Below, one piece after another: positions 1-64,000 of a DNA stretch of 64,000 bases. The stretch is from SAR202 cluster bacterium (GTDB lineage: Bacteria > Chloroflexota > Dehalococcoidia > Lucifugimonadales > Lucifugimonadaceae), in the NCBI GenBank assembly GCA_008373205.1, contig RQOS01000060.1:47936-111935 (forward strand), read 5' to 3'. Position 1 is the stretch's first letter; each line of letters begins with the position of its first letter. Made by a program: the position numbers and the translations under genes. The notes beneath the pieces were generated by a model. The model did no database searches. It worked only from the letters and a program-made list of their open reading frames with translations, and was not told the DNA's origin.

Positions 1-1098
1 GTAGTTGAGACAACTATAAAAAAGATCAATTTTAATGTTGGTAGAACTGGAGTATTGACACCATGGGCAGAATTAGAACCTGTAATAATTGATGGAGTAA
101 CGATAAGTAGGGCAACTCTTCATAACAAAGATGAAATTGAAAGAAAAGATCTAAGAGAGAAAGACTTAATTGAACTTCAAAGAGCAGGAGAAGTAATTCC
201 TCAAATACTTAGAATATCTAAAAATAATAAGAGAGAAAAAGATTCTAAGAAGTTTCAGTTCCCTCAAAATTGTCTTCCTCCGTGTAACAGTATTCTATTT
301 GTAGACCCAAATGAAGTTTCTATAATGTGTACAAATTCTTCATGTGAGAATAAATTTGAAAGGTTATTACAATATTTTGCTTCTAAAAATTGTATGGATA
401 TTGAAGGTTTAGGAAATAAAATTTGTTCTATACTTTTCAAAAATAATATAATCAAATCATTAGATGATATTTATAACCTAAAAAATCATATAAATGAATT
501 AAACCAAATTGAAGGATTTGGAGATAAAAGCATCAACAAACTTTTATTGAGTATAGAAAATTCTAAAAACAAAAATTTTAGTCGATTATTAACTTCTTTT
601 GGTATAGATGGTGTTGGGTCTGAAATAGCAGAATTAATATCAGAAAAAATAAATAATTTAGAAGAACTTAATAACAAAATTAAAAATTTAGAAAATCTAA
701 GAGAAATATTAATCGATATTGATGGAATTGGGCCAATAGTTGCTGAAAATTTTATAAGATGGTCAATGGATGAAAACAACAGAATATTAATATCGAAATT
801 CATAGAAATTGGAATAGGCAAAGAAAATGAAAAAAATAATCAAAAAAGTAATTTATTTGAGAAGAAATCTTTTGTAATAACTGGAAGTTTTATTGATATA
901 AAAAGAAATGAGTTAGAAATACTCTTAAAAGAAAATGGAGGTAAGGTTACAAATAAAATTTCAAACAAAACTGATTATCTTATTTTAGGAGAAAATCCTG
1001 GCTCTAAATTATTAGAAGCTCAGGATAAAAATGTGACTATTATTAATTTTTCTCAACTAAAATCTTTAATTGAAGAAGGGATCCTTCCTAATGGATAA
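1..1098 (+). CDS. ligA: NAD-dependent DNA ligase, C-terminal part (truncated by window start)
   Basis: Frame is open from base 1: VVETTIKKINFNVGRTGVLTPWAELEPV (OB-domain motif), then Cys4 zinc finger, HhH repeats and C-terminal BRCT. Confidence 0.95.
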   Translation, partial: VVETTIKKINFNVGRTGVLTPWAELEPVIIDGVTISRATLHNKDEIERKDLREKDLIELQRAGEVIPQILRISKNNKREKDSKKFQFPQNCLPPCNSILFVDPNEVSIMCTNSSCENKFERLLQYFASKNCMDIEGLGNKICSILFKNNIIKSLDDIYNLKNHINELNQIEGFGDKSINKLLLSIENSKNKNFSRLLTSFGIDGVGSEIAELISEKINNLEELNNKIKNLENLREILIDIDGIGPIVAENFIRWSMDENNRILISKFIEIGIGKENEKNNQKSNLFEKKSFVITGSFIDIKRNELEILLKENGGKVTNKISNKTDYLILGENPGSKLLEAQDKNVTIINFSQLKSLIEEGILPNG

Positions 1099-1669
1099 TT
1101 GGATAATTTTAGGAGTAGGCAATCCAGGGGATAAATATGCAAATACAAAGCATAATGTACCTTGGTGGATACTAGACAATTTGCAAAAAAAATTATCACT
1201 TTACAAAAAATATCAAAAAAAAGAAAAAAACTACTTAGAAGTGAGATTTGATCTTGATGAATATAGTATTTATACGATATACCCTACTACTTTTGTAAAT
1301 AATTCAGGCTTAGCTATAAAAGATCTTCTTGATAAGGATAAATTTTCTCTAGATAAAACAATTGTTATATCAGATGATATAAACCTAGAAGAAGGAAGAA
1401 TAAGAATAAGAAGAAAAGGAAGTAGTGGGGGTCACAACGGATTAAAATCTATAATTAACCATCTTGGAACTGAAAATTTTGTTCGATTGAGAGTTGGTAT
1501 CGGTAAGCCACATCAAAATGAAGATCAAATAAAGTATGTATTATCAAAAGTAAAAAATGAAAAATTAGTAAATAAATCTTGCCAAGATGCTTCAGATGCA
1601 TGCATAAATATAATTGAAAATGGTATAACTAAATCTATGGAAAAATTTAATGGAGAAATCGATGTCTAA
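1091..1669 (+). CDS. pth: Peptidyl-tRNA hydrolase
   Basis: GVGNPGDKYANTKHNVPWW, RRKGSSGGHNGLKSI, RLRVGIGKP motifs; ATG at 1091 preferred over TTG at 1070. Confidence 0.93.
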   Translation: MDNWIILGVGNPGDKYANTKHNVPWWILDNLQKKLSLYKKYQKKEKNYLEVRFDLDEYSIYTIYPTTFVNNSGLAIKDLLDKDKFSLDKTIVISDDINLEEGRIRIRRKGSSGGHNGLKSIINHLGTENFVRLRVGIGKPHQNEDQIKYVLSKVKNEKLVNKSCQDASDACINIIENGITKSMEKFNGEIDV

Positions 1670-2747
1670 ACTTTTTGAACCAATTAAGATAAGAGGCGAA
1701 GAAATAAAAAATAGATCATGGGTATCGCCAATGTGTCAATATTCATGTGAAGACGGTTACGCTAACAATTGGCATATGGTTCATTTAGGATCAAGAGCAG
1801 TAGGTGGTGCAGGTTTAGTAATGTCTGAAGCAGCTGCAGTTGAACCAGAAGGACGAATTAGTCCTTGGGATTTGGGCATTTGGAAAGATGAACATATAGA
1901 ACCATTAAAAGAAATAACCAAGTTTATTTCCGAACAAGGCTCAACGCCAGCTATACAACTAGCTCACGCAGGTAGAAAGGCTTCAACTAAAAGACCATGG
2001 CAAGGTAGAGGTAAAATTGAAAGCAAAGATGGAGGATGGATTCCTAAAGGACCAAGTTCAATACCTTTTGATGATGAATCTCAAGAACCTATTGAATTAA
2101 AAATCGAAGAAATTATTGATATTAAATCTAAATTTGTAGATTCTGCAGAAAGATCTATTGAAGCAGGATTCAAATGTATTGAATTACATTTAGCTCATGG
2201 TTATTTGGTTCATGAATTTTTTTCTCCTATATCAAATATTAGAGAAGATAGTTACGGTGGAACAATTGAAAATAGAACTTCATTTGGAGTAGAAATAGCA
2301 AAAGAAATAAGAAAAAAAATTGGAGACAAAATACCTATTTTTGCTAGAATATCTGTAACAGAATATCATCCTAACGGATGGGATATTGAATCTTCAATTT
2401 TATTATCAAAAAAACTAGGAGAAGTTGGAGTAGATTTAATTGATTGCTCGTCCGGAGGAAACTATTCAGACCAAAAAATTAAGTTAGAAAAAGGTTATCA
2501 AGTTCCCCTCTCAAAATCCATCAAAGATGGTGCAGAAATTCTTACAGGCACAGTTGGATTAATCTCTGATAATGGTCATGCTGAAGAAATATTGAGTAAT
2601 AATGAGGCAGATGCAATATTTTTAGGAAGAGAATTATTGAGAAATCCATATTGGAGCTTATATTCTCAAGAAGATATTAATGCTTGGCCCTTACAATATC
2701 AAAGGTCATTCGAAGGAACAGGAAAAATCAAGTATATCAGGCAATAA
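1650..2747 (+). CDS. NADH:flavin oxidoreductase, Old Yellow Enzyme family (YqjM/NamA-like)
   Basis: SPMCQYSCEDGYANNWHMVHLGSRAVGGAGLVMSEA; HLAHGYLVHEFFSP. Confidence 0.92.
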   Translation: MEKSMSKLFEPIKIRGEEIKNRSWVSPMCQYSCEDGYANNWHMVHLGSRAVGGAGLVMSEAAAVEPEGRISPWDLGIWKDEHIEPLKEITKFISEQGSTPAIQLAHAGRKASTKRPWQGRGKIESKDGGWIPKGPSSIPFDDESQEPIELKIEEIIDIKSKFVDSAERSIEAGFKCIELHLAHGYLVHEFFSPISNIREDSYGGTIENRTSFGVEIAKEIRKKIGDKIPIFARISVTEYHPNGWDIESSILLSKKLGEVGVDLIDCSSGGNYSDQKIKLEKGYQVPLSKSIKDGAEILTGTVGLISDNGHAEEILSNNEADAIFLGRELLRNPYWSLYSQEDINAWPLQYQRSFEGTGKIKYIRQ

Positions 2748-4007
2748 TTAGATACTTTCAAAACCTGTATAGGGTATCAAAACTTCAGGAATTTTAATAC
2801 TTCCATCTTCTTGCTGACCATTTTCTATTATAGCTACCCAAATTCTTGGGAGAGCTAGACCTGATCCATTTAAGGTATGAGGGAAAATTGTTGATGAAGC
2901 TTGAGTTTCTTTATATCTAGTATTATTTCTTCTAGACTGAAAATCATAACAATTAGATATAGATGAAACTTCTAGCCATTCCTTAGAACCAGCAGCCCAA
3001 ACTTCAATATCAAATGTTATAGCAGATTGAAAACCTATATCTCCGGTTGATAGTTGAATCAATTTAGAGCTTAACTCTAATCTATCGCAAAGAGTTCTTG
3101 CATTATCTATCATTGATTCTAAATGTTCTTCAGAATCATCTGGATGAACGTACTTAAACATCTCAACTTTATAAAACTGATGTACCCTTTTTATACCTCT
3201 AATATCTCTACCTGCAGAAGTATGTTCTTTTCTAAAACTTGGGGTTCTTGCGACATAACTTTTTGGTAAACTAGCTGGAGTTATAATTTTACCTTGATGT
3301 AGACCATTTAATGAAACTTCAGCGGTAGGTATTAGCCAAAGATCAGTTTCATCATCTCTATATAAATTGTCTTTAAATTTTGGTAAATTTCCAGATCCTA
3401 TCATTGTTTCTTGCTTTACTAAATAAGGAGGATCAATTTCTTCATACCCAAATTCATCCGTATGTACGTCCATCATCCAGTTCATCAAAGCTCTATGTAG
3501 TCGTGCACCTTTCCCTTTAAATACAAAAAATCTAGCACCTGATATATTTGCACCTGCTTCTAAGTCTAAAATATCTTTCTCTGGGCCTATGTCCCAATGA
3601 GGTTTTATATAATTTTCATCTCTTTGTACTCCAATTACATCTTTTTCTATATTTGAATTCTCATCCTCTCCTATGGGGACATTTTTATCTGGTAAATTTG
3701 GAATATTAAGCATAATTTCTTTTATTTTTTCATTTATAACAGCAAGCTCTTCATCTACTTTTTTTAATTCTCCAGATAGCTTTTTTATGAATAAACTTTC
3801 TTCAGATGTTGGTTTTCTTTTCTCTTGTCCAATTTTTTTTGAAATTTCATTTCTTGTTGATCTTTTATCGTCACCATCAGAAATATAATTACGTCTTTTA
3901 GTGTCTAGTTCTACTAATATATCCAGATTGGAAATATCATAGCCTCTATTTGATAAGCCTTCAGAAAAAATTTCTTTATTTTCTATAATCTTTTTTATAT
4001 CTAACAT
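2748..4007 (-). CDS. serS: Seryl-tRNA synthetase
   Basis: Class II motifs, N-terminal coiled coil, TAEVSLNGLHQGKI, SISNCYDFQSRR. Confidence 0.96.
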   Translation of the reverse strand: MLDIKKIIENKEIFSEGLSNRGYDISNLDILVELDTKRRNYISDGDDKRSTRNEISKKIGQEKRKPTSEESLFIKKLSGELKKVDEELAVINEKIKEIMLNIPNLPDKNVPIGEDENSNIEKDVIGVQRDENYIKPHWDIGPEKDILDLEAGANISGARFFVFKGKGARLHRALMNWMMDVHTDEFGYEEIDPPYLVKQETMIGSGNLPKFKDNLYRDDETDLWLIPTAEVSLNGLHQGKIITPASLPKSYVARTPSFRKEHTSAGRDIRGIKRVHQFYKVEMFKYVHPDDSEEHLESMIDNARTLCDRLELSSKLIQLSTGDIGFQSAITFDIEVWAAGSKEWLEVSSISNCYDFQSRRNNTRYKETQASSTIFPHTLNGSGLALPRIWVAIIENGQQEDGSIKIPEVLIPYTGFESI

Positions 4008-5491
4008 TATTTTTTACTTCTTAATTGTGGAAATAACAAAACTTCTCTAATTTGATCTTGAGCTGTAATAAGCATTATTAATCTATCAATACCAATACCC
4101 AAACCTCCAGTTGGAGGCATACCATGTTCAATTGAAATAAGGAAATCTTCATCTAGCCTATCAGCCTCTTTATCTCCAAGATTTTTTCTTTGTTTTTCTT
4201 GTTCTAAAAATCTATTCCTTTGATCAATAGGATCATTTAATTCTGTAAATGCATTTGCCAATTCATGGCCCAATACAAATGCTTCAAATCTTTCTACTAC
4301 ATCTTTAGATCCAGGTTTTAACTTTGCTAAAGGAGACATTTCTATTGGATAATCTAATAGAAATGTAGGTTTAATGAGTTTAGGTTCAACTCCTTGTGAG
4401 ATCAATCTGTCAAGCAATATTCCCCAAGCCTCATTCTGGTCAGCAACAAACCCTTTATTCTTCATTTCATTGGCTAAATCATTATTATTTTTAAACTTCA
4501 AAAAATCTATCCCTGTATTATCAATAATAGCTTTTCTTAAATCTAGTCTTTGCCAAGGTGGTGCTAAATCAATAGTAAGATCATCAGATATATTAATTTT
4601 TGTAGTTCCATTTACTTCAATTGAAACATAAGAGACTAAATCTTCAACCATTCTCATAACAGTATTATAGTCTTCATAAGCTTCATATGATTCCATAGTT
4701 GTGAATTCAGGATTATGATCATGATCAATTCCTTCATTCCTAAATAATCTACCTATTTCATAAACTTTTTCAATTCCACCTACTATCAATTTTTTTAAGT
4801 GAAGTTCTGTGGCTATTCTTAAAAAAAGGTCTTTCTCAAGAGACTCATGATAGGTTGAAAAAGGTATTGCCCTGCCACCAGCTGGAATATCAACCAATAT
4901 AGGGGTTTCTACTTCCAAAAAACCTCTATTATTCATAAAGTTTCTTACTGATGAAATAGCCTTAGATCTTTTCACAGCAATTTCTAGAGACTCCTCATTA
5001 GAAATAAGATCTAAATATCTTTGCCTATATCTTATTTCATTATCTTTTAAACCCGACCATTTATCAGGTAAAGGCCTTATTGCTTTGGTCAGAATAACAA
5101 TATCGTGTAAATCTAAGGTAAGCTCTCCTCTACGAGTTCTAAATAAATGTCCCTCTACTCCAACAATATCTCCAATATCAATTAAATCTAAAAAGTCTTT
5201 ATTTATTTCGGATTCTTCTTCCTTATAATGTAATTGAATTTTTCCTGATTGATCTTTGATATCAAAGAATATAATTTTTCCCATTGCTCTTTTAGCAATA
5301 ATTCTTCCAGAGATGCATAATTGCTTAGAATTAGCACTTTCATTGGAATCATCATATGCTGTAATAGCATCATGGATTATAGTTCGATCTTTCTCCCATC
5401 TATTTGGATAGGGATCAATTTTTAATTTTCGTAATTTTTCAAGTTTTTCAAGTCTATCTTTAATTATTCTGTCTTCAGATAAGTTTTCCAT
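4007..5491 (-). CDS. lysS: Lysyl-tRNA synthetase, class II
   Basis: GRIIAKRAMGKIIFFDIKDQSGKIQ OB fold; class II core; GGLGIGIDRLIMLI. Confidence 0.96.
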   Translation of the reverse strand: MENLSEDRIIKDRLEKLEKLRKLKIDPYPNRWEKDRTIIHDAITAYDDSNESANSKQLCISGRIIAKRAMGKIIFFDIKDQSGKIQLHYKEEESEINKDFLDLIDIGDIVGVEGHLFRTRRGELTLDLHDIVILTKAIRPLPDKWSGLKDNEIRYRQRYLDLISNEESLEIAVKRSKAISSVRNFMNNRGFLEVETPILVDIPAGGRAIPFSTYHESLEKDLFLRIATELHLKKLIVGGIEKVYEIGRLFRNEGIDHDHNPEFTTMESYEAYEDYNTVMRMVEDLVSYVSIEVNGTTKINISDDLTIDLAPPWQRLDLRKAIIDNTGIDFLKFKNNNDLANEMKNKGFVADQNEAWGILLDRLISQGVEPKLIKPTFLLDYPIEMSPLAKLKPGSKDVVERFEAFVLGHELANAFTELNDPIDQRNRFLEQEKQRKNLGDKEADRLDEDFLISIEHGMPPTGGLGIGIDRLIMLITAQDQIREVLLFPQLRSKK

Positions 5492-5632
5492 GTAAATGTT
5501 TTCTAAATGTTTATAATTTATAATTTTATAACTATTTCAATATGAATCGCAGTAATATTCTTTTGTGATATTTCTTTAATATAGGATGTTATTAGTTTTT
5601 GTTATAAGATTCTTTAAAAATATAATCTGAAA

Positions 5633-6016
5633 ATGCAAGAAAACAATCCTATAAATATTTCATTTGATAAAAAAGAAAGCAAAACTGACAGACCTTGGGG
5701 GAGTTATGAAATACTTTGTAAGGGACCAGGCTATCAAACCAAAAGATTAATTGTTAAGCCTAGTTGCAGACTTTCTTTACAAACACATAAACACAGAGAT
5801 GAAGAATGGATTGTGGCCAGAGGTACTGCTAGAGTGACTGTAGGTGAGGATATTTTAGAAATAGGAAGAGGTGAATCTGCCAGTGTTCCTAGAACTATAA
5901 AGCATAGGATAGAAAATATCTCAGAAATAGATCCTCTTGAAATAATTGAGGTTCAAATAGGTGATTATATTGATGAGGAAGATATTGAGAGAATAGAAGA
6001 CGATTACGGTAGATAA
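5633..6016 (+). CDS. Cupin protein, mannose-6-phosphate isomerase type II C-terminal-like
   Basis: RPWGSYEILCKGPGYQTKRLIVKPSCRLSLQTHKHRDEEWIVARGTARVTVG. Confidence 0.85.
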   Translation: MQENNPINISFDKKESKTDRPWGSYEILCKGPGYQTKRLIVKPSCRLSLQTHKHRDEEWIVARGTARVTVGEDILEIGRGESASVPRTIKHRIENISEIDPLEIIEVQIGDYIDEEDIERIEDDYGR

Positions 6017-6017
6017 A

Positions 6018-6623
6018 TTATTGATTCTTTTCTACTGTAATATTTTCTGATGGATCATCTAATAGATCAAGTCCACTTCTCACCTGACTAAGAATAGTTG
6101 AAATTCTTTCTTCAAGAGCATAAAGAACTTCTTTTGCATAATTGTCAGCACCATCTCTTCTATCAATAGCAATTTTTTCTGATTCATCTAATACTCTGCT
6201 AGATTCTTGTTGAGCATTCATAATAATTCTTTCAGACTGCTCTTGAGCATCATTAATTATTTCTTCAGATCTTTTATTTGCTTGCTCTACAATAGCGGTT
6301 TCAAGAACCATTTCCTCAGCTTTTGCTTCTGCGTCTGATAGGATTTCTGCAGCATCTCTTTTTGCAATTTCTCTCATTGTAGAAGATTCTTCGTCTGCAT
6401 AATTTCTAATTCTTACAGCTTCTTTATCAGCTTGATCAATAATTGCTTCTTTTTGTCTAGTTACCATTCCAGCTTCATCAAGTTCACTAGGTAAATTTTC
6501 TATGACATCCTTTAATATGTCTAATGAACGTGATTTGTCAATCATTACCTTAGATGTTCCAGGTAAAGACTTAGTTTCTTTTAGAATAGTTTCTAAATTT
6601 TTTATTTCTTCAATAATATTCAT
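6018..6623 (-). CDS. DivIVA/ATP-synthase-B-like coiled-coil protein
   Basis: Long Ala/Glu/Arg helical repeats; GGGAGG ribosome-binding site supports start at 6623. Confidence 0.7.
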   Translation of the reverse strand: MNIIEEIKNLETILKETKSLPGTSKVMIDKSRSLDILKDVIENLPSELDEAGMVTRQKEAIIDQADKEAVRIRNYADEESSTMREIAKRDAAEILSDAEAKAEEMVLETAIVEQANKRSEEIINDAQEQSERIIMNAQQESSRVLDESEKIAIDRRDGADNYAKEVLYALEERISTILSQVRSGLDLLDDPSENITVEKNQ

Positions 6624-6679
6624 AAATCCTCCCAATAAATAAATTCTATGTTATTGATATGGTTAAATTCCGTACTATT

Positions 6680-7165
6680 TTAAGCAGATTTACTGATTCT
6701 TTTCATTAATGGCTCAAAAACATGAGCTGGAACTAAAGACTTAATATCTCCTCCTAAAGATGCTATCTCTTTTACTCTGCTAGAACTAACATATTGATAT
6801 TTTAAAGAAGAGATCAAGCAAACCGTATCTATGTCTGAGTTCATTTCTCTGTTTGTCAAAGCCATTTCTCTTTCATACTCAAAATCTGCACCAATTCTCA
6901 GTCCTCTAATAATTGCTGAAGAATTTAATTCTTTAGCCAGATCAACTGTGAGCGTATTAAAAGGTATAACATCTACATTATTAAGATCAGATACTGCTTG
7001 TTGAAACATACTTACTCTTTCATCAATATCAAAAATAACATTTTTTAGAGAGCCTGAGTAAACACAAACAGTTACTTTTTCAAAGAGCAAAGAGGCTCTT
7101 TGCACGATATCAAAATGCCCCTTGGTTACTGGATCAAATGTCCCTGGATATATACTTTTAACCAT
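6680..7165 (-). CDS. coaD: Phosphopantetheine adenylyltransferase
   Basis: IYPGTFDPVTKGHFDIVQRA; SSSRVKEIASLGGDI. Confidence 0.95.
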   Translation of the reverse strand: MVKSIYPGTFDPVTKGHFDIVQRASLLFEKVTVCVYSGSLKNVIFDIDERVSMFQQAVSDLNNVDVIPFNTLTVDLAKELNSSAIIRGLRIGADFEYEREMALTNREMNSDIDTVCLISSLKYQYVSSSRVKEIASLGGDIKSLVPAHVFEPLMKRISKSA

Positions 7166-7168
7166 TTT

Positions 7169-7693
7169 TTATCCCTCTTTATTACTAGAGAATATTGAAA
7201 TACTTGTGTCTCCATATTCTTTTTGACCTTGCATATTAAAAATTTTAATAGATTTAGCTATGTTCTGTCTAGAAGAATGCTCAAATATCAATTTTGTATC
7301 TTGCCCAGAAAGTTTATTATCTATAATTTGAGAAACAATTTTATCTATAGAATTATCAGAATACGGAGGATCAGCAAAAATAAAATCAAATTTTTCTGAT
7401 ATTTTGCCTAATTGGTTTTCACAGTTAGCCTTAATCATCCTTGCCTCACCTTCAAAATCATATTTTTCTACCTGATTTTTAATTTTTTGTAAAAATTTAT
7501 TATTTATATCAACAAAATAACAATTAGAAACACCGAGTTCCAAAGCTCTTAGGCCTAATGCCCCAGTTCCTGCATATAAATCTAAGAAGTTTTTACCTTG
7601 TAAATTTTCATGCCCTAAAATTGAAAAAACTGCACCTATAACCTTTGAAGAGGTAGGTCTTAAGTTTTTCTTTTTATACTGAAATTTTTTCAA
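7169..7693 (-). CDS. rsmD: 16S rRNA (guanine966-N2)-methyltransferase
   Basis: RPTSSKVIGAVFSIL, FLDLYAGTGALGLRAL, FDFIFADPPY. Confidence 0.9.
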   Translation of the reverse strand: MKKFQYKKKNLRPTSSKVIGAVFSILGHENLQGKNFLDLYAGTGALGLRALELGVSNCYFVDINNKFLQKIKNQVEKYDFEGEARMIKANCENQLGKISEKFDFIFADPPYSDNSIDKIVSQIIDNKLSGQDTKLIFEHSSRQNIAKSIKIFNMQGQKEYGDTSISIFSSNKEG

Positions 7694-8660
7694 GCTTATT
7701 TTTCTCTACATTTCTATCAAACAACTTAAAAAATAATTCTATAACATTTTCTATGGAATCCGAGGATCTAAATATTTTTTGCCTTATTTCCCTTGAATTA
7801 TAGAATCCTTTCGCATAGTAGGATAAATTTTTCTTTATCTGCATGTCTAAATTTTTCTTAGGAAAATAATTTTTAATTTGTTGTAAATGATTTATAATTG
7901 TTTTTTTCTTATATAAATCTTTTTCTTCATAACTCAATTTTTCTAAGCTATTATTGAAAACCCAGGGATTACCAATTGCTCCACGCCCAATCATAACAGA
8001 TTTACATTTAGTGAACTCTATCATTCTCTTAGCATCATCATATGACTTCACATCTCCGTTACCTGTAACAGGAATTTCTACACTCTCAACAACCTGCTTG
8101 ATAATTGACCACTTAGAATTTCCTTCATATCTTTGGGATCTACTTCTAGGATGTACTGTTATTCCATCAACTCCTTCAGACTCAAGCATTTTTGAAAACT
8201 CTACTGCATTAATATTATTTTCATCCCATCCACTTCTAATTTTTACAGTTAACGGAATTTTAGTTGCATTTCTAATAGAATTTATTAATTTAGCTGTTCC
8301 TACAATATCTTTCATTAGAGCTGCTCCTTTGCCTTTCTTCGTAATTTTAGGAACAGGGCATCCCATATTGATATCGATTATACTCGCTCCTAAATCCTGA
8401 AGGATTTTTGAAGATTCAGTTAATGATTCGGAGTCACATCCAAGAAGTTGCATAGCAATTGGATTTTCATATTCAGAAAATGCTGTAATCAATTTAGTTC
8501 TATCAGATTTATTGTAAACTAATGATATTGAATCAATTTCTTCGGTAGTGACAAACCCTGATCCATTATCTAAACAAATTGTTCTGAAAGGAGCATTAGA
8601 AACGCCTGCCATTGGGGCTAATCTGATAATATTTTTTTCTAATAAATCATTGAATTTCAT
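7674..8660 (-). CDS. dus: tRNA-dihydrouridine synthase
   Basis: LAPMAGVSNAPFR, INMGCPVPKITKKGKGAALM, VTGNGDVKS. Confidence 0.93.
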   Translation of the reverse strand: MKFNDLLEKNIIRLAPMAGVSNAPFRTICLDNGSGFVTTEEIDSISLVYNKSDRTKLITAFSEYENPIAMQLLGCDSESLTESSKILQDLGASIIDINMGCPVPKITKKGKGAALMKDIVGTAKLINSIRNATKIPLTVKIRSGWDENNINAVEFSKMLESEGVDGITVHPRSRSQRYEGNSKWSIIKQVVESVEIPVTGNGDVKSYDDAKRMIEFTKCKSVMIGRGAIGNPWVFNNSLEKLSYEEKDLYKKKTIINHLQQIKNYFPKKNLDMQIKKNLSYYAKGFYNSREIRQKIFRSSDSIENVIELFFKLFDRNVEKNKLEKISV

Positions 8661-8662
8661 AA

Positions 8663-9256
8663 CTAATTTTTAGAAGCATTACTTAGAATTTCAGAAAGTT
8701 TATTTTTTTGAGCTGAATAACCTACTGATCTATAAATTTCATCCCCATTATTATCAAAAATAATATAAGTAGGTGTACTAAAAATTTCAAATTGCTTAAC
8801 CGTTGGAGTAACGTCTTCTAGATATCTATTTGCAACATCAATAACAATAAAATTTACATCTTGTTTATATTCTTCTTTTAAATCCCTTAAGACAACTTCA
8901 CTCATTTTACAATAGACGCATGTTTCACTCCATCCTTCAAGAAAAGTAGGTTTACCTGATCCAATAAGCAGCTCTATTTCAGATAAGTCAGTCATTATAC
9001 CTCTTGATCTGTACTGAGCTTCTCTAAGATTTTCAAATGAATTAAATGAACCTAAGTTTGAAGACAAGTCCTTGTATATATCTTCGTTATTTTGATTTTT
9101 CCACAAAGAATAATCATTTTCAAAAGTTCTGACTAGCTTAGTTTTTTCATCAATAATCAGAACCTCGTCTGAATTAGAAGTTTGCACCTCAAAAGTTTCT
9201 TGGTTATTACAACCAAAAAATAAAAATATAAAAATCGATAAAAATAAAACTTTCAT
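8663..9256 (-). CDS. Thioredoxin-fold lipoprotein
   Basis: Lipobox FFGC; EGWSETCVYCKMSEVVLRDL CxxC motif. Confidence 0.8.
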   Translation of the reverse strand: MKVLFLSIFIFLFFGCNNQETFEVQTSNSDEVLIIDEKTKLVRTFENDYSLWKNQNNEDIYKDLSSNLGSFNSFENLREAQYRSRGIMTDLSEIELLIGSGKPTFLEGWSETCVYCKMSEVVLRDLKEEYKQDVNFIVIDVANRYLEDVTPTVKQFEIFSTPTYIIFDNNGDEIYRSVGYSAQKNKLSEILSNASKN

Positions 9257-9264
9257 ACTAATTA

Positions 9265-10713
9265 TTATATTTGTTTTTGTCTAATTGCAAAAATATTTGG
9301 AATCAATGAAATAAGTAGGAAAAATATCGAAGAAAAATAGATGAATTTCCAAGCATTTAGAAATACATTAATTGAACTTTCTTCTAAAGAGCTCAATCCA
9401 CTTATATCGCCATTATAATTAGCCCCAATAATTAAGAATGCTGAAAGTATTATTGTGGCGTAAGTCTGACCTAATGTATTTCCCATATTCCTAATGAAAC
9501 TGATAATTGAAGAAACAAATCCATATTGATTTTTATCTAATGAGCTATAGGTAATTGCCATATTAGGAGATCCCCATAAACCTTTACCGACACCTCCTAT
9601 AATCAAAATAGAAGTAATGAATATTTTTGAAGAATTAACTGAAAATTGTGAAATCATAGCATAAGCAAATATAAGAAGAAGAAGGCCAAGTATTATAAAT
9701 TTTTCTCTTCCAAATTGATCTGAAAGCCTTCCTCCAATTGGAGCTGAAATAGCAAATGCGAGAGCTCCAAAAATTAACATAAAGCCAACATTTGATTCAT
9801 TGATATTTAATAATCCAGTTAAAAATATTGGCATCATAATCATATCAGTGCTCATAGACATAAATGCAAAAAATCTAGTATTTACAGCAACAGAAAAATC
9901 CTTTTTCTTGAACAATCCAAAATTTAGAAGTGGATTATTTGCTCTTAACTCTGTGAAAATAAATCCTAAACCAAAAAAAATAGAAATTATTAGAAATAGT
10001 ATTGAGTAATTTGAGAAAATATTCTCAAATGATAAATTCTTAAGGCCAACAATCAAAGTTATAATGAAGCTTATTCCAAATAAAGTACCTTTATAATCAA
10101 ACATTTGATTATCACTGTCGACAGATTCTATTTCGTCTTTCTTTAGTAGTAAATATCCTAAAATAAAAGCTAAGATCATAGGAACTAATAGAAAAACATA
10201 TACTGATTCCCAACCAAAATTATAAACTAATAAACCTCCTACTACAGGGCCTACTGTTTGACCCAAACCAACACTTGTACTCATCATTCCTAGTGATTTA
10301 CCTCTCTCACTGTCTGGAAATAAACTACTAACAATGGCACCACCTACTGCTTGACCCATTCCTGAACCGATTGCCATAATTATTCTTGAAAAAATCAATA
10401 TTTCGAAAGTATTAGCAAATACTCCTAATAAAGTACCAATAATAAAAATAAGTATCCCAAATATATGAACATTTTTTCTTCCAAAACGATCTGCAATATT
10501 TCCTGCTGGCAAAAGAATCGCTGTTACAGTTAATAAGTGCACAATAACTAACCATGAAACTTGATGAATAGGAGTATTAAATGAGTGTGAAATATCTTTT
10601 AATGAGATCAAAATAGCACCCATACTCATAACACTTACGAATAAAGATAGAGTTACTGCTAAGAATGCAATCCATTTATAATTTTTCATACAAAAGGTAT
10701 GATAACATATCAC
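9265..10713 (-). CDS. MFS transporter, DHA2/EmrB-QacA-like
   Basis: Multi-TM; ADRFGRKNVHIFGIL; GMGQAVGGAIVSSLFPDSERGKSLG. Start could be 10689. Confidence 0.88.
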   Translation of the reverse strand: MICYHTFCMKNYKWIAFLAVTLSLFVSVMSMGAILISLKDISHSFNTPIHQVSWLVIVHLLTVTAILLPAGNIADRFGRKNVHIFGILIFIIGTLLGVFANTFEILIFSRIIMAIGSGMGQAVGGAIVSSLFPDSERGKSLGMMSTSVGLGQTVGPVVGGLLVYNFGWESVYVFLLVPMILAFILGYLLLKKDEIESVDSDNQMFDYKGTLFGISFIITLIVGLKNLSFENIFSNYSILFLIISIFFGLGFIFTELRANNPLLNFGLFKKKDFSVAVNTRFFAFMSMSTDMIMMPIFLTGLLNINESNVGFMLIFGALAFAISAPIGGRLSDQFGREKFIILGLLLLIFAYAMISQFSVNSSKIFITSILIIGGVGKGLWGSPNMAITYSSLDKNQYGFVSSIISFIRNMGNTLGQTYATIILSAFLIIGANYNGDISGLSSLEESSINVFLNAWKFIYFSSIFFLLISLIPNIFAIRQKQI

Positions 10714-10742
10714 TCAAATTAACTATCTAAAGTGGAGAAAAC

Positions 10743-11843
10743 ATGAAAATTACAAACGTAAAAGTAGAATTATTTGATTGGACTACAGAACCGTGGAAAA
10801 CTAATGATCACACCCAATTTGGAAGTACTGTGCAACTAGGAGTAGTTACGGTGGAAACTGATCAAGGTATAAATGGTAATGCTTTTCTAGGTAGCTCAAG
10901 AGTGGGTGCTAATCATCATGCTCCAGGATTAATAGAATTTATAAAACCTATAGTTATGGGAAGAAATCCATTGGATATAGGTGCTATTTGGCAAGATATG
11001 TGGAAGATGAACAGATCTGTATCCACATATGTCATTGCTGCTATAGATGTTTGTTTATGGGATATCAATGGAAAAATGGCTAATCAACCGATACATAGAC
11101 TTTTAGGAACTTATAAAGAAACTGCTCCTGTATATTCATCAACTGCATATCATGAAACAAAAGAAGAGTATGCAGAAGAAGCTTTAAAATTTAAAGAGCT
11201 CGGTTGGACTGCTCACAAAATACATCCACATGGGAACCCACAATATGATATTGAAATTTGTAAAGCAGTCAGAGAGGCTGTTGGTGATGATATGAAACTT
11301 ATGTTAGATTCAATGTGGGCATATCAATATGAAGACTCAGTTAGAGTTGGTCGAGCAATTGAAGAATTAAATTTTTATTGGTATGAAGATCCTCTAGTAG
11401 AAGAAGATATATATAGTTATAAAAAACTTCATCAAAAATTAGATATTCCTATAATGTCAACTGAATATGCTCCTGGTAGATTCTATGGAATGGCAGAGTG
11501 GATAACTGAGTATGCAACGGATTTCTTAAGAGGGGATGTTCCTGTAACAGGTGGTATAACTCCTATGATAAAACTTTGTCACTTAGCTGAAGGATTTAAT
11601 ATGAAATGTGAAATACATCATGGTGGAAATTCCCTAAATAATGTTGCTAACCTTCACTTAACAATGGCTGTTCCAAATTGTGAATTCTTTGAATTTTTCC
11701 CTTGTACAGGAGCTAATATGTTTGGGTTGGTAGAAGACATAAGTTTTGAAGGTGGTTATGTACAAGCTCCTACTAAACCAGGATTAGGATACGAGATTGA
11801 TTGGGATTTACTTAAGAAAGGGCACACTGCTACGCTTGAGTAA
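10743..11843 (+). CDS. Enolase-superfamily enzyme (mandelate racemase/muconate lactonizing family)
   Basis: KIHPHGN, LMLDSMWAY, YWYEDPL, STEYAPG, CEIHHGGN metal-ligand and active-site blocks. Confidence 0.9.
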   Translation: MKITNVKVELFDWTTEPWKTNDHTQFGSTVQLGVVTVETDQGINGNAFLGSSRVGANHHAPGLIEFIKPIVMGRNPLDIGAIWQDMWKMNRSVSTYVIAAIDVCLWDINGKMANQPIHRLLGTYKETAPVYSSTAYHETKEEYAEEALKFKELGWTAHKIHPHGNPQYDIEICKAVREAVGDDMKLMLDSMWAYQYEDSVRVGRAIEELNFYWYEDPLVEEDIYSYKKLHQKLDIPIMSTEYAPGRFYGMAEWITEYATDFLRGDVPVTGGITPMIKLCHLAEGFNMKCEIHHGGNSLNNVANLHLTMAVPNCEFFEFFPCTGANMFGLVEDISFEGGYVQAPTKPGLGYEIDWDLLKKGHTATLE

Positions 11844-11895
11844 TTTTTCTAAAAAATAATATAATTAAATTAATTCCAAAATAAAGGAGTGTATT

Positions 11896-12744
11896 ATGGT
11901 AAATCAAGGTTTCTTTGGGAATATCTCTAATACTATTCACCTAATGAAGTCATGTGTGAATGTATTAAAAAAAGATAAAGAACTGGTTTTCTTTCCAATA
12001 ATGGCAGCTATCTTTGTCATTGTTTTATTAGGAATAATATACTCAACTGGTGGAATAACTTTTTCAGATAACCCTGAAGAACAGGGGTCAATTATTCCAT
12101 TAGCGATTTTGATTTTTGGGGCTAATTTTATTATTGTTTTTTTCAATTCAGCTTTAATTTCTGCTGCTTTAGAAAGATTACGTGGAGGGGATCCTAATAT
12201 ATCTTCAGGTCTTAGCCACGCTTTCAAACATGTTCACCATATTTTTCTGTGGTCCATTATTGTAACAATAATGGCATTAATCTTTGCTGCTATAAGATCT
12301 ATGGGAAGAAACAGGGGCATGATGGGTCAAATAATGACAGAATTATTTGCAAGCTTTCTTCAAGCAGGTTGGGCGATGATGACATTCTTTGTTGTTCCGA
12401 TTATAGTTTCAGAAAATCTTGGTCCTATTTCTGCTATAAAAAGATCTTCTGGATTATTTAAGCAAACTTGGGGCAATCAAGTTGCAGCTAATTTTGGGTT
12501 TGGAATATTTCAGATTTTAGCTTTATTAGCAAGTGGAGCCATAGGATGGATTTTTGGCTTAGCAAGCCCTACCTTTGGTATGATTGTAGGCGTTTTATGT
12601 GCCAGCATCTCAGTCTCTATTATCTACACACTAGAAGGAATATATAAGGCTGCACTTTACGAATTTGCTATGGGAGAAAAACCTTTAGAATTTGAACAAC
12701 AAGATCTAAGGACAGCCTATAGAGCTAGTGCGTCTATGGCTTAA
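11896..12744 (+). CDS. Integral membrane protein (DUF6159-like)
   Basis: 6+ TM segments; LVFFPIMAAIF, SALERLRGGDPNI. Confidence 0.65.
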   Translation: MVNQGFFGNISNTIHLMKSCVNVLKKDKELVFFPIMAAIFVIVLLGIIYSTGGITFSDNPEEQGSIIPLAILIFGANFIIVFFNSALISAALERLRGGDPNISSGLSHAFKHVHHIFLWSIIVTIMALIFAAIRSMGRNRGMMGQIMTELFASFLQAGWAMMTFFVVPIIVSENLGPISAIKRSSGLFKQTWGNQVAANFGFGIFQILALLASGAIGWIFGLASPTFGMIVGVLCASISVSIIYTLEGIYKAALYEFAMGEKPLEFEQQDLRTAYRASASMA

Positions 12745-13844
12745 TTTTTGAACCTTTGGTGAGAAAAATCAGAAACTTCAATTTCTGTTTTATTGTTAGT
12801 GGTCATATCTGAAATTAATTTTCCCATTGCAGGGGCTAAAAGGATCCCTTGTCTTCCGGTACCTGAAGCTAAAAAGAGATTTTCGTATACATCAGATTTT
12901 GAAATTATAGGGGATTTATCTGCTGAAAGAGGCCTTAGGCAAGCAGTTTGTAGAACAAGCTCAGAATCTTCTAAGAATGGAAATATTTCAACAACTGATT
13001 CTAAAATATTATTTAAGCCATAATTAGATGGATTTTCATCAAATCCTTCTTCTTCCTCAGTTGTTCCTGCCCAAATTAAACCATCCTGCTTTGTAGTTAC
13101 ATAGTTTGGCCCCCAATGAAAACCTTTATCTATTACTTCATCGCTTCTTAACCTTAGTATTTGCCCTTTCAATGGAGTTATAGGTATTTTTACACCAAAC
13201 CATTGAGAAAAATACATACTCCAAGGACCAGCCGCTATAATTATATTTTCAGCACTAATATTATTACCATTAGATAATCTTAGTAGATCTATTTTTGAAC
13301 TCTTAGAAATACATTCTAAAACCTCAGAATTAATAATCCTTGCTCCCAGTTTTTCTGCAGCAGTAGCTAGTGCTAAAGTTATTTTATATGGCTCTACTCC
13401 AGATGAATAATTAGATACAAGACCAGATAATACATTAGGTCCTAATCGATGATCAATTTTATCTAAGTCATCCCTATCGCACCAAGAAAAATTATTTGAA
13501 TTATCTTTATAAATATTTCTTAATTTAGACTCTTCATTTTCATCTAGTGCCAATTCTATATTTGGATAAATTTTATAACCATAATCAATTCCTGAAAAAT
13601 CAGGTAATTCACTAGATAAGTTTTTATGTAATTCATAGGAATATTTACTGATTTTTTCATAAGGAGAATTTTTATCTAGACCTACCATTGGAGTTATACC
13701 TCCATAAGCAAAACCAGAGGCATGACTAGCTACTGAGTCTTTTTCAATAATTACAACCTTAAGACCTTTTAAAGATGAATAATAAGCTGCTGCTGAACCT
13801 ACTATGCCACCACCAATAATAGCTAAATCAAAATTTTCATTCAT
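12741..13844 (-). CDS. FAD-dependent D-amino acid oxidase/glycine oxidase-like protein
   Basis: DLAIIGGGIVGSAAAYYSSLKGLKVVIIEKD; GTGRQGILLAPAMGK. Confidence 0.88.
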   Translation of the reverse strand: MNENFDLAIIGGGIVGSAAAYYSSLKGLKVVIIEKDSVASHASGFAYGGITPMVGLDKNSPYEKISKYSYELHKNLSSELPDFSGIDYGYKIYPNIELALDENEESKLRNIYKDNSNNFSWCDRDDLDKIDHRLGPNVLSGLVSNYSSGVEPYKITLALATAAEKLGARIINSEVLECISKSSKIDLLRLSNGNNISAENIIIAAGPWSMYFSQWFGVKIPITPLKGQILRLRSDEVIDKGFHWGPNYVTTKQDGLIWAGTTEEEEGFDENPSNYGLNNILESVVEIFPFLEDSELVLQTACLRPLSADKSPIISKSDVYENLFLASGTGRQGILLAPAMGKLISDMTTNNKTEIEVSDFSHQRFKN

Positions 13845-13873
13845 ATATAAATTATACTGAATTATTAATCTAT

Positions 13874-15364
13874 CTAATCTACAGATTGATGATTTTTATA
13901 AAGATCTAAATGAGAGTTTATAAATTCCTGATGAATTTTGTGATTTTTTTCATTAGGATAATATTTTTCTTCTATTTCAGTACCTATATCTTCAAAATTA
14001 TTAATTTGCCCCAAAGCTTTTAACATCATTATTGCAACACCTTTTCCAGTATCTTGATTATCTTTTGAAATATTTATTTCTTGACCTAAAACATCAGATG
14101 TTGTTTGAATCCACCAGGGTAAGTTTTTTATTGCCCCACCACTTGCTATTACTTCAGATCCTTTATCAATAAAGGATTCTAGCATTTGGTATACCAAAAA
14201 TAATCTATAGCTTATAGATTCTAAAAAGGATTGTAGGATTTCTATTGATGAATTCGAGTATTTCAATCCAGAAATTATACCCTTTGAGTTATTTGACCAA
14301 CCTAATGCTCTTTCTCCTAATAAAAAGGGTAATATTGAAATTCCGTGAGCTCCTGGGGATAAACTTAAAAGCTCTTTATTTAAGTTTTCTAGCTTTGGAA
14401 GTTTTAGATTATTATAAGCCCAATTAATAAGGTTGCCACCTTCAGAAAATGAACCTCCAAGAAGTGAGTATTTATCAAGTAATCTATAGCACCATAGTCC
14501 TTTTGGAACTTCTTCTACTTTTGAATCTGTTAAGATTCTTATTGCTGCAGTACTTCCTACTGTTATGGCTACCTTTTTTTTATTATTACAACCACTACCT
14601 ACTGTTGCTGCCATACCATCGCCAACAGATAAAAAAAATGGAGTATCCGATAGCTTATTCCACCTCTTTTTATAAATTTTACTTAATCCTGTTTCATAAT
14701 TATCATATGGACTTAGAACGGGTAATTTATTTTCTGAAATATCTAAGTAGTCAATTAAATCTGAGTGCCATTTTAATTTATTCCTATCCAATAATCCGCT
14801 CCATGAAGAGATACTATAGCTTGCCTTAAAGCTTTTATTTTCAAACCATTTTGAATATATATAAGTTGAAAAATCAATAAATTTATCAATTTCATTAAAA
14901 TTATTATGGTTTTCTTTTATCCACATTATTTTTGAAGGAATATAAGAAGTATGTTGAGCAGCTCCAGTTTCTTGGAGAAGTTTTTTTTCATCAAAATCTT
15001 GTTTAATTTTATAAACCTGATTATTTGATCTAGTATCAGCATATGTATAGATAGGAGTTATGGCATTCCCATATTTATTTATTCCCACTAATGTACTAGC
15101 CATAGAGTCAAAACCTACTCCTATTATATTTTCAATACATCCTTTTGATTGTTCTAAAACTAAATCTATCGACTCCTCAACTATTGATCTTAAGAGTTCT
15201 GCATCTTGTTCTGAAGTTCCATCATTTTTACTTATAATGCTATGGGGAATCGATACAGAAAACTCTGGCAATATATTTCCTTCTAAGTCAAAAAAGGAGG
15301 TTTTAACAGATGAAGTTCCTATGTCAACTACAATTAATGATTCATTTATTTTTCTTTGATTCAA
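13874..15364 (-). CDS. FGGY-family carbohydrate kinase
   Basis: IVVDIGTSSVKTSFFD; SVGDGMAATVGSGC; ASGGAIKNLPWWIQTTSDVLG. Confidence 0.9.
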   Translation of the reverse strand: MNQRKINESLIVVDIGTSSVKTSFFDLEGNILPEFSVSIPHSIISKNDGTSEQDAELLRSIVEESIDLVLEQSKGCIENIIGVGFDSMASTLVGINKYGNAITPIYTYADTRSNNQVYKIKQDFDEKKLLQETGAAQHTSYIPSKIMWIKENHNNFNEIDKFIDFSTYIYSKWFENKSFKASYSISSWSGLLDRNKLKWHSDLIDYLDISENKLPVLSPYDNYETGLSKIYKKRWNKLSDTPFFLSVGDGMAATVGSGCNNKKKVAITVGSTAAIRILTDSKVEEVPKGLWCYRLLDKYSLLGGSFSEGGNLINWAYNNLKLPKLENLNKELLSLSPGAHGISILPFLLGERALGWSNNSKGIISGLKYSNSSIEILQSFLESISYRLFLVYQMLESFIDKGSEVIASGGAIKNLPWWIQTTSDVLGQEINISKDNQDTGKGVAIMMLKALGQINNFEDIGTEIEEKYYPNEKNHKIHQEFINSHLDLYKNHQSVD

Positions 15365-15448
15365 AAACTTTTCCTATAAAGTTAGAGTTAGGTTTATATA
15401 CTTAAATTATCATATTTGTTAAATCTAATGTAACTAAGTTTTTTTAAT

Positions 15449-16666
15449 ATGTTTATCTCATCAATTAAATCCAGTAATAATCCGATTGTAAATAATGTTA
15501 AGTTTAGAAGTTTAATGATTGGTTTATTTTTCTTTAATTGTTCTGACTGGATAGAAAGATTATGTATAAGCTGGTTAATTTTACAGTCAACAGAATCAAT
15601 CTTAGCTACAACTATATCTTTTGCAATTGGCCAAATAATTCAAACTTTTTTTTCTCCTTTTACTGCTGCTGCTGCTGATAAGTTTGGCAGGAATAAAATA
15701 ATTATTATAGTAGGAATACTAAGATTTATAATTTTATCTATTTTTGCAATCCTTGTTATTCAAAATAAGAATTTCTTGGTAATTGCTTATTGTGCTTCAG
15801 CAATGACAGGAATAAATAGGTCATTTATAGTTCCTGCACTTCAAGGTAGTGTTATAAATTCTGTCAAAGAAAATCAAAAAATACTCGCTATGCTAATATA
15901 CTCACTAATAATGAGAGCAACTGGAGTTATTGGCTCATTAATTGGAGGAATTTTTTCTATATTAGTTGGAATTGAAGAGGCGATTATTTTATCAGGAGCA
16001 TTAGGACTCATAGGGTCATTTAGCATTTTATTAAAAGCGAATAATTTAATTGAAATAAAAAATCAGGAAAATTATTTAAGTAGTATAAAGAAAGGACTTT
16101 CTCTCGTTTTTGGAAATTTCTACTCAAGAAATTTACTTATTTTTGCTGGAATTGTTGAAATATTTGGGTTTTCATTTTTCAGCCTTTTATCATCAATCAG
16201 TAAATATATACTTAAGTCTGAAATTGGAACGTTAAGTATTTTACAAACTACAATGTCTATAGGATCCTTCTTAGGAATAATATTGTTATTTAAATGGAAA
16301 GATATAAATAAAGCTCATATTTTAGCTTCAATTATTACAATATCTTTTGGAGTAAGCATAATACTTATTCCCTTTTTCCCAAATCTTGTTTTTGTAATTA
16401 TATTGTTATTAGTTATAGGAGCAAGTTCAGCAAGTTTTGATGCAATTCAATGGATTTTCTTGCAAAAGAATATTCCTAATGAATTAAGAAGTACTGCAGT
16501 ATCAGCTTGGTTTATAACTATTGGATTTGGATGGTTGGGTCACATTATGCTTGGTTATTTTTCAGACAATTATGGTTTAGAAATAACAATTTTACTAACT
16601 GGTATAATTCTATTAATTTCAGGTTTGATATTTTTTGTTTTAGTAAGATTAATAGGCAAAGAATAA
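15449..16666 (+). CDS. MFS transporter
   Basis: ~12 TM; AADKFGRNKIIIIVGI. Confidence 0.85.
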   Translation: MFISSIKSSNNPIVNNVKFRSLMIGLFFFNCSDWIERLCISWLILQSTESILATTISFAIGQIIQTFFSPFTAAAADKFGRNKIIIIVGILRFIILSIFAILVIQNKNFLVIAYCASAMTGINRSFIVPALQGSVINSVKENQKILAMLIYSLIMRATGVIGSLIGGIFSILVGIEEAIILSGALGLIGSFSILLKANNLIEIKNQENYLSSIKKGLSLVFGNFYSRNLLIFAGIVEIFGFSFFSLLSSISKYILKSEIGTLSILQTTMSIGSFLGIILLFKWKDINKAHILASIITISFGVSIILIPFFPNLVFVIILLLVIGASSASFDAIQWIFLQKNIPNELRSTAVSAWFITIGFGWLGHIMLGYFSDNYGLEITILLTGIILLISGLIFFVLVRLIGKE

Positions 16667-16719
16667 ACTAACGATATTTACCTACTAAAAAAATTATTAA
16701 CAAAAACTATAGGATGGTT

Positions 16720-16842
16720 TTAGCTAGAAATAATATTATTTCTTTTTGCTAAAAATTCGAGCATATCTAATACATCTGTTTGAATATCCTCAATATTTTT
16801 AATTCTTGCTTCTAACTCTATGATTTTTTTTTCTATATCCAT
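16720..16842 (-). CDS. Putative 40-aa coiled-coil small protein
   Basis: Not in ORF track; MDIEKKIIELEARIKNIEDIQTDVLDMLEFLAKRNNIISS; fills the gap between two convergent genes. Confidence 0.4.
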   Translation of the reverse strand: MDIEKKIIELEARIKNIEDIQTDVLDMLEFLAKRNNIISS

Positions 16843-16864
16843 TCTCAAATTATAGTCTTAAAAA

Positions 16865-17884
16865 TTATGACTCGGGGAATCTAGTTCTAGTTCTATTAAC
16901 AAAATAAACAAGTGATAACATCACTGGAACCTCTACAAGTACCCCAACCACAGTTGCCAAAGCTGCTCCAGATTCTATGCCAAACATTCCAATAGCTACT
17001 GCAACTGCAAGCTCAAAAAAATTCGAAGTTCCTATCAAACATGCTGGCGCAGCAATTTGATGAGGTAATTTCCAAATATAAGAAACAAAATAACCCAGAA
17101 AAAAAATACCATAAGTTTGAATAAGTAGAGGGATAGCTATTAGAAAAATCAGTAAAGGTGATTCAATGATTTTTTCTCCTTGAAATCCAAAAAGTAAAAC
17201 TACCGTCAAAAGCAATCCAATAATTATAAAAGGCTTAAAATTTTGACTGAATATTGCTATCTTATTTTCATTATTTGAAAAAATAAATTGTCTTGTGGCA
17301 TATCCAAAAAATAAAGGTACAACAACATACAAAATAACAGAAATAATTAGAGTATCCCAAGGGACATCGATTTCTGTGACTCCTAAATATAAAGCTGCTA
17401 ATGGAGCAAAAGCAAAAATCATAATAAGGTCATTTATAGATACTTGTAATAATGTAAAGTTTGGATCGCCTTTAGTTAGGTTACTCCATACAAAAACCAT
17501 TGCTGTACATGGAGCAACTCCTAATAGAATCATTCCTGCAATATATTCCTTTGCATCTTCAGGAGAAACTAGTTTTTGAAAAAAAACTTCAAAAAATAAT
17601 ATACCTAACATAGCCATTGTAAATGGCTTAATTATCCAATTTATAGTGAGAGTTAGAGCTAGACCTTTTGGTCTTGATTTGAATTCTTTGATTTTTGAGA
17701 AATTAATGTTCAGCATCATGGGAAAAATCATAACCCATATGAATATAGCTACAAGAAGATTTACTTTTTCATATTCAAGCTTAGCTATCAACTTAAATAA
17801 TTCTGGCCAAACGTATCCTAGAAGAGTCCCAATTGTTATACTGATCGCTATCCAAAGAGACAAATATTTTTCAAAAATTCCCAA
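16865..17884 (-). CDS. ACR3-family arsenite efflux transporter
   Basis: [48 protein letters not shown]; 10 TM. Confidence 0.9.
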
Positions 17885-18327
17885 TTAACATACATTCAAT
17901 TTATAATTTATAATGATAATTTCACATTGAATGCATGTCATTAAGAGAAGGTTAAAATTATAGAGTTTCTATAAACGGGTATTCCCTAGCTATATTACCC
18001 TTAGAATAATTTTTTTCAGCTAAAATCGAATGTTGAAAATCCTCTTTATAACCAAATGAGTCAAAAAAATTCTTATTATTTCTCTTACTTACTAAAAACA
18101 CTTTTTGCTAACGCCTTTCTTATTATTTTTATCTTTACTAATATTTTAAATCTGTTGAAACAAAAATTGAATAAAGATTTGTTAAATTTTTGTTACGAAA
18201 TCAGTAACATTATCTTAATTAAAATTATATCACATATCCATTCCAATGTAAGCAACTTATATAAATACGAATTTATACTAAATTTTATAAAATAATAAAA
18301 TTATATTTCAAATTTACGAATATCGTA

Positions 18328-19218
18328 TTAATCATCCAGCATGCTACTTAATGATACGTCTAGAGAGTCGGCTATAGATTTCAAAGATCCTAATGAAACG
18401 TTTTGCTTTCCCTGCTCAACTGCACTTATGAAGGTTCTTGCAAGACCTGCTTTTTCTGATAGAGCATGTTGGCTTATATTTCTATTTTTCCTGACTGTCT
18501 GAATTTTATTTCCGAGCGATATGAGCACCGATTCCAAAGGTATCATCGCTGGATTGCTATCTACTAGAGAGTTAGCCAAATATGTTGCCTTGAGAGGGTC
18601 TTCTGCAAAGCCATCAATTAGCTTTTTGTCATCTTTTAAAGAAATTGCCCCAGGTCCTCCAACTAAAATTTTTATATTTTTTTCTAATGACCTGATATTA
18701 TGGATGGATTCAATCAACTTCTCCGTACTTTTGGGGTATGTTGATGAAAGCAATACAAAGTCAGGTAAAGATGATTTTATATACTTTAGCAAATCGTCAT
18801 TTGGTATCGAGCTTCCAAGCAGCTCAACATTCCAGCCATCCCAACGAAAAAAGTCTGCTGACATATAAGTGCCCATAACATGCTTATCGTCCTCAATAGC
18901 AGTTATTGAAATTTTAAGACCATTAGGCTGAGGAATTCTAAAATTATTTCGAACTCTATCCATCAATAATAAGCAGAATTGTGTTGCTCTGTGCTCTTCA
19001 GATATCAATATCTTCCCCTCATGCCAAAGATTTCCGATGTGATTAAGCGTATTTCTAATTAGATCAAGATATATTACTGCTGGCGACCATTGCTGATTAA
19101 TTATCATTCGTGAAATAATATTTGCTTGCTTATAGTGCCCATGAACCAATGAGTACTGAAGCTGATTTGCTACAGATTGTATTTCTTTCTTTGGAGGCAC
19201 ATACCAGTTTGAATTCAT
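18328..19218 (-). CDS. Cobalamin-binding regulator: CarH-like helical cap plus B12-binding domain with C-terminal XRE HTH
   Basis: W65-H66-x8-E75-H76 (NLWHEGKILISEEH), D111-K-H113-V-M-G116 (DxHxxG), VLLSST, LVGGPGA; C-terminal IQTVRKNRNISQHALSEKAGLARTFISAVEQGKQNVSLGSLKSIADSLDVSL. Confidence 0.9.
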   Translation of the reverse strand: MNSNWYVPPKKEIQSVANQLQYSLVHGHYKQANIISRMIINQQWSPAVIYLDLIRNTLNHIGNLWHEGKILISEEHRATQFCLLLMDRVRNNFRIPQPNGLKISITAIEDDKHVMGTYMSADFFRWDGWNVELLGSSIPNDDLLKYIKSSLPDFVLLSSTYPKSTEKLIESIHNIRSLEKNIKILVGGPGAISLKDDKKLIDGFAEDPLKATYLANSLVDSNPAMIPLESVLISLGNKIQTVRKNRNISQHALSEKAGLARTFISAVEQGKQNVSLGSLKSIADSLDVSLSSMLDD

Positions 19219-19235
19219 TATTTTCTCTCTTATAA

Positions 19236-19263
19236 CTATGTTCTATACTGTTTACTATAACAG
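19236..19263. promoter_or_regulatory. Candidate operator: tandem 12-mers CTATGTTCTATA/CTGTTTACTATA overlapping palindrome CTGTT-N6-AACAG
   Basis: 9/12 identical direct repeat and perfect 5-bp inverted repeat in the divergent intergenic region. Confidence 0.35.
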
Positions 19264-19341
19264 ACATATTAAATAATTGGAACATTATATATATCAATAA
19301 TGGCATTATATAAATATAAACATTTTTAAGAGGAGTGAGAA

Positions 19342-19500
19342 ATGACAATAATTTCAAAGACATGCCTCCATTGTTCTGGAGACTTGTATGTGCACACTGA
19401 CATAGATAATTTTAAGAGCTTAAAATGTATGCAGTGTTCAAGAGAATTTACAAAAGATAGCCTGAAACTAAAATCGAAGGACATGTCACATGCTGCATGA
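19342..19500 (+). CDS. Small zinc-ribbon protein (52 aa)
   Basis: Not in ORF track; MTIISKTCLHCSGDLYVHTDIDNFKSLKCMQCSREFTKDSLKLKSKDMSHAA; CxxC-x18-CxxC-type; AGGAG ribosome-binding site. Confidence 0.75.
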   Translation: MTIISKTCLHCSGDLYVHTDIDNFKSLKCMQCSREFTKDSLKLKSKDMSHAA

Positions 19501-19639
19501 AAATGAGTGTAGATTATGTGACTTGTCTCCAAGTGAACATATATATGACAAATCTATCTTTGGAATTTATCCAGGCTGCAAAATAGAAAATAATTTTTTT
19601 TCTAGCGCTATCAGTAAAATCAAAAGAATTTTCAAATGA
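19490..19639 (+). CDS. Small Cys-containing protein (49 aa)
   Basis: Not in ORF track; MLHENECRLCDLSPSEHIYDKSIFGIYPGCKIENNFFSSAISKIKRIFK; overlaps both neighbours (ATGA junction with the SDR). Confidence 0.6.
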   Translation: MLHENECRLCDLSPSEHIYDKSIFGIYPGCKIENNFFSSAISKIKRIFK

Positions 19640-20352
19640 ATTTAAATAGAAAAATAATAATCTTCGGAGCTAGTAGTGACATAGCCAAACCAATTATCAG
19701 TAAATTGTCAAAAGATAATGAATTGATTTGCATTAGCAGAAGCGAATTATTATATGAAAACACGAAAAATATAACATTAGAAAACTATAATGATAGTTTA
19801 ATAGACCTGATCTCTAACATGGAATTAGATAATGAAAAAGTTAGTGTTATAAACTTCATTGGCTCTATGATTTTGAAACCTCTGCATCTTCTGAAAGAAA
19901 ATGAAATGTTAGAAATTATGGATGTAAATTTTATGACTAATTATAGAATACTTTCCCAAATTCTAAAGAAAAATTTGTCTGACTTAAATTACATCGCTTT
20001 TTCCTCAGTTGCAGCAAACTATGGCTTAGCAAATCATGAAGCTATAGCATCAGCAAAGGCTGCTAATGAAGGTCTTATTAGATCATGTGCATCAAGCTAT
20101 GGGCACAAATCATACAAATTCAATTGTATAGCTCCAAGCTTAATCGAAACCAAACTTACAAGCAGAATAGTTGGAACTGAAGCAGGTAGAAAAGCTGTTG
20201 AGAATATGAACCCGCTCAAAAAAATTGGATCTCCAGAAGATTTATCAGAATGTATCACTTGGTTATTATCAGACAATTCAAATTTTGTAACAGGTCAAAC
20301 AATAAATATAGGAGGAGGCTTGAATAATATTAATTCAAGAATAGTGCAATGA
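19636..20352 (+). CDS. Short-chain dehydrogenase/reductase
   Basis: IIFGASSDIAKPI cofactor loop, NFIGSM, FSSVAANYG, AKAANEGL, C-terminal TGQTINIGGG. Confidence 0.88.
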   Translation: MNLNRKIIIFGASSDIAKPIISKLSKDNELICISRSELLYENTKNITLENYNDSLIDLISNMELDNEKVSVINFIGSMILKPLHLLKENEMLEIMDVNFMTNYRILSQILKKNLSDLNYIAFSSVAANYGLANHEAIASAKAANEGLIRSCASSYGHKSYKFNCIAPSLIETKLTSRIVGTEAGRKAVENMNPLKKIGSPEDLSECITWLLSDNSNFVTGQTINIGGGLNNINSRIVQ

Positions 20353-20471
20353 ATAAGAAAATATATGAAGTTCCAAATCTAGATTATTCAATTAGAATTT
20401 CGGATGATAACAGTATCAATGAAGAGAACTATGAGTTTAATAAACTACTAGAAAGTCTTACAAGTTCATAA
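20349..20471 (+). CDS. Small hypothetical protein (40 aa)
   Basis: Not in ORF track; ATGA overlap with SDR stop; MNKKIYEVPNLDYSIRISDDNSINEENYEFNKLLESLTSS. Confidence 0.55.
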   Translation: MNKKIYEVPNLDYSIRISDDNSINEENYEFNKLLESLTSS

Positions 20472-20543
20472 AATTGATTACAAAATTCTAAGGAATAAAT
20501 CGTCAGATTAATTTTATACTTGTAGAATTATACAATCTACATT

Positions 20544-21758
20544 ATGTACTTTTATTCTGATTTTTTAAATTTATATAAAGAAAAATTCTATTCTAAGTTT
20601 GCGGCTTCTTGTGCTTTAATTTATTCTATAAGATTTCTAGATTTTACTATAATTGCATGGTTGTTAACTAACATATCTGATAATCCTGCAAGTATTGGTG
20701 CACTTGTTTTTGTAAAGTTTATACCTATGATGTTTTCGGGTTTAATAACCGGCTGGCTAGTTGATAAATTTTCAAGATTAGCAATTATAAAATTTGTAAT
20801 TATTTCTCATAGTATTTATTTAATGTCATGGGCCTCTTATATGCTATTTTTTTCAGTAAACATAGAAGTTATTTTCCTTATGACTTTTATTTCGGGGATA
20901 TTGATGTCTATAGATATTTCATCTAGAATTTCATACTTATCCTCATTACTCAAGCGTAGGGTTATTAGGTCAGGGATAGCTGCAAATGTGATTTTCTTAA
21001 ATTTAGCTTGGTTTATAGGGCCAAATATAGGAATGTTTTTTCTTGAATTAAGTAGTTCTGCTATTCTTTATACATCCTTAAGTCTTATTAACATTTTAGG
21101 ACTATTATTCCTAAGAAAAATCCCAAGTCTGAATATATTAAAATATAAAAAAGAAACATACTCAGGCTTTATAGCAGGAATTAATTTTGCTAAGAAGAAA
21201 CCAATAATCTTAGGAACTCTATTAATTGTTGGTTTTGGTAATTTAACTGCTTTCACATTTGAATCTATGGGCCCATATTTTGCAAAATTTATATACGAAG
21301 CAAGTCCAAAAGAATTTTCATTCATGATTTCATGCCAAGGATTAGGTGCTTTAATTGGATCTATTTTTCTATTCCCTATGCTTGTCAAAATAACTAGACC
21401 AGGGTTTGTTTTTTTCATTGCAACTATTTTTCTTTGCACTGGTTCAATTATTTTTTCATACAGCACTTCATTTTTTATTGGCTGCATAATATTAATTATT
21501 TTAGGAGCTGGAACAACATTTTTCATGAATATGCACTCTAGAATTCTAATTACACAAACTCCAAATCCATTACGAGGAAGGGTTGGAGGACTACAACAAT
21601 TTGGGATAAGTTTATTTCCTATTGGTAGCTTAATTACAGGGCTTTTAGGTGATAGGCTTGGAGTTCCTGTAACTATAAGAATTATAGCGATTTTAGGGAT
21701 TCTATGTTTACTAGTTATATTTTTTCTATTTAGAGATTTAAAAAATATTATTGAATGA
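20544..21758 (+). CDS. MFS transporter (enterobactin exporter EntS-like)
   Basis: ~12 TM; GWLVDKFSRLAIIKF; PNPLRGRVGGLQQFGISLFPIGSLITGLLGDRLG. Confidence 0.85.
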   Translation: MYFYSDFLNLYKEKFYSKFAASCALIYSIRFLDFTIIAWLLTNISDNPASIGALVFVKFIPMMFSGLITGWLVDKFSRLAIIKFVIISHSIYLMSWASYMLFFSVNIEVIFLMTFISGILMSIDISSRISYLSSLLKRRVIRSGIAANVIFLNLAWFIGPNIGMFFLELSSSAILYTSLSLINILGLLFLRKIPSLNILKYKKETYSGFIAGINFAKKKPIILGTLLIVGFGNLTAFTFESMGPYFAKFIYEASPKEFSFMISCQGLGALIGSIFLFPMLVKITRPGFVFFIATIFLCTGSIIFSYSTSFFIGCIILIILGAGTTFFMNMHSRILITQTPNPLRGRVGGLQQFGISLFPIGSLITGLLGDRLGVPVTIRIIAILGILCLLVIFFLFRDLKNIIE

Positions 21759-21767
21759 TAAAATTTT

Positions 21768-22595
21768 ATGATGAATAAACTTAAAGAAAAAAAAATATTA
21801 ATAATCATTGCTTCATTTTTAGTATTTTTTTCATGTGATTCAAATAACCAGACTCAAACTTCAGATGATTTAAGACGTTTAGATATTGATTCTATCTCTG
21901 AAACAAGGTCATCATTAGGAAATAGTCTTGATGAAGAATCTAATGTTTTTTGGATTATGGGAAAAGGAATAGTGGAGCAAAAACAAGAACTTATAGAAAT
22001 AAATATATCTATAGAACAAAGAGATAAGGATGTTATTAACGCATCAAAGATAGTTAATGAAAATATAAATAAAGTGGTTGAAATTGCTAAATCTTTAGGA
22101 ATTAAGGAAGACGATATTGTAACAAAAGAATTCAGTATATCTCCTGTAGAAAGATGGATTCAGAAAAAAGATGAGTATGGTGAATGGGGAGAAAGTGAAA
22201 TAATTGCTTATGAGGTAAATAATTCAATATTATTGTCATCAGAAAAAATAGATGTAATAACAGAATTTATTAATCAATCTACTGTACAAACAGGAAATAC
22301 ACTTAGAATAAATCATATAAATTTTAGTGCAAAAGATCAAAAAGAAAATAAAATTGAATCAAGAGAAAAAGCCATAGAAGATGCTCTATACAAAGCTTCC
22401 TTCTATGAGAAAAGACTAGAAATAAAATTAGGAGATATTATTCATTTTCAAGAACTTTCAGGGCCATCAGTTAATCAAAATGATAAAAATCTACCTATGA
22501 TGAGGATGGCTGCTGAAGCTATGCCGTCCGCATCAATCTATGCTGGAGATTCAGAAATTATTACAGAAATTTATTTAGGGTTTAAGATAAATTAA
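21768..22595 (+). CDS. SIMPL-domain (DUF541) lipoprotein
   Basis: Lipobox FFSC; IMGKGIVEQKQELIEINISIEQRDKDVINASKIVNENINKVVEIAKSLGIKEDDIVTKEFSISPV. Confidence 0.78.
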   Translation: MMNKLKEKKILIIIASFLVFFSCDSNNQTQTSDDLRRLDIDSISETRSSLGNSLDEESNVFWIMGKGIVEQKQELIEINISIEQRDKDVINASKIVNENINKVVEIAKSLGIKEDDIVTKEFSISPVERWIQKKDEYGEWGESEIIAYEVNNSILLSSEKIDVITEFINQSTVQTGNTLRINHINFSAKDQKENKIESREKAIEDALYKASFYEKRLEIKLGDIIHFQELSGPSVNQNDKNLPMMRMAAEAMPSASIYAGDSEIITEIYLGFKIN

Positions 22596-22596
22596 T

Positions 22597-23250
22597 ATGA
22601 AAAAAATATTGATATTTATATTTTGCTTTATGATTATTGGAGGTTGTGAAACTAAAGAAAATATCTGTGATTCAAGTAACCCTTTATGTAAATACTTTGA
22701 AATTTATTACCCGGAAGATTCCATTATAGGAGAAGATGTAGCAGAACTAGCTGAAGAAGATTTGGAAACTTATCGTAAAATTTCAGAAGATTTCTTATCC
22801 AACACAACAAAAGATAGTATATTTCATGTATATTCAAATGGAATTTTTATTCCAAGATTTTCATATAGTTTACTTAATGAAGTTGCAGAGGAAGAATTAT
22901 ATCTTGCAGTAGCATTATATCCCGTAGATAAAAAAAATAAGCTTAAGGATACACTAGAAATATTTTATAAAGATCCAGATATTAAATATGCAAGTGAATC
23001 AATTTATGGGGAGTGTAACTTTGATAACGGGTCATATCTAAGTGGTGAATATAGCAAACTTTACAATTGTCTAAAAGATAATATTTTTAGTTATGATTAT
23101 TGGATTGAAGACGAAGATTATATGTGGAGACTAAAATGTGTTTGGAGGAATAATAAATTCTCATCTGTAAGAGACTTAAAAATAACAAATTATAGTTCAT
23201 CTGATCTTTGTAGAAAGTCTTTCGAATCCTTCAAGCTTAAGACAAACTAA
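22597..23250 (+). CDS. Hypothetical lipoprotein
   Basis: Signal peptide with lipobox IIGGC; no recognisable domain. Confidence 0.65.
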   Translation: MKKILIFIFCFMIIGGCETKENICDSSNPLCKYFEIYYPEDSIIGEDVAELAEEDLETYRKISEDFLSNTTKDSIFHVYSNGIFIPRFSYSLLNEVAEEELYLAVALYPVDKKNKLKDTLEIFYKDPDIKYASESIYGECNFDNGSYLSGEYSKLYNCLKDNIFSYDYWIEDEDYMWRLKCVWRNNKFSSVRDLKITNYSSSDLCRKSFESFKLKTN

Positions 23251-24479
23251 AACTTATCAAAATAAGCTACAACTTCTCCTAAGGCATCAACAAAAAGGTC
23301 TATTTCTTCTTTTGTATTGTATAGATAAAAACTAGCTCTAGCTGCAGCAACAATTTCGTAAGATCTGACCAATGGCATAGCACAATGATGACCAGTCCTA
23401 ATTGCAATTCCAAATTTATCCAAAATTTCACCTATGTCATGAGGATGAATTTTATCATGCGTAAATGAAATTACTCCGCCTCGAGCATCCTCATCTGTTG
23501 GACCGATTATATTATAACCATCTAACTCTTTAAATTTTTCAAGTGCATATTTTGTTATATCTTCTTCATGTTCAAATACATTATCCATACCCACTGAATT
23601 AAGATAATCTACAGCTGTCCCAGTAGCTATAGCATCAGCAATATTTGGAGTTCCTGCCTCAAATTTATATGGTAAGTCATTCCATTTTGCTGATTCATAT
23701 GAAACTTCTGAAATCATATCTCCACCAAAATAAAATGGAGGCATTTCATTTAATAATTCTTCTTTACCATACAATAAGCCTATACCAGTAGGGCCTAACA
23801 TTTTATGTGCAGAAAAAGATAAGAAATCACAGTCTAAATCATTAACATTTACCTTAAAGTGCGGGACACTTTGGGCTCCATCTAATACTAAATAAGTGCC
23901 AAACTTTTTTGACATTTCTCTTATTTCTTTTATTGGATTTATTACTCCTAAGACATTAGACATATGAGTTATAGCAATGATCTTTGTCTTAGCATCAATT
24001 TTTGTTTTAGCATCAATTAAATCAATTCTTCCTTCTAAATTATGTTCTAAATATCTCAATGAGGCACCAGTTTGATTACATAATTGTTGCCAAGGAACTA
24101 AATTAGAATGATGTTCCATTCTTGAAATAACAATATTATCGCCAGCTGAAACTTTATTTTTCAGACCATAAGCAACGATATTTATAGATTCACTTGTATT
24201 TCTCGTCCAGATCACTTCTTCAGGGATTGAGCCAATAAATTCTGCCAGCTTAACTCTTGCATTTTCATATGCTTCAGTCGCTTCAACAGAAAGAGTATGC
24301 ACTCCTCTATGAACATTAGAATTATATGAAGAATAATACTGTGTTAGGCTATCAATAACAGATTTAGGCTTTTGAGATGTTGCAGCATTGTCTAAATATA
24401 CAAGCTTATTTTTATTAACGACTCTATCTAAAACTGGGAAGTCTTTTCTTACTTTATTTGGATCAAATTTAGTTTTCAT
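23247..24479 (-). CDS. sufS: Cysteine desulfurase SufS
   Basis: YLDNAATSQKPKSVI, VHRGVHTLS, SFSAHKMLGPTGIGLLYG, RTGHHCAMPL. Confidence 0.95.
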   Translation of the reverse strand: MKTKFDPNKVRKDFPVLDRVVNKNKLVYLDNAATSQKPKSVIDSLTQYYSSYNSNVHRGVHTLSVEATEAYENARVKLAEFIGSIPEEVIWTRNTSESINIVAYGLKNKVSAGDNIVISRMEHHSNLVPWQQLCNQTGASLRYLEHNLEGRIDLIDAKTKIDAKTKIIAITHMSNVLGVINPIKEIREMSKKFGTYLVLDGAQSVPHFKVNVNDLDCDFLSFSAHKMLGPTGIGLLYGKEELLNEMPPFYFGGDMISEVSYESAKWNDLPYKFEAGTPNIADAIATGTAVDYLNSVGMDNVFEHEEDITKYALEKFKELDGYNIIGPTDEDARGGVISFTHDKIHPHDIGEILDKFGIAIRTGHHCAMPLVRSYEIVAAARASFYLYNTKEEIDLFVDALGEVVAYFDKF

Positions 24480-24504
24480 AATTTTTTTTGTGACTTAATT
24501 ATAT

Positions 24505-24533
24505 TTTACATTATTATTATCAAAATTTATGAT
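24505..24533 (+). promoter_or_regulatory. Candidate sigma70-type promoter TTTACA-N17-TATGAT
   Basis: Spacing and consensus match; predicted start site only a few nt before the leader ATG. Confidence 0.45.
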
Positions 24534-24546
24534 AATATATAGAATC

Positions 24547-24618
24547 ATGAGAAATGAAATTTTAACAAAAGAAAACTGTATGTGTTGCTGTTGTCCTAAC
24601 CGTTACGGGTTTCTTTGA
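24547..24618 (+). CDS. Cys-rich regulatory leader peptide MRNEILTKENCMCCCCPNRYGFL
   Basis: 23-codon ORF with 5 Cys codons in 6, directly upstream of a terminator hairpin and a sulfur-uptake operon. Confidence 0.75.
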   Translation: MRNEILTKENCMCCCCPNRYGFL

Positions 24619-24654
24619 TGTGCTAAATTCTATTTCATGACATAAGCTATAAGG

Positions 24655-24678
24655 AACCCCGAGAGGGGTTTTTTTTTT
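24655..24678 (+). terminator. Rho-independent terminator (attenuator) AACCCC-GAGA-GGGGTT-T8
   Basis: 6-bp perfect stem, GAGA tetraloop and 10-T run, 10 nt before the YeeE ATG. Confidence 0.88.
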
Positions 24679-24688
24679 GGGAAATTTT

Positions 24689-25921
24689 ATGACTACTAAA
24701 GCTAAAAATTCATATTATTCAACTCAATTTTTTATTGGGCTCATATTACTTTTTTCAATTTTTATTATTAGTTATCTTATATCAAACAATAATTTTTCAG
24801 ATGCCGCTATTTGGTTAGCAGCTTCAGCATTAGGATTTACCTTGCAAAAATCTCGCTTTTGTTTTGCATCTTCATTTAGAGATTTATTTTTATTCGGCTC
24901 TGGGCAAAATATGAAAGGTGTTCTTATAGCAATTGGAGTAGCTTCTATAGGTTTCGTTGGTATATTAAGTTGGATTCTCCCTAGCCCATTACCTGGAGAA
25001 TATCCTTCTTCAGCACATGTTTTACCTGTAGGAATATCAACAATCATTGCAGGGACTTTATTTGGGATAGGAATGGTGACAGCCGGAGGCTGTGTCTCAG
25101 GAACAATATATAGAATCGCTGAAGGATATGTTGCTTCGGTCGTAACGATGATTGGAATATTCATTGGAACAATTTTGTTGATTATTAGTTGGGATTTTTG
25201 GTGGGATTCACTTATTAGTAATGAAAGTAAAATATTTTTACCTTCAACTTTTTCATTAGGTTATGGATTTAGCTTAGCAATAACATTATTGATTCTTGTA
25301 GGAATATACATACTAATTGTTTTAGTAGAATCTAAATCTGGAATTAGTGAATTTAGTATAAATAAAAAAATCGAACCTAACATTAAGAGTTTTTCAGAAA
25401 AAATTAATGAAAATTTTATAAATATCTTTTCTAACAGCTGGTCTGCAAAAACTGGAGGTCTTGGTATTGGATTTATAGCTATTATTTATTTTTTATTTCA
25501 CTCACCACCTGGAGTAACGGGTGAAATAATGAAACAATCAATGAGCTTATCTGAATCTCTTAACTTTTCTGAGGGAATGCTAAAAGGGATTTCATCATTG
25601 AGTGGATGCCTAGGAGCTAGCGTAGGACAAGGACTTATATCTCATACTTTTGTTAGCACAATTGGAGTTTTTTATGGAGCATTAGTTTCAGCTCTTATGG
25701 CCAAGGAATTCAAGATAAGAACACCAAATGATCCTAAAAGATATATTCAGTCTTTAGGTGGTGGAATAATGATGGGCTTCTCTGCAAGCTTAGGCATTGG
25801 ATGTACTATTGGAGCATTTTTTTCCGCAGTGTCATCTCTGTCACTTTCTGGATGGGTTTTTGGACTAAGCTTATTTGTTGGATCTTTTGTCGGTACAAAA
25901 ATTATTAAGGCGATTGGTTAA
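24689..25921 (+). CDS. YeeE/YedE-family sulfur (thiosulfate-type) transporter
   Basis: KSRFCFASSFRDLFLF; GMVTAGGCVSGTIYRIAEG; SGCLGASVGQG; SLGIGCTIGAFFSA. ATG at 24689 preferred over TTG at 24677. Confidence 0.9.
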   Translation: MTTKAKNSYYSTQFFIGLILLFSIFIISYLISNNNFSDAAIWLAASALGFTLQKSRFCFASSFRDLFLFGSGQNMKGVLIAIGVASIGFVGILSWILPSPLPGEYPSSAHVLPVGISTIIAGTLFGIGMVTAGGCVSGTIYRIAEGYVASVVTMIGIFIGTILLIISWDFWWDSLISNESKIFLPSTFSLGYGFSLAITLLILVGIYILIVLVESKSGISEFSINKKIEPNIKSFSEKINENFINIFSNSWSAKTGGLGIGFIAIIYFLFHSPPGVTGEIMKQSMSLSESLNFSEGMLKGISSLSGCLGASVGQGLISHTFVSTIGVFYGALVSALMAKEFKIRTPNDPKRYIQSLGGGIMMGFSASLGIGCTIGAFFSAVSSLSLSGWVFGLSLFVGSFVGTKIIKAIG

Positions 25922-25923
25922 AA

Positions 25924-26148
25924 ATGAATATTACAAATGAAATCAATTTAATAGACAAACCTGTAAAAGATCAACTTTTAGCAGTGGAGGAAATATTAGA
26001 AAGTATTAGCTCAGAAAATTCAATAGAAATAATAACAAATGAGGAATTATTAATAAAATACATTCCTCCAAAAGCAATAGAGAAAAAAATAAAAATAAAA
26101 CTTAAATTAAAAAATGAAAATTGGCATATTCATTTAGAAAAGGAGTAA
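25924..26148 (+). CDS. Small hypothetical protein, possibly TusA/DUF2249-like fold
   Basis: Lies between YeeE and TusA; pattern ILESISSENSIEIITNEELLIKYIPPKAIEKK...WHIHLEK loosely resembles DUF2249. Confidence 0.5.
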   Translation: MNITNEINLIDKPVKDQLLAVEEILESISSENSIEIITNEELLIKYIPPKAIEKKIKIKLKLKNENWHIHLEKE

Positions 26149-26150
26149 AA

Positions 26151-26387
26151 ATGTCTAATAATGAAACAAAAAAATTAGATCTTAGGGGAGAAATTTGCCC
26201 TTACCCAATGCTAAAAACGAACGAAGAATTAGATGCAAATAAAAATATAGACATTCTTGAAGTTATTACTGACCATTCACCTGCATTATCAACAATACCT
26301 CCTCAAGCACTTAAGAGAGGCTATGATGTAGAAATTGATGAAATAGATAATAGTGAATGGAAAATAACACTTACAAAAGAAAAATAA
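26151..26387 (+). CDS. TusA-family sulfur carrier
   Basis: LDLRGEICPYPMLKTNEEL; AAAAGGAG ribosome-binding site before ATG at 26151. Confidence 0.92.
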   Translation: MSNNETKKLDLRGEICPYPMLKTNEELDANKNIDILEVITDHSPALSTIPPQALKRGYDVEIDEIDNSEWKITLTKEK

Positions 26388-26410
26388 ATAAAAATAAATA
26401 AGGGGGACTT

Positions 26411-27319
26411 ATGAAAAAAATAATAATAATAATATCTGTAATGATTTCTGTATTTGTAGCTTGTAGCTCTCAATCTACAGATAATTCTTTTGAAGCTAGA
26501 GGTTACTCAAGTACAGATAAATTAGTATCTGCAGAATGGCTAGAAGAAAATATAAATGATGTAAAAATTATAGACGTTAGAAAACAAGAAGATTATGACC
26601 AAGGGCATATTCCTGGCGCATTAAGACTCACACCAAATGAAGTTTTTCAATGGGAAGATGAAAATGGAGTTAAGGGAATGCTCCCATCAGGAGATCATAT
26701 AGCTAAGGCTTTAAGTGACATTGGAATAAATGAAGAAGATACCATAATTTTTTATGATGGAAATAGTAATCTTTGGGCATCCAGAGGTCTGTGGGCATTA
26801 GAGGTTTATGGGCATGAAGATTCTAGATTATTAGATGGATCTTGGAACTATTGGTTAGAAAATAATTATCCTACGAGTACTGATTCAGGATCAATTGAAA
26901 AATCTGATTATAAATTTTCCGGAAATGCAAATACTCAGCTTATAGCAGATTTTGAAGAAATTCTTGATTCTGTAGATGATCCTTCTAAAATTGTATGTGA
27001 TACAAGAAGCCCAGATGAATATACGGGTAAAGATGTAAGGGCTGATAGAGGTGGGCATATTCCTGGTTCAGAGAATGTAAATTGGGTAAATGCTGTTGAT
27101 GAAACAGGTAAGTTTCTAAGTGCAAAAGATTTAGAAGCAATATATGATAGCAAAGGTATAAAAACTGATAAAGCTGTATACACATTATGCCAAACAGCTG
27201 TTAGAGCAACTCATACATGGTTTGTCTTACAAGAACTTTTAGGCTATGATAATGTAAAAGTTTATGACGGATCTTGGATTGAATGGGGAAACTCAGATTT
27301 ACCAATAGAAACGAAATGA
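26411..27319 (+). CDS. Tandem-rhodanese lipoprotein sulfurtransferase
   Basis: Lipobox VFVAC; two rhodanese domains; catalytic LCQTAVRA in domain 2 only. Confidence 0.92.
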   Translation: MKKIIIIISVMISVFVACSSQSTDNSFEARGYSSTDKLVSAEWLEENINDVKIIDVRKQEDYDQGHIPGALRLTPNEVFQWEDENGVKGMLPSGDHIAKALSDIGINEEDTIIFYDGNSNLWASRGLWALEVYGHEDSRLLDGSWNYWLENNYPTSTDSGSIEKSDYKFSGNANTQLIADFEEILDSVDDPSKIVCDTRSPDEYTGKDVRADRGGHIPGSENVNWVNAVDETGKFLSAKDLEAIYDSKGIKTDKAVYTLCQTAVRATHTWFVLQELLGYDNVKVYDGSWIEWGNSDLPIETK

Positions 27320-28347
27320 GTATAGAAGAAGAAAAAGAAAATTTAGAATACGGGCTGCCTAGTCACGAGGATATGCAAAGACAAGGCAAGCCTGTAAAAT
27401 TTGGAACAGCCCCTTTCATATATCAAATTGATGGTAATGAATGGGGTAATATTCCAGATGATTGGACTTTAAAAGAAGCTACTTCTGTTGCTGTAAATAG
27501 TATTGATGAAATCATAGTTTTTAATAGAGGAACGAAGCCTATAATGATTTTTGATATTGACGGTAATCTTTTAAGATCTTGGGGAGAAAATATATTCACT
27601 AATGCACACGGAATTAGTGTTGATAGTTTTGATAATATTTATTGCGTTGATTCTGGAGATAATACTGTAAGAAAATTTACTTCTTCTGGAGAGCTTATTT
27701 ATCAGATAGGAAAAGAAGGTGAGAGAGCTGAGAAAATGAGTGGACTGCCTTTTGCTGTGCCAACACAAGTAGCTGTAGATGAAGAAAATAATGATATATA
27801 TGTAGCCGACGGTTATTCAAATGCTAAGGTGCATAAATATAATCAAGATGGAGAATATTTATTTTCTTGGGGGGAATCAGGAACAGGAGAAGGTCAATTT
27901 AATATAGTCCATAATATATCAACCGATAGAAATGGGCTAGTTTATGTTGCAGACAGAGAAAATCACAGGATCCAAATTTTTGACTCCGAGGGTAAATATA
28001 TAGATCAATGGATCAATTTATCTAGAGCAGCATGTCTATACATTGATAAAAGAGGCAATGAGGATATTTTTTATGTCGGAGAATATTTTTCTGGAATTGC
28101 TTCAAATGATACTGGTAAAGATTTAGGTCCTAGGATTTCAATTTTTGACAAAACGGGTAAGTTATTATCTAGACTTGGTGTAGAAAGTTATGGACCAGGT
28201 GTAGGAAGATTTTATTCTCCTCATGGAATTTCAGTAGATTCTCAAGGCAATATATATGTTGCTGAAGTCTCTTATAGTGATTATGGGCAATTCTTAAATC
28301 CAAAGAGAGAGCTTAGGTCTTTGCAAAAATTAAGTAAAATTAATTAG
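27316..28347 (+). CDS. NHL-repeat beta-propeller protein
   Basis: Repeated NGLVYVADRENHRIQIFDSEGKYIDQW / PHGISVDSQGNIYVAEV blocks; ATG at 27316 overlaps the rhodanese stop. Confidence 0.88.
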   Translation: MSIEEEKENLEYGLPSHEDMQRQGKPVKFGTAPFIYQIDGNEWGNIPDDWTLKEATSVAVNSIDEIIVFNRGTKPIMIFDIDGNLLRSWGENIFTNAHGISVDSFDNIYCVDSGDNTVRKFTSSGELIYQIGKEGERAEKMSGLPFAVPTQVAVDEENNDIYVADGYSNAKVHKYNQDGEYLFSWGESGTGEGQFNIVHNISTDRNGLVYVADRENHRIQIFDSEGKYIDQWINLSRAACLYIDKRGNEDIFYVGEYFSGIASNDTGKDLGPRISIFDKTGKLLSRLGVESYGPGVGRFYSPHGISVDSQGNIYVAEVSYSDYGQFLNPKRELRSLQKLSKIN

Positions 28348-29248
28348 ATAGATTTATAGCATTATTTATTGCTTCATAGGTAACCTTCATTGAAGCTGTA
28401 AAAAGCTGGTCAACAGAAAGTTTAGTGGAAGATTCACCTGTAGATACTGCAAAAAAAAGATCCCCGTCGTTAGAAGTATGCGATGGTCTTACTGAAAGAG
28501 CAAGCCCATCGTGAGCTGCAATAGAAAGTCTCTTACAATCAACCTTACTTATTTCAGCATTAGTTATTACTACTCCAATTGTTGTATTTTGAAATCCTCT
28601 CTTTTCAGGCTTTCCATTTAAATATAAATCTACTGAATCATAAATTTTACCATCGCGTTTTGGCCCTGCTATAATTTCACCATTTTCTGGATTTACGATT
28701 GAGCCTAAAGCATTTACTGCTACAAGGCACTCGACAACTGTTCCGTCACCAAAAACATGAGAGGAGAACCCAATCCCCCCGTTCATACTATATTTTGCAC
28801 CTAAGAGTTTTCCAACAGAACATCCAGTTCCAACACCTACATTCCCTAATTCAAAATTTTTAGAAGCATTTTTAGCTGCTAAATAACCTTCATCTAAGCC
28901 AGGTCTTATTTTAGAATTTCCTACATTCAAATCAAAGATAACTGCTGAAGGAACTAAAGGAATAGTATTTCCTCCAAACTTTATACCTATATCTTTTTCC
29001 TCTAAGTATTTCATTACACCCGCAGATGCATTGAGTCCAAAAGCACTACCACCTGTGAGTAGTATGCCATTAATATTTGGAGCAGTAGCTATTGGATCTA
29101 AAAGAGCAATTTCTTTTGTTCCAGGTGCCCCTCCCCTAATATCAACTGATGCAACTAAAGATTTATCTGAAATCAGTGTTGTGCATCCTGTTTTGTTTTC
29201 ACTGTCTGTCCAGTGACCTATTTTTATACCTTCAATATTTGAATTCAT
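28340..29248 (-). CDS. P1-family peptidase (DmpA-like)
   Basis: IKIGHWTDSENKTGCTTLI; LLTGGSAFGLNASAGVMKYLEE; GVGTGCSVGKL. Confidence 0.9.
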   Translation of the reverse strand: MNSNIEGIKIGHWTDSENKTGCTTLISDKSLVASVDIRGGAPGTKEIALLDPIATAPNINGILLTGGSAFGLNASAGVMKYLEEKDIGIKFGGNTIPLVPSAVIFDLNVGNSKIRPGLDEGYLAAKNASKNFELGNVGVGTGCSVGKLLGAKYSMNGGIGFSSHVFGDGTVVECLVAVNALGSIVNPENGEIIAGPKRDGKIYDSVDLYLNGKPEKRGFQNTTIGVVITNAEISKVDCKRLSIAAHDGLALSVRPSHTSNDGDLFFAVSTGESSTKLSVDQLFTASMKVTYEAINNAINLSN

Positions 29249-29335
29249 TTTAATTAAAATTTAGTAAACTATAAAAAATCATGATTTCATTTTATAAACA
29301 AAAATCTGATATAGCTAATTTAATTAGGAGCAAAG

Positions 29336-30244
29336 ATGAAAAAGACAGAATACAAGGGAATCTATAGCATTCCTGTTACACCATTTAATGAAGATAAATC
29401 AATAGACTATGATTCATTAAGAAAATGCATAGAATATTTTTTAGATAAAAAAACAGATGGTATTCTTCTTCCTGTAAATGTATCTGAAGCTTCTAAGCTT
29501 TCAGATACAGAAAAAAATAAAATTCTCAAAGAAGCTATAGATGTTACAGAAAATAAAGTTCCTATTATTGCAGGTGTAACAAGTTCTTCTACTCAGCATG
29601 TTATTGAAAGATGCAAATTTGCAGAAAATATAGGAATTTCTTCTATGATGGCTATGCCTCCAATGGGCTATTCATCTGAGAAGGATTTTTATAATTTTTA
29701 TGAAGCAATTTCTAAAAATACTGATTCAGATATCTGGGTTCAAAATAATAAAATGCCAGCAGGCCCAACTGTTCCTTCAAGCATACTTATAAAGATTATT
29801 AATGATATAGATAAGGTTGATTTTCTCAAGGAAGAAAGTGTCAACTCTTCCCAAATGCACACAATTATTAATGAAAAATGTGAAGGCCATCTAAAATCTA
29901 TCATGGGTGGTGCAGGTGGAAGATTTATTATTGATGAATACAGAAGAGGCTCTAATGGAATAATGCCTTCAGGTCATATGCTTGAAGCTCATAGAAAATT
30001 ATGGGACTCTTTAGTAATTTCTAATAAAGATGAGGTAAATCCAGATGCAATAGAAATTTGGAATAAAATGCTAGAAGCTTTGAATTTTGAATTTATGTAT
30101 AGCGTTTCAGCGTATAAATATTTTTTTTGGAAAAGAGGAATTATTAGAACTAATATATCTCGTGAACCAATAAGAAGTTTAGATAAATTTGATCAAATAG
30201 AAGCAGATAGGATTTTAGAAAAATTAGATTATAATTTTTTCTAA
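29336..30244 (+). CDS. DapA/dihydrodipicolinate synthase family aldolase
   Basis: GIYSIPVTPFNEDKSIDYDSLRKCIEYFLDKKTDGILLPVNVSEA; KEESVNS. Confidence 0.88.
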   Translation: MKKTEYKGIYSIPVTPFNEDKSIDYDSLRKCIEYFLDKKTDGILLPVNVSEASKLSDTEKNKILKEAIDVTENKVPIIAGVTSSSTQHVIERCKFAENIGISSMMAMPPMGYSSEKDFYNFYEAISKNTDSDIWVQNNKMPAGPTVPSSILIKIINDIDKVDFLKEESVNSSQMHTIINEKCEGHLKSIMGGAGGRFIIDEYRRGSNGIMPSGHMLEAHRKLWDSLVISNKDEVNPDAIEIWNKMLEALNFEFMYSVSAYKYFFWKRGIIRTNISREPIRSLDKFDQIEADRILEKLDYNFF

Positions 30245-31200
30245 TTAAAAGTATTATCAAACATTTTTTCAGTAATCCTAAATATATTCAAGGATTCTTC
30301 AATTTTTGCTCCATTAAACTTTTTATCATCATATACATATTCTAAATAATTTTTCATCTGTATTTCAGTGCTTGTTAAGTCTTCAGAAATTTCCATTTCA
30401 TAAATTTTAGATTTATAAAATATTTTTCCAGAATTTATGCCATCTAAATAAATAGAACAATTTTTTGCATGTATAGAATATTTTTCTGATCTACCAGAAG
30501 TTAAATATGATGAATTAATGGTTCCAGAAGCACCATTTTCATACTCAATCAGTGCACTAAATGAAGTTCTATATTTAGAACCAATTCTCCTAGAAAATCC
30601 ATTAACATTCTTAATGCTTGAAGAACTTAAGTAATTTATTAAGTCGATTGAATGAATAGGAGATTCTAAAACCATTTTATCTAGAAGGTTTTCATCAAAT
30701 GCTCTATGTCCAATCCATTCATTTATATCTTTGTTGAATTCAGCCTGCAGATTAAATATTTCTCCATAATCTTTGATTATTTCAATTGATTTTGCAACGT
30801 AAGGATTGAATCTTCTATCAAATCCAATAAAACAATCTAAATTTAAATCTTTAGATATATCAATTAATTTTTCCGCTTCATTAGTAGATAAACCAGGAGG
30901 TTTTTCCATCAGAACATTAATACCTTTTTCAAGCAAAGTTTTTGCAACTTTGTAATTACTTTTTGCATCAACAGCAATAACTGCATAATACTTAGAGGAT
31001 TTATTAATTAATTTATTCAAAGATTCTAAGTCGGTATAAAAATCTGAATTTCTATGAGTATTATTTAAATTTTCTAGAGATTTAGGATTAAAATCACAAA
31101 ATATATCCGGAACCTTATTAAACTTTTTCATTGCACTTAAATGCCCTAAGCCTCTTTTACCACAACCCACTAAAATTAAATTTTTACCTTTATCAACCAT
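30241..31200 (-). CDS. Gfo/Idh/MocA-family oxidoreductase
   Basis: LVGCGKRGLGHLSAM; LMEKPPGLSTNEAEKLI. Confidence 0.88.
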   Translation of the reverse strand: MVDKGKNLILVGCGKRGLGHLSAMKKFNKVPDIFCDFNPKSLENLNNTHRNSDFYTDLESLNKLINKSSKYYAVIAVDAKSNYKVAKTLLEKGINVLMEKPPGLSTNEAEKLIDISKDLNLDCFIGFDRRFNPYVAKSIEIIKDYGEIFNLQAEFNKDINEWIGHRAFDENLLDKMVLESPIHSIDLINYLSSSSIKNVNGFSRRIGSKYRTSFSALIEYENGASGTINSSYLTSGRSEKYSIHAKNCSIYLDGINSGKIFYKSKIYEMEISEDLTSTEIQMKNYLEYVYDDKKFNGAKIEESLNIFRITEKMFDNTFN

Positions 31201-31288
31201 ATAGCTATTATAAGTTAGAGTAATAATCCTGGCATCAAATCTTTAAAAAAATTACAATGTTTGTCCTAAATATAGTTATTATTAATAT

Positions 31289-31978
31289 ATGTCAAAAGCT
31301 TCTGAATTTAAAAATGGATGTTTGCAAGAGCTACCTTTACAATTAGGAGTCTTTCCATTTGGGGTAGCTTATGGAATTTTAGGAATTGAAGTTGGTCTTA
31401 CAAGTATTCAAACTTTTTTATTATCAATCATTATTTTTGCTGGAGTGAGTCAAATTGTATTTACACAATTATTTTCTATTTTTACTCCTAGCTTTATGAT
31501 TGTTGGAACTATTGGAATAGTCAACTTAAGGCATGTTTTGTACGGAATATCTCTATCTGAGTACTTAAGAAAATTATCCTTAAAGTGGAGAATAATATTA
31601 TCTTATCTAATAACTGACGAAGCTTTTGCCATTTCTTATAAAAGATTTTCTGAAGAGAAAAAAACTAAATATATGCATTTTCACCTACTAGGAAGTGGAA
31701 TAACATTATGGACATCTTGGCAAATTTCAACAATAGTAGGAATCTTTATAGGCCCTTCAATTCCTGAGTCATTAAATCTAGAATATGTTATTCCTTTATC
31801 TTTTATTGCAATAGTAGTTGTTTCAATAAATACAAAAATTAAGCTATTGGTATTTATATTAAGTGCTCTATTTTCTATTATCCTGAAGGACTTACCTTGG
31901 AATTTATGGATTATAACTTCTGCATTAATGAGCATAATTATTGGTCTATTAATTGATAAATTTAGAAAGGGATATTAA
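31289..31978 (+). CDS. AzlC-family branched-chain amino acid exporter subunit
   Basis: PFGVAYGILGIEVGL; FAGVSQIVFTQLF; NLRHVLYGISL. Confidence 0.88.
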   Translation: MSKASEFKNGCLQELPLQLGVFPFGVAYGILGIEVGLTSIQTFLLSIIIFAGVSQIVFTQLFSIFTPSFMIVGTIGIVNLRHVLYGISLSEYLRKLSLKWRIILSYLITDEAFAISYKRFSEEKKTKYMHFHLLGSGITLWTSWQISTIVGIFIGPSIPESLNLEYVIPLSFIAIVVVSINTKIKLLVFILSALFSIILKDLPWNLWIITSALMSIIIGLLIDKFRKGY

Positions 31979-32292
31979 TGATTTGGCCAGTTATATTTTT
32001 ATCAGGGATATTGACTTATGCCACAAGGTTTTTGCCTTTATCTAAAATTATGCCTAAGAATTTACCAAAATTTGTTCAGGAAGGATTACAGTATGTTTCA
32101 ATAGCAGTATTAACTCCTATAATTATCAACTCAATACTAATTAGCGATAATGATTTTATAATTTCAGAGAATAACCCTAAAATTTATGCAGCTTTAGCAG
32201 CAATTACAGTTGCTTTAATTTCAAAATCAATACTTATTACTTTAATTGTTGGATTATCAGTTCTTTGGATTTTTGAATTTATAATAAAATAA
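31978..32292 (+). CDS. AzlD-family subunit
   Basis: ATRFLPLSKIMPKNLPKFVQEGLQYVSIAVLTPII; overlaps the AzlC stop. Confidence 0.85.
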   Translation: MIWPVIFLSGILTYATRFLPLSKIMPKNLPKFVQEGLQYVSIAVLTPIIINSILISDNDFIISENNPKIYAALAAITVALISKSILITLIVGLSVLWIFEFIIK

Positions 32293-32351
32293 TCTGAAAA
32301 TTAGTAGGGTTCTTATCTCTAATTATTCTTTTACTGATAAAATTTATCTAA

Positions 32352-32428
32352 GGGCGATTAGCTCAGTTGGCTAGAGCACCTCGTTTACACCGAGGGGGTC
32401 GGGGGTTCGAGTCCCTCATCGCCCACCA
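32352..32428 (+). tRNA. tRNA-Val (TAC)
   Basis: GGGCGAT/ATCGCCC acceptor, loop TTTACAC, GGTTCGAGTCC T-arm, encoded CCA. Confidence 0.97.
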
Positions 32429-32442
32429 GAAAAAATAATAAA

Positions 32443-33156
32443 ATGAAAAGATTTTTCATACTATCTATAATACTAACTTCTTTTTTTGTAGTATCTGTTG
32501 ATAAAATTTATGCTCACCAGCCCTACGAAATAAAAAACTCTACAGATCAGACAATTATAGAATTATCTGATGCTACTGTATCACACGCCTATTATGGAGA
32601 ATTTTTTTCAGATCAAGAAGAAGTAATTTTTGATCTGAAAAGCTTTTCAGCACCTATTTTACAATTTAGTATTCTGATACCAGATAAATCTCCAGAAAAT
32701 ATATTTTCCCAAGCAGAACTACCAGAAGTAAAACTTGTAACTGACTCCCAAGAAGAAATTGATTTTTTACCTTATGAAAGAATTGGGTTTTACGAACCAT
32801 ATAGCAGAATGAATCTTATAAGGGTAATCACATATAAAAATACAAACTATAATGACAAAAGTGCACGAATTATAGTTAAGTCTAATAAAAATTGTAGATT
32901 TGTTTTTTCTGTAGGATATAAAGAAATTTTCAATAGAAAATATTCATCAGGAGATACTGTTGAGTTAGGTTCAAGTGGTATGCAGACCTGGTATTCAAAG
33001 ACTCCAATCATTGAAGATAACCCTAACTTAGAAGAAAGTCTTGACATAAAAGAAGAAGAATCTAGTTTGAGAATAATCATTCCAATCATAAGTGTAATTA
33101 CTGTTAGTTTAGTTGTTTTATTCTTATTTAGGAATAAAATTTTAAATAAATCGTAA
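32443..33156 (+). CDS. Hypothetical exported protein with C-terminal TM anchor
   Basis: N-terminal signal peptide (...DKIYAHQ) and terminal hydrophobic helix followed by a basic tail. Confidence 0.7.
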   Translation: MKRFFILSIILTSFFVVSVDKIYAHQPYEIKNSTDQTIIELSDATVSHAYYGEFFSDQEEVIFDLKSFSAPILQFSILIPDKSPENIFSQAELPEVKLVTDSQEEIDFLPYERIGFYEPYSRMNLIRVITYKNTNYNDKSARIIVKSNKNCRFVFSVGYKEIFNRKYSSGDTVELGSSGMQTWYSKTPIIEDNPNLEESLDIKEEESSLRIIIPIISVITVSLVVLFLFRNKILNKS

Positions 33157-33171
33157 AATAAGGGTAAAATT

Positions 33172-34176
33172 ATGACTTCAAAATTAATTGATTATAGAGA
33201 TTACGATAAAGAATTTTGGTATGAAGAACTAGAAGAATGGGTACCAAAAAGAATCTATGATTGTCACGCCCATATGCTGAATAATAGTCTAATAGATGAT
33301 TCTAGTGAACATAAAGGGGTATTTCCTGACGCTGATTTTGAAGGTATAAGAGGTTGGCAAAAAACCGTTTTTCCAAATAGAGATGTAAATAACTTAATTC
33401 TAGGAAGGCCTGCTTTAGGTACAAGAATAAATGAATATAATGATTGGCTATTTAATGAACTTAGAGATAATCAATTTACTAAATCGCATAGACTAACTAC
33501 TCCTTCAGATTCTTTAGAAGATATTGAATACGATATAAAAAATAAAGGATTTCAAGGATTAAAAGTTTATAGAATGTATTCAGTTACAGGTGATATGGCA
33601 AATTGCACTATAGATGAATATCTACCTCATGAACAATTAGAATTAGCAAATGAGCTGGGACTTTGGGTAACATTACATTTGTCTAGAGAAGATGGGTGTG
33701 GTGATGAAAAAAATCTAAATGACTTAACAGAGTTCACCACAAAAAGATATCCTAATATTAAATGGATTCTTGCACATATAGCAAGATCATTTACCTATAG
33801 ACCTATACAACAAGGCATAGACACATTAAGGAATCTGCCAAACATTTGGTACGATTTATCTGCGGTTACAGATATAAGGCCATATATTACTCTGTTTAAT
33901 AATGAAGATCATAAAAGAATTTTCTACGGAAGTGATGCCGTAGAGTCTGTATCTTTCCATGGAGCTTATACAGCTTATGGTCATGCGCATCAGCAGGTAG
34001 AGACTGACAATCTTCCGTCTCTAACTTTTTCTCATACAACAAATAGACCAATACTTTGTATTTATGAGCAATTAATTGCAATGAAACAAGCTTCAATAAT
34101 TTGTGAATTAGATAATGATCAACTTGAAGATATTTTTTGGAGAAATGCTGTTAGAGACTTTAATGTAAATTGGTAA
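33172..34176 (+). CDS. Amidohydrolase-family protein
   Basis: YDCHAHMLNN; WVTLHLSRE; WILAHIARSF; IFYGSDAVES metal-site pattern. Confidence 0.85.
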   Translation: MTSKLIDYRDYDKEFWYEELEEWVPKRIYDCHAHMLNNSLIDDSSEHKGVFPDADFEGIRGWQKTVFPNRDVNNLILGRPALGTRINEYNDWLFNELRDNQFTKSHRLTTPSDSLEDIEYDIKNKGFQGLKVYRMYSVTGDMANCTIDEYLPHEQLELANELGLWVTLHLSREDGCGDEKNLNDLTEFTTKRYPNIKWILAHIARSFTYRPIQQGIDTLRNLPNIWYDLSAVTDIRPYITLFNNEDHKRIFYGSDAVESVSFHGAYTAYGHAHQQVETDNLPSLTFSHTTNRPILCIYEQLIAMKQASIICELDNDQLEDIFWRNAVRDFNVNW

Positions 34177-34178
34177 AT

Positions 34179-36035
34179 CTATTCAACAGTTACTGTTTTG
34201 GCCAGATTTTGCGGTCTATCTGGATCTAATCCGAGATTCAAAGCTGACATAAATGCCAATTTCTGCAAAGGAATAACAGATAAAATTGGAAATATATATT
34301 TATTGTTGTTCTCTATAACAAAGTTATAATTTGACAACTCTTGTATTTCGCTATTTTCAACAAAACTAATAGTAATAATATTTGCATTTCTAGAAGCAAT
34401 TTCTCTAAGAGAACTTATAGATTTCTTAATGTTTTCATCAGGACCAATAATGGAAATAACTGTCGAATTTTTATCTAATAAAGCATTTGGACCATGCTTC
34501 AGCTCTCCTTCTATAAATGAGTTAGAGTTTATTTTAGAAATTTCTTGAATTTTTAATGAACCTTCGTTTACTATTGGAAAAGATAAATTTTTTCCAATAA
34601 AAAAAACCTTTTCACTATCTGAAATAAATTTAGAGACTTTTAGATAATCATAATCACAGCAATCAAGAACTTTTTGGATATTACTATCTACATTCATAAA
34701 ATCTTCTTTAAGTTTAGTGATAAGTTGATTATTTTTATCTAACAAGCTTGCAATATAAATACAAATAGAGTTACACATTAATAAAGTAGAGGAAAAAGTT
34801 TTTGTCGCAGCAACTGAAATTTCTTTACCTGTTTCTAAAAGTAAATATGAATCAGAATTAATAGCAGCTTTACTATTTGATTCCTCAACAATTGAAACTA
34901 CATATGCGCCTTGCTGCTTAGCATTTCTTATGGCTTCAATTGTATCTGCTGTTTCTCCTGATTGGGTAATAGCAAAAACAGTAGTTTGGTCAGGAGAAAT
35001 TATTTTTTTATTTTTTAGCTCCGATGAAAATTCAACCTTTGAATCAATTTCAAGCAAATCTTCAAAAAGTAAAGATCCATATTGAGCAGCGTGATAAGAA
35101 GAACCCATACCCGTAAAAATTATTTTTCGTGAAGATAATAATCTATGGCGATTTATTTCAGGGAAGGCCTCTTGTGGTTTATCTAGAATTCTTTTCGTGA
35201 TTAATTTCTTTAAGGCAATATCTTGCTCTGATATCTCTTTTTCAATTATAAAATTTGTTTGCAAATCTTTAATTTCATGATTATTATCTTTCGTATCTTT
35301 AATTAGATTTATATTTTTAGGAGAGGTTGGTAAATTATTTTGATCTATTATTTTCAGAGTATTATTTGAAATAATTACAAGATCATCTTTACTGGTAAAG
35401 CTGACTGAATCACAAAAATTTTCCAGGGCATAAGAGTCACTACTTAGAAAGCGATAATTATCTTTTTCACCAACAACTAATCCTCCTGAAGAATTTGTAG
35501 TAAATCCAAAAATAGTTTTTGGGATTTCTTTACTCATCAATGCAACGGTATTATTTCCTTCAAGCATATTTGAAACAGAAAAAATTGCAGATTTTAAATT
35601 ACCATTACTACACAACATTAGATCAACTAAATGAGCTATTAATTCAGAATCCGTCTGACTATATATTTCAACCCCTTTTCTTATTAAGAATTTGCTAAGA
35701 AAGTCATAATTTTCTACTATTCCATTATGAACAATAGAAATATTTTTACTGTAAGAAAAATGTGGGTGTGTATTAATATTATTAATTGGACCATGAGTAG
35801 CCCATCGTGTGTGCCCAATTCCAGCATTAGAACTTATTTTTGATTTTTCTAAAGATTTAGTAAGAACATCCACTGGATAATTAGAATTAGATGATTTTAA
35901 TATCTCAAAATTTCTATCATCTGTCTCAAGACATAAACCAGCGGAGTCATACCCCCTATATTCCAGTCGTTTCAATCCCTTAATTATGAGATTTGAAACA
36001 TCTTTTTCACCCACGCAACCAAAAATACCACACAT
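34179..36035 (-). CDS. glmS: Glutamine-fructose-6-phosphate aminotransferase
   Basis: MCGIFGCVG; GIGHTRWATHG; two SIS domains; ends KTVTVE. Confidence 0.96.
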   Translation of the reverse strand: MCGIFGCVGEKDVSNLIIKGLKRLEYRGYDSAGLCLETDDRNFEILKSSNSNYPVDVLTKSLEKSKISSNAGIGHTRWATHGPINNINTHPHFSYSKNISIVHNGIVENYDFLSKFLIRKGVEIYSQTDSELIAHLVDLMLCSNGNLKSAIFSVSNMLEGNNTVALMSKEIPKTIFGFTTNSSGGLVVGEKDNYRFLSSDSYALENFCDSVSFTSKDDLVIISNNTLKIIDQNNLPTSPKNINLIKDTKDNNHEIKDLQTNFIIEKEISEQDIALKKLITKRILDKPQEAFPEINRHRLLSSRKIIFTGMGSSYHAAQYGSLLFEDLLEIDSKVEFSSELKNKKIISPDQTTVFAITQSGETADTIEAIRNAKQQGAYVVSIVEESNSKAAINSDSYLLLETGKEISVAATKTFSSTLLMCNSICIYIASLLDKNNQLITKLKEDFMNVDSNIQKVLDCCDYDYLKVSKFISDSEKVFFIGKNLSFPIVNEGSLKIQEISKINSNSFIEGELKHGPNALLDKNSTVISIIGPDENIKKSISSLREIASRNANIITISFVENSEIQELSNYNFVIENNNKYIFPILSVIPLQKLAFMSALNLGLDPDRPQNLAKTVTVE

Positions 36036-36083
36036 ATTTCCCTCTATTTATTGACTCTACTTATTATATTTTAATTCTAAAGA

Positions 36084-38045
36084 TTATTTGTTGAAATAAT
36101 CCCATCTTTCTTCAGATCTGCTAAGAATATTCTCTAGATCAAAATCTAGTAAAAATCTTTGTTTTATCAATTCTTTAGAATAATTAGATATTTTTTCTAA
36201 ATAATCCTCTTTAGAAGAATATCTTTCGGAAATTGACAATCTAGAATCATCATCACTTTTTTCCTTTGGTAGAGGCACGGTAGCTCCTCTAGGTCCACCA
36301 GTTAATCCAATTATTTGATAGGGCGCTCCTACATCTGGATGCCTAAGATTCCAAGGAGTTGAAGTTGCTAATGGCACCTGTACATCTGGATGTCTTATTC
36401 CTGCAATTTCATTCCCATCTTCATCTACATCTGAAACAATTGAAGAGTATTTTTCACCATGAGTTGGTGGAATTGTTTCAACAATGTCCTCATTAGAACC
36501 AAAATCCATTTTTCTAGGAAAAGAAAAATGTTCAGGAAAATTAATAGGAATTTTAGAGTATTTTTCTCTAAGGGAATTAGGGTCTACAGCAGTACCATCA
36601 CTTACTTTTGGATGTGAACTGTCAGGAGGTTCTATACCTTCAGACGCCCATTTATCCAAATTACTTAGAAGGGCTCTCATTAAGGGAGTATAATCAATGG
36701 AATTTAAGTAATTTTGACCTCTCATGCCATCAGCTTCTTGAGTATCCGTAGGAGGCCAGACACCTGGTCCATGCATACAAGAAGAAAGGTGATAAACTCT
36801 TGAGTTTTCATTAGATTCTAAATCCTTTTTTCCATCTGCAGAAGTGTGAATTAATGAAGCATCTCCCCTCCAATATTCTGCACCTGTATTAACAAAAAAA
36901 ACTTTAGATTTTGATTTTCTTTCTTTAAATTTTTCCATAAGGCCATCATGAGATGATCCTTCAATATCATCAGTAATAATTGATGCAGAAGGATAGAGTT
37001 GAGATATTACAGAGGGCAAATCTTTAGAAGCTTGCCCAAATCTTTGGTTAAATTCCCCTCTCATTCCACCTGCAACATGTGGCATGATTCCATCAAATAC
37101 TTCTCTGCCTAAATTATCATAATTAAAATCTAGATAAATAAATTGCCTCAAGAATCTACCACTTTGAGACACTCCAAACGCAAAAGCCTGCTCAATATCT
37201 CCTTTTGTCGGATTATCAAGATCATCCGAATACTTAAGATAAGCTATAAGGTCCCTAGTTGCAGCTAAACCTAAACCTGTAGGTTTAGCTCCATAAGCAT
37301 TATATGAAACTTGATACATAATTCCTGCTTTAAATTTATCTGACATATAAATGAAATTTGGGTTATCTATAGTCTCATTTCCATCATTCCAAGCAAATCT
37401 CCATTTATCTCGAGGAATGATTATCGGATCATCATCTGGATATTTCTTAAAACTTAAAATAGCTTCTTTTTCATTGGTATCTACTGCTGGATAAGGAGTG
37501 TGCATTCTGTCACTTAACATAATTTGCTCAACGTCTTTCATAGGTTGAAATTGGGAATAAATTTTTCCCTTAATTGGTTCTCCATCTTTAGCAATTTCAC
37601 TAGAGAATAGTCTTAACTTTCCATTAATGGGAGGAGCATCATGAGACCAACCACACCAAACTAATGTATAGCCTTCTAGCATCAAGAATTCATTCCCAAT
37701 ATCATCCTCAGGAGCAACTCCTGCAACCATAACTCCCCTTGATGCTGAGTTAAATTGAGATAGCATAACTTTGTTGCCTCTATTATTAACGTCATAAATA
37801 ATTTTTTTATTAGACTTACTTGAATCTAAAGGAAGCATAATATGGATATCTGAAGAAAATTCCACTAATCCTTGATTATTAGTTGAAATATTTTCTATAT
37901 CTGTAATTTTTTTATTATATTCATCGTTAGGATCAAGTATAAATTTTGCTAGTCCCTTAATTTCTCTATATTGACCTATATCTCCGAATGATTTTCCATT
38001 TTCTAAAAGATTATCTTCTCGAATTTCTATTGATTTTATTGACAT
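36084..38045 (-). CDS. Alpha/beta-hydrolase domain protein (PF20091-type)
   Basis: [20 protein letters not shown] nucleophile elbow; GGAG ribosome-binding site before ATG at 38045. Confidence 0.75.
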
Positions 38046-38056
38046 GATCACTCCTC

Positions 38057-38133
38057 TGGCGCGCCTGGCGAGATTCGAACTCACGGCTTCAGCCTTCGCA
38101 GGGCTGCACTCTATCCATCTGAGCTACAGGCGC
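38057..38133 (-). tRNA. tRNA-Arg (GCG anticodon)
   Basis: GCGCCTG/CAGGCGC acceptor; anticodon stem CAGCC/GGCTG with loop CTGCGAA; encoded CCA. Confidence 0.93.
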
Positions 38134-38170
38134 AAATAATTGCTTTAATAAGATTGTACAGAAAAATAAC

Positions 38171-39148
38171 TTACCAAGAAATTTTTTCTGAATTTACGCA
38201 ATAGGTAGGTAATGATGAATTAAGTCCCTCAATAATGTTATCAACTGTCATCATAGACATTTTTCGTCTTGTTTCTACTGTTGCTGAAGCTATATGAGGT
38301 AAAATCGTGAGATTATCTAATTTCAAAATTGGATGATCCATATTAATAGGCTCAGGATCTGTGACATCTAGAGCAGCATAAGCAATCCTATTATTTGATA
38401 ATGCATCATATAAATCATCTAAATTTACAATTGGCCCTCTTGCCGTATTAATTAAAGTGGAGGTTTTTTTCATATATGAAAGCTCTTTTTTTGATATCAA
38501 ATTATTTGTCTCAGGAGTAAAAGGGCAATGAATAGAAACTACATCAGATTTTTCTAATAATTCTTTCATAGTGTCAATTCTTTCAGCTCCATAAGTTTCT
38601 TCTGGGGTTGACCTATTATAATAAAGAACCTTCATATTGTTTTCAGAAGCTATTTTACCTAGATATGATCCGATTCTTCCATATCCAATAATTCCAAGTA
38701 CAGAAGCAGATAAATCATATCCTAATAAATCTAATGGTTCAAAATATTTCCATTTACCATCTCTAACAAATCTATCGCATTCTGCTATTCTTCTAGCTGC
38801 TGCCTGCATTAGAGTAAATGCAAAAGAAGCTGTAGTTTCAGTCAATACTCCCGGGGTATTTGCTACTGCAATATTTCTTTCACTTGCTGCATCAACATCA
38901 ACATTATCGTAACCCACTCCAAACTGTCCAATTATTTTAAGAGAATCTCCAGCTGCATCCATTATTTCTCCATTAATGTCATCATTAATATGAACAAATA
39001 GAGCCTTTGCTCCTTTTACCTTACTTTTTAATTCTTCTTGAGTTGGAAGGTGGTCAGATTCTATAATAGTCAGATCTGATACAGCCCTTAGCCTATCCAT
39101 TTCCGAATCAAATTGTTTTCTAGTTACAACTACTTTAGGTTTATTCAT
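38171..39148 (-). CDS. D-2-hydroxyacid dehydrogenase
   Basis: GVGYDNVDVDAA; LGIIGYGRIGSYLGKIA; NTARGPIVN; LPHIASAT. Confidence 0.92.
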   Translation of the reverse strand: MNKPKVVVTRKQFDSEMDRLRAVSDLTIIESDHLPTQEELKSKVKGAKALFVHINDDINGEIMDAAGDSLKIIGQFGVGYDNVDVDAASERNIAVANTPGVLTETTASFAFTLMQAAARRIAECDRFVRDGKWKYFEPLDLLGYDLSASVLGIIGYGRIGSYLGKIASENNMKVLYYNRSTPEETYGAERIDTMKELLEKSDVVSIHCPFTPETNNLISKKELSYMKKTSTLINTARGPIVNLDDLYDALSNNRIAYAALDVTDPEPINMDHPILKLDNLTILPHIASATVETRRKMSMMTVDNIIEGLNSSLPTYCVNSEKISW

Positions 39149-39170
39149 AATTAAAATTCCTCTTTAGTTT

Positions 39171-39246
39171 TGGTGGCTACGGGTGGAATTGAACCACCGG
39201 CCTAACGCTTATGAAGCGCTCGCTCTAACCCCTGAGCTACGTAGCC
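39171..39246 (-). tRNA. tRNA-Met (CAT), elongator type
   Basis: GGCTACG/CGTAGCC acceptor, loop TTCATAA, encoded CCA. Confidence 0.95.
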
Positions 39247-39349
39247 AATTTTTTACCGAAAATTTAATTTCCTATTAATTTAAACGGTAAACTCTGAAAT
39301 TAAATTTTATCATAATGAAAAATTCAAAAAACTTATAAAAAAGAAGTAT

Positions 39350-39832
39350 CTATTCTCTAATATATGTTCCTGACTTACCACCAGTTTTTTTCTGTAATTG
39401 AATTTTATTTATAGTTATGGATTTATCCATAGATTTACACATGTCATAAATTGTCAAACTAGCTACTGAAACAGCTACTAATGCTTCCATTTCTACTCCA
39501 GTTTTCCAATCTGTAGAAACATATGAAATTATATTGATTTGATTATTTGAATCATCAAATTCAAAAGACAAATCAACTTTATTTAATGGAATTTGATGAC
39601 AAAGAGGAATCAAGTCATGAGTTTTCTTACTAGCAGTAATTCCTGCTAAATGAGCTATATTAATTACGTTACCTTTACTCATTTGGTTAGCCTTAACTTT
39701 TTTATACGTTTGATCATTAAGAGTAATTTCACATGAAGCAATAGCCTCTCTTTTTGATATTTCTTTTGATGAAATATCGACCATGTTAGCGGAACCTTCA
39801 CTATCTATATGCGAGAAATCTTTTTCTGTCAT
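39350..39832 (-). CDS. moaC: Cyclic pyranopterin monophosphate synthase
   Basis: MVDISSKEISKREAIA; LIPLCHQIPL; GVEMEALVAVSVASLTIYDMCK. Confidence 0.96.
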   Translation of the reverse strand: MTEKDFSHIDSEGSANMVDISSKEISKREAIASCEITLNDQTYKKVKANQMSKGNVINIAHLAGITASKKTHDLIPLCHQIPLNKVDLSFEFDDSNNQINIISYVSTDWKTGVEMEALVAVSVASLTIYDMCKSMDKSITINKIQLQKKTGGKSGTYIRE

Positions 39833-40309
39833 CTAATTTTCCTTTTTTTCAAAATTTTCATCAATAAGTAAACTATCAGAAGAAGCAGCATCCTTTGCTA
39901 GTAAATCACATAGTTCATTTTCTGCATGACCTTTATGTCCCTTAACCCAAACAAATTCAATTTTTTGGTGAAATTCACATAGATCAAGAAAACGATCCCA
40001 TAAATCTGCATTGAGTGCTTTATTTTTTTTATCTCTCATCCAGTTATTTTTTTTCCATTTCTTGGCCCAACCTTTTTCAATCCCATCAATTACATATCGA
40101 GAATCTGTAGTAATAACAACTTCTTCTGGTTTTTTTAGTTTTGATAAAGCTTCAATAGGTCCTAAAAGCTCCATTCGGTTATTAGTAGTCTCACGATAAC
40201 CTTGAGAAATTTTTATTTCCTCATTCTTCCATCTCATTATTACTCCATAACCACCAGGGCCAGGATTGCCTAGCGAAGAACCATCAGAAAAAATTGATAC
40301 TAGACTCAT
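39833..40309 (-). CDS. rnhA: Ribonuclease HI
   Basis: IFSDGSSLGNPGPGGYGVIM; TTNNRMELLGPIEAL; WVKGHKGHAENELCD. Confidence 0.96.
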   Translation of the reverse strand: MSLVSIFSDGSSLGNPGPGGYGVIMRWKNEEIKISQGYRETTNNRMELLGPIEALSKLKKPEEVVITTDSRYVIDGIEKGWAKKWKKNNWMRDKKNKALNADLWDRFLDLCEFHQKIEFVWVKGHKGHAENELCDLLAKDAASSDSLLIDENFEKKEN

Positions 40310-40312
40310 CTA

Positions 40313-41326
40313 TTATCCTCCAAGTTGAAACATCTCAATTTTTTTATAATTTGATTTAGTTAGCTCGTGCCTAATTTCAGAATATTTGTCTTTTCTTTTT
40401 AACCAAACACCTTTAATTACTTCATCCAATTTTTCATCTGTGCAACCTTGTCTAATAATACTTCTTAGATCAAAGCCAGAGTTTGCAAATAAACATGTAA
40501 CTAATTTGCCATCCATTGTTATTCTAGCTCTCGTACAAGTTGAACAGAAAGGTTGTGAAACTGATGATATAAAACCAAATTCTGTAGAGTAGTCAACTAA
40601 ATTAAATCTTTTAGCTACCTCTCCTTCATAGTTTGGAGGGATTTCTTCTACTTTATATTTAATTTCAATTAACTTAAGTATTTCATCAATGGATAAAACA
40701 TCTTTTAGTTCCCAACCGTTTAAATTACCCACATCCATATATTCAATAAACCTAACAATATTACCTGAATCTCTAAAGTAATCTAATAAATCAATAATTG
40801 AGTGTTCATTTACATTTTTTTGAATAACACAATTTATTTTTATACTCTGAAAACCTTTCTTATTTGCTTGATCTATTGCAGACAGAACTTTCGATACTTC
40901 AACATTCTGACCACTCATTTTTTTAAACGTTTCATTATCAATAGAATCAAGCGATACAGTTAATCTATTCAGTCCTGCATCAATTAATGAATCCAGCTTA
41001 GGCTCAAGTAGATAAGCATTAGTTGTCATCGCGATATCATCTATTCCTTTGATTTTTGATAATTTAGCAATTAATTCTTCTATATTTCTTCTAACTAAGG
41101 GTTCTCCACCTGTGAGTCTTATTTTGTTAACTCCAAGTTTTGCAAATGTGTCAGCAATGCGATATATTTCATCAAAATCTAAAAGTTCATCCTTTGGTAA
41201 AAACTTAAATGACTCACCATAAACTTCTTTAGGCATACAGTATGTACATCTAAAATTACATCTATCTGTTACTGATATTCTTAGATCTTTTACTGGTCTA
41301 TTTAATTTATCTAAAGGATTATTCAT
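40313..41326 (-). CDS. moaA: GTP 3',8-cyclase (radical SAM)
   Basis: DRCNFRCTYCMP; RLTGGEPLVRRN; C-terminal FCSTCTRARITMDGKLVTCLF. Confidence 0.96.
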   Translation of the reverse strand: MNNPLDKLNRPVKDLRISVTDRCNFRCTYCMPKEVYGESFKFLPKDELLDFDEIYRIADTFAKLGVNKIRLTGGEPLVRRNIEELIAKLSKIKGIDDIAMTTNAYLLEPKLDSLIDAGLNRLTVSLDSIDNETFKKMSGQNVEVSKVLSAIDQANKKGFQSIKINCVIQKNVNEHSIIDLLDYFRDSGNIVRFIEYMDVGNLNGWELKDVLSIDEILKLIEIKYKVEEIPPNYEGEVAKRFNLVDYSTEFGFISSVSQPFCSTCTRARITMDGKLVTCLFANSGFDLRSIIRQGCTDEKLDEVIKGVWLKRKDKYSEIRHELTKSNYKKIEMFQLGG

Positions 41327-41334
41327 ATGTGTAT

Positions 41335-41934
41335 TTAAACGATTTTATCCTTAATTAGTTTATTTAAGAATATTTCTATTGATTTTCTTCTATGAGAAAT
41401 TTTATTTTTTTCATCAATTTCTTTTGTAGCAAGAGTGGCATTGTCTCCAATAGGAGAAAAAATTGGATCATAACCAAAACCGTTTTTACCTTGTTTTGAG
41501 CTAGAAATAAAACCCTCAAGTTCGCCTCTAGAAAAAAGTGACCTAGAACCAAATCCAACACCGCAAATAACAGAAATAAATCTAGCAGACCTTTCTTCTT
41601 TATGAATTTTAGTCATTTTTTTTAATACCAACTCAACCCTATCATTATCGTTTAGATTTTCTCCACCATATCTTGCAGAGTAAATTCCAGGTTCACCATT
41701 TAGCGAGTCTATTACTAACCCAGAATCTTCAGAAATTGTTGGCATTTTAGATAATTTACTATAAAAAGTAGCCTTAATTTCGGCATTTTCTTCAAAAGTA
41801 TTTCCTGTTTCTTCCACATCAACGCTGATATTTAGATCGTTTAAGGTAAATATTTCAAATATTTTTTTCTTATTTAATATTTCTTGGAATTCTTTAATTT
41901 TCCCGAAATTTGTAGTTGCGATTAATATTTTCAT
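41335..41934 (-). CDS. rdgB: dITP/XTP pyrophosphatase, RdgB/HAM1 family
   Basis: ATTNFGKIKEFQEIL; SEDSGLVIDSLNGEPGIYSARYGG; GFGYDPIFSP; SHRRKSIE. Confidence 0.94.
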   Translation of the reverse strand: MKILIATTNFGKIKEFQEILNKKKIFEIFTLNDLNISVDVEETGNTFEENAEIKATFYSKLSKMPTISEDSGLVIDSLNGEPGIYSARYGGENLNDNDRVELVLKKMTKIHKEERSARFISVICGVGFGSRSLFSRGELEGFISSSKQGKNGFGYDPIFSPIGDNATLATKEIDEKNKISHRRKSIEIFLNKLIKDKIV

Positions 41935-42063
41935 ATAAAAATTTTTTCTAAATTACAATAAATGATAATAAATGCTATAATTTTTCATGTCTAAATAAGA
42001 CAAAAAAAATTACAATAATAGTTAATAAAATATTTTCAGGAATAAAATAATCAATAAATATTT

Positions 42064-43209
42064 ATGTTAAGTAAAAGAATAAAGCTTATATTTAACTTGT
42101 CCATAGTAATGGTTTTATCTATATTACTCATGGCATGTAATCCAGAAGGACCACAATCAACTTTTGATGCTCAAGGCCCTGTGTCTGAAATTCAAAAAAA
42201 TCTTTTCCTATTCACATTCTGGATAGCTGTAATTGTCTTCATAGTAGTAGAAGGAGCCATTCTTTTTGTAACCTTTAGATATAGAAGAAAAAACGATGAG
42301 CTACCTGTTCAAACTCATGGAAATCTAAAATTAGAAATTACTTGGACAATAATACCAGCAATAATTATAGTGATAATCGCAATTCCTACTGTTATAGGAA
42401 TCTGGCAAACACAAGTAATGCCAGATGAGGAAGACTCTTTAGTAATTAATGCTGTAGGTCATCAATGGTGGTTTGAGTTTAATTATCCCTCAGAAGAAGT
42501 AGTAACAGCTAATGAACTTCATTTGCCTGAAGATACTAATGTTATTGTAAATATAGAATCTCAAGATGTTCTTCATTCTTTTTGGATACCCAAAATAGCA
42601 GGTAAGGTTGACATGGTTCCTAATCATGAAAATCAATTATGGATCAAAGCTGATAATCCTGGGCTTTACTATGGTCAATGTGCAGAATTTTGCGGTGTAG
42701 CACATGCAATGATGAGATTTAGAGTAATAGTTCATACAAATGAAGATTATCAAAATTGGTTAGAGTACATGAGAACCCCACCTCAAGATCTTGTTTCTGG
42801 ATCAGATGAAGATGAGGGAAGAAAGCTATTTGTAGGTAATTGCAGTATGTGTCATACATATGATTCATATAAAAAAGCTGCGTACCACAAAGAGATAAAC
42901 TCTCAATACAACAGATGGGAAGAATGGAAAAAAGATAAAGAAAATTCAGCAATTGTTTCTGCACCTAATCTAACTCATTTTGGTAACAGAATAACTTTAG
43001 GTGCTGGATTAAAAGAAAATAATTACGACAACCTAGTAAAATGGATTGAAGATCCAGATACTATAAAAATTGGAACTAGGATGAAAAATCATGCTGCTAT
43101 CTACACTACTGAAAATAAACTTTCAGATTTAGAAATACAGCAAATTGCAAAATATTTACTAAGCCTTAAGCCATCAGATGATTCTATGGCAACCTATATA
43201 AAAGAATAA
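42064..43209 (+). CDS. ctaC: Cytochrome c oxidase subunit II with fused cytochrome c domain (caa3 type)
   Basis: CuA site GQCAEFCGVAHAMM; C-terminal NCSMCH heme motif; lipobox. Confidence 0.94.
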   Translation: MLSKRIKLIFNLSIVMVLSILLMACNPEGPQSTFDAQGPVSEIQKNLFLFTFWIAVIVFIVVEGAILFVTFRYRRKNDELPVQTHGNLKLEITWTIIPAIIIVIIAIPTVIGIWQTQVMPDEEDSLVINAVGHQWWFEFNYPSEEVVTANELHLPEDTNVIVNIESQDVLHSFWIPKIAGKVDMVPNHENQLWIKADNPGLYYGQCAEFCGVAHAMMRFRVIVHTNEDYQNWLEYMRTPPQDLVSGSDEDEGRKLFVGNCSMCHTYDSYKKAAYHKEINSQYNRWEEWKKDKENSAIVSAPNLTHFGNRITLGAGLKENNYDNLVKWIEDPDTIKIGTRMKNHAAIYTTENKLSDLEIQQIAKYLLSLKPSDDSMATYIKE

Positions 43210-43220
43210 AAGAGGAAAAG

Positions 43221-45113
43221 ATGAGTAGCATAACTGGTCCAAAACAATTTCAAATACCAAGGATATTTCCAAGGCCCATGGCCCACAGTGGATTATGGTA
43301 TTGGCTTGCGACAGTAGACCATAAAAAAATTGGTACTATGTATGGAATAGTTTCTTTCTTCTGGTTCATTATGGGGGGAATAGAAGCTCTTCTAATCAGA
43401 GTTCAATTATCACATGCTGAAGCTTCTATAATTAGCCCCGAAGTTTATAATCAATTGTTTACTATGCATGGGACAACTATGGTTTTCTTGGTGGTAATGC
43501 CACTGTCAGCTGCATTTTTTAACTGGCTTGTTCCTCTTCAAATTGGAGCTAGAGATGTAGCTTTCCCTAGATTAAATGCTCTAAGCTTATGGGTTTTTAT
43601 TTTTGGATCTATATTAATGAATATTAGCTGGTTCACAGGAGAGGCTCCTAATGGTGGATGGTTTGGTTACCCACCTAACTCAACAGTACAGTTTAATCCT
43701 GGTAATGGAATGACATATTGGGTATTAGGATTAAACGTTTTAGGAGTTGCTTCTATTGCTGCTGGACTAAATTTCATAGTTACTATCATTAACATGAGGG
43801 CACCTGGGATGTCATTGATGAAGATGCCTGTATTCACCTGGATGACATTTATAACTTCAATATTGATTGTACTTGCTCTACCAGTTTTAGGTGTAGCAGG
43901 AATACAAATGACTGCTGACAGAGTTTATGGAACAAACTTTTTCAACTCAGAAGCAGGTGGAGATCCAATTTTTTGGCAACATATCTTTTGGCTTTTTGGG
44001 CATCCAGAAGTATATATTTTAATTTTGCCAGCTATGGGTATTGTGTCTGAAGTACTTCCAACATTTGCAAGAAAACCTCTATTTGGTTATACATTTATAG
44101 TATTTTCTGGAGCAATTATTGGTTTCATGGGTTGGTTTGTTTGGAGTCATCATATGTTTACAGTGGGACTAGGCCCAGCTGCTAATACAGCATTCACTGT
44201 ATCAACTATGCTTATTGCAATTCCCACGGGTGTTAAGATATTTAACTGGATAGCAACTTTATGGGGAGGGTCAATTAGATTTACCACAGCTATGCTTTTC
44301 TCTATAGGATTTATTGCTATGTTTACTATTGGAGGGCTTTCGGGAGTAACTCATGCAGTATCACCTTCAGATGCTCAACAGCAAGACACCTATTATGTAG
44401 TTGCTCATTTTCACTATGTCTTATTTGGTGGAGCAATCTTTGCAATATTCTCTGGTATTTATTTCTGGTGGCCTAAATTTACTGGTTGGTTCTTGAATGA
44501 AAGAATTGGAGTGGTAAATTTTATATTGATGATAGTTGGATTTAATTTACAATTTGCACCTATGCATTGGGTTGGATTAGATGGAATGCCTAGAAGGATT
44601 TACACATATGCTGAAAATATGGGATGGGAACTTTCTAATGCAGCGGCTACTGCAGGTGGCTTTTTGATTGCTTTGTCAGTATTGGTATTCCTAGCAAATG
44701 TTTATTTATCAAGTAGAAAAAAAGTTATGGCTGGTGGAGATCCTTGGGACGGAAGAACATTAGAATGGTCAATTTCTTCCCCTCCTCCTCATTATAATTT
44801 TGTTGAAATTCCAGAAGTAGAACATATAGATCATTGGTGGTATAAAAAATATCCAGGATTATTAGAAGGAAGCCCTAAGAATAATTCTGAGCCTTCAGTT
44901 GAAGTTGAGGACACGACCAATGTTGATGAATCAAAGATACACTTACCTGATTTATCTTATTATCCATTATTTATTGGAATTGGATTATCCATAGCTGCGC
45001 TTGGAGTTTTATATTCTTATGCACTTGTAACCATTGGGCTAATATTAGTTTTCTGGGGAAGCATTGGATGGAGTACTGAACCTGTAAACGAACCTCACGA
45101 GGGAGATCATTAG
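43221..45113 (+). CDS. ctaD: Cytochrome c oxidase subunit I
   Basis: WLFGHPEVYILILPAMGI; FHYVLFGGAIFAIFSG. Confidence 0.97.
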   Translation: MSSITGPKQFQIPRIFPRPMAHSGLWYWLATVDHKKIGTMYGIVSFFWFIMGGIEALLIRVQLSHAEASIISPEVYNQLFTMHGTTMVFLVVMPLSAAFFNWLVPLQIGARDVAFPRLNALSLWVFIFGSILMNISWFTGEAPNGGWFGYPPNSTVQFNPGNGMTYWVLGLNVLGVASIAAGLNFIVTIINMRAPGMSLMKMPVFTWMTFITSILIVLALPVLGVAGIQMTADRVYGTNFFNSEAGGDPIFWQHIFWLFGHPEVYILILPAMGIVSEVLPTFARKPLFGYTFIVFSGAIIGFMGWFVWSHHMFTVGLGPAANTAFTVSTMLIAIPTGVKIFNWIATLWGGSIRFTTAMLFSIGFIAMFTIGGLSGVTHAVSPSDAQQQDTYYVVAHFHYVLFGGAIFAIFSGIYFWWPKFTGWFLNERIGVVNFILMIVGFNLQFAPMHWVGLDGMPRRIYTYAENMGWELSNAAATAGGFLIALSVLVFLANVYLSSRKKVMAGGDPWDGRTLEWSISSPPPHYNFVEIPEVEHIDHWWYKKYPGLLEGSPKNNSEPSVEVEDTTNVDESKIHLPDLSYYPLFIGIGLSIAALGVLYSYALVTIGLILVFWGSIGWSTEPVNEPHEGDH

Positions 45114-45764
45114 ATGGCAAATCAAGGAATAACCGTTCATCACGGAGAAGAAATAAATAATTCCACTGGAGTTAGTAACAAAAAATTACTAATGTGGGCA
45201 TTTTTAGGGTCTGATGTAATGTTCTTTGGTACATTCATTGGAACTTTTATGGCCTATAGAAATAAAAGTTTAGTTGGTCCTTATCCTGCTGATACACTAG
45301 ATATTCCTATAACTTCAGTCAGTACATTTGTATTGCTTATGAGTTCTTTAGGAATAGTTCTTGCTCTTCATTATTTGAAGGAATCAAAAATGGCTCTTGC
45401 AAAATTATGGCTAATTTTGGTAATTGTAATGGGTTTAATATTTATTGGATTTCAGGTTTATGAATTTTCACATTTTGCTCATATTGGAATGACTCCTCAA
45501 GTAAATTTATTTGGGTCAACATTTTTTACACTTACAAGCCTACATGGAGCTCACGTTTCTTTGGGAATATTGTGGCTCATATTTTTACTTTATAATGAAT
45601 ATAACGGTAATCTAACAAGTGAAAATGCCATTGATTTAGAATTAGCTGGATTGTATTGGCACTTTGTTGATATAGTTTGGATTATAATTTTTGGTTTATT
45701 GTACCTTATAACAGCTGGAGACGGAGTTCCACCCGGTGGAGTTCCATGGACAGGCGGACACTAG
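45114..45764 (+). CDS. ctaE: Cytochrome c oxidase subunit III
   Basis: FFTLTSLHGAHVSLGILWL; GLYWHFVDIVWIIIF. Confidence 0.95.
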   Translation: MANQGITVHHGEEINNSTGVSNKKLLMWAFLGSDVMFFGTFIGTFMAYRNKSLVGPYPADTLDIPITSVSTFVLLMSSLGIVLALHYLKESKMALAKLWLILVIVMGLIFIGFQVYEFSHFAHIGMTPQVNLFGSTFFTLTSLHGAHVSLGILWLIFLLYNEYNGNLTSENAIDLELAGLYWHFVDIVWIIIFGLLYLITAGDGVPPGGVPWTGGH

Positions 45765-45777
45765 ATAGGAGATTCAA

Positions 45778-46215
45778 TTGTCTATACTAAAAGATTTATT
45801 TCATTATGATGGGAATGGTTGGTGGAAAATACCTAAAACATCGGAAGCCGATGAAAACCCTCCTCATGAACATCCTTTTGGTGGCTTTGTAATAAAATTC
45901 AAGAATTTTATTACGTTTATAACCTCTGGAAAAGGACACGCTGGACCTGTTTACTATTGGGTAATAGCAGGGATATTAGGAGTAATAACCTTAATTGAAG
46001 TTTGGTGGTTTGACGTAGAAGCTTTAGCTTATTTGCTAGTTCCTGCAATGCTAGGTTTTTCTATATTAAAATTTATATTAGTTGTTGCCTTTTTTATGCA
46101 TCTTAGATTTGATCATAAAATGTATTCCACTGTATTTGTTACATGTATGATTATTGGAATTATAATTTTCACTCTATTCTTATTTCTTTCAGCTTTTCAT
46201 GGCTTTGGGAATTAG
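45778..46215 (+). CDS. Cytochrome c oxidase subunit IV-like protein
   Basis: ALAYLLVPAMLGFSILKFILVVAFFMHLRFD; operon position. Confidence 0.82.
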   Translation: MSILKDLFHYDGNGWWKIPKTSEADENPPHEHPFGGFVIKFKNFITFITSGKGHAGPVYYWVIAGILGVITLIEVWWFDVEALAYLLVPAMLGFSILKFILVVAFFMHLRFDHKMYSTVFVTCMIIGIIIFTLFLFLSAFHGFGN

Positions 46216-46227
46216 AAAAATATTATT

Positions 46228-47067
46228 TTGAATAACAATATAGGTTTTATAGAATTTATAAGTTCATGGAATTATAGTTCTTTATTTTTTTATTTTCTAA
46301 TTATTACTTTTCTCGTTTACCTAATAGGATCATTAAAGCTATTAGCTATATCAAAAAATAATAAACAATTATTAAAATTTTATAGAGGCTTATTAGGATA
46401 CATGCTCTTAATATTTTCCCTGTCAGGTCCTCTTTCAGCCTTTGAAGATACATTTTGGATTCATATGATTCAACACTTAATATTGATTATGTTAGTACCT
46501 CCTCTAATATTAAGCGGGCTATTCTTTTCAGCTAACTTATGGTTTTTCCCTAGAATAATAAGAGTTGGCATTGCTGATTTTATAAGACCTCAAAAGCCTT
46601 TTAGAAAAATTCTTAACTTAATCACATCTCCAAGATTTGGATTGATTTTTTATATTATTTCTTTATGGACTTGGCATCTTCCAATTTTCTTTAACTATGC
46701 ATTAAATTATTCATTAGTACATAACTTTGAACATCTATCATTTTTACTCAGTGGAGTACTATTTTGGTGGCCTGTTATCGGTTTAAGTATTGGTGCAAAA
46801 AAAATAAGTATCCCTATGAGAATAGTCTATTTGCTGTTAGCAGTAACTCCAACAGCAGTGGTTGCTGCATTCATAACTCTTGCAGATTCAGTTATTTATG
46901 GTGAAGACATCCCTAGGTTACTTAATATTTCTGCAATAGAAGACCAGAAGATAGGAGGACTTATAATGTGGATTCCTGGAAATACTATATTTATTGCTAC
47001 ATTAACAGTGCTCTTTTTTAAGTGGTCTTATAATCAGAGTAAAGAGTCAAGAAAATATAAAGGTTAA
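46228..47067 (+). CDS. ctaG: Cytochrome c oxidase assembly protein CtaG
   Basis: SAFEDTFWIHMIQHLILIMLVPPLIL; WTWHLPIFFNYAL; TTG start. Confidence 0.88.
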   Translation: MNNNIGFIEFISSWNYSSLFFYFLIITFLVYLIGSLKLLAISKNNKQLLKFYRGLLGYMLLIFSLSGPLSAFEDTFWIHMIQHLILIMLVPPLILSGLFFSANLWFFPRIIRVGIADFIRPQKPFRKILNLITSPRFGLIFYIISLWTWHLPIFFNYALNYSLVHNFEHLSFLLSGVLFWWPVIGLSIGAKKISIPMRIVYLLLAVTPTAVVAAFITLADSVIYGEDIPRLLNISAIEDQKIGGLIMWIPGNTIFIATLTVLFFKWSYNQSKESRKYKG

Positions 47068-47495
47068 TCTACCTGTGTAATAAAATACTCATTAGTAACA
47101 TTAAGCATACTACTAATAGTCTCGTTAGTATAAGATTTTAGGTATATTACTGTTGCCCAAGCTTTCTTAAGATTTTCTTCCATCTCAGAAATAGTCATAG
47201 GGTTATTTTTATTAAGAATTAATATTCTAAAAACAGCTTCAATAAGAGATGTGCCAGGTAAAACATATTTTTTTAGTAAATAATCTTCATTACTTTCTTC
47301 AGAATCATTTTCAATAATAGAAATTTCATTATATAGCTCATCAACTGACTTACCTAATAATTCTTTCTTTTTTGAAGGATCATCAAAAAATTTCTCTATA
47401 ACTAAAAAATTAAATGAAAGATTAGAATCTGCAAATTCTTCAACATTAATTTGATATTTTTCTAGACCAACTGCACTTTCATTATTTATTGTCAT
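47064..47495 (-). CDS. Hypothetical protein
   Basis: Intact 143-aa ORF just downstream of moeA; shares stop with ctaG; no recognised domain. Confidence 0.6.
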   Translation of the reverse strand: MTINNESAVGLEKYQINVEEFADSNLSFNFLVIEKFFDDPSKKKELLGKSVDELYNEISIIENDSEESNEDYLLKKYVLPGTSLIEAVFRILILNKNNPMTISEMEENLKKAWATVIYLKSYTNETISSMLNVTNEYFITQVD

Positions 47496-47498
47496 TAT

Positions 47499-48806
47499 TT
47501 ATTCCTCATTATTCAATATATCTGAAATGTTCTCATTCCAATTAAACATTTCAACATCTATTTTTTCGCCTTTCTTAAGTATATCAATATCTGATGGACA
47601 TATTGCTAAACCGTTAGCCTCATGCATTGATGTTAAGACACCTGAACTTTGATTTTTTATAGGGATTGCTATTACTTTTGAAGAGGAGTCAACAATAACT
47701 TTTACTCTAGAATATAATCTTCTACCATCGTGATTAATAATATCTGATTCTAAATTAGCTTTAATAATTGGTCTATTTTTTAAGGGCTTACCCTTCATTT
47801 TATCTATTGCATATCGTCCAAACTTTTCAAAAGCTATCATTGCACTAACTGGATTCCCAGGAACTCCTAAAAGAGGTATTTTTTTCCCATCAATAGTAAT
47901 GATCCCGAAAGCCAAAGGTTTTGCTGGTCTCATATTAACCGACCATAAATTAATATCTCCGTTTTTATCTAAAACATCTTTCACAATATCATAGTCACCT
48001 TTAGATACACCTGCAGAGGTAACTATTAAATCAACATCTCTTAGTTTTTTAAGTTTTTTTTCAAGATCTTCTACCTTATCTAATGCATGTTTTTGAATTA
48101 ATGGAGTTGCACCAAATTCTTTAACTAGAGAAGACAATGTGTAAGTGTTTGAATTATAAATTTTACCATCTTGATTTTTTTCACCAGGCTCTAACAATTC
48201 ATTCCCAGTAGAAAGGATACCAATTATAGGTTTTCTTATTACAGACACCTTCTCAAGCCCTATTGAGGCCATTACTCCTATAGTAGCTGAGGTAATCAAT
48301 GAGCCTTTCTTGATAATAATTGATCCCTTTTTGATATCTTCACTTTTTTTCCTGATATTCTCTAAATTTTTAACACTGATTTTAATACCTATTTTACTTT
48401 TATCGTTATTTTCTAATTCATTAGTATCTTCAAACGGTACAACAGCGTCAGAACCTGATGGTATTGGTGCTCCAGTCATGATTCTTGAAGCTTGTCCTGT
48501 TGACAGAGATAATTTAGGAATTGATCCAGCCGGAATTTCTTCAATTACATCTAGATATATTATATTTTCGTCATCTGCATTTATTAAGTCATCTTTAATC
48601 ACTGCATATCCATCCATAGCAGAATTATCTAAAGGAGGAACATTAATTTCTGAAATAATATCTTCAGAAACAATACTTCCCACAGAATCTAAAATATTAA
48701 TTTGAGTAGGATTTAGAATTTCGAATTTAGAAAGAATTTTTTCACGAGCATCTTCAACTGAAAGCATGTCTGCATGATAATGAGATTTTCTTATTTTTTG
48801 ATTCAT
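47499..48806 (-). CDS. moeA: Molybdopterin molybdenumtransferase
   Basis: PPLDNSAMDGYAV; RIMTGAPIPSGSDAVVPFED; LLGVPGNPVSAMIAFE. Confidence 0.94.
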   Translation of the reverse strand: MNQKIRKSHYHADMLSVEDAREKILSKFEILNPTQINILDSVGSIVSEDIISEINVPPLDNSAMDGYAVIKDDLINADDENIIYLDVIEEIPAGSIPKLSLSTGQASRIMTGAPIPSGSDAVVPFEDTNELENNDKSKIGIKISVKNLENIRKKSEDIKKGSIIIKKGSLITSATIGVMASIGLEKVSVIRKPIIGILSTGNELLEPGEKNQDGKIYNSNTYTLSSLVKEFGATPLIQKHALDKVEDLEKKLKKLRDVDLIVTSAGVSKGDYDIVKDVLDKNGDINLWSVNMRPAKPLAFGIITIDGKKIPLLGVPGNPVSAMIAFEKFGRYAIDKMKGKPLKNRPIIKANLESDIINHDGRRLYSRVKVIVDSSSKVIAIPIKNQSSGVLTSMHEANGLAICPSDIDILKKGEKIDVEMFNWNENISDILNNEE

Positions 48807-48811
48807 TATTT

Positions 48812-51202
48812 TTACTCTCTTATGTAAGCATCTAACTGTTTTTTTAATTTTGAAAGTATATTTTTTTCAATCTTTTCTAAATTTTTTGAAGACAATGTAT
48901 TATCGAAAGACTGGTAACTTATTCTTATTGATATACTTTTTTTATTCGAAGGAATTCCTTCACCTTCATATGAATCCACAATAACAGATTCAACAGCATA
49001 TTTTTCTGACAAAATAATTTTATTTAGATCATCAAACTTAACGTTTTTTTCAACAATTAGTGAAAGATCTCTGTGTGCCTGAGGAAAGGTAGAAAATTCT
49101 TCATAAACTATAGGAGATTTAGCCTTTATTAGTGAATCTAAATCGAGTTCAAAAATAACCACATTATTAGAGTTAAAATCTAGTTCAGCTAATAATTTAG
49201 ATGAAACCTCTCCAATAAAACCAATATCTTTATTAATATTTTTATTAAATATCTTTGATGATTTATGGAGATCAAACAAAGGATCAGTGTAATCTGTAAA
49301 TTCAACCTTTATGTTTAGTTTTTTTAATATGAATTCAACAATTCCCTTTATGTCAAAGTAATCTACTAATCCTTCTTCTTGATTCCAATTTAATTCATTA
49401 CGAGTACCTGCTAAAATACCCGAAATCATAGTTTTTTCAATGATCTTTGATTGGTCCATATAAAAAACACTTCCTGTTTCAAATAACCTAATAGGTTTTT
49501 TCCAGTAGTGAGTATTCCTAGAAGCATTAATAAGTAAAGATGGAATAATACTTTTCCTTAAATAAGCATGTTCATTTGAAATAGGATTATCTAATTCGAT
49601 TGATTTACCTAAATTTGAAATTAATGGAGTTAAGTTTAACAATTTTTCAGATGTAGCAGAATAAGAAATTGTTTCAGTCAATCCAATACCAACAAGAATA
49701 TCTTGTAAAAATATTTTAGTATCATATTGCTCATTTGGTTCCCACTTAGGGATTTCACCTGATAGAAAAGATAAAGGGATATCATCATAACCTATTATTC
49801 TCGCAATTTCTTCATGCAGATCCTCAGAAATATTAATATCCGATCTCCAAAAAGGTTTATCAACTTGCCATGTAGATTCTTTAGTTGAAAAATCAAAAGT
49901 AAAATCTAAGTTTTCTAAGGTATTACTAATTTTTTTATCATCTAGATCTAATCCTAAATGACTTTTGATTTTATCTTTTTTCAAAGATATTTTTGATTTA
50001 TTATCAGATTTATTTTGATACAAATCTTCCATAAATCCTCTACTTTTTCCACCTGCTAATTCAATTATTAGATTCGCTGCTCTAGATAATGCAAATTCAG
50101 TAATTTCAGGATTCAAATTTCTTTCAAATCTTATAGATGCTTCCGTGGAAAGATTTAATTTTTTTGAAGTATTTCTAATATATTGTGGATTGAAATTCGC
50201 AGACTCTAAAAAAATTGTTTTTGTTGTATTATCAATCTCAGAATTTCCTCCTCCCATTATTCCTGCTAAACCAATTGATTGTTTTTCATCAGCAATAACT
50301 ATACTTTTACTTGGAAGTTCTCTTTCTTCTCCATCAAGAGTAATTATTTTTTCTTTAGAATTAGATTCTCTAACAAAAATTTTATCCCCTGATATTTTAT
50401 CCAAGTCAAATGCATGTAATGGTTGCCCTATTTCGAACATTACATAATTAGTTATATCCACTACATTATTGATTGGCCTTTCACCAATTGAAATTAGTTT
50501 TGATTTTAACCAATCAGGAGAGTCCGTTATATTTACTGAATCAAGAATTATTCCTGAATATCTAGGACATATTTTTTCATCTAAAATTTCTACGATCCCT
50601 TTAGAATTATCTATATCAAAGTCATTACTGTAGTTAAAGTTTAGTTTTGTAGAAAATTTTGCTGATAAGTCTCTAGCTAGACCGACGATAGAAAGACAAT
50701 CAACTCTATTGGGAGTAACATCGATATCAAAAACTGTCTCTGAAAAATACTTACTTAAAGGATCTCCTATTAAAAAACTATTATCAAGAACCATTATTCC
50801 TTCATGATTATCGCTTAATCCTAATTCTTTTTCTGAGCAAATCATACCCTCTGATATTTCTCCTCTAATTTTTGACTTCTTAATTTCAAAAGTAGAGCCA
50901 TTTTCTAAAGGTAATTTTGTCCCAGGAGTTGCTAAAAATATTTTTTGCCCCTCTTCTATATTTGGAGCACCACAAACCACTTGAATCTCATTATTACCAT
51001 CAAAAACTATTGTTAATTTTAATTTATCGGCATTAGGATGAGGGATTATTTTTTTTATTTCACCAACAATTACTCCATCAATATTTCCTGATTTTTCAAT
51101 AGATTCTACTTCATTTCCAATCATAGTTAGATTTTCAGAAATTTCTTCATCTGATTTTTTGAAATTTATATATTCGTTTAGCCAACTGATTGGAAGTTTC
51201 AT
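48812..51202 (-). CDS. pheT: Phenylalanyl-tRNA synthetase beta subunit
   Basis: EMAP-like tRNA-binding domain, B3/4 and B5 domains, C-terminal anticodon-binding domain. Confidence 0.96.
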   Translation of the reverse strand: MKLPISWLNEYINFKKSDEEISENLTMIGNEVESIEKSGNIDGVIVGEIKKIIPHPNADKLKLTIVFDGNNEIQVVCGAPNIEEGQKIFLATPGTKLPLENGSTFEIKKSKIRGEISEGMICSEKELGLSDNHEGIMVLDNSFLIGDPLSKYFSETVFDIDVTPNRVDCLSIVGLARDLSAKFSTKLNFNYSNDFDIDNSKGIVEILDEKICPRYSGIILDSVNITDSPDWLKSKLISIGERPINNVVDITNYVMFEIGQPLHAFDLDKISGDKIFVRESNSKEKIITLDGEERELPSKSIVIADEKQSIGLAGIMGGGNSEIDNTTKTIFLESANFNPQYIRNTSKKLNLSTEASIRFERNLNPEITEFALSRAANLIIELAGGKSRGFMEDLYQNKSDNKSKISLKKDKIKSHLGLDLDDKKISNTLENLDFTFDFSTKESTWQVDKPFWRSDINISEDLHEEIARIIGYDDIPLSFLSGEIPKWEPNEQYDTKIFLQDILVGIGLTETISYSATSEKLLNLTPLISNLGKSIELDNPISNEHAYLRKSIIPSLLINASRNTHYWKKPIRLFETGSVFYMDQSKIIEKTMISGILAGTRNELNWNQEEGLVDYFDIKGIVEFILKKLNIKVEFTDYTDPLFDLHKSSKIFNKNINKDIGFIGEVSSKLLAELDFNSNNVVIFELDLDSLIKAKSPIVYEEFSTFPQAHRDLSLIVEKNVKFDDLNKIILSEKYAVESVIVDSYEGEGIPSNKKSISIRISYQSFDNTLSSKNLEKIEKNILSKLKKQLDAYIRE

Positions 51203-51205
51203 GAT

Positions 51206-52219
51206 TTATCTTACAAATTGACTTAAGAATCTAAGGTCATTTATGTGAAAATTTCTTATATCTTTTATTTTATTTTTTAACATTGATACTCTTTCTGGGC
51301 CTATTCCAAATGCAAATCCACTAACCTCAGAAGGGTCATATCCTACTCCACTCAATACTTTAGGGTGGACCATTCCAGCTCCTAAAATTTCTATCCACTT
51401 TCCATCCCATAAAATAGACATGTCAACACCTGGTTCTACAAAAGGAAAAAAATCACATCTAAATCTTACTTTTTGATCTGAACCAAAGATTTTTCTAGCC
51501 ATTTCAAATAAAGTTCCTTTTAATTCGGAAAAAGAAATATCTTTATCAACAGCTAAACCTTCTATTTGATGGAATTCCCATTCATGCGTAGCATCAGTAG
51601 CCTCATATCTATAGCATTTTCCAGGAACAACAACCCTAATTGGAGGTTTTTTATTTTCCATTATTCTTGCCTGCATAGGTGAAGTATGGGTTCTAAGTAA
51701 ATGCTTTTCACCCTCTGTCGACGCATTTAGCCAGATAGTATCCCATTGATCTCTAGCTGGGTGATCAGATGGTATGTTTAGTAAATCAAAATTATATTTC
51801 TCTGTTTCAATTTCTTTACCTTCTAAAATTTCAAAGCCCATAGAACCAAATGCTTCACAAATTTCACGAATAATTAAAGTTGTTGGATGATAGTTCCCTG
51901 CTGAAAGATTTAATCCTGGTAATGAGTTATCAAAATAGTCAGATCCATCTTCAGTTTTATTAATATTATTCTTGTGAGCTACAAAAGTTTTATTAAGTTG
52001 GTCTTTTAGATCATTTATTTTTGGGCCAACTAATCTTTTATCTTCATTAGGAATAGTTGCCAGTATTTTCATTAGTGAAGATAATTTCCCATTTCTTCCC
52101 AGATAGCTGATTCTCCAATTTTCCAATTGATCATCATCAGCATGCAATTTATCTAAATCACTCAGAGCAATTAGTCTCAGTTCATCGATTTCACTTAGTA
52201 TGGATTCAGTATTGGTCAA
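51206..52219 (-). CDS. pheS: Phenylalanyl-tRNA synthetase alpha subunit
   Basis: LLRTHTSPMQARIM; EFHQIEGLAVD; AFGIGPERVSML. Confidence 0.96.
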   Translation of the reverse strand: MTNTESILSEIDELRLIALSDLDKLHADDDQLENWRISYLGRNGKLSSLMKILATIPNEDKRLVGPKINDLKDQLNKTFVAHKNNINKTEDGSDYFDNSLPGLNLSAGNYHPTTLIIREICEAFGSMGFEILEGKEIETEKYNFDLLNIPSDHPARDQWDTIWLNASTEGEKHLLRTHTSPMQARIMENKKPPIRVVVPGKCYRYEATDATHEWEFHQIEGLAVDKDISFSELKGTLFEMARKIFGSDQKVRFRCDFFPFVEPGVDMSILWDGKWIEILGAGMVHPKVLSGVGYDPSEVSGFAFGIGPERVSMLKNKIKDIRNFHINDLRFLSQFVR

Positions 52220-52417
52220 AATATATTCCTATTGATTACAGTATAAATTATATTTCAAATGTATTGAAAATTTCCATAAAAAGTAACTTATTTGTAATTT
52301 TTCCGTAGTTTATACTCAATTTATTCTAATTGAATTATTTATAAAGTAGTATTTTCCTTCTGGATAGTATATAAATAACAGTATAAATAATCAAAGGTTT
52401 AGGAACCGGAGGTTCAA

Positions 52418-52561
52418 ATGGAAGCTTATTGCATGAAATGCAAGGGGAAACAGACAATGTCTAATCCTCAGGAAATAACTATGAAAAATGGTAGGCCTGC
52501 TACACAAGGCGTATGCCCAGTTTGTGGAACTAAAATGTTCAAGATTGGTAAAGCATCATAG
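52418..52561 (+). CDS. Small zinc-ribbon protein (DUF5679-like, 47 aa)
   Basis: Not in ORF track; MEAYCMKCKGKQTMSNPQEITMKNGRPATQGVCPVCGTKMFKIGKAS; GGAGG ribosome-binding site. Confidence 0.85.
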   Translation: MEAYCMKCKGKQTMSNPQEITMKNGRPATQGVCPVCGTKMFKIGKAS

Positions 52562-52593
52562 TTTAAATTTGTATATTTTATACAAAATATCAA

Positions 52594-52639
52594 AAACAAA
52601 ATTGCAAAAAAAACGGTTGTTTTTTTTGCAGTTTTGTTT
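52594..52639. terminator. Long hairpin, 21-bp stem with GGTT loop, probable terminator
   Basis: AAACAAAATTGCAAAAAAAAC-GGTT-GTTTTTTTTGCAGTTTTGTTT; a single T:G wobble. Confidence 0.6.
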
Positions 52640-52656
52640 AAAACAGGATGTGAAAT

Positions 52657-53592
52657 ATGGAAAATAATACTTTCGGTAAAACTGGTTCCAATGTAAGTAA
52701 GCTAGGATTAGGCCTAGCTCAAGTTGGATTCCAACTAGGTTTTGATGGATTTAAGGAAGCAGATAGAATTTTAAATTTTAGCCTTGATAATGGAATAAAT
52801 TTTTTAGATACCGCTGCTATGTATATTGATAGTGAATCAATAGTGGGTAAATCAGTAGGACACAGAAGAGAAGAATATTTTTTAGCTACAAAAGCTGGAA
52901 CGGGTAGAACTACCTCTCCTGATTCTGAGTGGACTTATGAAAAGATTAAGACATCTGTTGAAAAAAGCTTAAAAAATTTGCAAACAGACGTTATAGATCT
53001 GGTTCAATTACACTCATGTGAAACTCATCTTTTGGAACAAGGTGATGTAATAAGAGCTTTACAGGATTGTAAAATAGAAGGTAAAACTAGATTTATTGGG
53101 TATTCAGGTGATAATGAAGCAGCAGATTGGGCTGTTAGATCAAACTTATTTGATACTTTGCAAACAAGTTACAGCTTATCTGACCAAAGAGCTCGAAGTA
53201 GAAATATTTTATCTGAAGCTAAAAACAGAAACCTTGGAGTTATTGCAAAAAGACCAATAGGTAATGCAGCTTTGTTAGGCGTAAGGAATCATAGAAATAA
53301 TTCAACTCATGAATCCTTTGGAAGCGCTTATGATGAATACTTTAAGAGAGTTTTAAAAATGTCAGATGAGTTAGATATCGATCTGAATAATATTGATACT
53401 ATAGAGCTATCTATGGCATTCTCTTTGTTAAGAGATGAAATACATGTTCTAATAATTGGTTCAAAAAATTCATCGCATGTTGAAGAAAATATTAAATTTA
53501 TGTCCCAAAAAATTGATAAATATAAAAATACTGTAAAAGAGTATGAAAAAATATTTGAAAAATTAGATGAAAATTGGAGACAATTAACTTAA
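52657..53592 (+). CDS. Aldo/keto reductase
   Basis: NFLDTAAMYIDSESIVGKSVG; LATKAGTGR; DLVQLHSCE; FIGYSGDN. Confidence 0.9.
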   Translation: MENNTFGKTGSNVSKLGLGLAQVGFQLGFDGFKEADRILNFSLDNGINFLDTAAMYIDSESIVGKSVGHRREEYFLATKAGTGRTTSPDSEWTYEKIKTSVEKSLKNLQTDVIDLVQLHSCETHLLEQGDVIRALQDCKIEGKTRFIGYSGDNEAADWAVRSNLFDTLQTSYSLSDQRARSRNILSEAKNRNLGVIAKRPIGNAALLGVRNHRNNSTHESFGSAYDEYFKRVLKMSDELDIDLNNIDTIELSMAFSLLRDEIHVLIIGSKNSSHVEENIKFMSQKIDKYKNTVKEYEKIFEKLDENWRQLT

Positions 53593-53615
53593 TAGAAAAT
53601 TTTAATAAACTATTC

Positions 53616-54626
53616 ATGGAAAATAAAAAAAGAATACTTACTGGGATCAGACCTACTGGAGCCTTGCATTTAGGTCATTATGTTGGAGCTCTTCATAACT
53701 GGATTTCTTTACAAGAAGAGTATGACTGTAATTTCCTAATTGCTGACTATCAGGCTTTGGGAGATCATTTTAACGATATTGAACTAATAAAAAAATCTGT
53801 TATAGATGTAACTCTAGACTGGTTATCAGTAGGACTAGATCCAGAAAAATCTAATTTTGTTATTCAAAGCTATGTACCTGAACATGCTGAACTAAGCATG
53901 TTGTTATCTTTTGTAACTCCTTTGGGCATGCTTGAAAGAAACCCTACATTAAAAGGCGAATTAGATTCCTTGCCAATAGAAAGGCGGAGTGCTGGTTTCT
54001 TTAATTATCCAATAAGCCAAGTAGCAGATATTCTATTGCCAAGAGCTCATCTTGTCCCTGTAGGAGAGGATCAAGCTCCTCATCTAGAAATGTCTAGGGA
54101 AATTGCAAGAAAATTTAACAACATGTATGGATATGTTTTCCCTGAACCAGAAACTCTAATAGGAAAAGTGGGTAGACTTTCTGGTACTGATGGAAAAGGA
54201 AAAATGAGTAAAAGCCAAGGTAATGTAATTTTACTTTCCGATACAAAAGAAGCTGTTGAAAAGAAAGTTAGGAGTATGTACACAGATCCTAATAGAATTA
54301 GAGCTGATATACCAGGAAAGATTGAAGGGAACCCTGTTTTTCAATATTTAGATGCATTTACTGAAAATGATAAAAATGTAGATGACTTCAAGGAAAGGTA
54401 CAAAACAGGAAATATTGGAGATGTTGAAATAAAAAATTATTTATCAAATATTCTTAACGATTTTCTAGACCCAATAAGAGACAAAAGAGCTTACTTTGAA
54501 AAGAATATCAATCTTGTGGAAGAAGCATTAGATACTGGTGTAACAAATGCGAGAAACCTTGCCAATGAAACTATGCAACTAGTACGTGATAAAATGAAAA
54601 TCTCATCCTATAAGAAAGTTTGGTAG
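53616..54626 (+). CDS. trpS: Tryptophanyl-tRNA synthetase
   Basis: TGIRPTGALHLGHYVGAL; KMSKSQGN; ATG at 53616 preferred. Confidence 0.95.
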   Translation: MENKKRILTGIRPTGALHLGHYVGALHNWISLQEEYDCNFLIADYQALGDHFNDIELIKKSVIDVTLDWLSVGLDPEKSNFVIQSYVPEHAELSMLLSFVTPLGMLERNPTLKGELDSLPIERRSAGFFNYPISQVADILLPRAHLVPVGEDQAPHLEMSREIARKFNNMYGYVFPEPETLIGKVGRLSGTDGKGKMSKSQGNVILLSDTKEAVEKKVRSMYTDPNRIRADIPGKIEGNPVFQYLDAFTENDKNVDDFKERYKTGNIGDVEIKNYLSNILNDFLDPIRDKRAYFEKNINLVEEALDTGVTNARNLANETMQLVRDKMKISSYKKVW

Positions 54627-54628
54627 GA

Positions 54629-56110
54629 ATGCTAGATAGTCCAGAATATAATGATTTTGTAGAAAAATCAAAAGAATATAACCTTATTCCCGTATATCAA
54701 GAAATAAGAGCAGATCTTGAAACGCCTTTGTCGATTTATATCAAATTATCAGATAATAAATATTCTTTTTTATTGGAATCAATTACAGGTGGAGAGAATC
54801 TAGCCAGATACTCAATTATAGGAACAAATCCAAGAAAAGTAATAAAAACTGGAAAAAACCAAGATTATGGAGAAGTAGATCCATTAGAAATAGTAAAGGA
54901 TGAGATTAAGTGCTTTAAGGTACCAGAGTTAGAAGAATTACCCGTTTTTACAGGAGGTGCAGTAGGTTATTTATCTTATGAAACTATCTCATATTTTGAA
55001 AATACTGTTTCAAAAAAAGACAATTCAAACTTAGAAGTTCCAGAATCAATATTTCTTCTTACTGATTCTTTAGTTGTTTTTGATCATGTTAAGCAAACAA
55101 TTTTTATAATTCATTATGCAAGAATAAATCCTGATGATGAGCTTGAGAAAATATTTTTAGAATCTCAGAAAAAAATAAATGAAATTTACGAAAAAATAAA
55201 AAAACCTATTCCTAATGAATTCAACAATATCTCAAATATTAGTAACTCTAATAATAAATCTAATGGAGAATTGGTTGAAGAATATGAAAAAAATATGACT
55301 AAAGATGAATACAAAGCTGCAATAGAGAAATGTATTGAAAATATTTATTCCGGTGAAATAATTCAGGTTGTTTTCTCACAAAGGCTTACTAAAAAAACTA
55401 AAGCTTCTGCTATAGAAATATATAGATGCTTAAGAACAATTAATCCTTCTCCATATATGTTTTTGCTTAATTTAGATGAATTCCAAATACTAGGGGCTTC
55501 ACCTGAATTACTGGTCAAGTCATCTAATAAACAGCTTAGTGTACATCCTATAGCAGGAACAAGACCTAGAGGAGTTGACTCTGAAGAAGATGAAAAAATT
55601 GCTAATGAACTAATAAATGATGAAAAGGAACTCGCTGAACACCTTATGTTGCTAGATTTAGGGAGAAATGATGTTGGTAGAGTATCAATGCCTGGTTCAG
55701 TTAATGTAAATCAAAAGATGGAAATAGAAAAATACTCTCATATAATGCATATAGTATCCAATGTAACAGGAACTCTTAAAGATGAATTAGACGAATTTGA
55801 TGCTCTAAGAGCTGCGTTTCCCGCTGGAACAGTTAGTGGTGCACCAAAGGTTAGAGCTATGCAACTTATATCTGAGCTAGAACCTGAAAAAAGAGGACCT
55901 TATTCAGGAGGTGTAGGATATTTCTCATATAATGGGAATATGGATACATGTATTGCTATAAGAACTCTAGTCCTCAAAGATGAAACTGTTTATATACAAG
56001 CTGGTGGAGGAATAGTAGCTGATTCAAAAGTTGAAAATGAATATGAAGAAACTTTGAATAAAATGATGGCTTTGATTCGATCAGTTGATGAAGCAGAAAG
56101 AAATTTATAA
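54629..56110 (+). CDS. trpE: Anthranilate synthase component I
   Basis: [42 protein letters not shown]. Confidence 0.95.
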
Positions 56111-56673
56111 TGATTATACTATTGGATAATTATGATTCTTTCACTTATAACTTGTATCAATTCCTAAGCGAATTAAATCAAGAAGTTTTAGTAATTAGAA
56201 ACGACAAGACGACTTCTGAAAAAATAGAAGAAAAAAAACCTACACATTTAGTTATTTCTCCAGGGCCATCTAACCCTGATAATGCAGGGATTTCTAAGGA
56301 AGCGATAGAATATTTTTCTAATAAAATTCCTGTTTTAGGAGTTTGTCTTGGTCATCAGTGTATAGCAAATACCTTTGGGGCAAACATAATTCAATCTAAA
56401 GAGATCATGCACGGAAAGATTTCATCTATATCTCATGATGAGAAAGGTATTTTCAAAAACATACCTAATCCTTTTAATGCTGTTAGATATCACTCACTTA
56501 TTATTGAAGAGAAAACTTTATCAAAGGACTTTGAAATTTCTGCTAGAAGTGAATCTGGGACAATTCAAGGCATAAGACACAAGTCATTATCCTTAGAGGG
56601 AGTTCAATTTCATCCAGAGTCAATTGAAACAGAAAATGGCAAAGAGTTACTAAGTAATTTCATAGGATTGTAA
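56110..56673 (+). CDS. trpG: Anthranilate synthase component II
   Basis: DNYDSFTYNLYQFL; SPGPSNPDNAG; PVLGVCLGHQCI; QFHPES. Confidence 0.95.
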   Translation: MIILLDNYDSFTYNLYQFLSELNQEVLVIRNDKTTSEKIEEKKPTHLVISPGPSNPDNAGISKEAIEYFSNKIPVLGVCLGHQCIANTFGANIIQSKEIMHGKISSISHDEKGIFKNIPNPFNAVRYHSLIIEEKTLSKDFEISARSESGTIQGIRHKSLSLEGVQFHPESIETENGKELLSNFIGL

Positions 56674-56674
56674 T

Positions 56675-57691
56675 ATGAATATTTTTGATTTAATTAATAA
56701 GGTTTATTCAAGAGAAAATTTATCTTATGAAGAATCTCAATATTGTATGAGAGAAATTATGTCAGGCAATATTTTACCCTCACAGTTTGGAGCATTAATG
56801 TCTGCATTGGCAATGAAAGAAGAGACTTCAACTGAATTAGCAGGAATGGCATCAATAATGAGAGAATATTCCTTAAAAATCAAATCAAAGGAAAATTCTA
56901 TAGACGTATGTGGTACTGGTGGCAGTGGATTGAAATGGTTAAATATATCAACTGCTTCAGCTATTATAGTATCCTCATTAGGAATTCCAGTTGCAAAACA
57001 TGGTAATAGAGCAATGTCTGGAAACTCAGGCTCTGCAGACGTTTTAGAAGAGCTAGGAGTAAAAATTCAGATTGATCCCCAAAAAGTAGAAGATTGTTTG
57101 CATGAGATTGATCTAGCATTTATTTTTGCTCAATCTTTTCATCCATCCATGAAATTTGCTGCTCCTCTAAGAAGAGAAATAGGTATTAGAACAATTTTCA
57201 ATTTTTTAGGGCCATTGACCAATCCAGCAGGAGTAAAAAAACAAATTATAGGAACACCCAATAGTATAGTTGCAAAAAAAATTGCAGAGGCCGCAAAAAT
57301 CCTAAATTCAGAAAGAATAATAACAATCAGTGGAGAATCTGGTGCTGATGAGATTGAGATAGATAATAAAACAAAGTTTTATGACTCAAAAAATGAATTT
57401 AAAGAAGAAATAATTAATTTTACAAAAGGATATGATTCAAAGTATCTGATAGTTAGTTCACCTAAAGAATCTGCAAAAAAAATAGTTGACTCTTTCAACT
57501 TAAAAAGTGTTAGTTCTGATGAAGAGAAAAAATCTGTTCTACATTCTATACTAATCAATTCTTCAATCGCTCTATATTTAAATGAAAGTAGTTCAGATTT
57601 AGATGAATGCTATCAAATTGCAGAAGAAAATGTATACAACGGTAAAGCCTTAAAAAAGCTAAATCAACTTATTGAAATAACTAATAAATAA
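56675..57691 (+). CDS. trpD: Anthranilate phosphoribosyltransferase
   Basis: DVCGTGGSGLKWLNIST; KHGNRAMSGNSGSADVLE; NFLGPLTNPA. Confidence 0.95.
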   Translation: MNIFDLINKVYSRENLSYEESQYCMREIMSGNILPSQFGALMSALAMKEETSTELAGMASIMREYSLKIKSKENSIDVCGTGGSGLKWLNISTASAIIVSSLGIPVAKHGNRAMSGNSGSADVLEELGVKIQIDPQKVEDCLHEIDLAFIFAQSFHPSMKFAAPLRREIGIRTIFNFLGPLTNPAGVKKQIIGTPNSIVAKKIAEAAKILNSERIITISGESGADEIEIDNKTKFYDSKNEFKEEIINFTKGYDSKYLIVSSPKESAKKIVDSFNLKSVSSDEEKKSVLHSILINSSIALYLNESSSDLDECYQIAEENVYNGKALKKLNQLIEITNK

Positions 57692-57693
57692 AT

Positions 57694-58482
57694 ATGGGTA
57701 TATTAGAAGAAATAGTAAAGAAAAAAAAAGATCATGTTCGATTGAAAAAACAATCTTTATCGCTTGAAAAAATAATGCAATTGGATCCTAAATACTTCGA
57801 AATAAATAATTTGGAATCGATTTTGGGGGAAAAAAATATTCTTATTTCTGAAATGAAGAGAAAATCACCTTCTGGAGGAATACTCGATAAAGACTTAATA
57901 CCTAGTAATCAAGCTGATCTGTATATAAAATCTGGATCTGATGCCATTTCAGTATTAACTGAAAAAGACTATTTTTCAGGAAGTAATCAAGACCTAAGTG
58001 AAGTCTTGAAAATATCTAAACAAAAAAAAATACCAGTTTTACAGAAAGATTTTATTATTGATGAGTACCAAATATATGAAGCTAAGCAAATTGGAGCAGA
58101 TAGTATTTTATTAATCATTAGAATACTTAGCGATGAAAATTATATAAAATTCTATAATTTGGCTGAATCTTTAGGATTAAGTGTAATAGTAGAAATTCAT
58201 AATGAAGAAGAATTAGACTTAGCACTTAAAGCAGACATTAATATTTTAGGTATTAATAACAGAAATCTTGACACACTAAGTACTAACTTAGAAACTTTTG
58301 AAACATTATCTAGCATGGTACCTAAAGGGATATATAAAATTGCTGAGAGCGGAATAAGAAATTCAGAAGATGCCACTAGAATGATAAATTCAGGTGCCAA
58401 TGGATTACTGGTGGGAGAATCAATAATTAAATCAAAAAATATACAAGAAATTATTTCAGATATAGCTTCAAAAAATGTATAA
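57694..58482 (+). CDS. trpC: Indole-3-glycerol phosphate synthase
   Basis: ISEMKRKSPSGG; SVLTEKDYFSGS; GINNRNLDT; AESGI. Confidence 0.94.
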   Translation: MGILEEIVKKKKDHVRLKKQSLSLEKIMQLDPKYFEINNLESILGEKNILISEMKRKSPSGGILDKDLIPSNQADLYIKSGSDAISVLTEKDYFSGSNQDLSEVLKISKQKKIPVLQKDFIIDEYQIYEAKQIGADSILLIIRILSDENYIKFYNLAESLGLSVIVEIHNEEELDLALKADINILGINNRNLDTLSTNLETFETLSSMVPKGIYKIAESGIRNSEDATRMINSGANGLLVGESIIKSKNIQEIISDIASKNV

Positions 58483-59131
58483 AAATAATCCTAAAATTAA
58501 AATTTGCGGAATAAAAGAAATTCGTACTGCCAAATTATTAGTTGATTTAGAAGTGGATTTTGTAGGTCTAAATTTTATTAATAATTCATCAAGATACTTA
58601 AATGAAAAAAATGCAAAGCATATATCAGATTACATAGATGATTACAGGAAATCAAAAAAATCTCAAATACAAAAGGTTGGTTTATTCTTAAATGAAAAAA
58701 TTGAGAAATTAAATCACTTAACTAAAATTTATAATTTAGATTTTGTTCAATTATGTGGGAATGAAGATATTGAATATATCTCTATGGTAGAAAAACCCGT
58801 AATAAAAGTAGTTCACATAAAGAAAAAAATGAATTTTGATGAGTTGAAAAATAATATCAAATCTTTTTTTTCAGTTTCAAAATATATTATCTTAGATACT
58901 TTCTCAAAATCTTCAGCAGGTGGAACTGGAGAAACCTTTGATTGGTCTGAATATAAAAAATTATTTAATAAAAATATATTTATTGCGGGTGGATTGAATC
59001 CAGATAATATAAAGGATTTCTCAAATTCATATTTACCTTGGGCAATAGATGTTTCTTCTGGAGTAGAATCAAATAAAGAAAAAGATCCTGAAAAGATAAA
59101 TCTATTTATTAAGAATAGTAAAATACATTAA
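58475..59131 (+). CDS. trpF: Phosphoribosylanthranilate isomerase
   Basis: KICGIKEIRTAKLL; FVGLNFINNSSRY; GGTGETFDW; FIAGGLNPDN. Confidence 0.93.
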   Translation: MYKNNPKIKICGIKEIRTAKLLVDLEVDFVGLNFINNSSRYLNEKNAKHISDYIDDYRKSKKSQIQKVGLFLNEKIEKLNHLTKIYNLDFVQLCGNEDIEYISMVEKPVIKVVHIKKKMNFDELKNNIKSFFSVSKYIILDTFSKSSAGGTGETFDWSEYKKLFNKNIFIAGGLNPDNIKDFSNSYLPWAIDVSSGVESNKEKDPEKINLFIKNSKIH

Positions 59132-59538
59132 TCTAACTTAAATCCTACAGGCCATCTAACTTTTTGTGTTTTTGTAAGATGAAAATTGCAGTTTTCTATT
59201 TTTGCATTGGTCAGCACGCATCTATATAGCCATGCATCTTCAAAATCTACATTAACACATATAGATCGAGATAAATTAGCTCGATATAAAGCTGCTTTTT
59301 TAAATTTAGACCCGGTGAAATCTACACTAAGAGCAGATATTTCTGATAAATCTGCATTAGAAAAATCACAATTTATAAATTTCGAATTATTCATTAATGA
59401 TTTTGAAAATCTCCAGCCAGAAAAATCTTGATTCTCAAAAAACATATTACTAAGATCAAATCTTTTATCTGGATTCTCTTTTATCCATTGATTTAAATAA
59501 TTTTTACCCAAATCAAGAATATTTTCTTCTTTATTCAT
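59128..59538 (-). CDS. Short pentapeptide-repeat protein
   Basis: Five-residue register of L/F: FINCDFSNADLSEISALSVDFTGSKFKKAALYRANLSRSICVNVDFEDAWL. Confidence 0.75.
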   Translation of the reverse strand: MNKEENILDLGKNYLNQWIKENPDKRFDLSNMFFENQDFSGWRFSKSLMNNSKFINCDFSNADLSEISALSVDFTGSKFKKAALYRANLSRSICVNVDFEDAWLYRCVLTNAKIENCNFHLTKTQKVRWPVGFKLD

Positions 59539-59620
59539 CGTTTGTACTTTATTTACAGTTTTGTAACAAATAATAGTTATTATAGAATAACATTTAATAT
59601 TTTAAGACAGGAGTTTCTAA

Positions 59621-61054
59621 ATGGCTAATGAATCAAAAGAAGCACTAAAATTAATGCAGGACAATGGTTGTGATGTATTAGATATAAAATTTATTGATTT
59701 ACCAGGAGTGTGGCAACATGTTTCTGTTCCGATCAGCGAAGTAAATGATGGTCTGTTTGCTAATGGTACTGGATTTGATGGATCAAGTATTAGAGGATTT
59801 CAATCAATTGACGAATCAGACATGCTTCTAGTGCCCGATAAATCAACAGTAAAAATAGATCCATTTGTAGATGGACAAGTTACTGTAATTGCAGATATCA
59901 AAGATCCAGTAACTGGAGAATTTTACACAAAAGATCCAAGAAATGTTGCAAAAAAAGCTCAAGAATATTTGAAAAGTACTGGTGTTGGAGACTCATCATT
60001 TTGGGGACCTGAGGTTGAATTTTTCATATTTGATTCAGCTAGCTTTGACTATGGACCAAATCATGGATTCCATCATGTTGATTCAGATGAAGGTATTTGG
60101 AACTCCGGAGAAAGCCATATGTTAGATGGTATTACTCTTAATAAATCACACAGACCAAAACACAAAGGTGGATACTTCCCTGTTTCTCCTGTTGATACTC
60201 AACAAGATATAAGAAATGAAATGATAAGAATAATGCAAGATTCTTTTGATATAAAAGTTGAAAAGCAACATCACGAAGTAGCTACAGCTGGTCAAGGAGA
60301 AATTGATATAGTTTACAACACACTTTTAGAAACTGCTGATAATGTAATGGCTTACAAATATGTGGTAAAAAATGTTGCAAAAAGACACGGTAAAGTTGCC
60401 ACATTTATGCCTAAGCCTATTTTTGAAGATAATGGTACAGGAATGCATACCCATCAATCTATCTGGAAAGATGGCAAGCCTCTTTTTGCAGGAGATTTAT
60501 ATGGTGGATTCTCACAATTAGGGCTAAATTATACAGGTGGATTAATTAAGCATGGTAAAGCATTAATGGCATTAGCTGCTCCAACTACTAATTCTTATAA
60601 AAGACTTACTCCTGGATTTGAAGCTCCAACTATTCTTGCTCTATCAGCAAGAAATAGATCTGCAGCTTGTAGAGTGCCTATGTACTTTCAAAACCCTGCA
60701 GCAAAAAGAATTGAGTTTAGATCTGCGGATCCAACTTGTAACCCTTATTTGACTTTTTCTGCTATGTTATTAGCAGGTCTTGATGGAATAGAAAATGGTT
60801 ATGACCCTGGGGAACCCTTAGAGCAAGATTTGTTTGAACTTCCTCTTGAAGAACAGGCAAAACTACCTCAAGTTCCTTCAAGTCTTGAAGAAGCACTAAA
60901 TGCACTTGAAGAAGATCATGACTTTCTTCTGAAGGGCGGAGTTTTTACTGAAGATGTTATTCGATCTTGGATTGATTTCAAAAGAGAGAATGATGTTGAC
61001 CCAGTCAGACTAAGGCCTCATCCTTATGAGTTTTTCCTTTCTTTTGACGCTTAG
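59621..61054 (+). CDS. glnA: Glutamine synthetase type I
   Basis: GTGFDGSSIRGFQSIDESDM; NGTGMHTHQSIW; KRLTPGFEAP; NRSAACRVP. Confidence 0.97.
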   Translation: MANESKEALKLMQDNGCDVLDIKFIDLPGVWQHVSVPISEVNDGLFANGTGFDGSSIRGFQSIDESDMLLVPDKSTVKIDPFVDGQVTVIADIKDPVTGEFYTKDPRNVAKKAQEYLKSTGVGDSSFWGPEVEFFIFDSASFDYGPNHGFHHVDSDEGIWNSGESHMLDGITLNKSHRPKHKGGYFPVSPVDTQQDIRNEMIRIMQDSFDIKVEKQHHEVATAGQGEIDIVYNTLLETADNVMAYKYVVKNVAKRHGKVATFMPKPIFEDNGTGMHTHQSIWKDGKPLFAGDLYGGFSQLGLNYTGGLIKHGKALMALAAPTTNSYKRLTPGFEAPTILALSARNRSAACRVPMYFQNPAAKRIEFRSADPTCNPYLTFSAMLLAGLDGIENGYDPGEPLEQDLFELPLEEQAKLPQVPSSLEEALNALEEDHDFLLKGGVFTEDVIRSWIDFKRENDVDPVRLRPHPYEFFLSFDA

Positions 61055-61065
61055 TTGATTTTTTA

Positions 61066-61099
61066 TTGATGGTCTAAAATATCTTTTTTAGGCCATCAA
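61066..61099. terminator. Bidirectional terminator-like hairpin between convergent genes
   Basis: TTGATGGTCTAAAA-TATCTT-TTTTAGGCCATCAA, 14-bp stem with one wobble; overlaps the 3' end of the HAD CDS. Confidence 0.65.
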
Positions 61100-61775
61100 G
61101 ATTAGTGATTTTTAGAGATTTATTGAAGTCTTTGTAATACCCAAACCTATCAATAAGTATTGGTGTAATCCCAACATTCTCAGCCCCCTTGATATCAGAT
61201 TCTATCTGGTCTCCAACTAAATATGAGTTAGTTACTTTAGCACCTGCTTTTTTTAAGCAATATTCAAAGATTTTTGGATCAGGTTTTTCAGATTTACTAT
61301 CATATGAAGTGATTATAAATTGTAAATGATTTTTAAGTTTTAAATTTTTAATCAATGACTCTCCTGAAATATCCATATTAGTAATTCCAGCACAAAAAAT
61401 ATTTTTTTGTTTTAAATAATCTAAATTATCATAAACATCAGAAAAGATTTTTAATTCATATTTTTCATTAGAAATTTCTTCCCAAATTTTCCAAGCCTTT
61501 TCTTTATCGATAAAAATCCCATTTTTCTCTAAAATTTTCATTTCATAGATAGAAAAAAAATTCTTAATTTCTTTTTTATCCATCAATCTAAGAGGTTTTA
61601 TTTTTTTTTGATATGTCATAAATTCATCAGCATCTTTATAGCCTTCGGTTATTTGGTTTTCAGTAAGGGTTATATTGTATTTAATTAGAATTTTTGTTTG
61701 AATTTTTTCTCTTTCAGGATAAAATCCTGCAAGTGTTCCATATATATCAAAAAATATAAATAAACTATTTTTCAT
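61074..61775 (-). CDS. HAD-family hydrolase
   Basis: FFDIYGTLAG; GITNMD; EKPDPKIFEYCLKKAG; LVGDQIESDIKGAENVGI; start at 61775 or 61781. Confidence 0.88.
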   Translation of the reverse strand: MKNSLFIFFDIYGTLAGFYPEREKIQTKILIKYNITLTENQITEGYKDADEFMTYQKKIKPLRLMDKKEIKNFFSIYEMKILEKNGIFIDKEKAWKIWEEISNEKYELKIFSDVYDNLDYLKQKNIFCAGITNMDISGESLIKNLKLKNHLQFIITSYDSKSEKPDPKIFEYCLKKAGAKVTNSYLVGDQIESDIKGAENVGITPILIDRFGYYKDFNKSLKITNLDGLKKIF

Positions 61776-63996
61776 ACTCATAAATTGTGTATCCATTATT
61801 ACTATAAATTTCAGAAACTCTATCACTCATAGCTATCTTAAGCCTTGTATCAAAGTCAGGATAATGATTTTTTTCAATTGGACCAAATATAATTAGTTTA
61901 ACAGAATAAAAATTCAAAAAGTCCTCTATAAATTGCTCTGAATTAGTAGTATAAAATTCTTCAATTTGCTTTTTTCTAAGATTTACTGCATTTGCATTTA
62001 GAGATCTTTGTTGCTTTTGATGCCAGTCCCAACCTAATACTGCTGGTAAGCCAGTATTAATAGATACATTTGAAGACCAGCTATATAATTCTTTTGAAGC
62101 CTCAACTATCACTGGATTACCATTTATATTATTATTAATCCATTTAGTTGCATCATATGTAGTAGATAAATCAATTAAGTTTCCTGTCTGAGAATATTTT
62201 GCTGCCTTCATATAGTAATCACCTTCAAGACCTTTATATTCGTTGTTAAATCTATCTAATATTCTAGGCCTTAAGGAATAAATCGGATAAATTAAACCCA
62301 AAATTATTAGTATTCCTACTAAATAAGAGAAAATATTTTTATATATTTTCTTATTTGCATCCTGAAAAGCTAATGGTATCAATAAGCTAGCTCCTAAATT
62401 CAGAAGAATCCAAGATTGAAAATGAAACTTAAACACCGTATTCATCCTATTGATGTCATCATTCATAACAAAAATGTCTGTAAAAATAGGTATAGATAAA
62501 CCAACTACAAGTAATAATGTTATCCACAAAAATAACTTCGAGTCTGATTCAAATAGAAAAAGTTTTGTTACAGCTACAAATAAAACAATTAAGACTAGAG
62601 TAGAAAAAAGAATAATTGTATAAAGATTTAGAAAAAATAAAATTACCATGAACAAAATTATCAATAGTAATAATAGTATGATCTTATTTTTTATAAGACT
62701 AAACTTCAGGTCAGGAAAATATTTCTTTTTATACGATAGATTTTTGAAATAAATTATCGTGAATAAAAGAATTATAGCTATTGGTAAGAAAGATATCTGA
62801 ACTATAGAAAAAATTGGTGTTTTCCAGTTCGATAAAGATATTCCTACTTCAGGCATTATAAAATTTTGATCAAAATTATAAAATAGAATTTTTGTCATTA
62901 TGAAGTAAAACAAACTATAAAAAATAATTTTTTTGAATTTGTCATATTTTTTAATATCTAAGAATATAAAAGAAAAAAATATAGAAACTAAAACAATAAA
63001 AAGGCTCAAAGGATAATCCCAAGTGTTAGTTCCTTGAATGCAACCTGTAAGAAGAGCTAGGAATGATAATATAGCTAAGTGTTTATACTTTGAATCATTC
63101 TCAAAAAATTGATAATAAAAAATAAATGACACAGAAATTATGGAAATCATTATAGGTATACTCAATAGATGTGCATGTAAGTCAGCAAATAAAAAAGTAA
63201 AAAATGGAAATTCATTAATCTCTAATCCAGAAGAATTCATTGAAATTAATCTTGTACTTCTCCAGTAATCAAAAAAATCTTGACGATCAAACATTATATT
63301 AAATAATTGAACTAACCCATCAAAATTACCAAAAATTAAGATTGAAAATATAGAAAATATTCCTATAAATAAAGGGGACTTGAACCAATTAAGGCTACTA
63401 TCCCTAGCTTTTTTATATAGATAAACAAAACTAGAAGAAAAGCCAAAAATAATAGTACCTGAGTACGCAAAAAAAGTAGGTATTGCAAGATTGTAGCTTA
63501 TTGCAGAGGGTATTCCAGTAAGCTTTATTAATAGAGCAACCATGAATTGTCCAAAATAATAATAATTTAATGTATATCCAGAAAACCATGGATCATAAGG
63601 GGGCATAGAGAAGCTTCTTACAATAGCATTTAGATAGGCTAAATCCATGGGTTTTTCACCTCCTCTATGAGGATGCCATAAATCAGGATTTAGAAATCTA
63701 ACTACTATGCCTATCACCAAAAGTAGAAAAAATATCAACTCAACTGTAATAATTTGTTTATATGATTTTTTTATATAGAATAGGATTTCATTTTTATTAC
63801 GCAGAAAAATAACTATTGAAAATATACTAAATAATAAAAATATAGCTAATATATCTGGTAACCTAAAATCTATTATTCCCATCGAGCTCAATATCCAAAT
63901 AATAAAAGAAAAGGATATAAGCCCAAAAAATTTATAAAAAGAGAATCCAAAATCTGAAAAATTTATGAATAATTTATAAAAAAATGGGACAGACAC
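61765..63996 (-). CDS. DUF2298 / Chlor_Arch_YYY multi-pass membrane protein, probably truncated at window edge
   Basis: HPHRGGEKPMDLAYLNAIVRSFSMPPYDPWFSGYTLNYYYFGQ; NRMNTVFKFHFQSWILL. Confidence 0.88.
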   Translation of the reverse strand: MSVPFFYKLFINFSDFGFSFYKFFGLISFSFIIWILSSMGIIDFRLPDILAIFLLFSIFSIVIFLRNKNEILFYIKKSYKQIITVELIFFLLLVIGIVVRFLNPDLWHPHRGGEKPMDLAYLNAIVRSFSMPPYDPWFSGYTLNYYYFGQFMVALLIKLTGIPSAISYNLAIPTFFAYSGTIIFGFSSSFVYLYKKARDSSLNWFKSPLFIGIFSIFSILIFGNFDGLVQLFNIMFDRQDFFDYWRSTRLISMNSSGLEINEFPFFTFLFADLHAHLLSIPIMISIISVSFIFYYQFFENDSKYKHLAILSFLALLTGCIQGTNTWDYPLSLFIVLVSIFFSFIFLDIKKYDKFKKIIFYSLFYFIMTKILFYNFDQNFIMPEVGISLSNWKTPIFSIVQISFLPIAIILLFTIIYFKNLSYKKKYFPDLKFSLIKNKIILLLLLIILFMVILFFLNLYTIILFSTLVLIVLFVAVTKLFLFESDSKLFLWITLLLVVGLSIPIFTDIFVMNDDINRMNTVFKFHFQSWILLNLGASLLIPLAFQDANKKIYKNIFSYLVGILIILGLIYPIYSLRPRILDRFNNEYKGLEGDYYMKAAKYSQTGNLIDLSTTYDATKWINNNINGNPVIVEASKELYSWSSNVSINTGLPAVLGWDWHQKQQRSLNANAVNLRKKQIEEFYTTNSEQFIEDFLNFYSVKLIIFGPIEKNHYPDFDTRLKIAMSDRVSEIYSNNGYTIYEYEK

Positions 63997-64000
63997 AAAA

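Follow-up and report, generated by a model that had tools for sequence, protein, structure and literature searches.

A cysteine-codon leader upstream of a sulfur-transport gene cluster

The 64,000-nucleotide stretch of SAR202 DNA analysed here (the window) carries on its forward strand a gene for a YeeE-type transporter, followed by genes for sulfurtransferases. We infer that the genes listed below form one operon, with the NHL-repeat gene probably its last member; a class-V aminotransferase gene (SufS-like cysteine desulfurase) lies divergently upstream of the leader.

24689-25921, + strand: yeeE/yedE (tsuA-like) sulfur/thiosulfate transporter (PF04143, E 1.3e-59), first gene of the operon
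25924-26148, + strand: small ORF of 74 aa between yeeE and tusA
26151-26387, + strand: TusA-family sulfurtransferase, YeeD-like partner (PF01206, E 6e-18)
26411-27319, + strand: rhodanese, two-domain sulfurtransferase and putative lipoprotein (PF00581)
27283-28347, + strand: NHL-repeat protein (PF01436), overlapping the rhodanese ORF

Upstream of yeeE is a short open reading frame rich in cysteine codons, accompanied by a set of RNA segments that can pair in alternative ways.

24505-24533, + strand: promoter-like pair TTTACA-17-TATGAT
24547-24618, + strand: leader ORF of 23 codons, MRNEILTKENCMCCCCPNRYGFL*
24577-24594, + strand: regulatory tract Cys-Met-Cys-Cys-Cys-Cys
24598-24601, + strand: region 1, AACC
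24607-24615, + strand: region 2, GGGTTTCTT, formed by the three sense codons that precede the leader's stop codon
24651-24660, + strand: region 3, AAGGAACCCC, common to antiterminator and terminator
24651-24678, + strand: intrinsic terminator consisting of a 10-bp stem, a GAGA loop and a T run that reaches 24678

Cys codons begin at 24577, 24583, 24586, 24589 and 24592, with a Met codon at 24580, and the stop codon at 24616 directly follows region 2. Both the 23-codon leader with its coordinates and the Cys tract interrupted by one Met agree exactly, base for base, with what an earlier note on this DNA had described. That note had also proposed two competing structures, a nine-nucleotide helix between regions 2 and 3 and a hairpin of regions 3 and 4 followed by a T run, and folding reproduced the two. 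The antiterminator (2:3) pairs GGGTTTCTT (24607-24615) with AAGGAACCC (24651-24659) through nine pairs, one of them G:U, and 24604-24660 folds at -14.0 kcal/mol (z -2.6). The terminator (3:4), AAGGAACCCC-GAGA-GGGGTTTTTT (24651-24674), folds at -13.0 kcal/mol. Both helices use region 3, and they are mutually exclusive. For the third proposed helix, between regions 1 and 2, AACC can pair with GGTT at 24608-24611, at -6.4 kcal/mol, yet the helix is weak, with only 4 bp, and its co-variation is modest (below). An imperfect extension of this helix into the Cys codons is possible.

Two scans gauged how often a terminator follows a Cys tract by chance. A scan of both strands of the window found one intrinsic terminator, that at 24651-24678. 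A wider census used 1.25 Mb of the closest well-assembled relative, a 97% complete congener (G004). Of the 377 Cys tracts that lie there near a stop codon on either strand, just one has a terminator 3′ of it, and this one is the yeeE leader. A whole-genome search for the pattern TGYTGYTGY was rejected as a way of finding leaders, its matches coming mostly from other reading frames. As a separate observation, the pattern search returned a TGYTGY repeat run elsewhere in the window's own genome (L026-L030, L159-L160; G000:C12 ~4122-4172).

The leader and its competing helices are conserved across genera

The transporter gene yeeE is carried by 49 of 250 genomes of the order. A poly-Cys leader lies upstream of it in about 27 of the 49; about 19 lack such a leader, and three are fragmentary. 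Four of the roughly 27 leaders are weak, being N-containing, cut off, dispersed in their Cys codons or reduced to CSC. Outside the order, none of 21 yeeE loci examined in the class has a convincing Cys leader. Within the order, the leader N-termini and the spacing within the peptide are not conserved, and the tract itself ranges from CC to CCCCCCC; Cys tract, antiterminator and terminator are kept. The Cys tract is thus the part of the peptide that persists in the alignment, and conservation of a Cys-tract leader upstream of YeeE homologues, which the earlier note had named as a check on its proposal, was found.

Leader, tract, 2:3 and 3:4 helices and a downstream sulfur-uptake gene occur together over many genera with compensatory changes, so that the mechanism the earlier note had proposed is well supported, least so in its 1:2 hairpin. 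In some leaders the helix sequences are wholly different and the pairing is kept, as with GTGAGGT/ACCTCAC (L015) and GGCTGGGGTGTGG/CCACACCCCAGCC (L088). When partners were swapped among 16 divergent leaders, the own region 2 and region 3 pairs summed to -235.3 kcal/mol against -156.2 +/- 11.9 kcal/mol for permuted pairs, and none of 20,000 permutations did as well. The corresponding values for the 1:2 helix in 16 leaders were -137.5 and -118.3 +/- 8.5, with 247 of 20,000 swaps as good, a figure that serves as a guide only since the 16 leaders lack full independence and the place of region 1 was set from the fitted region 2. The partner-swap test was used in place of RNAalifold, which on the alignable subset recovered the terminator alone with zero compensatory pairs, because helix sequences are identical among close relatives and the divergent leaders misalign.

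Ribosome position is predicted to select between the helices

We consider it very likely that this element controls the yeeE-tusA-rhodanese operon by ribosome-mediated transcription attenuation, with the availability of charged tRNA-Cys as its input. Judged from its sequence, the cysteine-codon attenuator appears real, with Cys-tRNA charging most likely its signal and import of reduced sulfur most likely what it controls; cysteine or Cys-tRNA as the signal, and termination itself, are what we infer. Translation of the leader would begin at an AUG at, or a few nucleotides from, the 5′ end of the mRNA. With ample Cys-tRNA, the ribosome would reach the stop codon at 24616 and cover region 2, leaving region 3 free to pair with region 4, and transcription would terminate. 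With Cys-tRNA short, it would stall within CMCCCC with its front edge just short of region 2, which could then capture region 3 and allow the polymerase to read into yeeE. If the leader were not translated, upstream structure including the 1:2 helix would occupy region 2 and the terminator would form.

Spacing and folding are consistent with this scheme. The last Cys codon begins a median of 15 nt (range 8-23, 41 leaders) 5′ of the point where region 2 starts to pair, a distance that fits how far a ribosome extends beyond its A site. In ribosome-masked folding of 23 leaders, region 3 was already paired before region 4 was made with a mean probability of 0.64-0.69 when the ribosome sat on the Cys tract, compared with 0.21 with the ribosome at the stop codon. 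The window's own leader gave 0.86 and 0.10, respectively, and 0.20 without a ribosome, so that region 3 is then mostly free. When the full-length RNA is folded to equilibrium, the terminator is often favoured over the antiterminator, with a mean P(term) of 0.71-0.81 even when the ribosome is stalled on Cys codons. The switch must therefore be kinetic, as in classical attenuators.

The best -10-like hexamer ends 6-9 nt 5′ of the start codon in 30 of 40 leaders, and a Shine-Dalgarno-like tetramer is present in 1 of 40; together these make a leaderless, or nearly leaderless, start probable. In the window, the promoter-like pair at 24505-24533 matches at 10 of 12 positions, a quality of site that is as frequent in the region as chance predicts. 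A second candidate, the extended -10 TG-A-TAATAT, has its last base at 24538, 8 nt 5′ of the ATG. Both candidate hexamers imply a start codon no more than about 7 nt from the 5′ end. A leader without room for a Shine-Dalgarno site is one of two features that go beyond the earlier note; the other is that the element belongs to a set.

The same device precedes other sulfur, redox and amino-acid genes

We ran a covariance model of the yeeE leaders over the order. Matches precede genes for a DUF4395 membrane protein, a ThiF-family enzyme, AhpC/TSA peroxiredoxins, a CysK-like enzyme, a Thioredoxin_9 protein and three proteins without a Pfam match. Here and below, the names metY, aroG, CysK and threonine synthase were assigned from Pfam class and a reading of the sequences.

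Cys attenuators before DUF4395: L224-L228, L230-L232, L236
Cys attenuators before ThiF: L229, L235, L197, L140
Cys attenuators before peroxiredoxin: L191, L194-L196, L202
Cys attenuator before the CysK-like gene: L200
Cys attenuators at other genes: L187, L189, L192, L198, L199

The DUF4395 leader in the window's own genome (L232) reads MKNMNEKNICCCMRNERFL, and a peroxiredoxin (AhpC/TSA) leader reads MKFYLTQTCCCCCCQDDNGVTSRV. Seventeen leaders of genes other than yeeE behaved in the 2:3 swap test as the yeeE leaders had (own pairs -200.8, permuted -149.4 +/- 11.4 kcal/mol; 0/20,000).

Terminators offered a second route to such leaders. The 1.25 Mb of the congener contain 37 intrinsic terminators, 15 of which precede a gene; intrinsic terminators being this rare in the lineage, a good share of those before genes would be attenuators. 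Among the short ORFs in front of the 15 is the yeeE Cys leader; others are a CC leader upstream of ThiF, MELFVKTMNMNMMMTFLKGDV* upstream of metY (O-acetylhomoserine sulfhydrylase) and MNKNYYTYYYFRLAESF* upstream of the DAHP synthase gene. Leaders with Met or Tyr tracts were found at the following places.

Poly-Met leader before metY, with terminator: L237/L233, own genome, G000:C62 ~3384-3521
Poly-Met leader MNNFLNNNMMMMSFSKGDV* before a threonine-synthase-like gene, with terminator: L234, own genome, G000:C65:2-129
Poly-Met leader with terminator and strong antiterminator pairing: L238
Poly-Tyr leader MNKNYYTYYYFRLTESF* upstream of aroG (class I DAHP synthase), with terminator and 2:3 pairing: L268, own genome but outside the window, G000:C60 immediately 5′ of 21847; also L267/L141 (G004)

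The three own-genome leaders L237, L234 and L268 have strong 2:3 pairing and a 13-nt gap. The metY gene of other families lies behind the poly-Met leader MNFTAMQNMRFMMMYMMMCTML... (L245) or a mixed Met-Cys leader, MMCCVMGSCM (L240, L241), again with terminator and strong antiterminator pairing.

These leaders bear on what is sensed. A Cys-rich nascent chain could arrest the ribosome in response to thiol redox state or a metal and not to tRNA charging, leaving the RNA switch unchanged, and the presence of the element upstream of peroxiredoxin- and thioredoxin-like genes would suit a redox signal. Arrest of this kind is nonetheless unlikely here: the N-terminal residues and intrapeptide spacing are not conserved and tract length varies severalfold, and Met tracts at metY and Tyr tracts at aroG in the same genomes form the pattern expected of codon sensing. 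Sensing of the codon over sensing of the peptide is argued most strongly by this match between the tract residue and the pathway to which the downstream gene belongs.

Since relatives repeat the switch before other sulfur and redox genes, codon-sensing attenuation looks like a sulfur control system of the whole lineage, and the yeeE attenuator is of more interest as part of a set of Cys, Met and Tyr attenuators spanning the lineage than alone. We think it probable, with less assurance than for the yeeE element itself, that the lineage's main sulfur amino acid regulators are codon-reading leaders on leaderless or nearly leaderless mRNAs in genomes where terminators are otherwise rare. These would comprise a Cys regulon (sulfur import, activation of sulfur carriers by ThiF, DUF4395, peroxiredoxin- and thioredoxin-like genes, CysK), poly-Met leaders before metY and the threonine-synthase-like gene, and in one family mixed Met-Cys leaders before metY. 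Sharing of the Cys leader hints that its downstream genes, including those for proteins of unknown function, may have a role in cysteine or sulfur supply or in redox.

Relation to known attenuators and cysteine-rich leaders

The trp, his, leu and phe attenuators of enterobacteria follow a four-region logic, with regulatory codons before region 2 and an intrinsic terminator. All of this is shared by the SAR202 element, which differs in sensing cysteine, in having a transporter and sulfur-transfer genes as its target, in its stop codon directly after region 2 and in a leader that is not led by a Shine-Dalgarno site. It has the codon run, the intrinsic terminator, the exclusive 2:3 helix and a stall position that would leave region 2 free. 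As far as sequence can tell, it has the features of a trp/his-type attenuator, the 1:2 hairpin being its weakest part.

Poly-Cys uORFs were predicted in mycobacteria in 2005, without terminators (PMC1262725). Later work found that they respond to cysteine and described translational control of operons led by leaderless uORFs (Canestrari et al. 2020, as cited in PMC9031893, PMC9094748 and PMC13236596). As far as these sources describe them, they share with the yeeE leader a Cys run near the stop codon, a start that in the yeeE leader too is probably leaderless or nearly so, a place upstream of sulfur or cysteine genes and the proposed signal; as described there, they also lack a conserved terminator, act on translation and belong to high-GC Actinobacteria. 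In contrast, the SAR202 case has a complete terminator/antiterminator switch, in a low-GC marine member of the Chloroflexota and upstream of a transporter. The mycobacterial example raises the alternative that stalling alters access to the yeeE ribosome-binding site, for which the same type of peptide and the probable near-leaderless start speak (PMC9031893, PMC13236596). We regard translational attenuation as quite improbable, and somewhat more so than nascent-chain arrest: almost all cases have a conserved intrinsic terminator, complete with U-run, in the interval from leader to gene, the helix that competes with this terminator takes up its 5′ arm, and the mycobacterial leaders were reported without terminators (PMC1262725).

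Another known relative in design is the uORFC-8-2 motif upstream of cysS in Rhodobacterales, which has tandem Cys codons and a U-run terminator and for which attenuation by Cys-tRNA was proposed (PMC8632094). It shares with the yeeE leader a Cys-codon uORF, an intrinsic terminator with a U-run and the proposed dependence on Cys-tRNA charging; it has two Cys codons inside the first stem, a single target, cysS, and a range of one alphaproteobacterial order, and 2:3 antiterminator co-variation is not reported for it in the text consulted. The SAR202 case, unlike it, has up to seven Cys codons, a covarying 2:3 helix and several target genes, and belongs to another phylum. The yeeE leader therefore works like the mycobacterial uORFs and uORFC-8-2 and belongs to neither by position or taxon.

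Transcription attenuation also accounts better for the leader than two further explanations, each of them very improbable. A functional Cys-rich peptide, for instance a metal-binding one whose message the terminator merely ends, would agree with a short translatable ORF and clustered Cys residues, yet the peptides diverge outside the tract and those residues that region 2 encodes, and the leader coding sequence overlaps and co-varies with the antiterminator. A riboswitch or T-box with an incidental ORF would agree with a terminator-bearing 5′ leader upstream of an amino-acid-related operon, yet the ORF and three helices account for almost the entire leader, in which no Rfam family scored at its gathering threshold and a loose threshold gave nothing relevant either (the best weak leader-type match, Phe_leader, reached 20.7 bits where the cut-off is 55).

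Within open-access papers, a search that is no proof of absence, we found no precedent for poly-Met attenuators; the same literature yielded no report of attenuators in SAR202-type Chloroflexota.

Sulfur setting of the switch

In characterised bacteria YeeE imports thiosulfate with a TusA-like partner, YeeD (PMC11073785), and the SAR202 YeeE would do likewise in its host. Searches of seven congeners, with positive controls, found neither sulfite reductase (PF01077) nor PAPS reductase (PF01507) above the cut-off. A genus without assimilatory sulfate reduction probably depends on imported reduced sulfur for its cysteine; the absence of these reductases fits a published suggestion of a possible reliance of SAR202 on reduced sulfur (PMC5864207). 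At L053, from a different family of the order, the leader is followed by yeeE, a small ORF, tusA, rhodanese and sulfite reductase; the ORF, of 77 aa, occupies the same place as the 74-aa ORF of the window, is similar to it and has no Pfam match.

If attenuation by cysteine codons is borne out, an abundant, uncultured ocean lineage unable to reduce sulfate would tune its uptake of reduced sulfur through its own cysteine codons, tying YeeE-type sulfur import to cysteine supply and reusing one RNA device across several genes. It would provide a full cysteine attenuator with an intrinsic terminator that is backed by covariation, and would extend cysteine attenuation to the Chloroflexota. It would also give clues to the function of DUF4395 and of further uncharacterised genes that carry the same leader, and a lead to poly-Met attenuators.

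A separate observation concerns the transporter itself. Six YeeE homologues from other Dehalococcoidia (L287-L292) each contain one in-frame TGA at the same place, opposite or beside a conserved Cys of YeeE (PGT*V compared with SGCLG, at about residue 307 of the window protein); this codon probably encodes selenocysteine.
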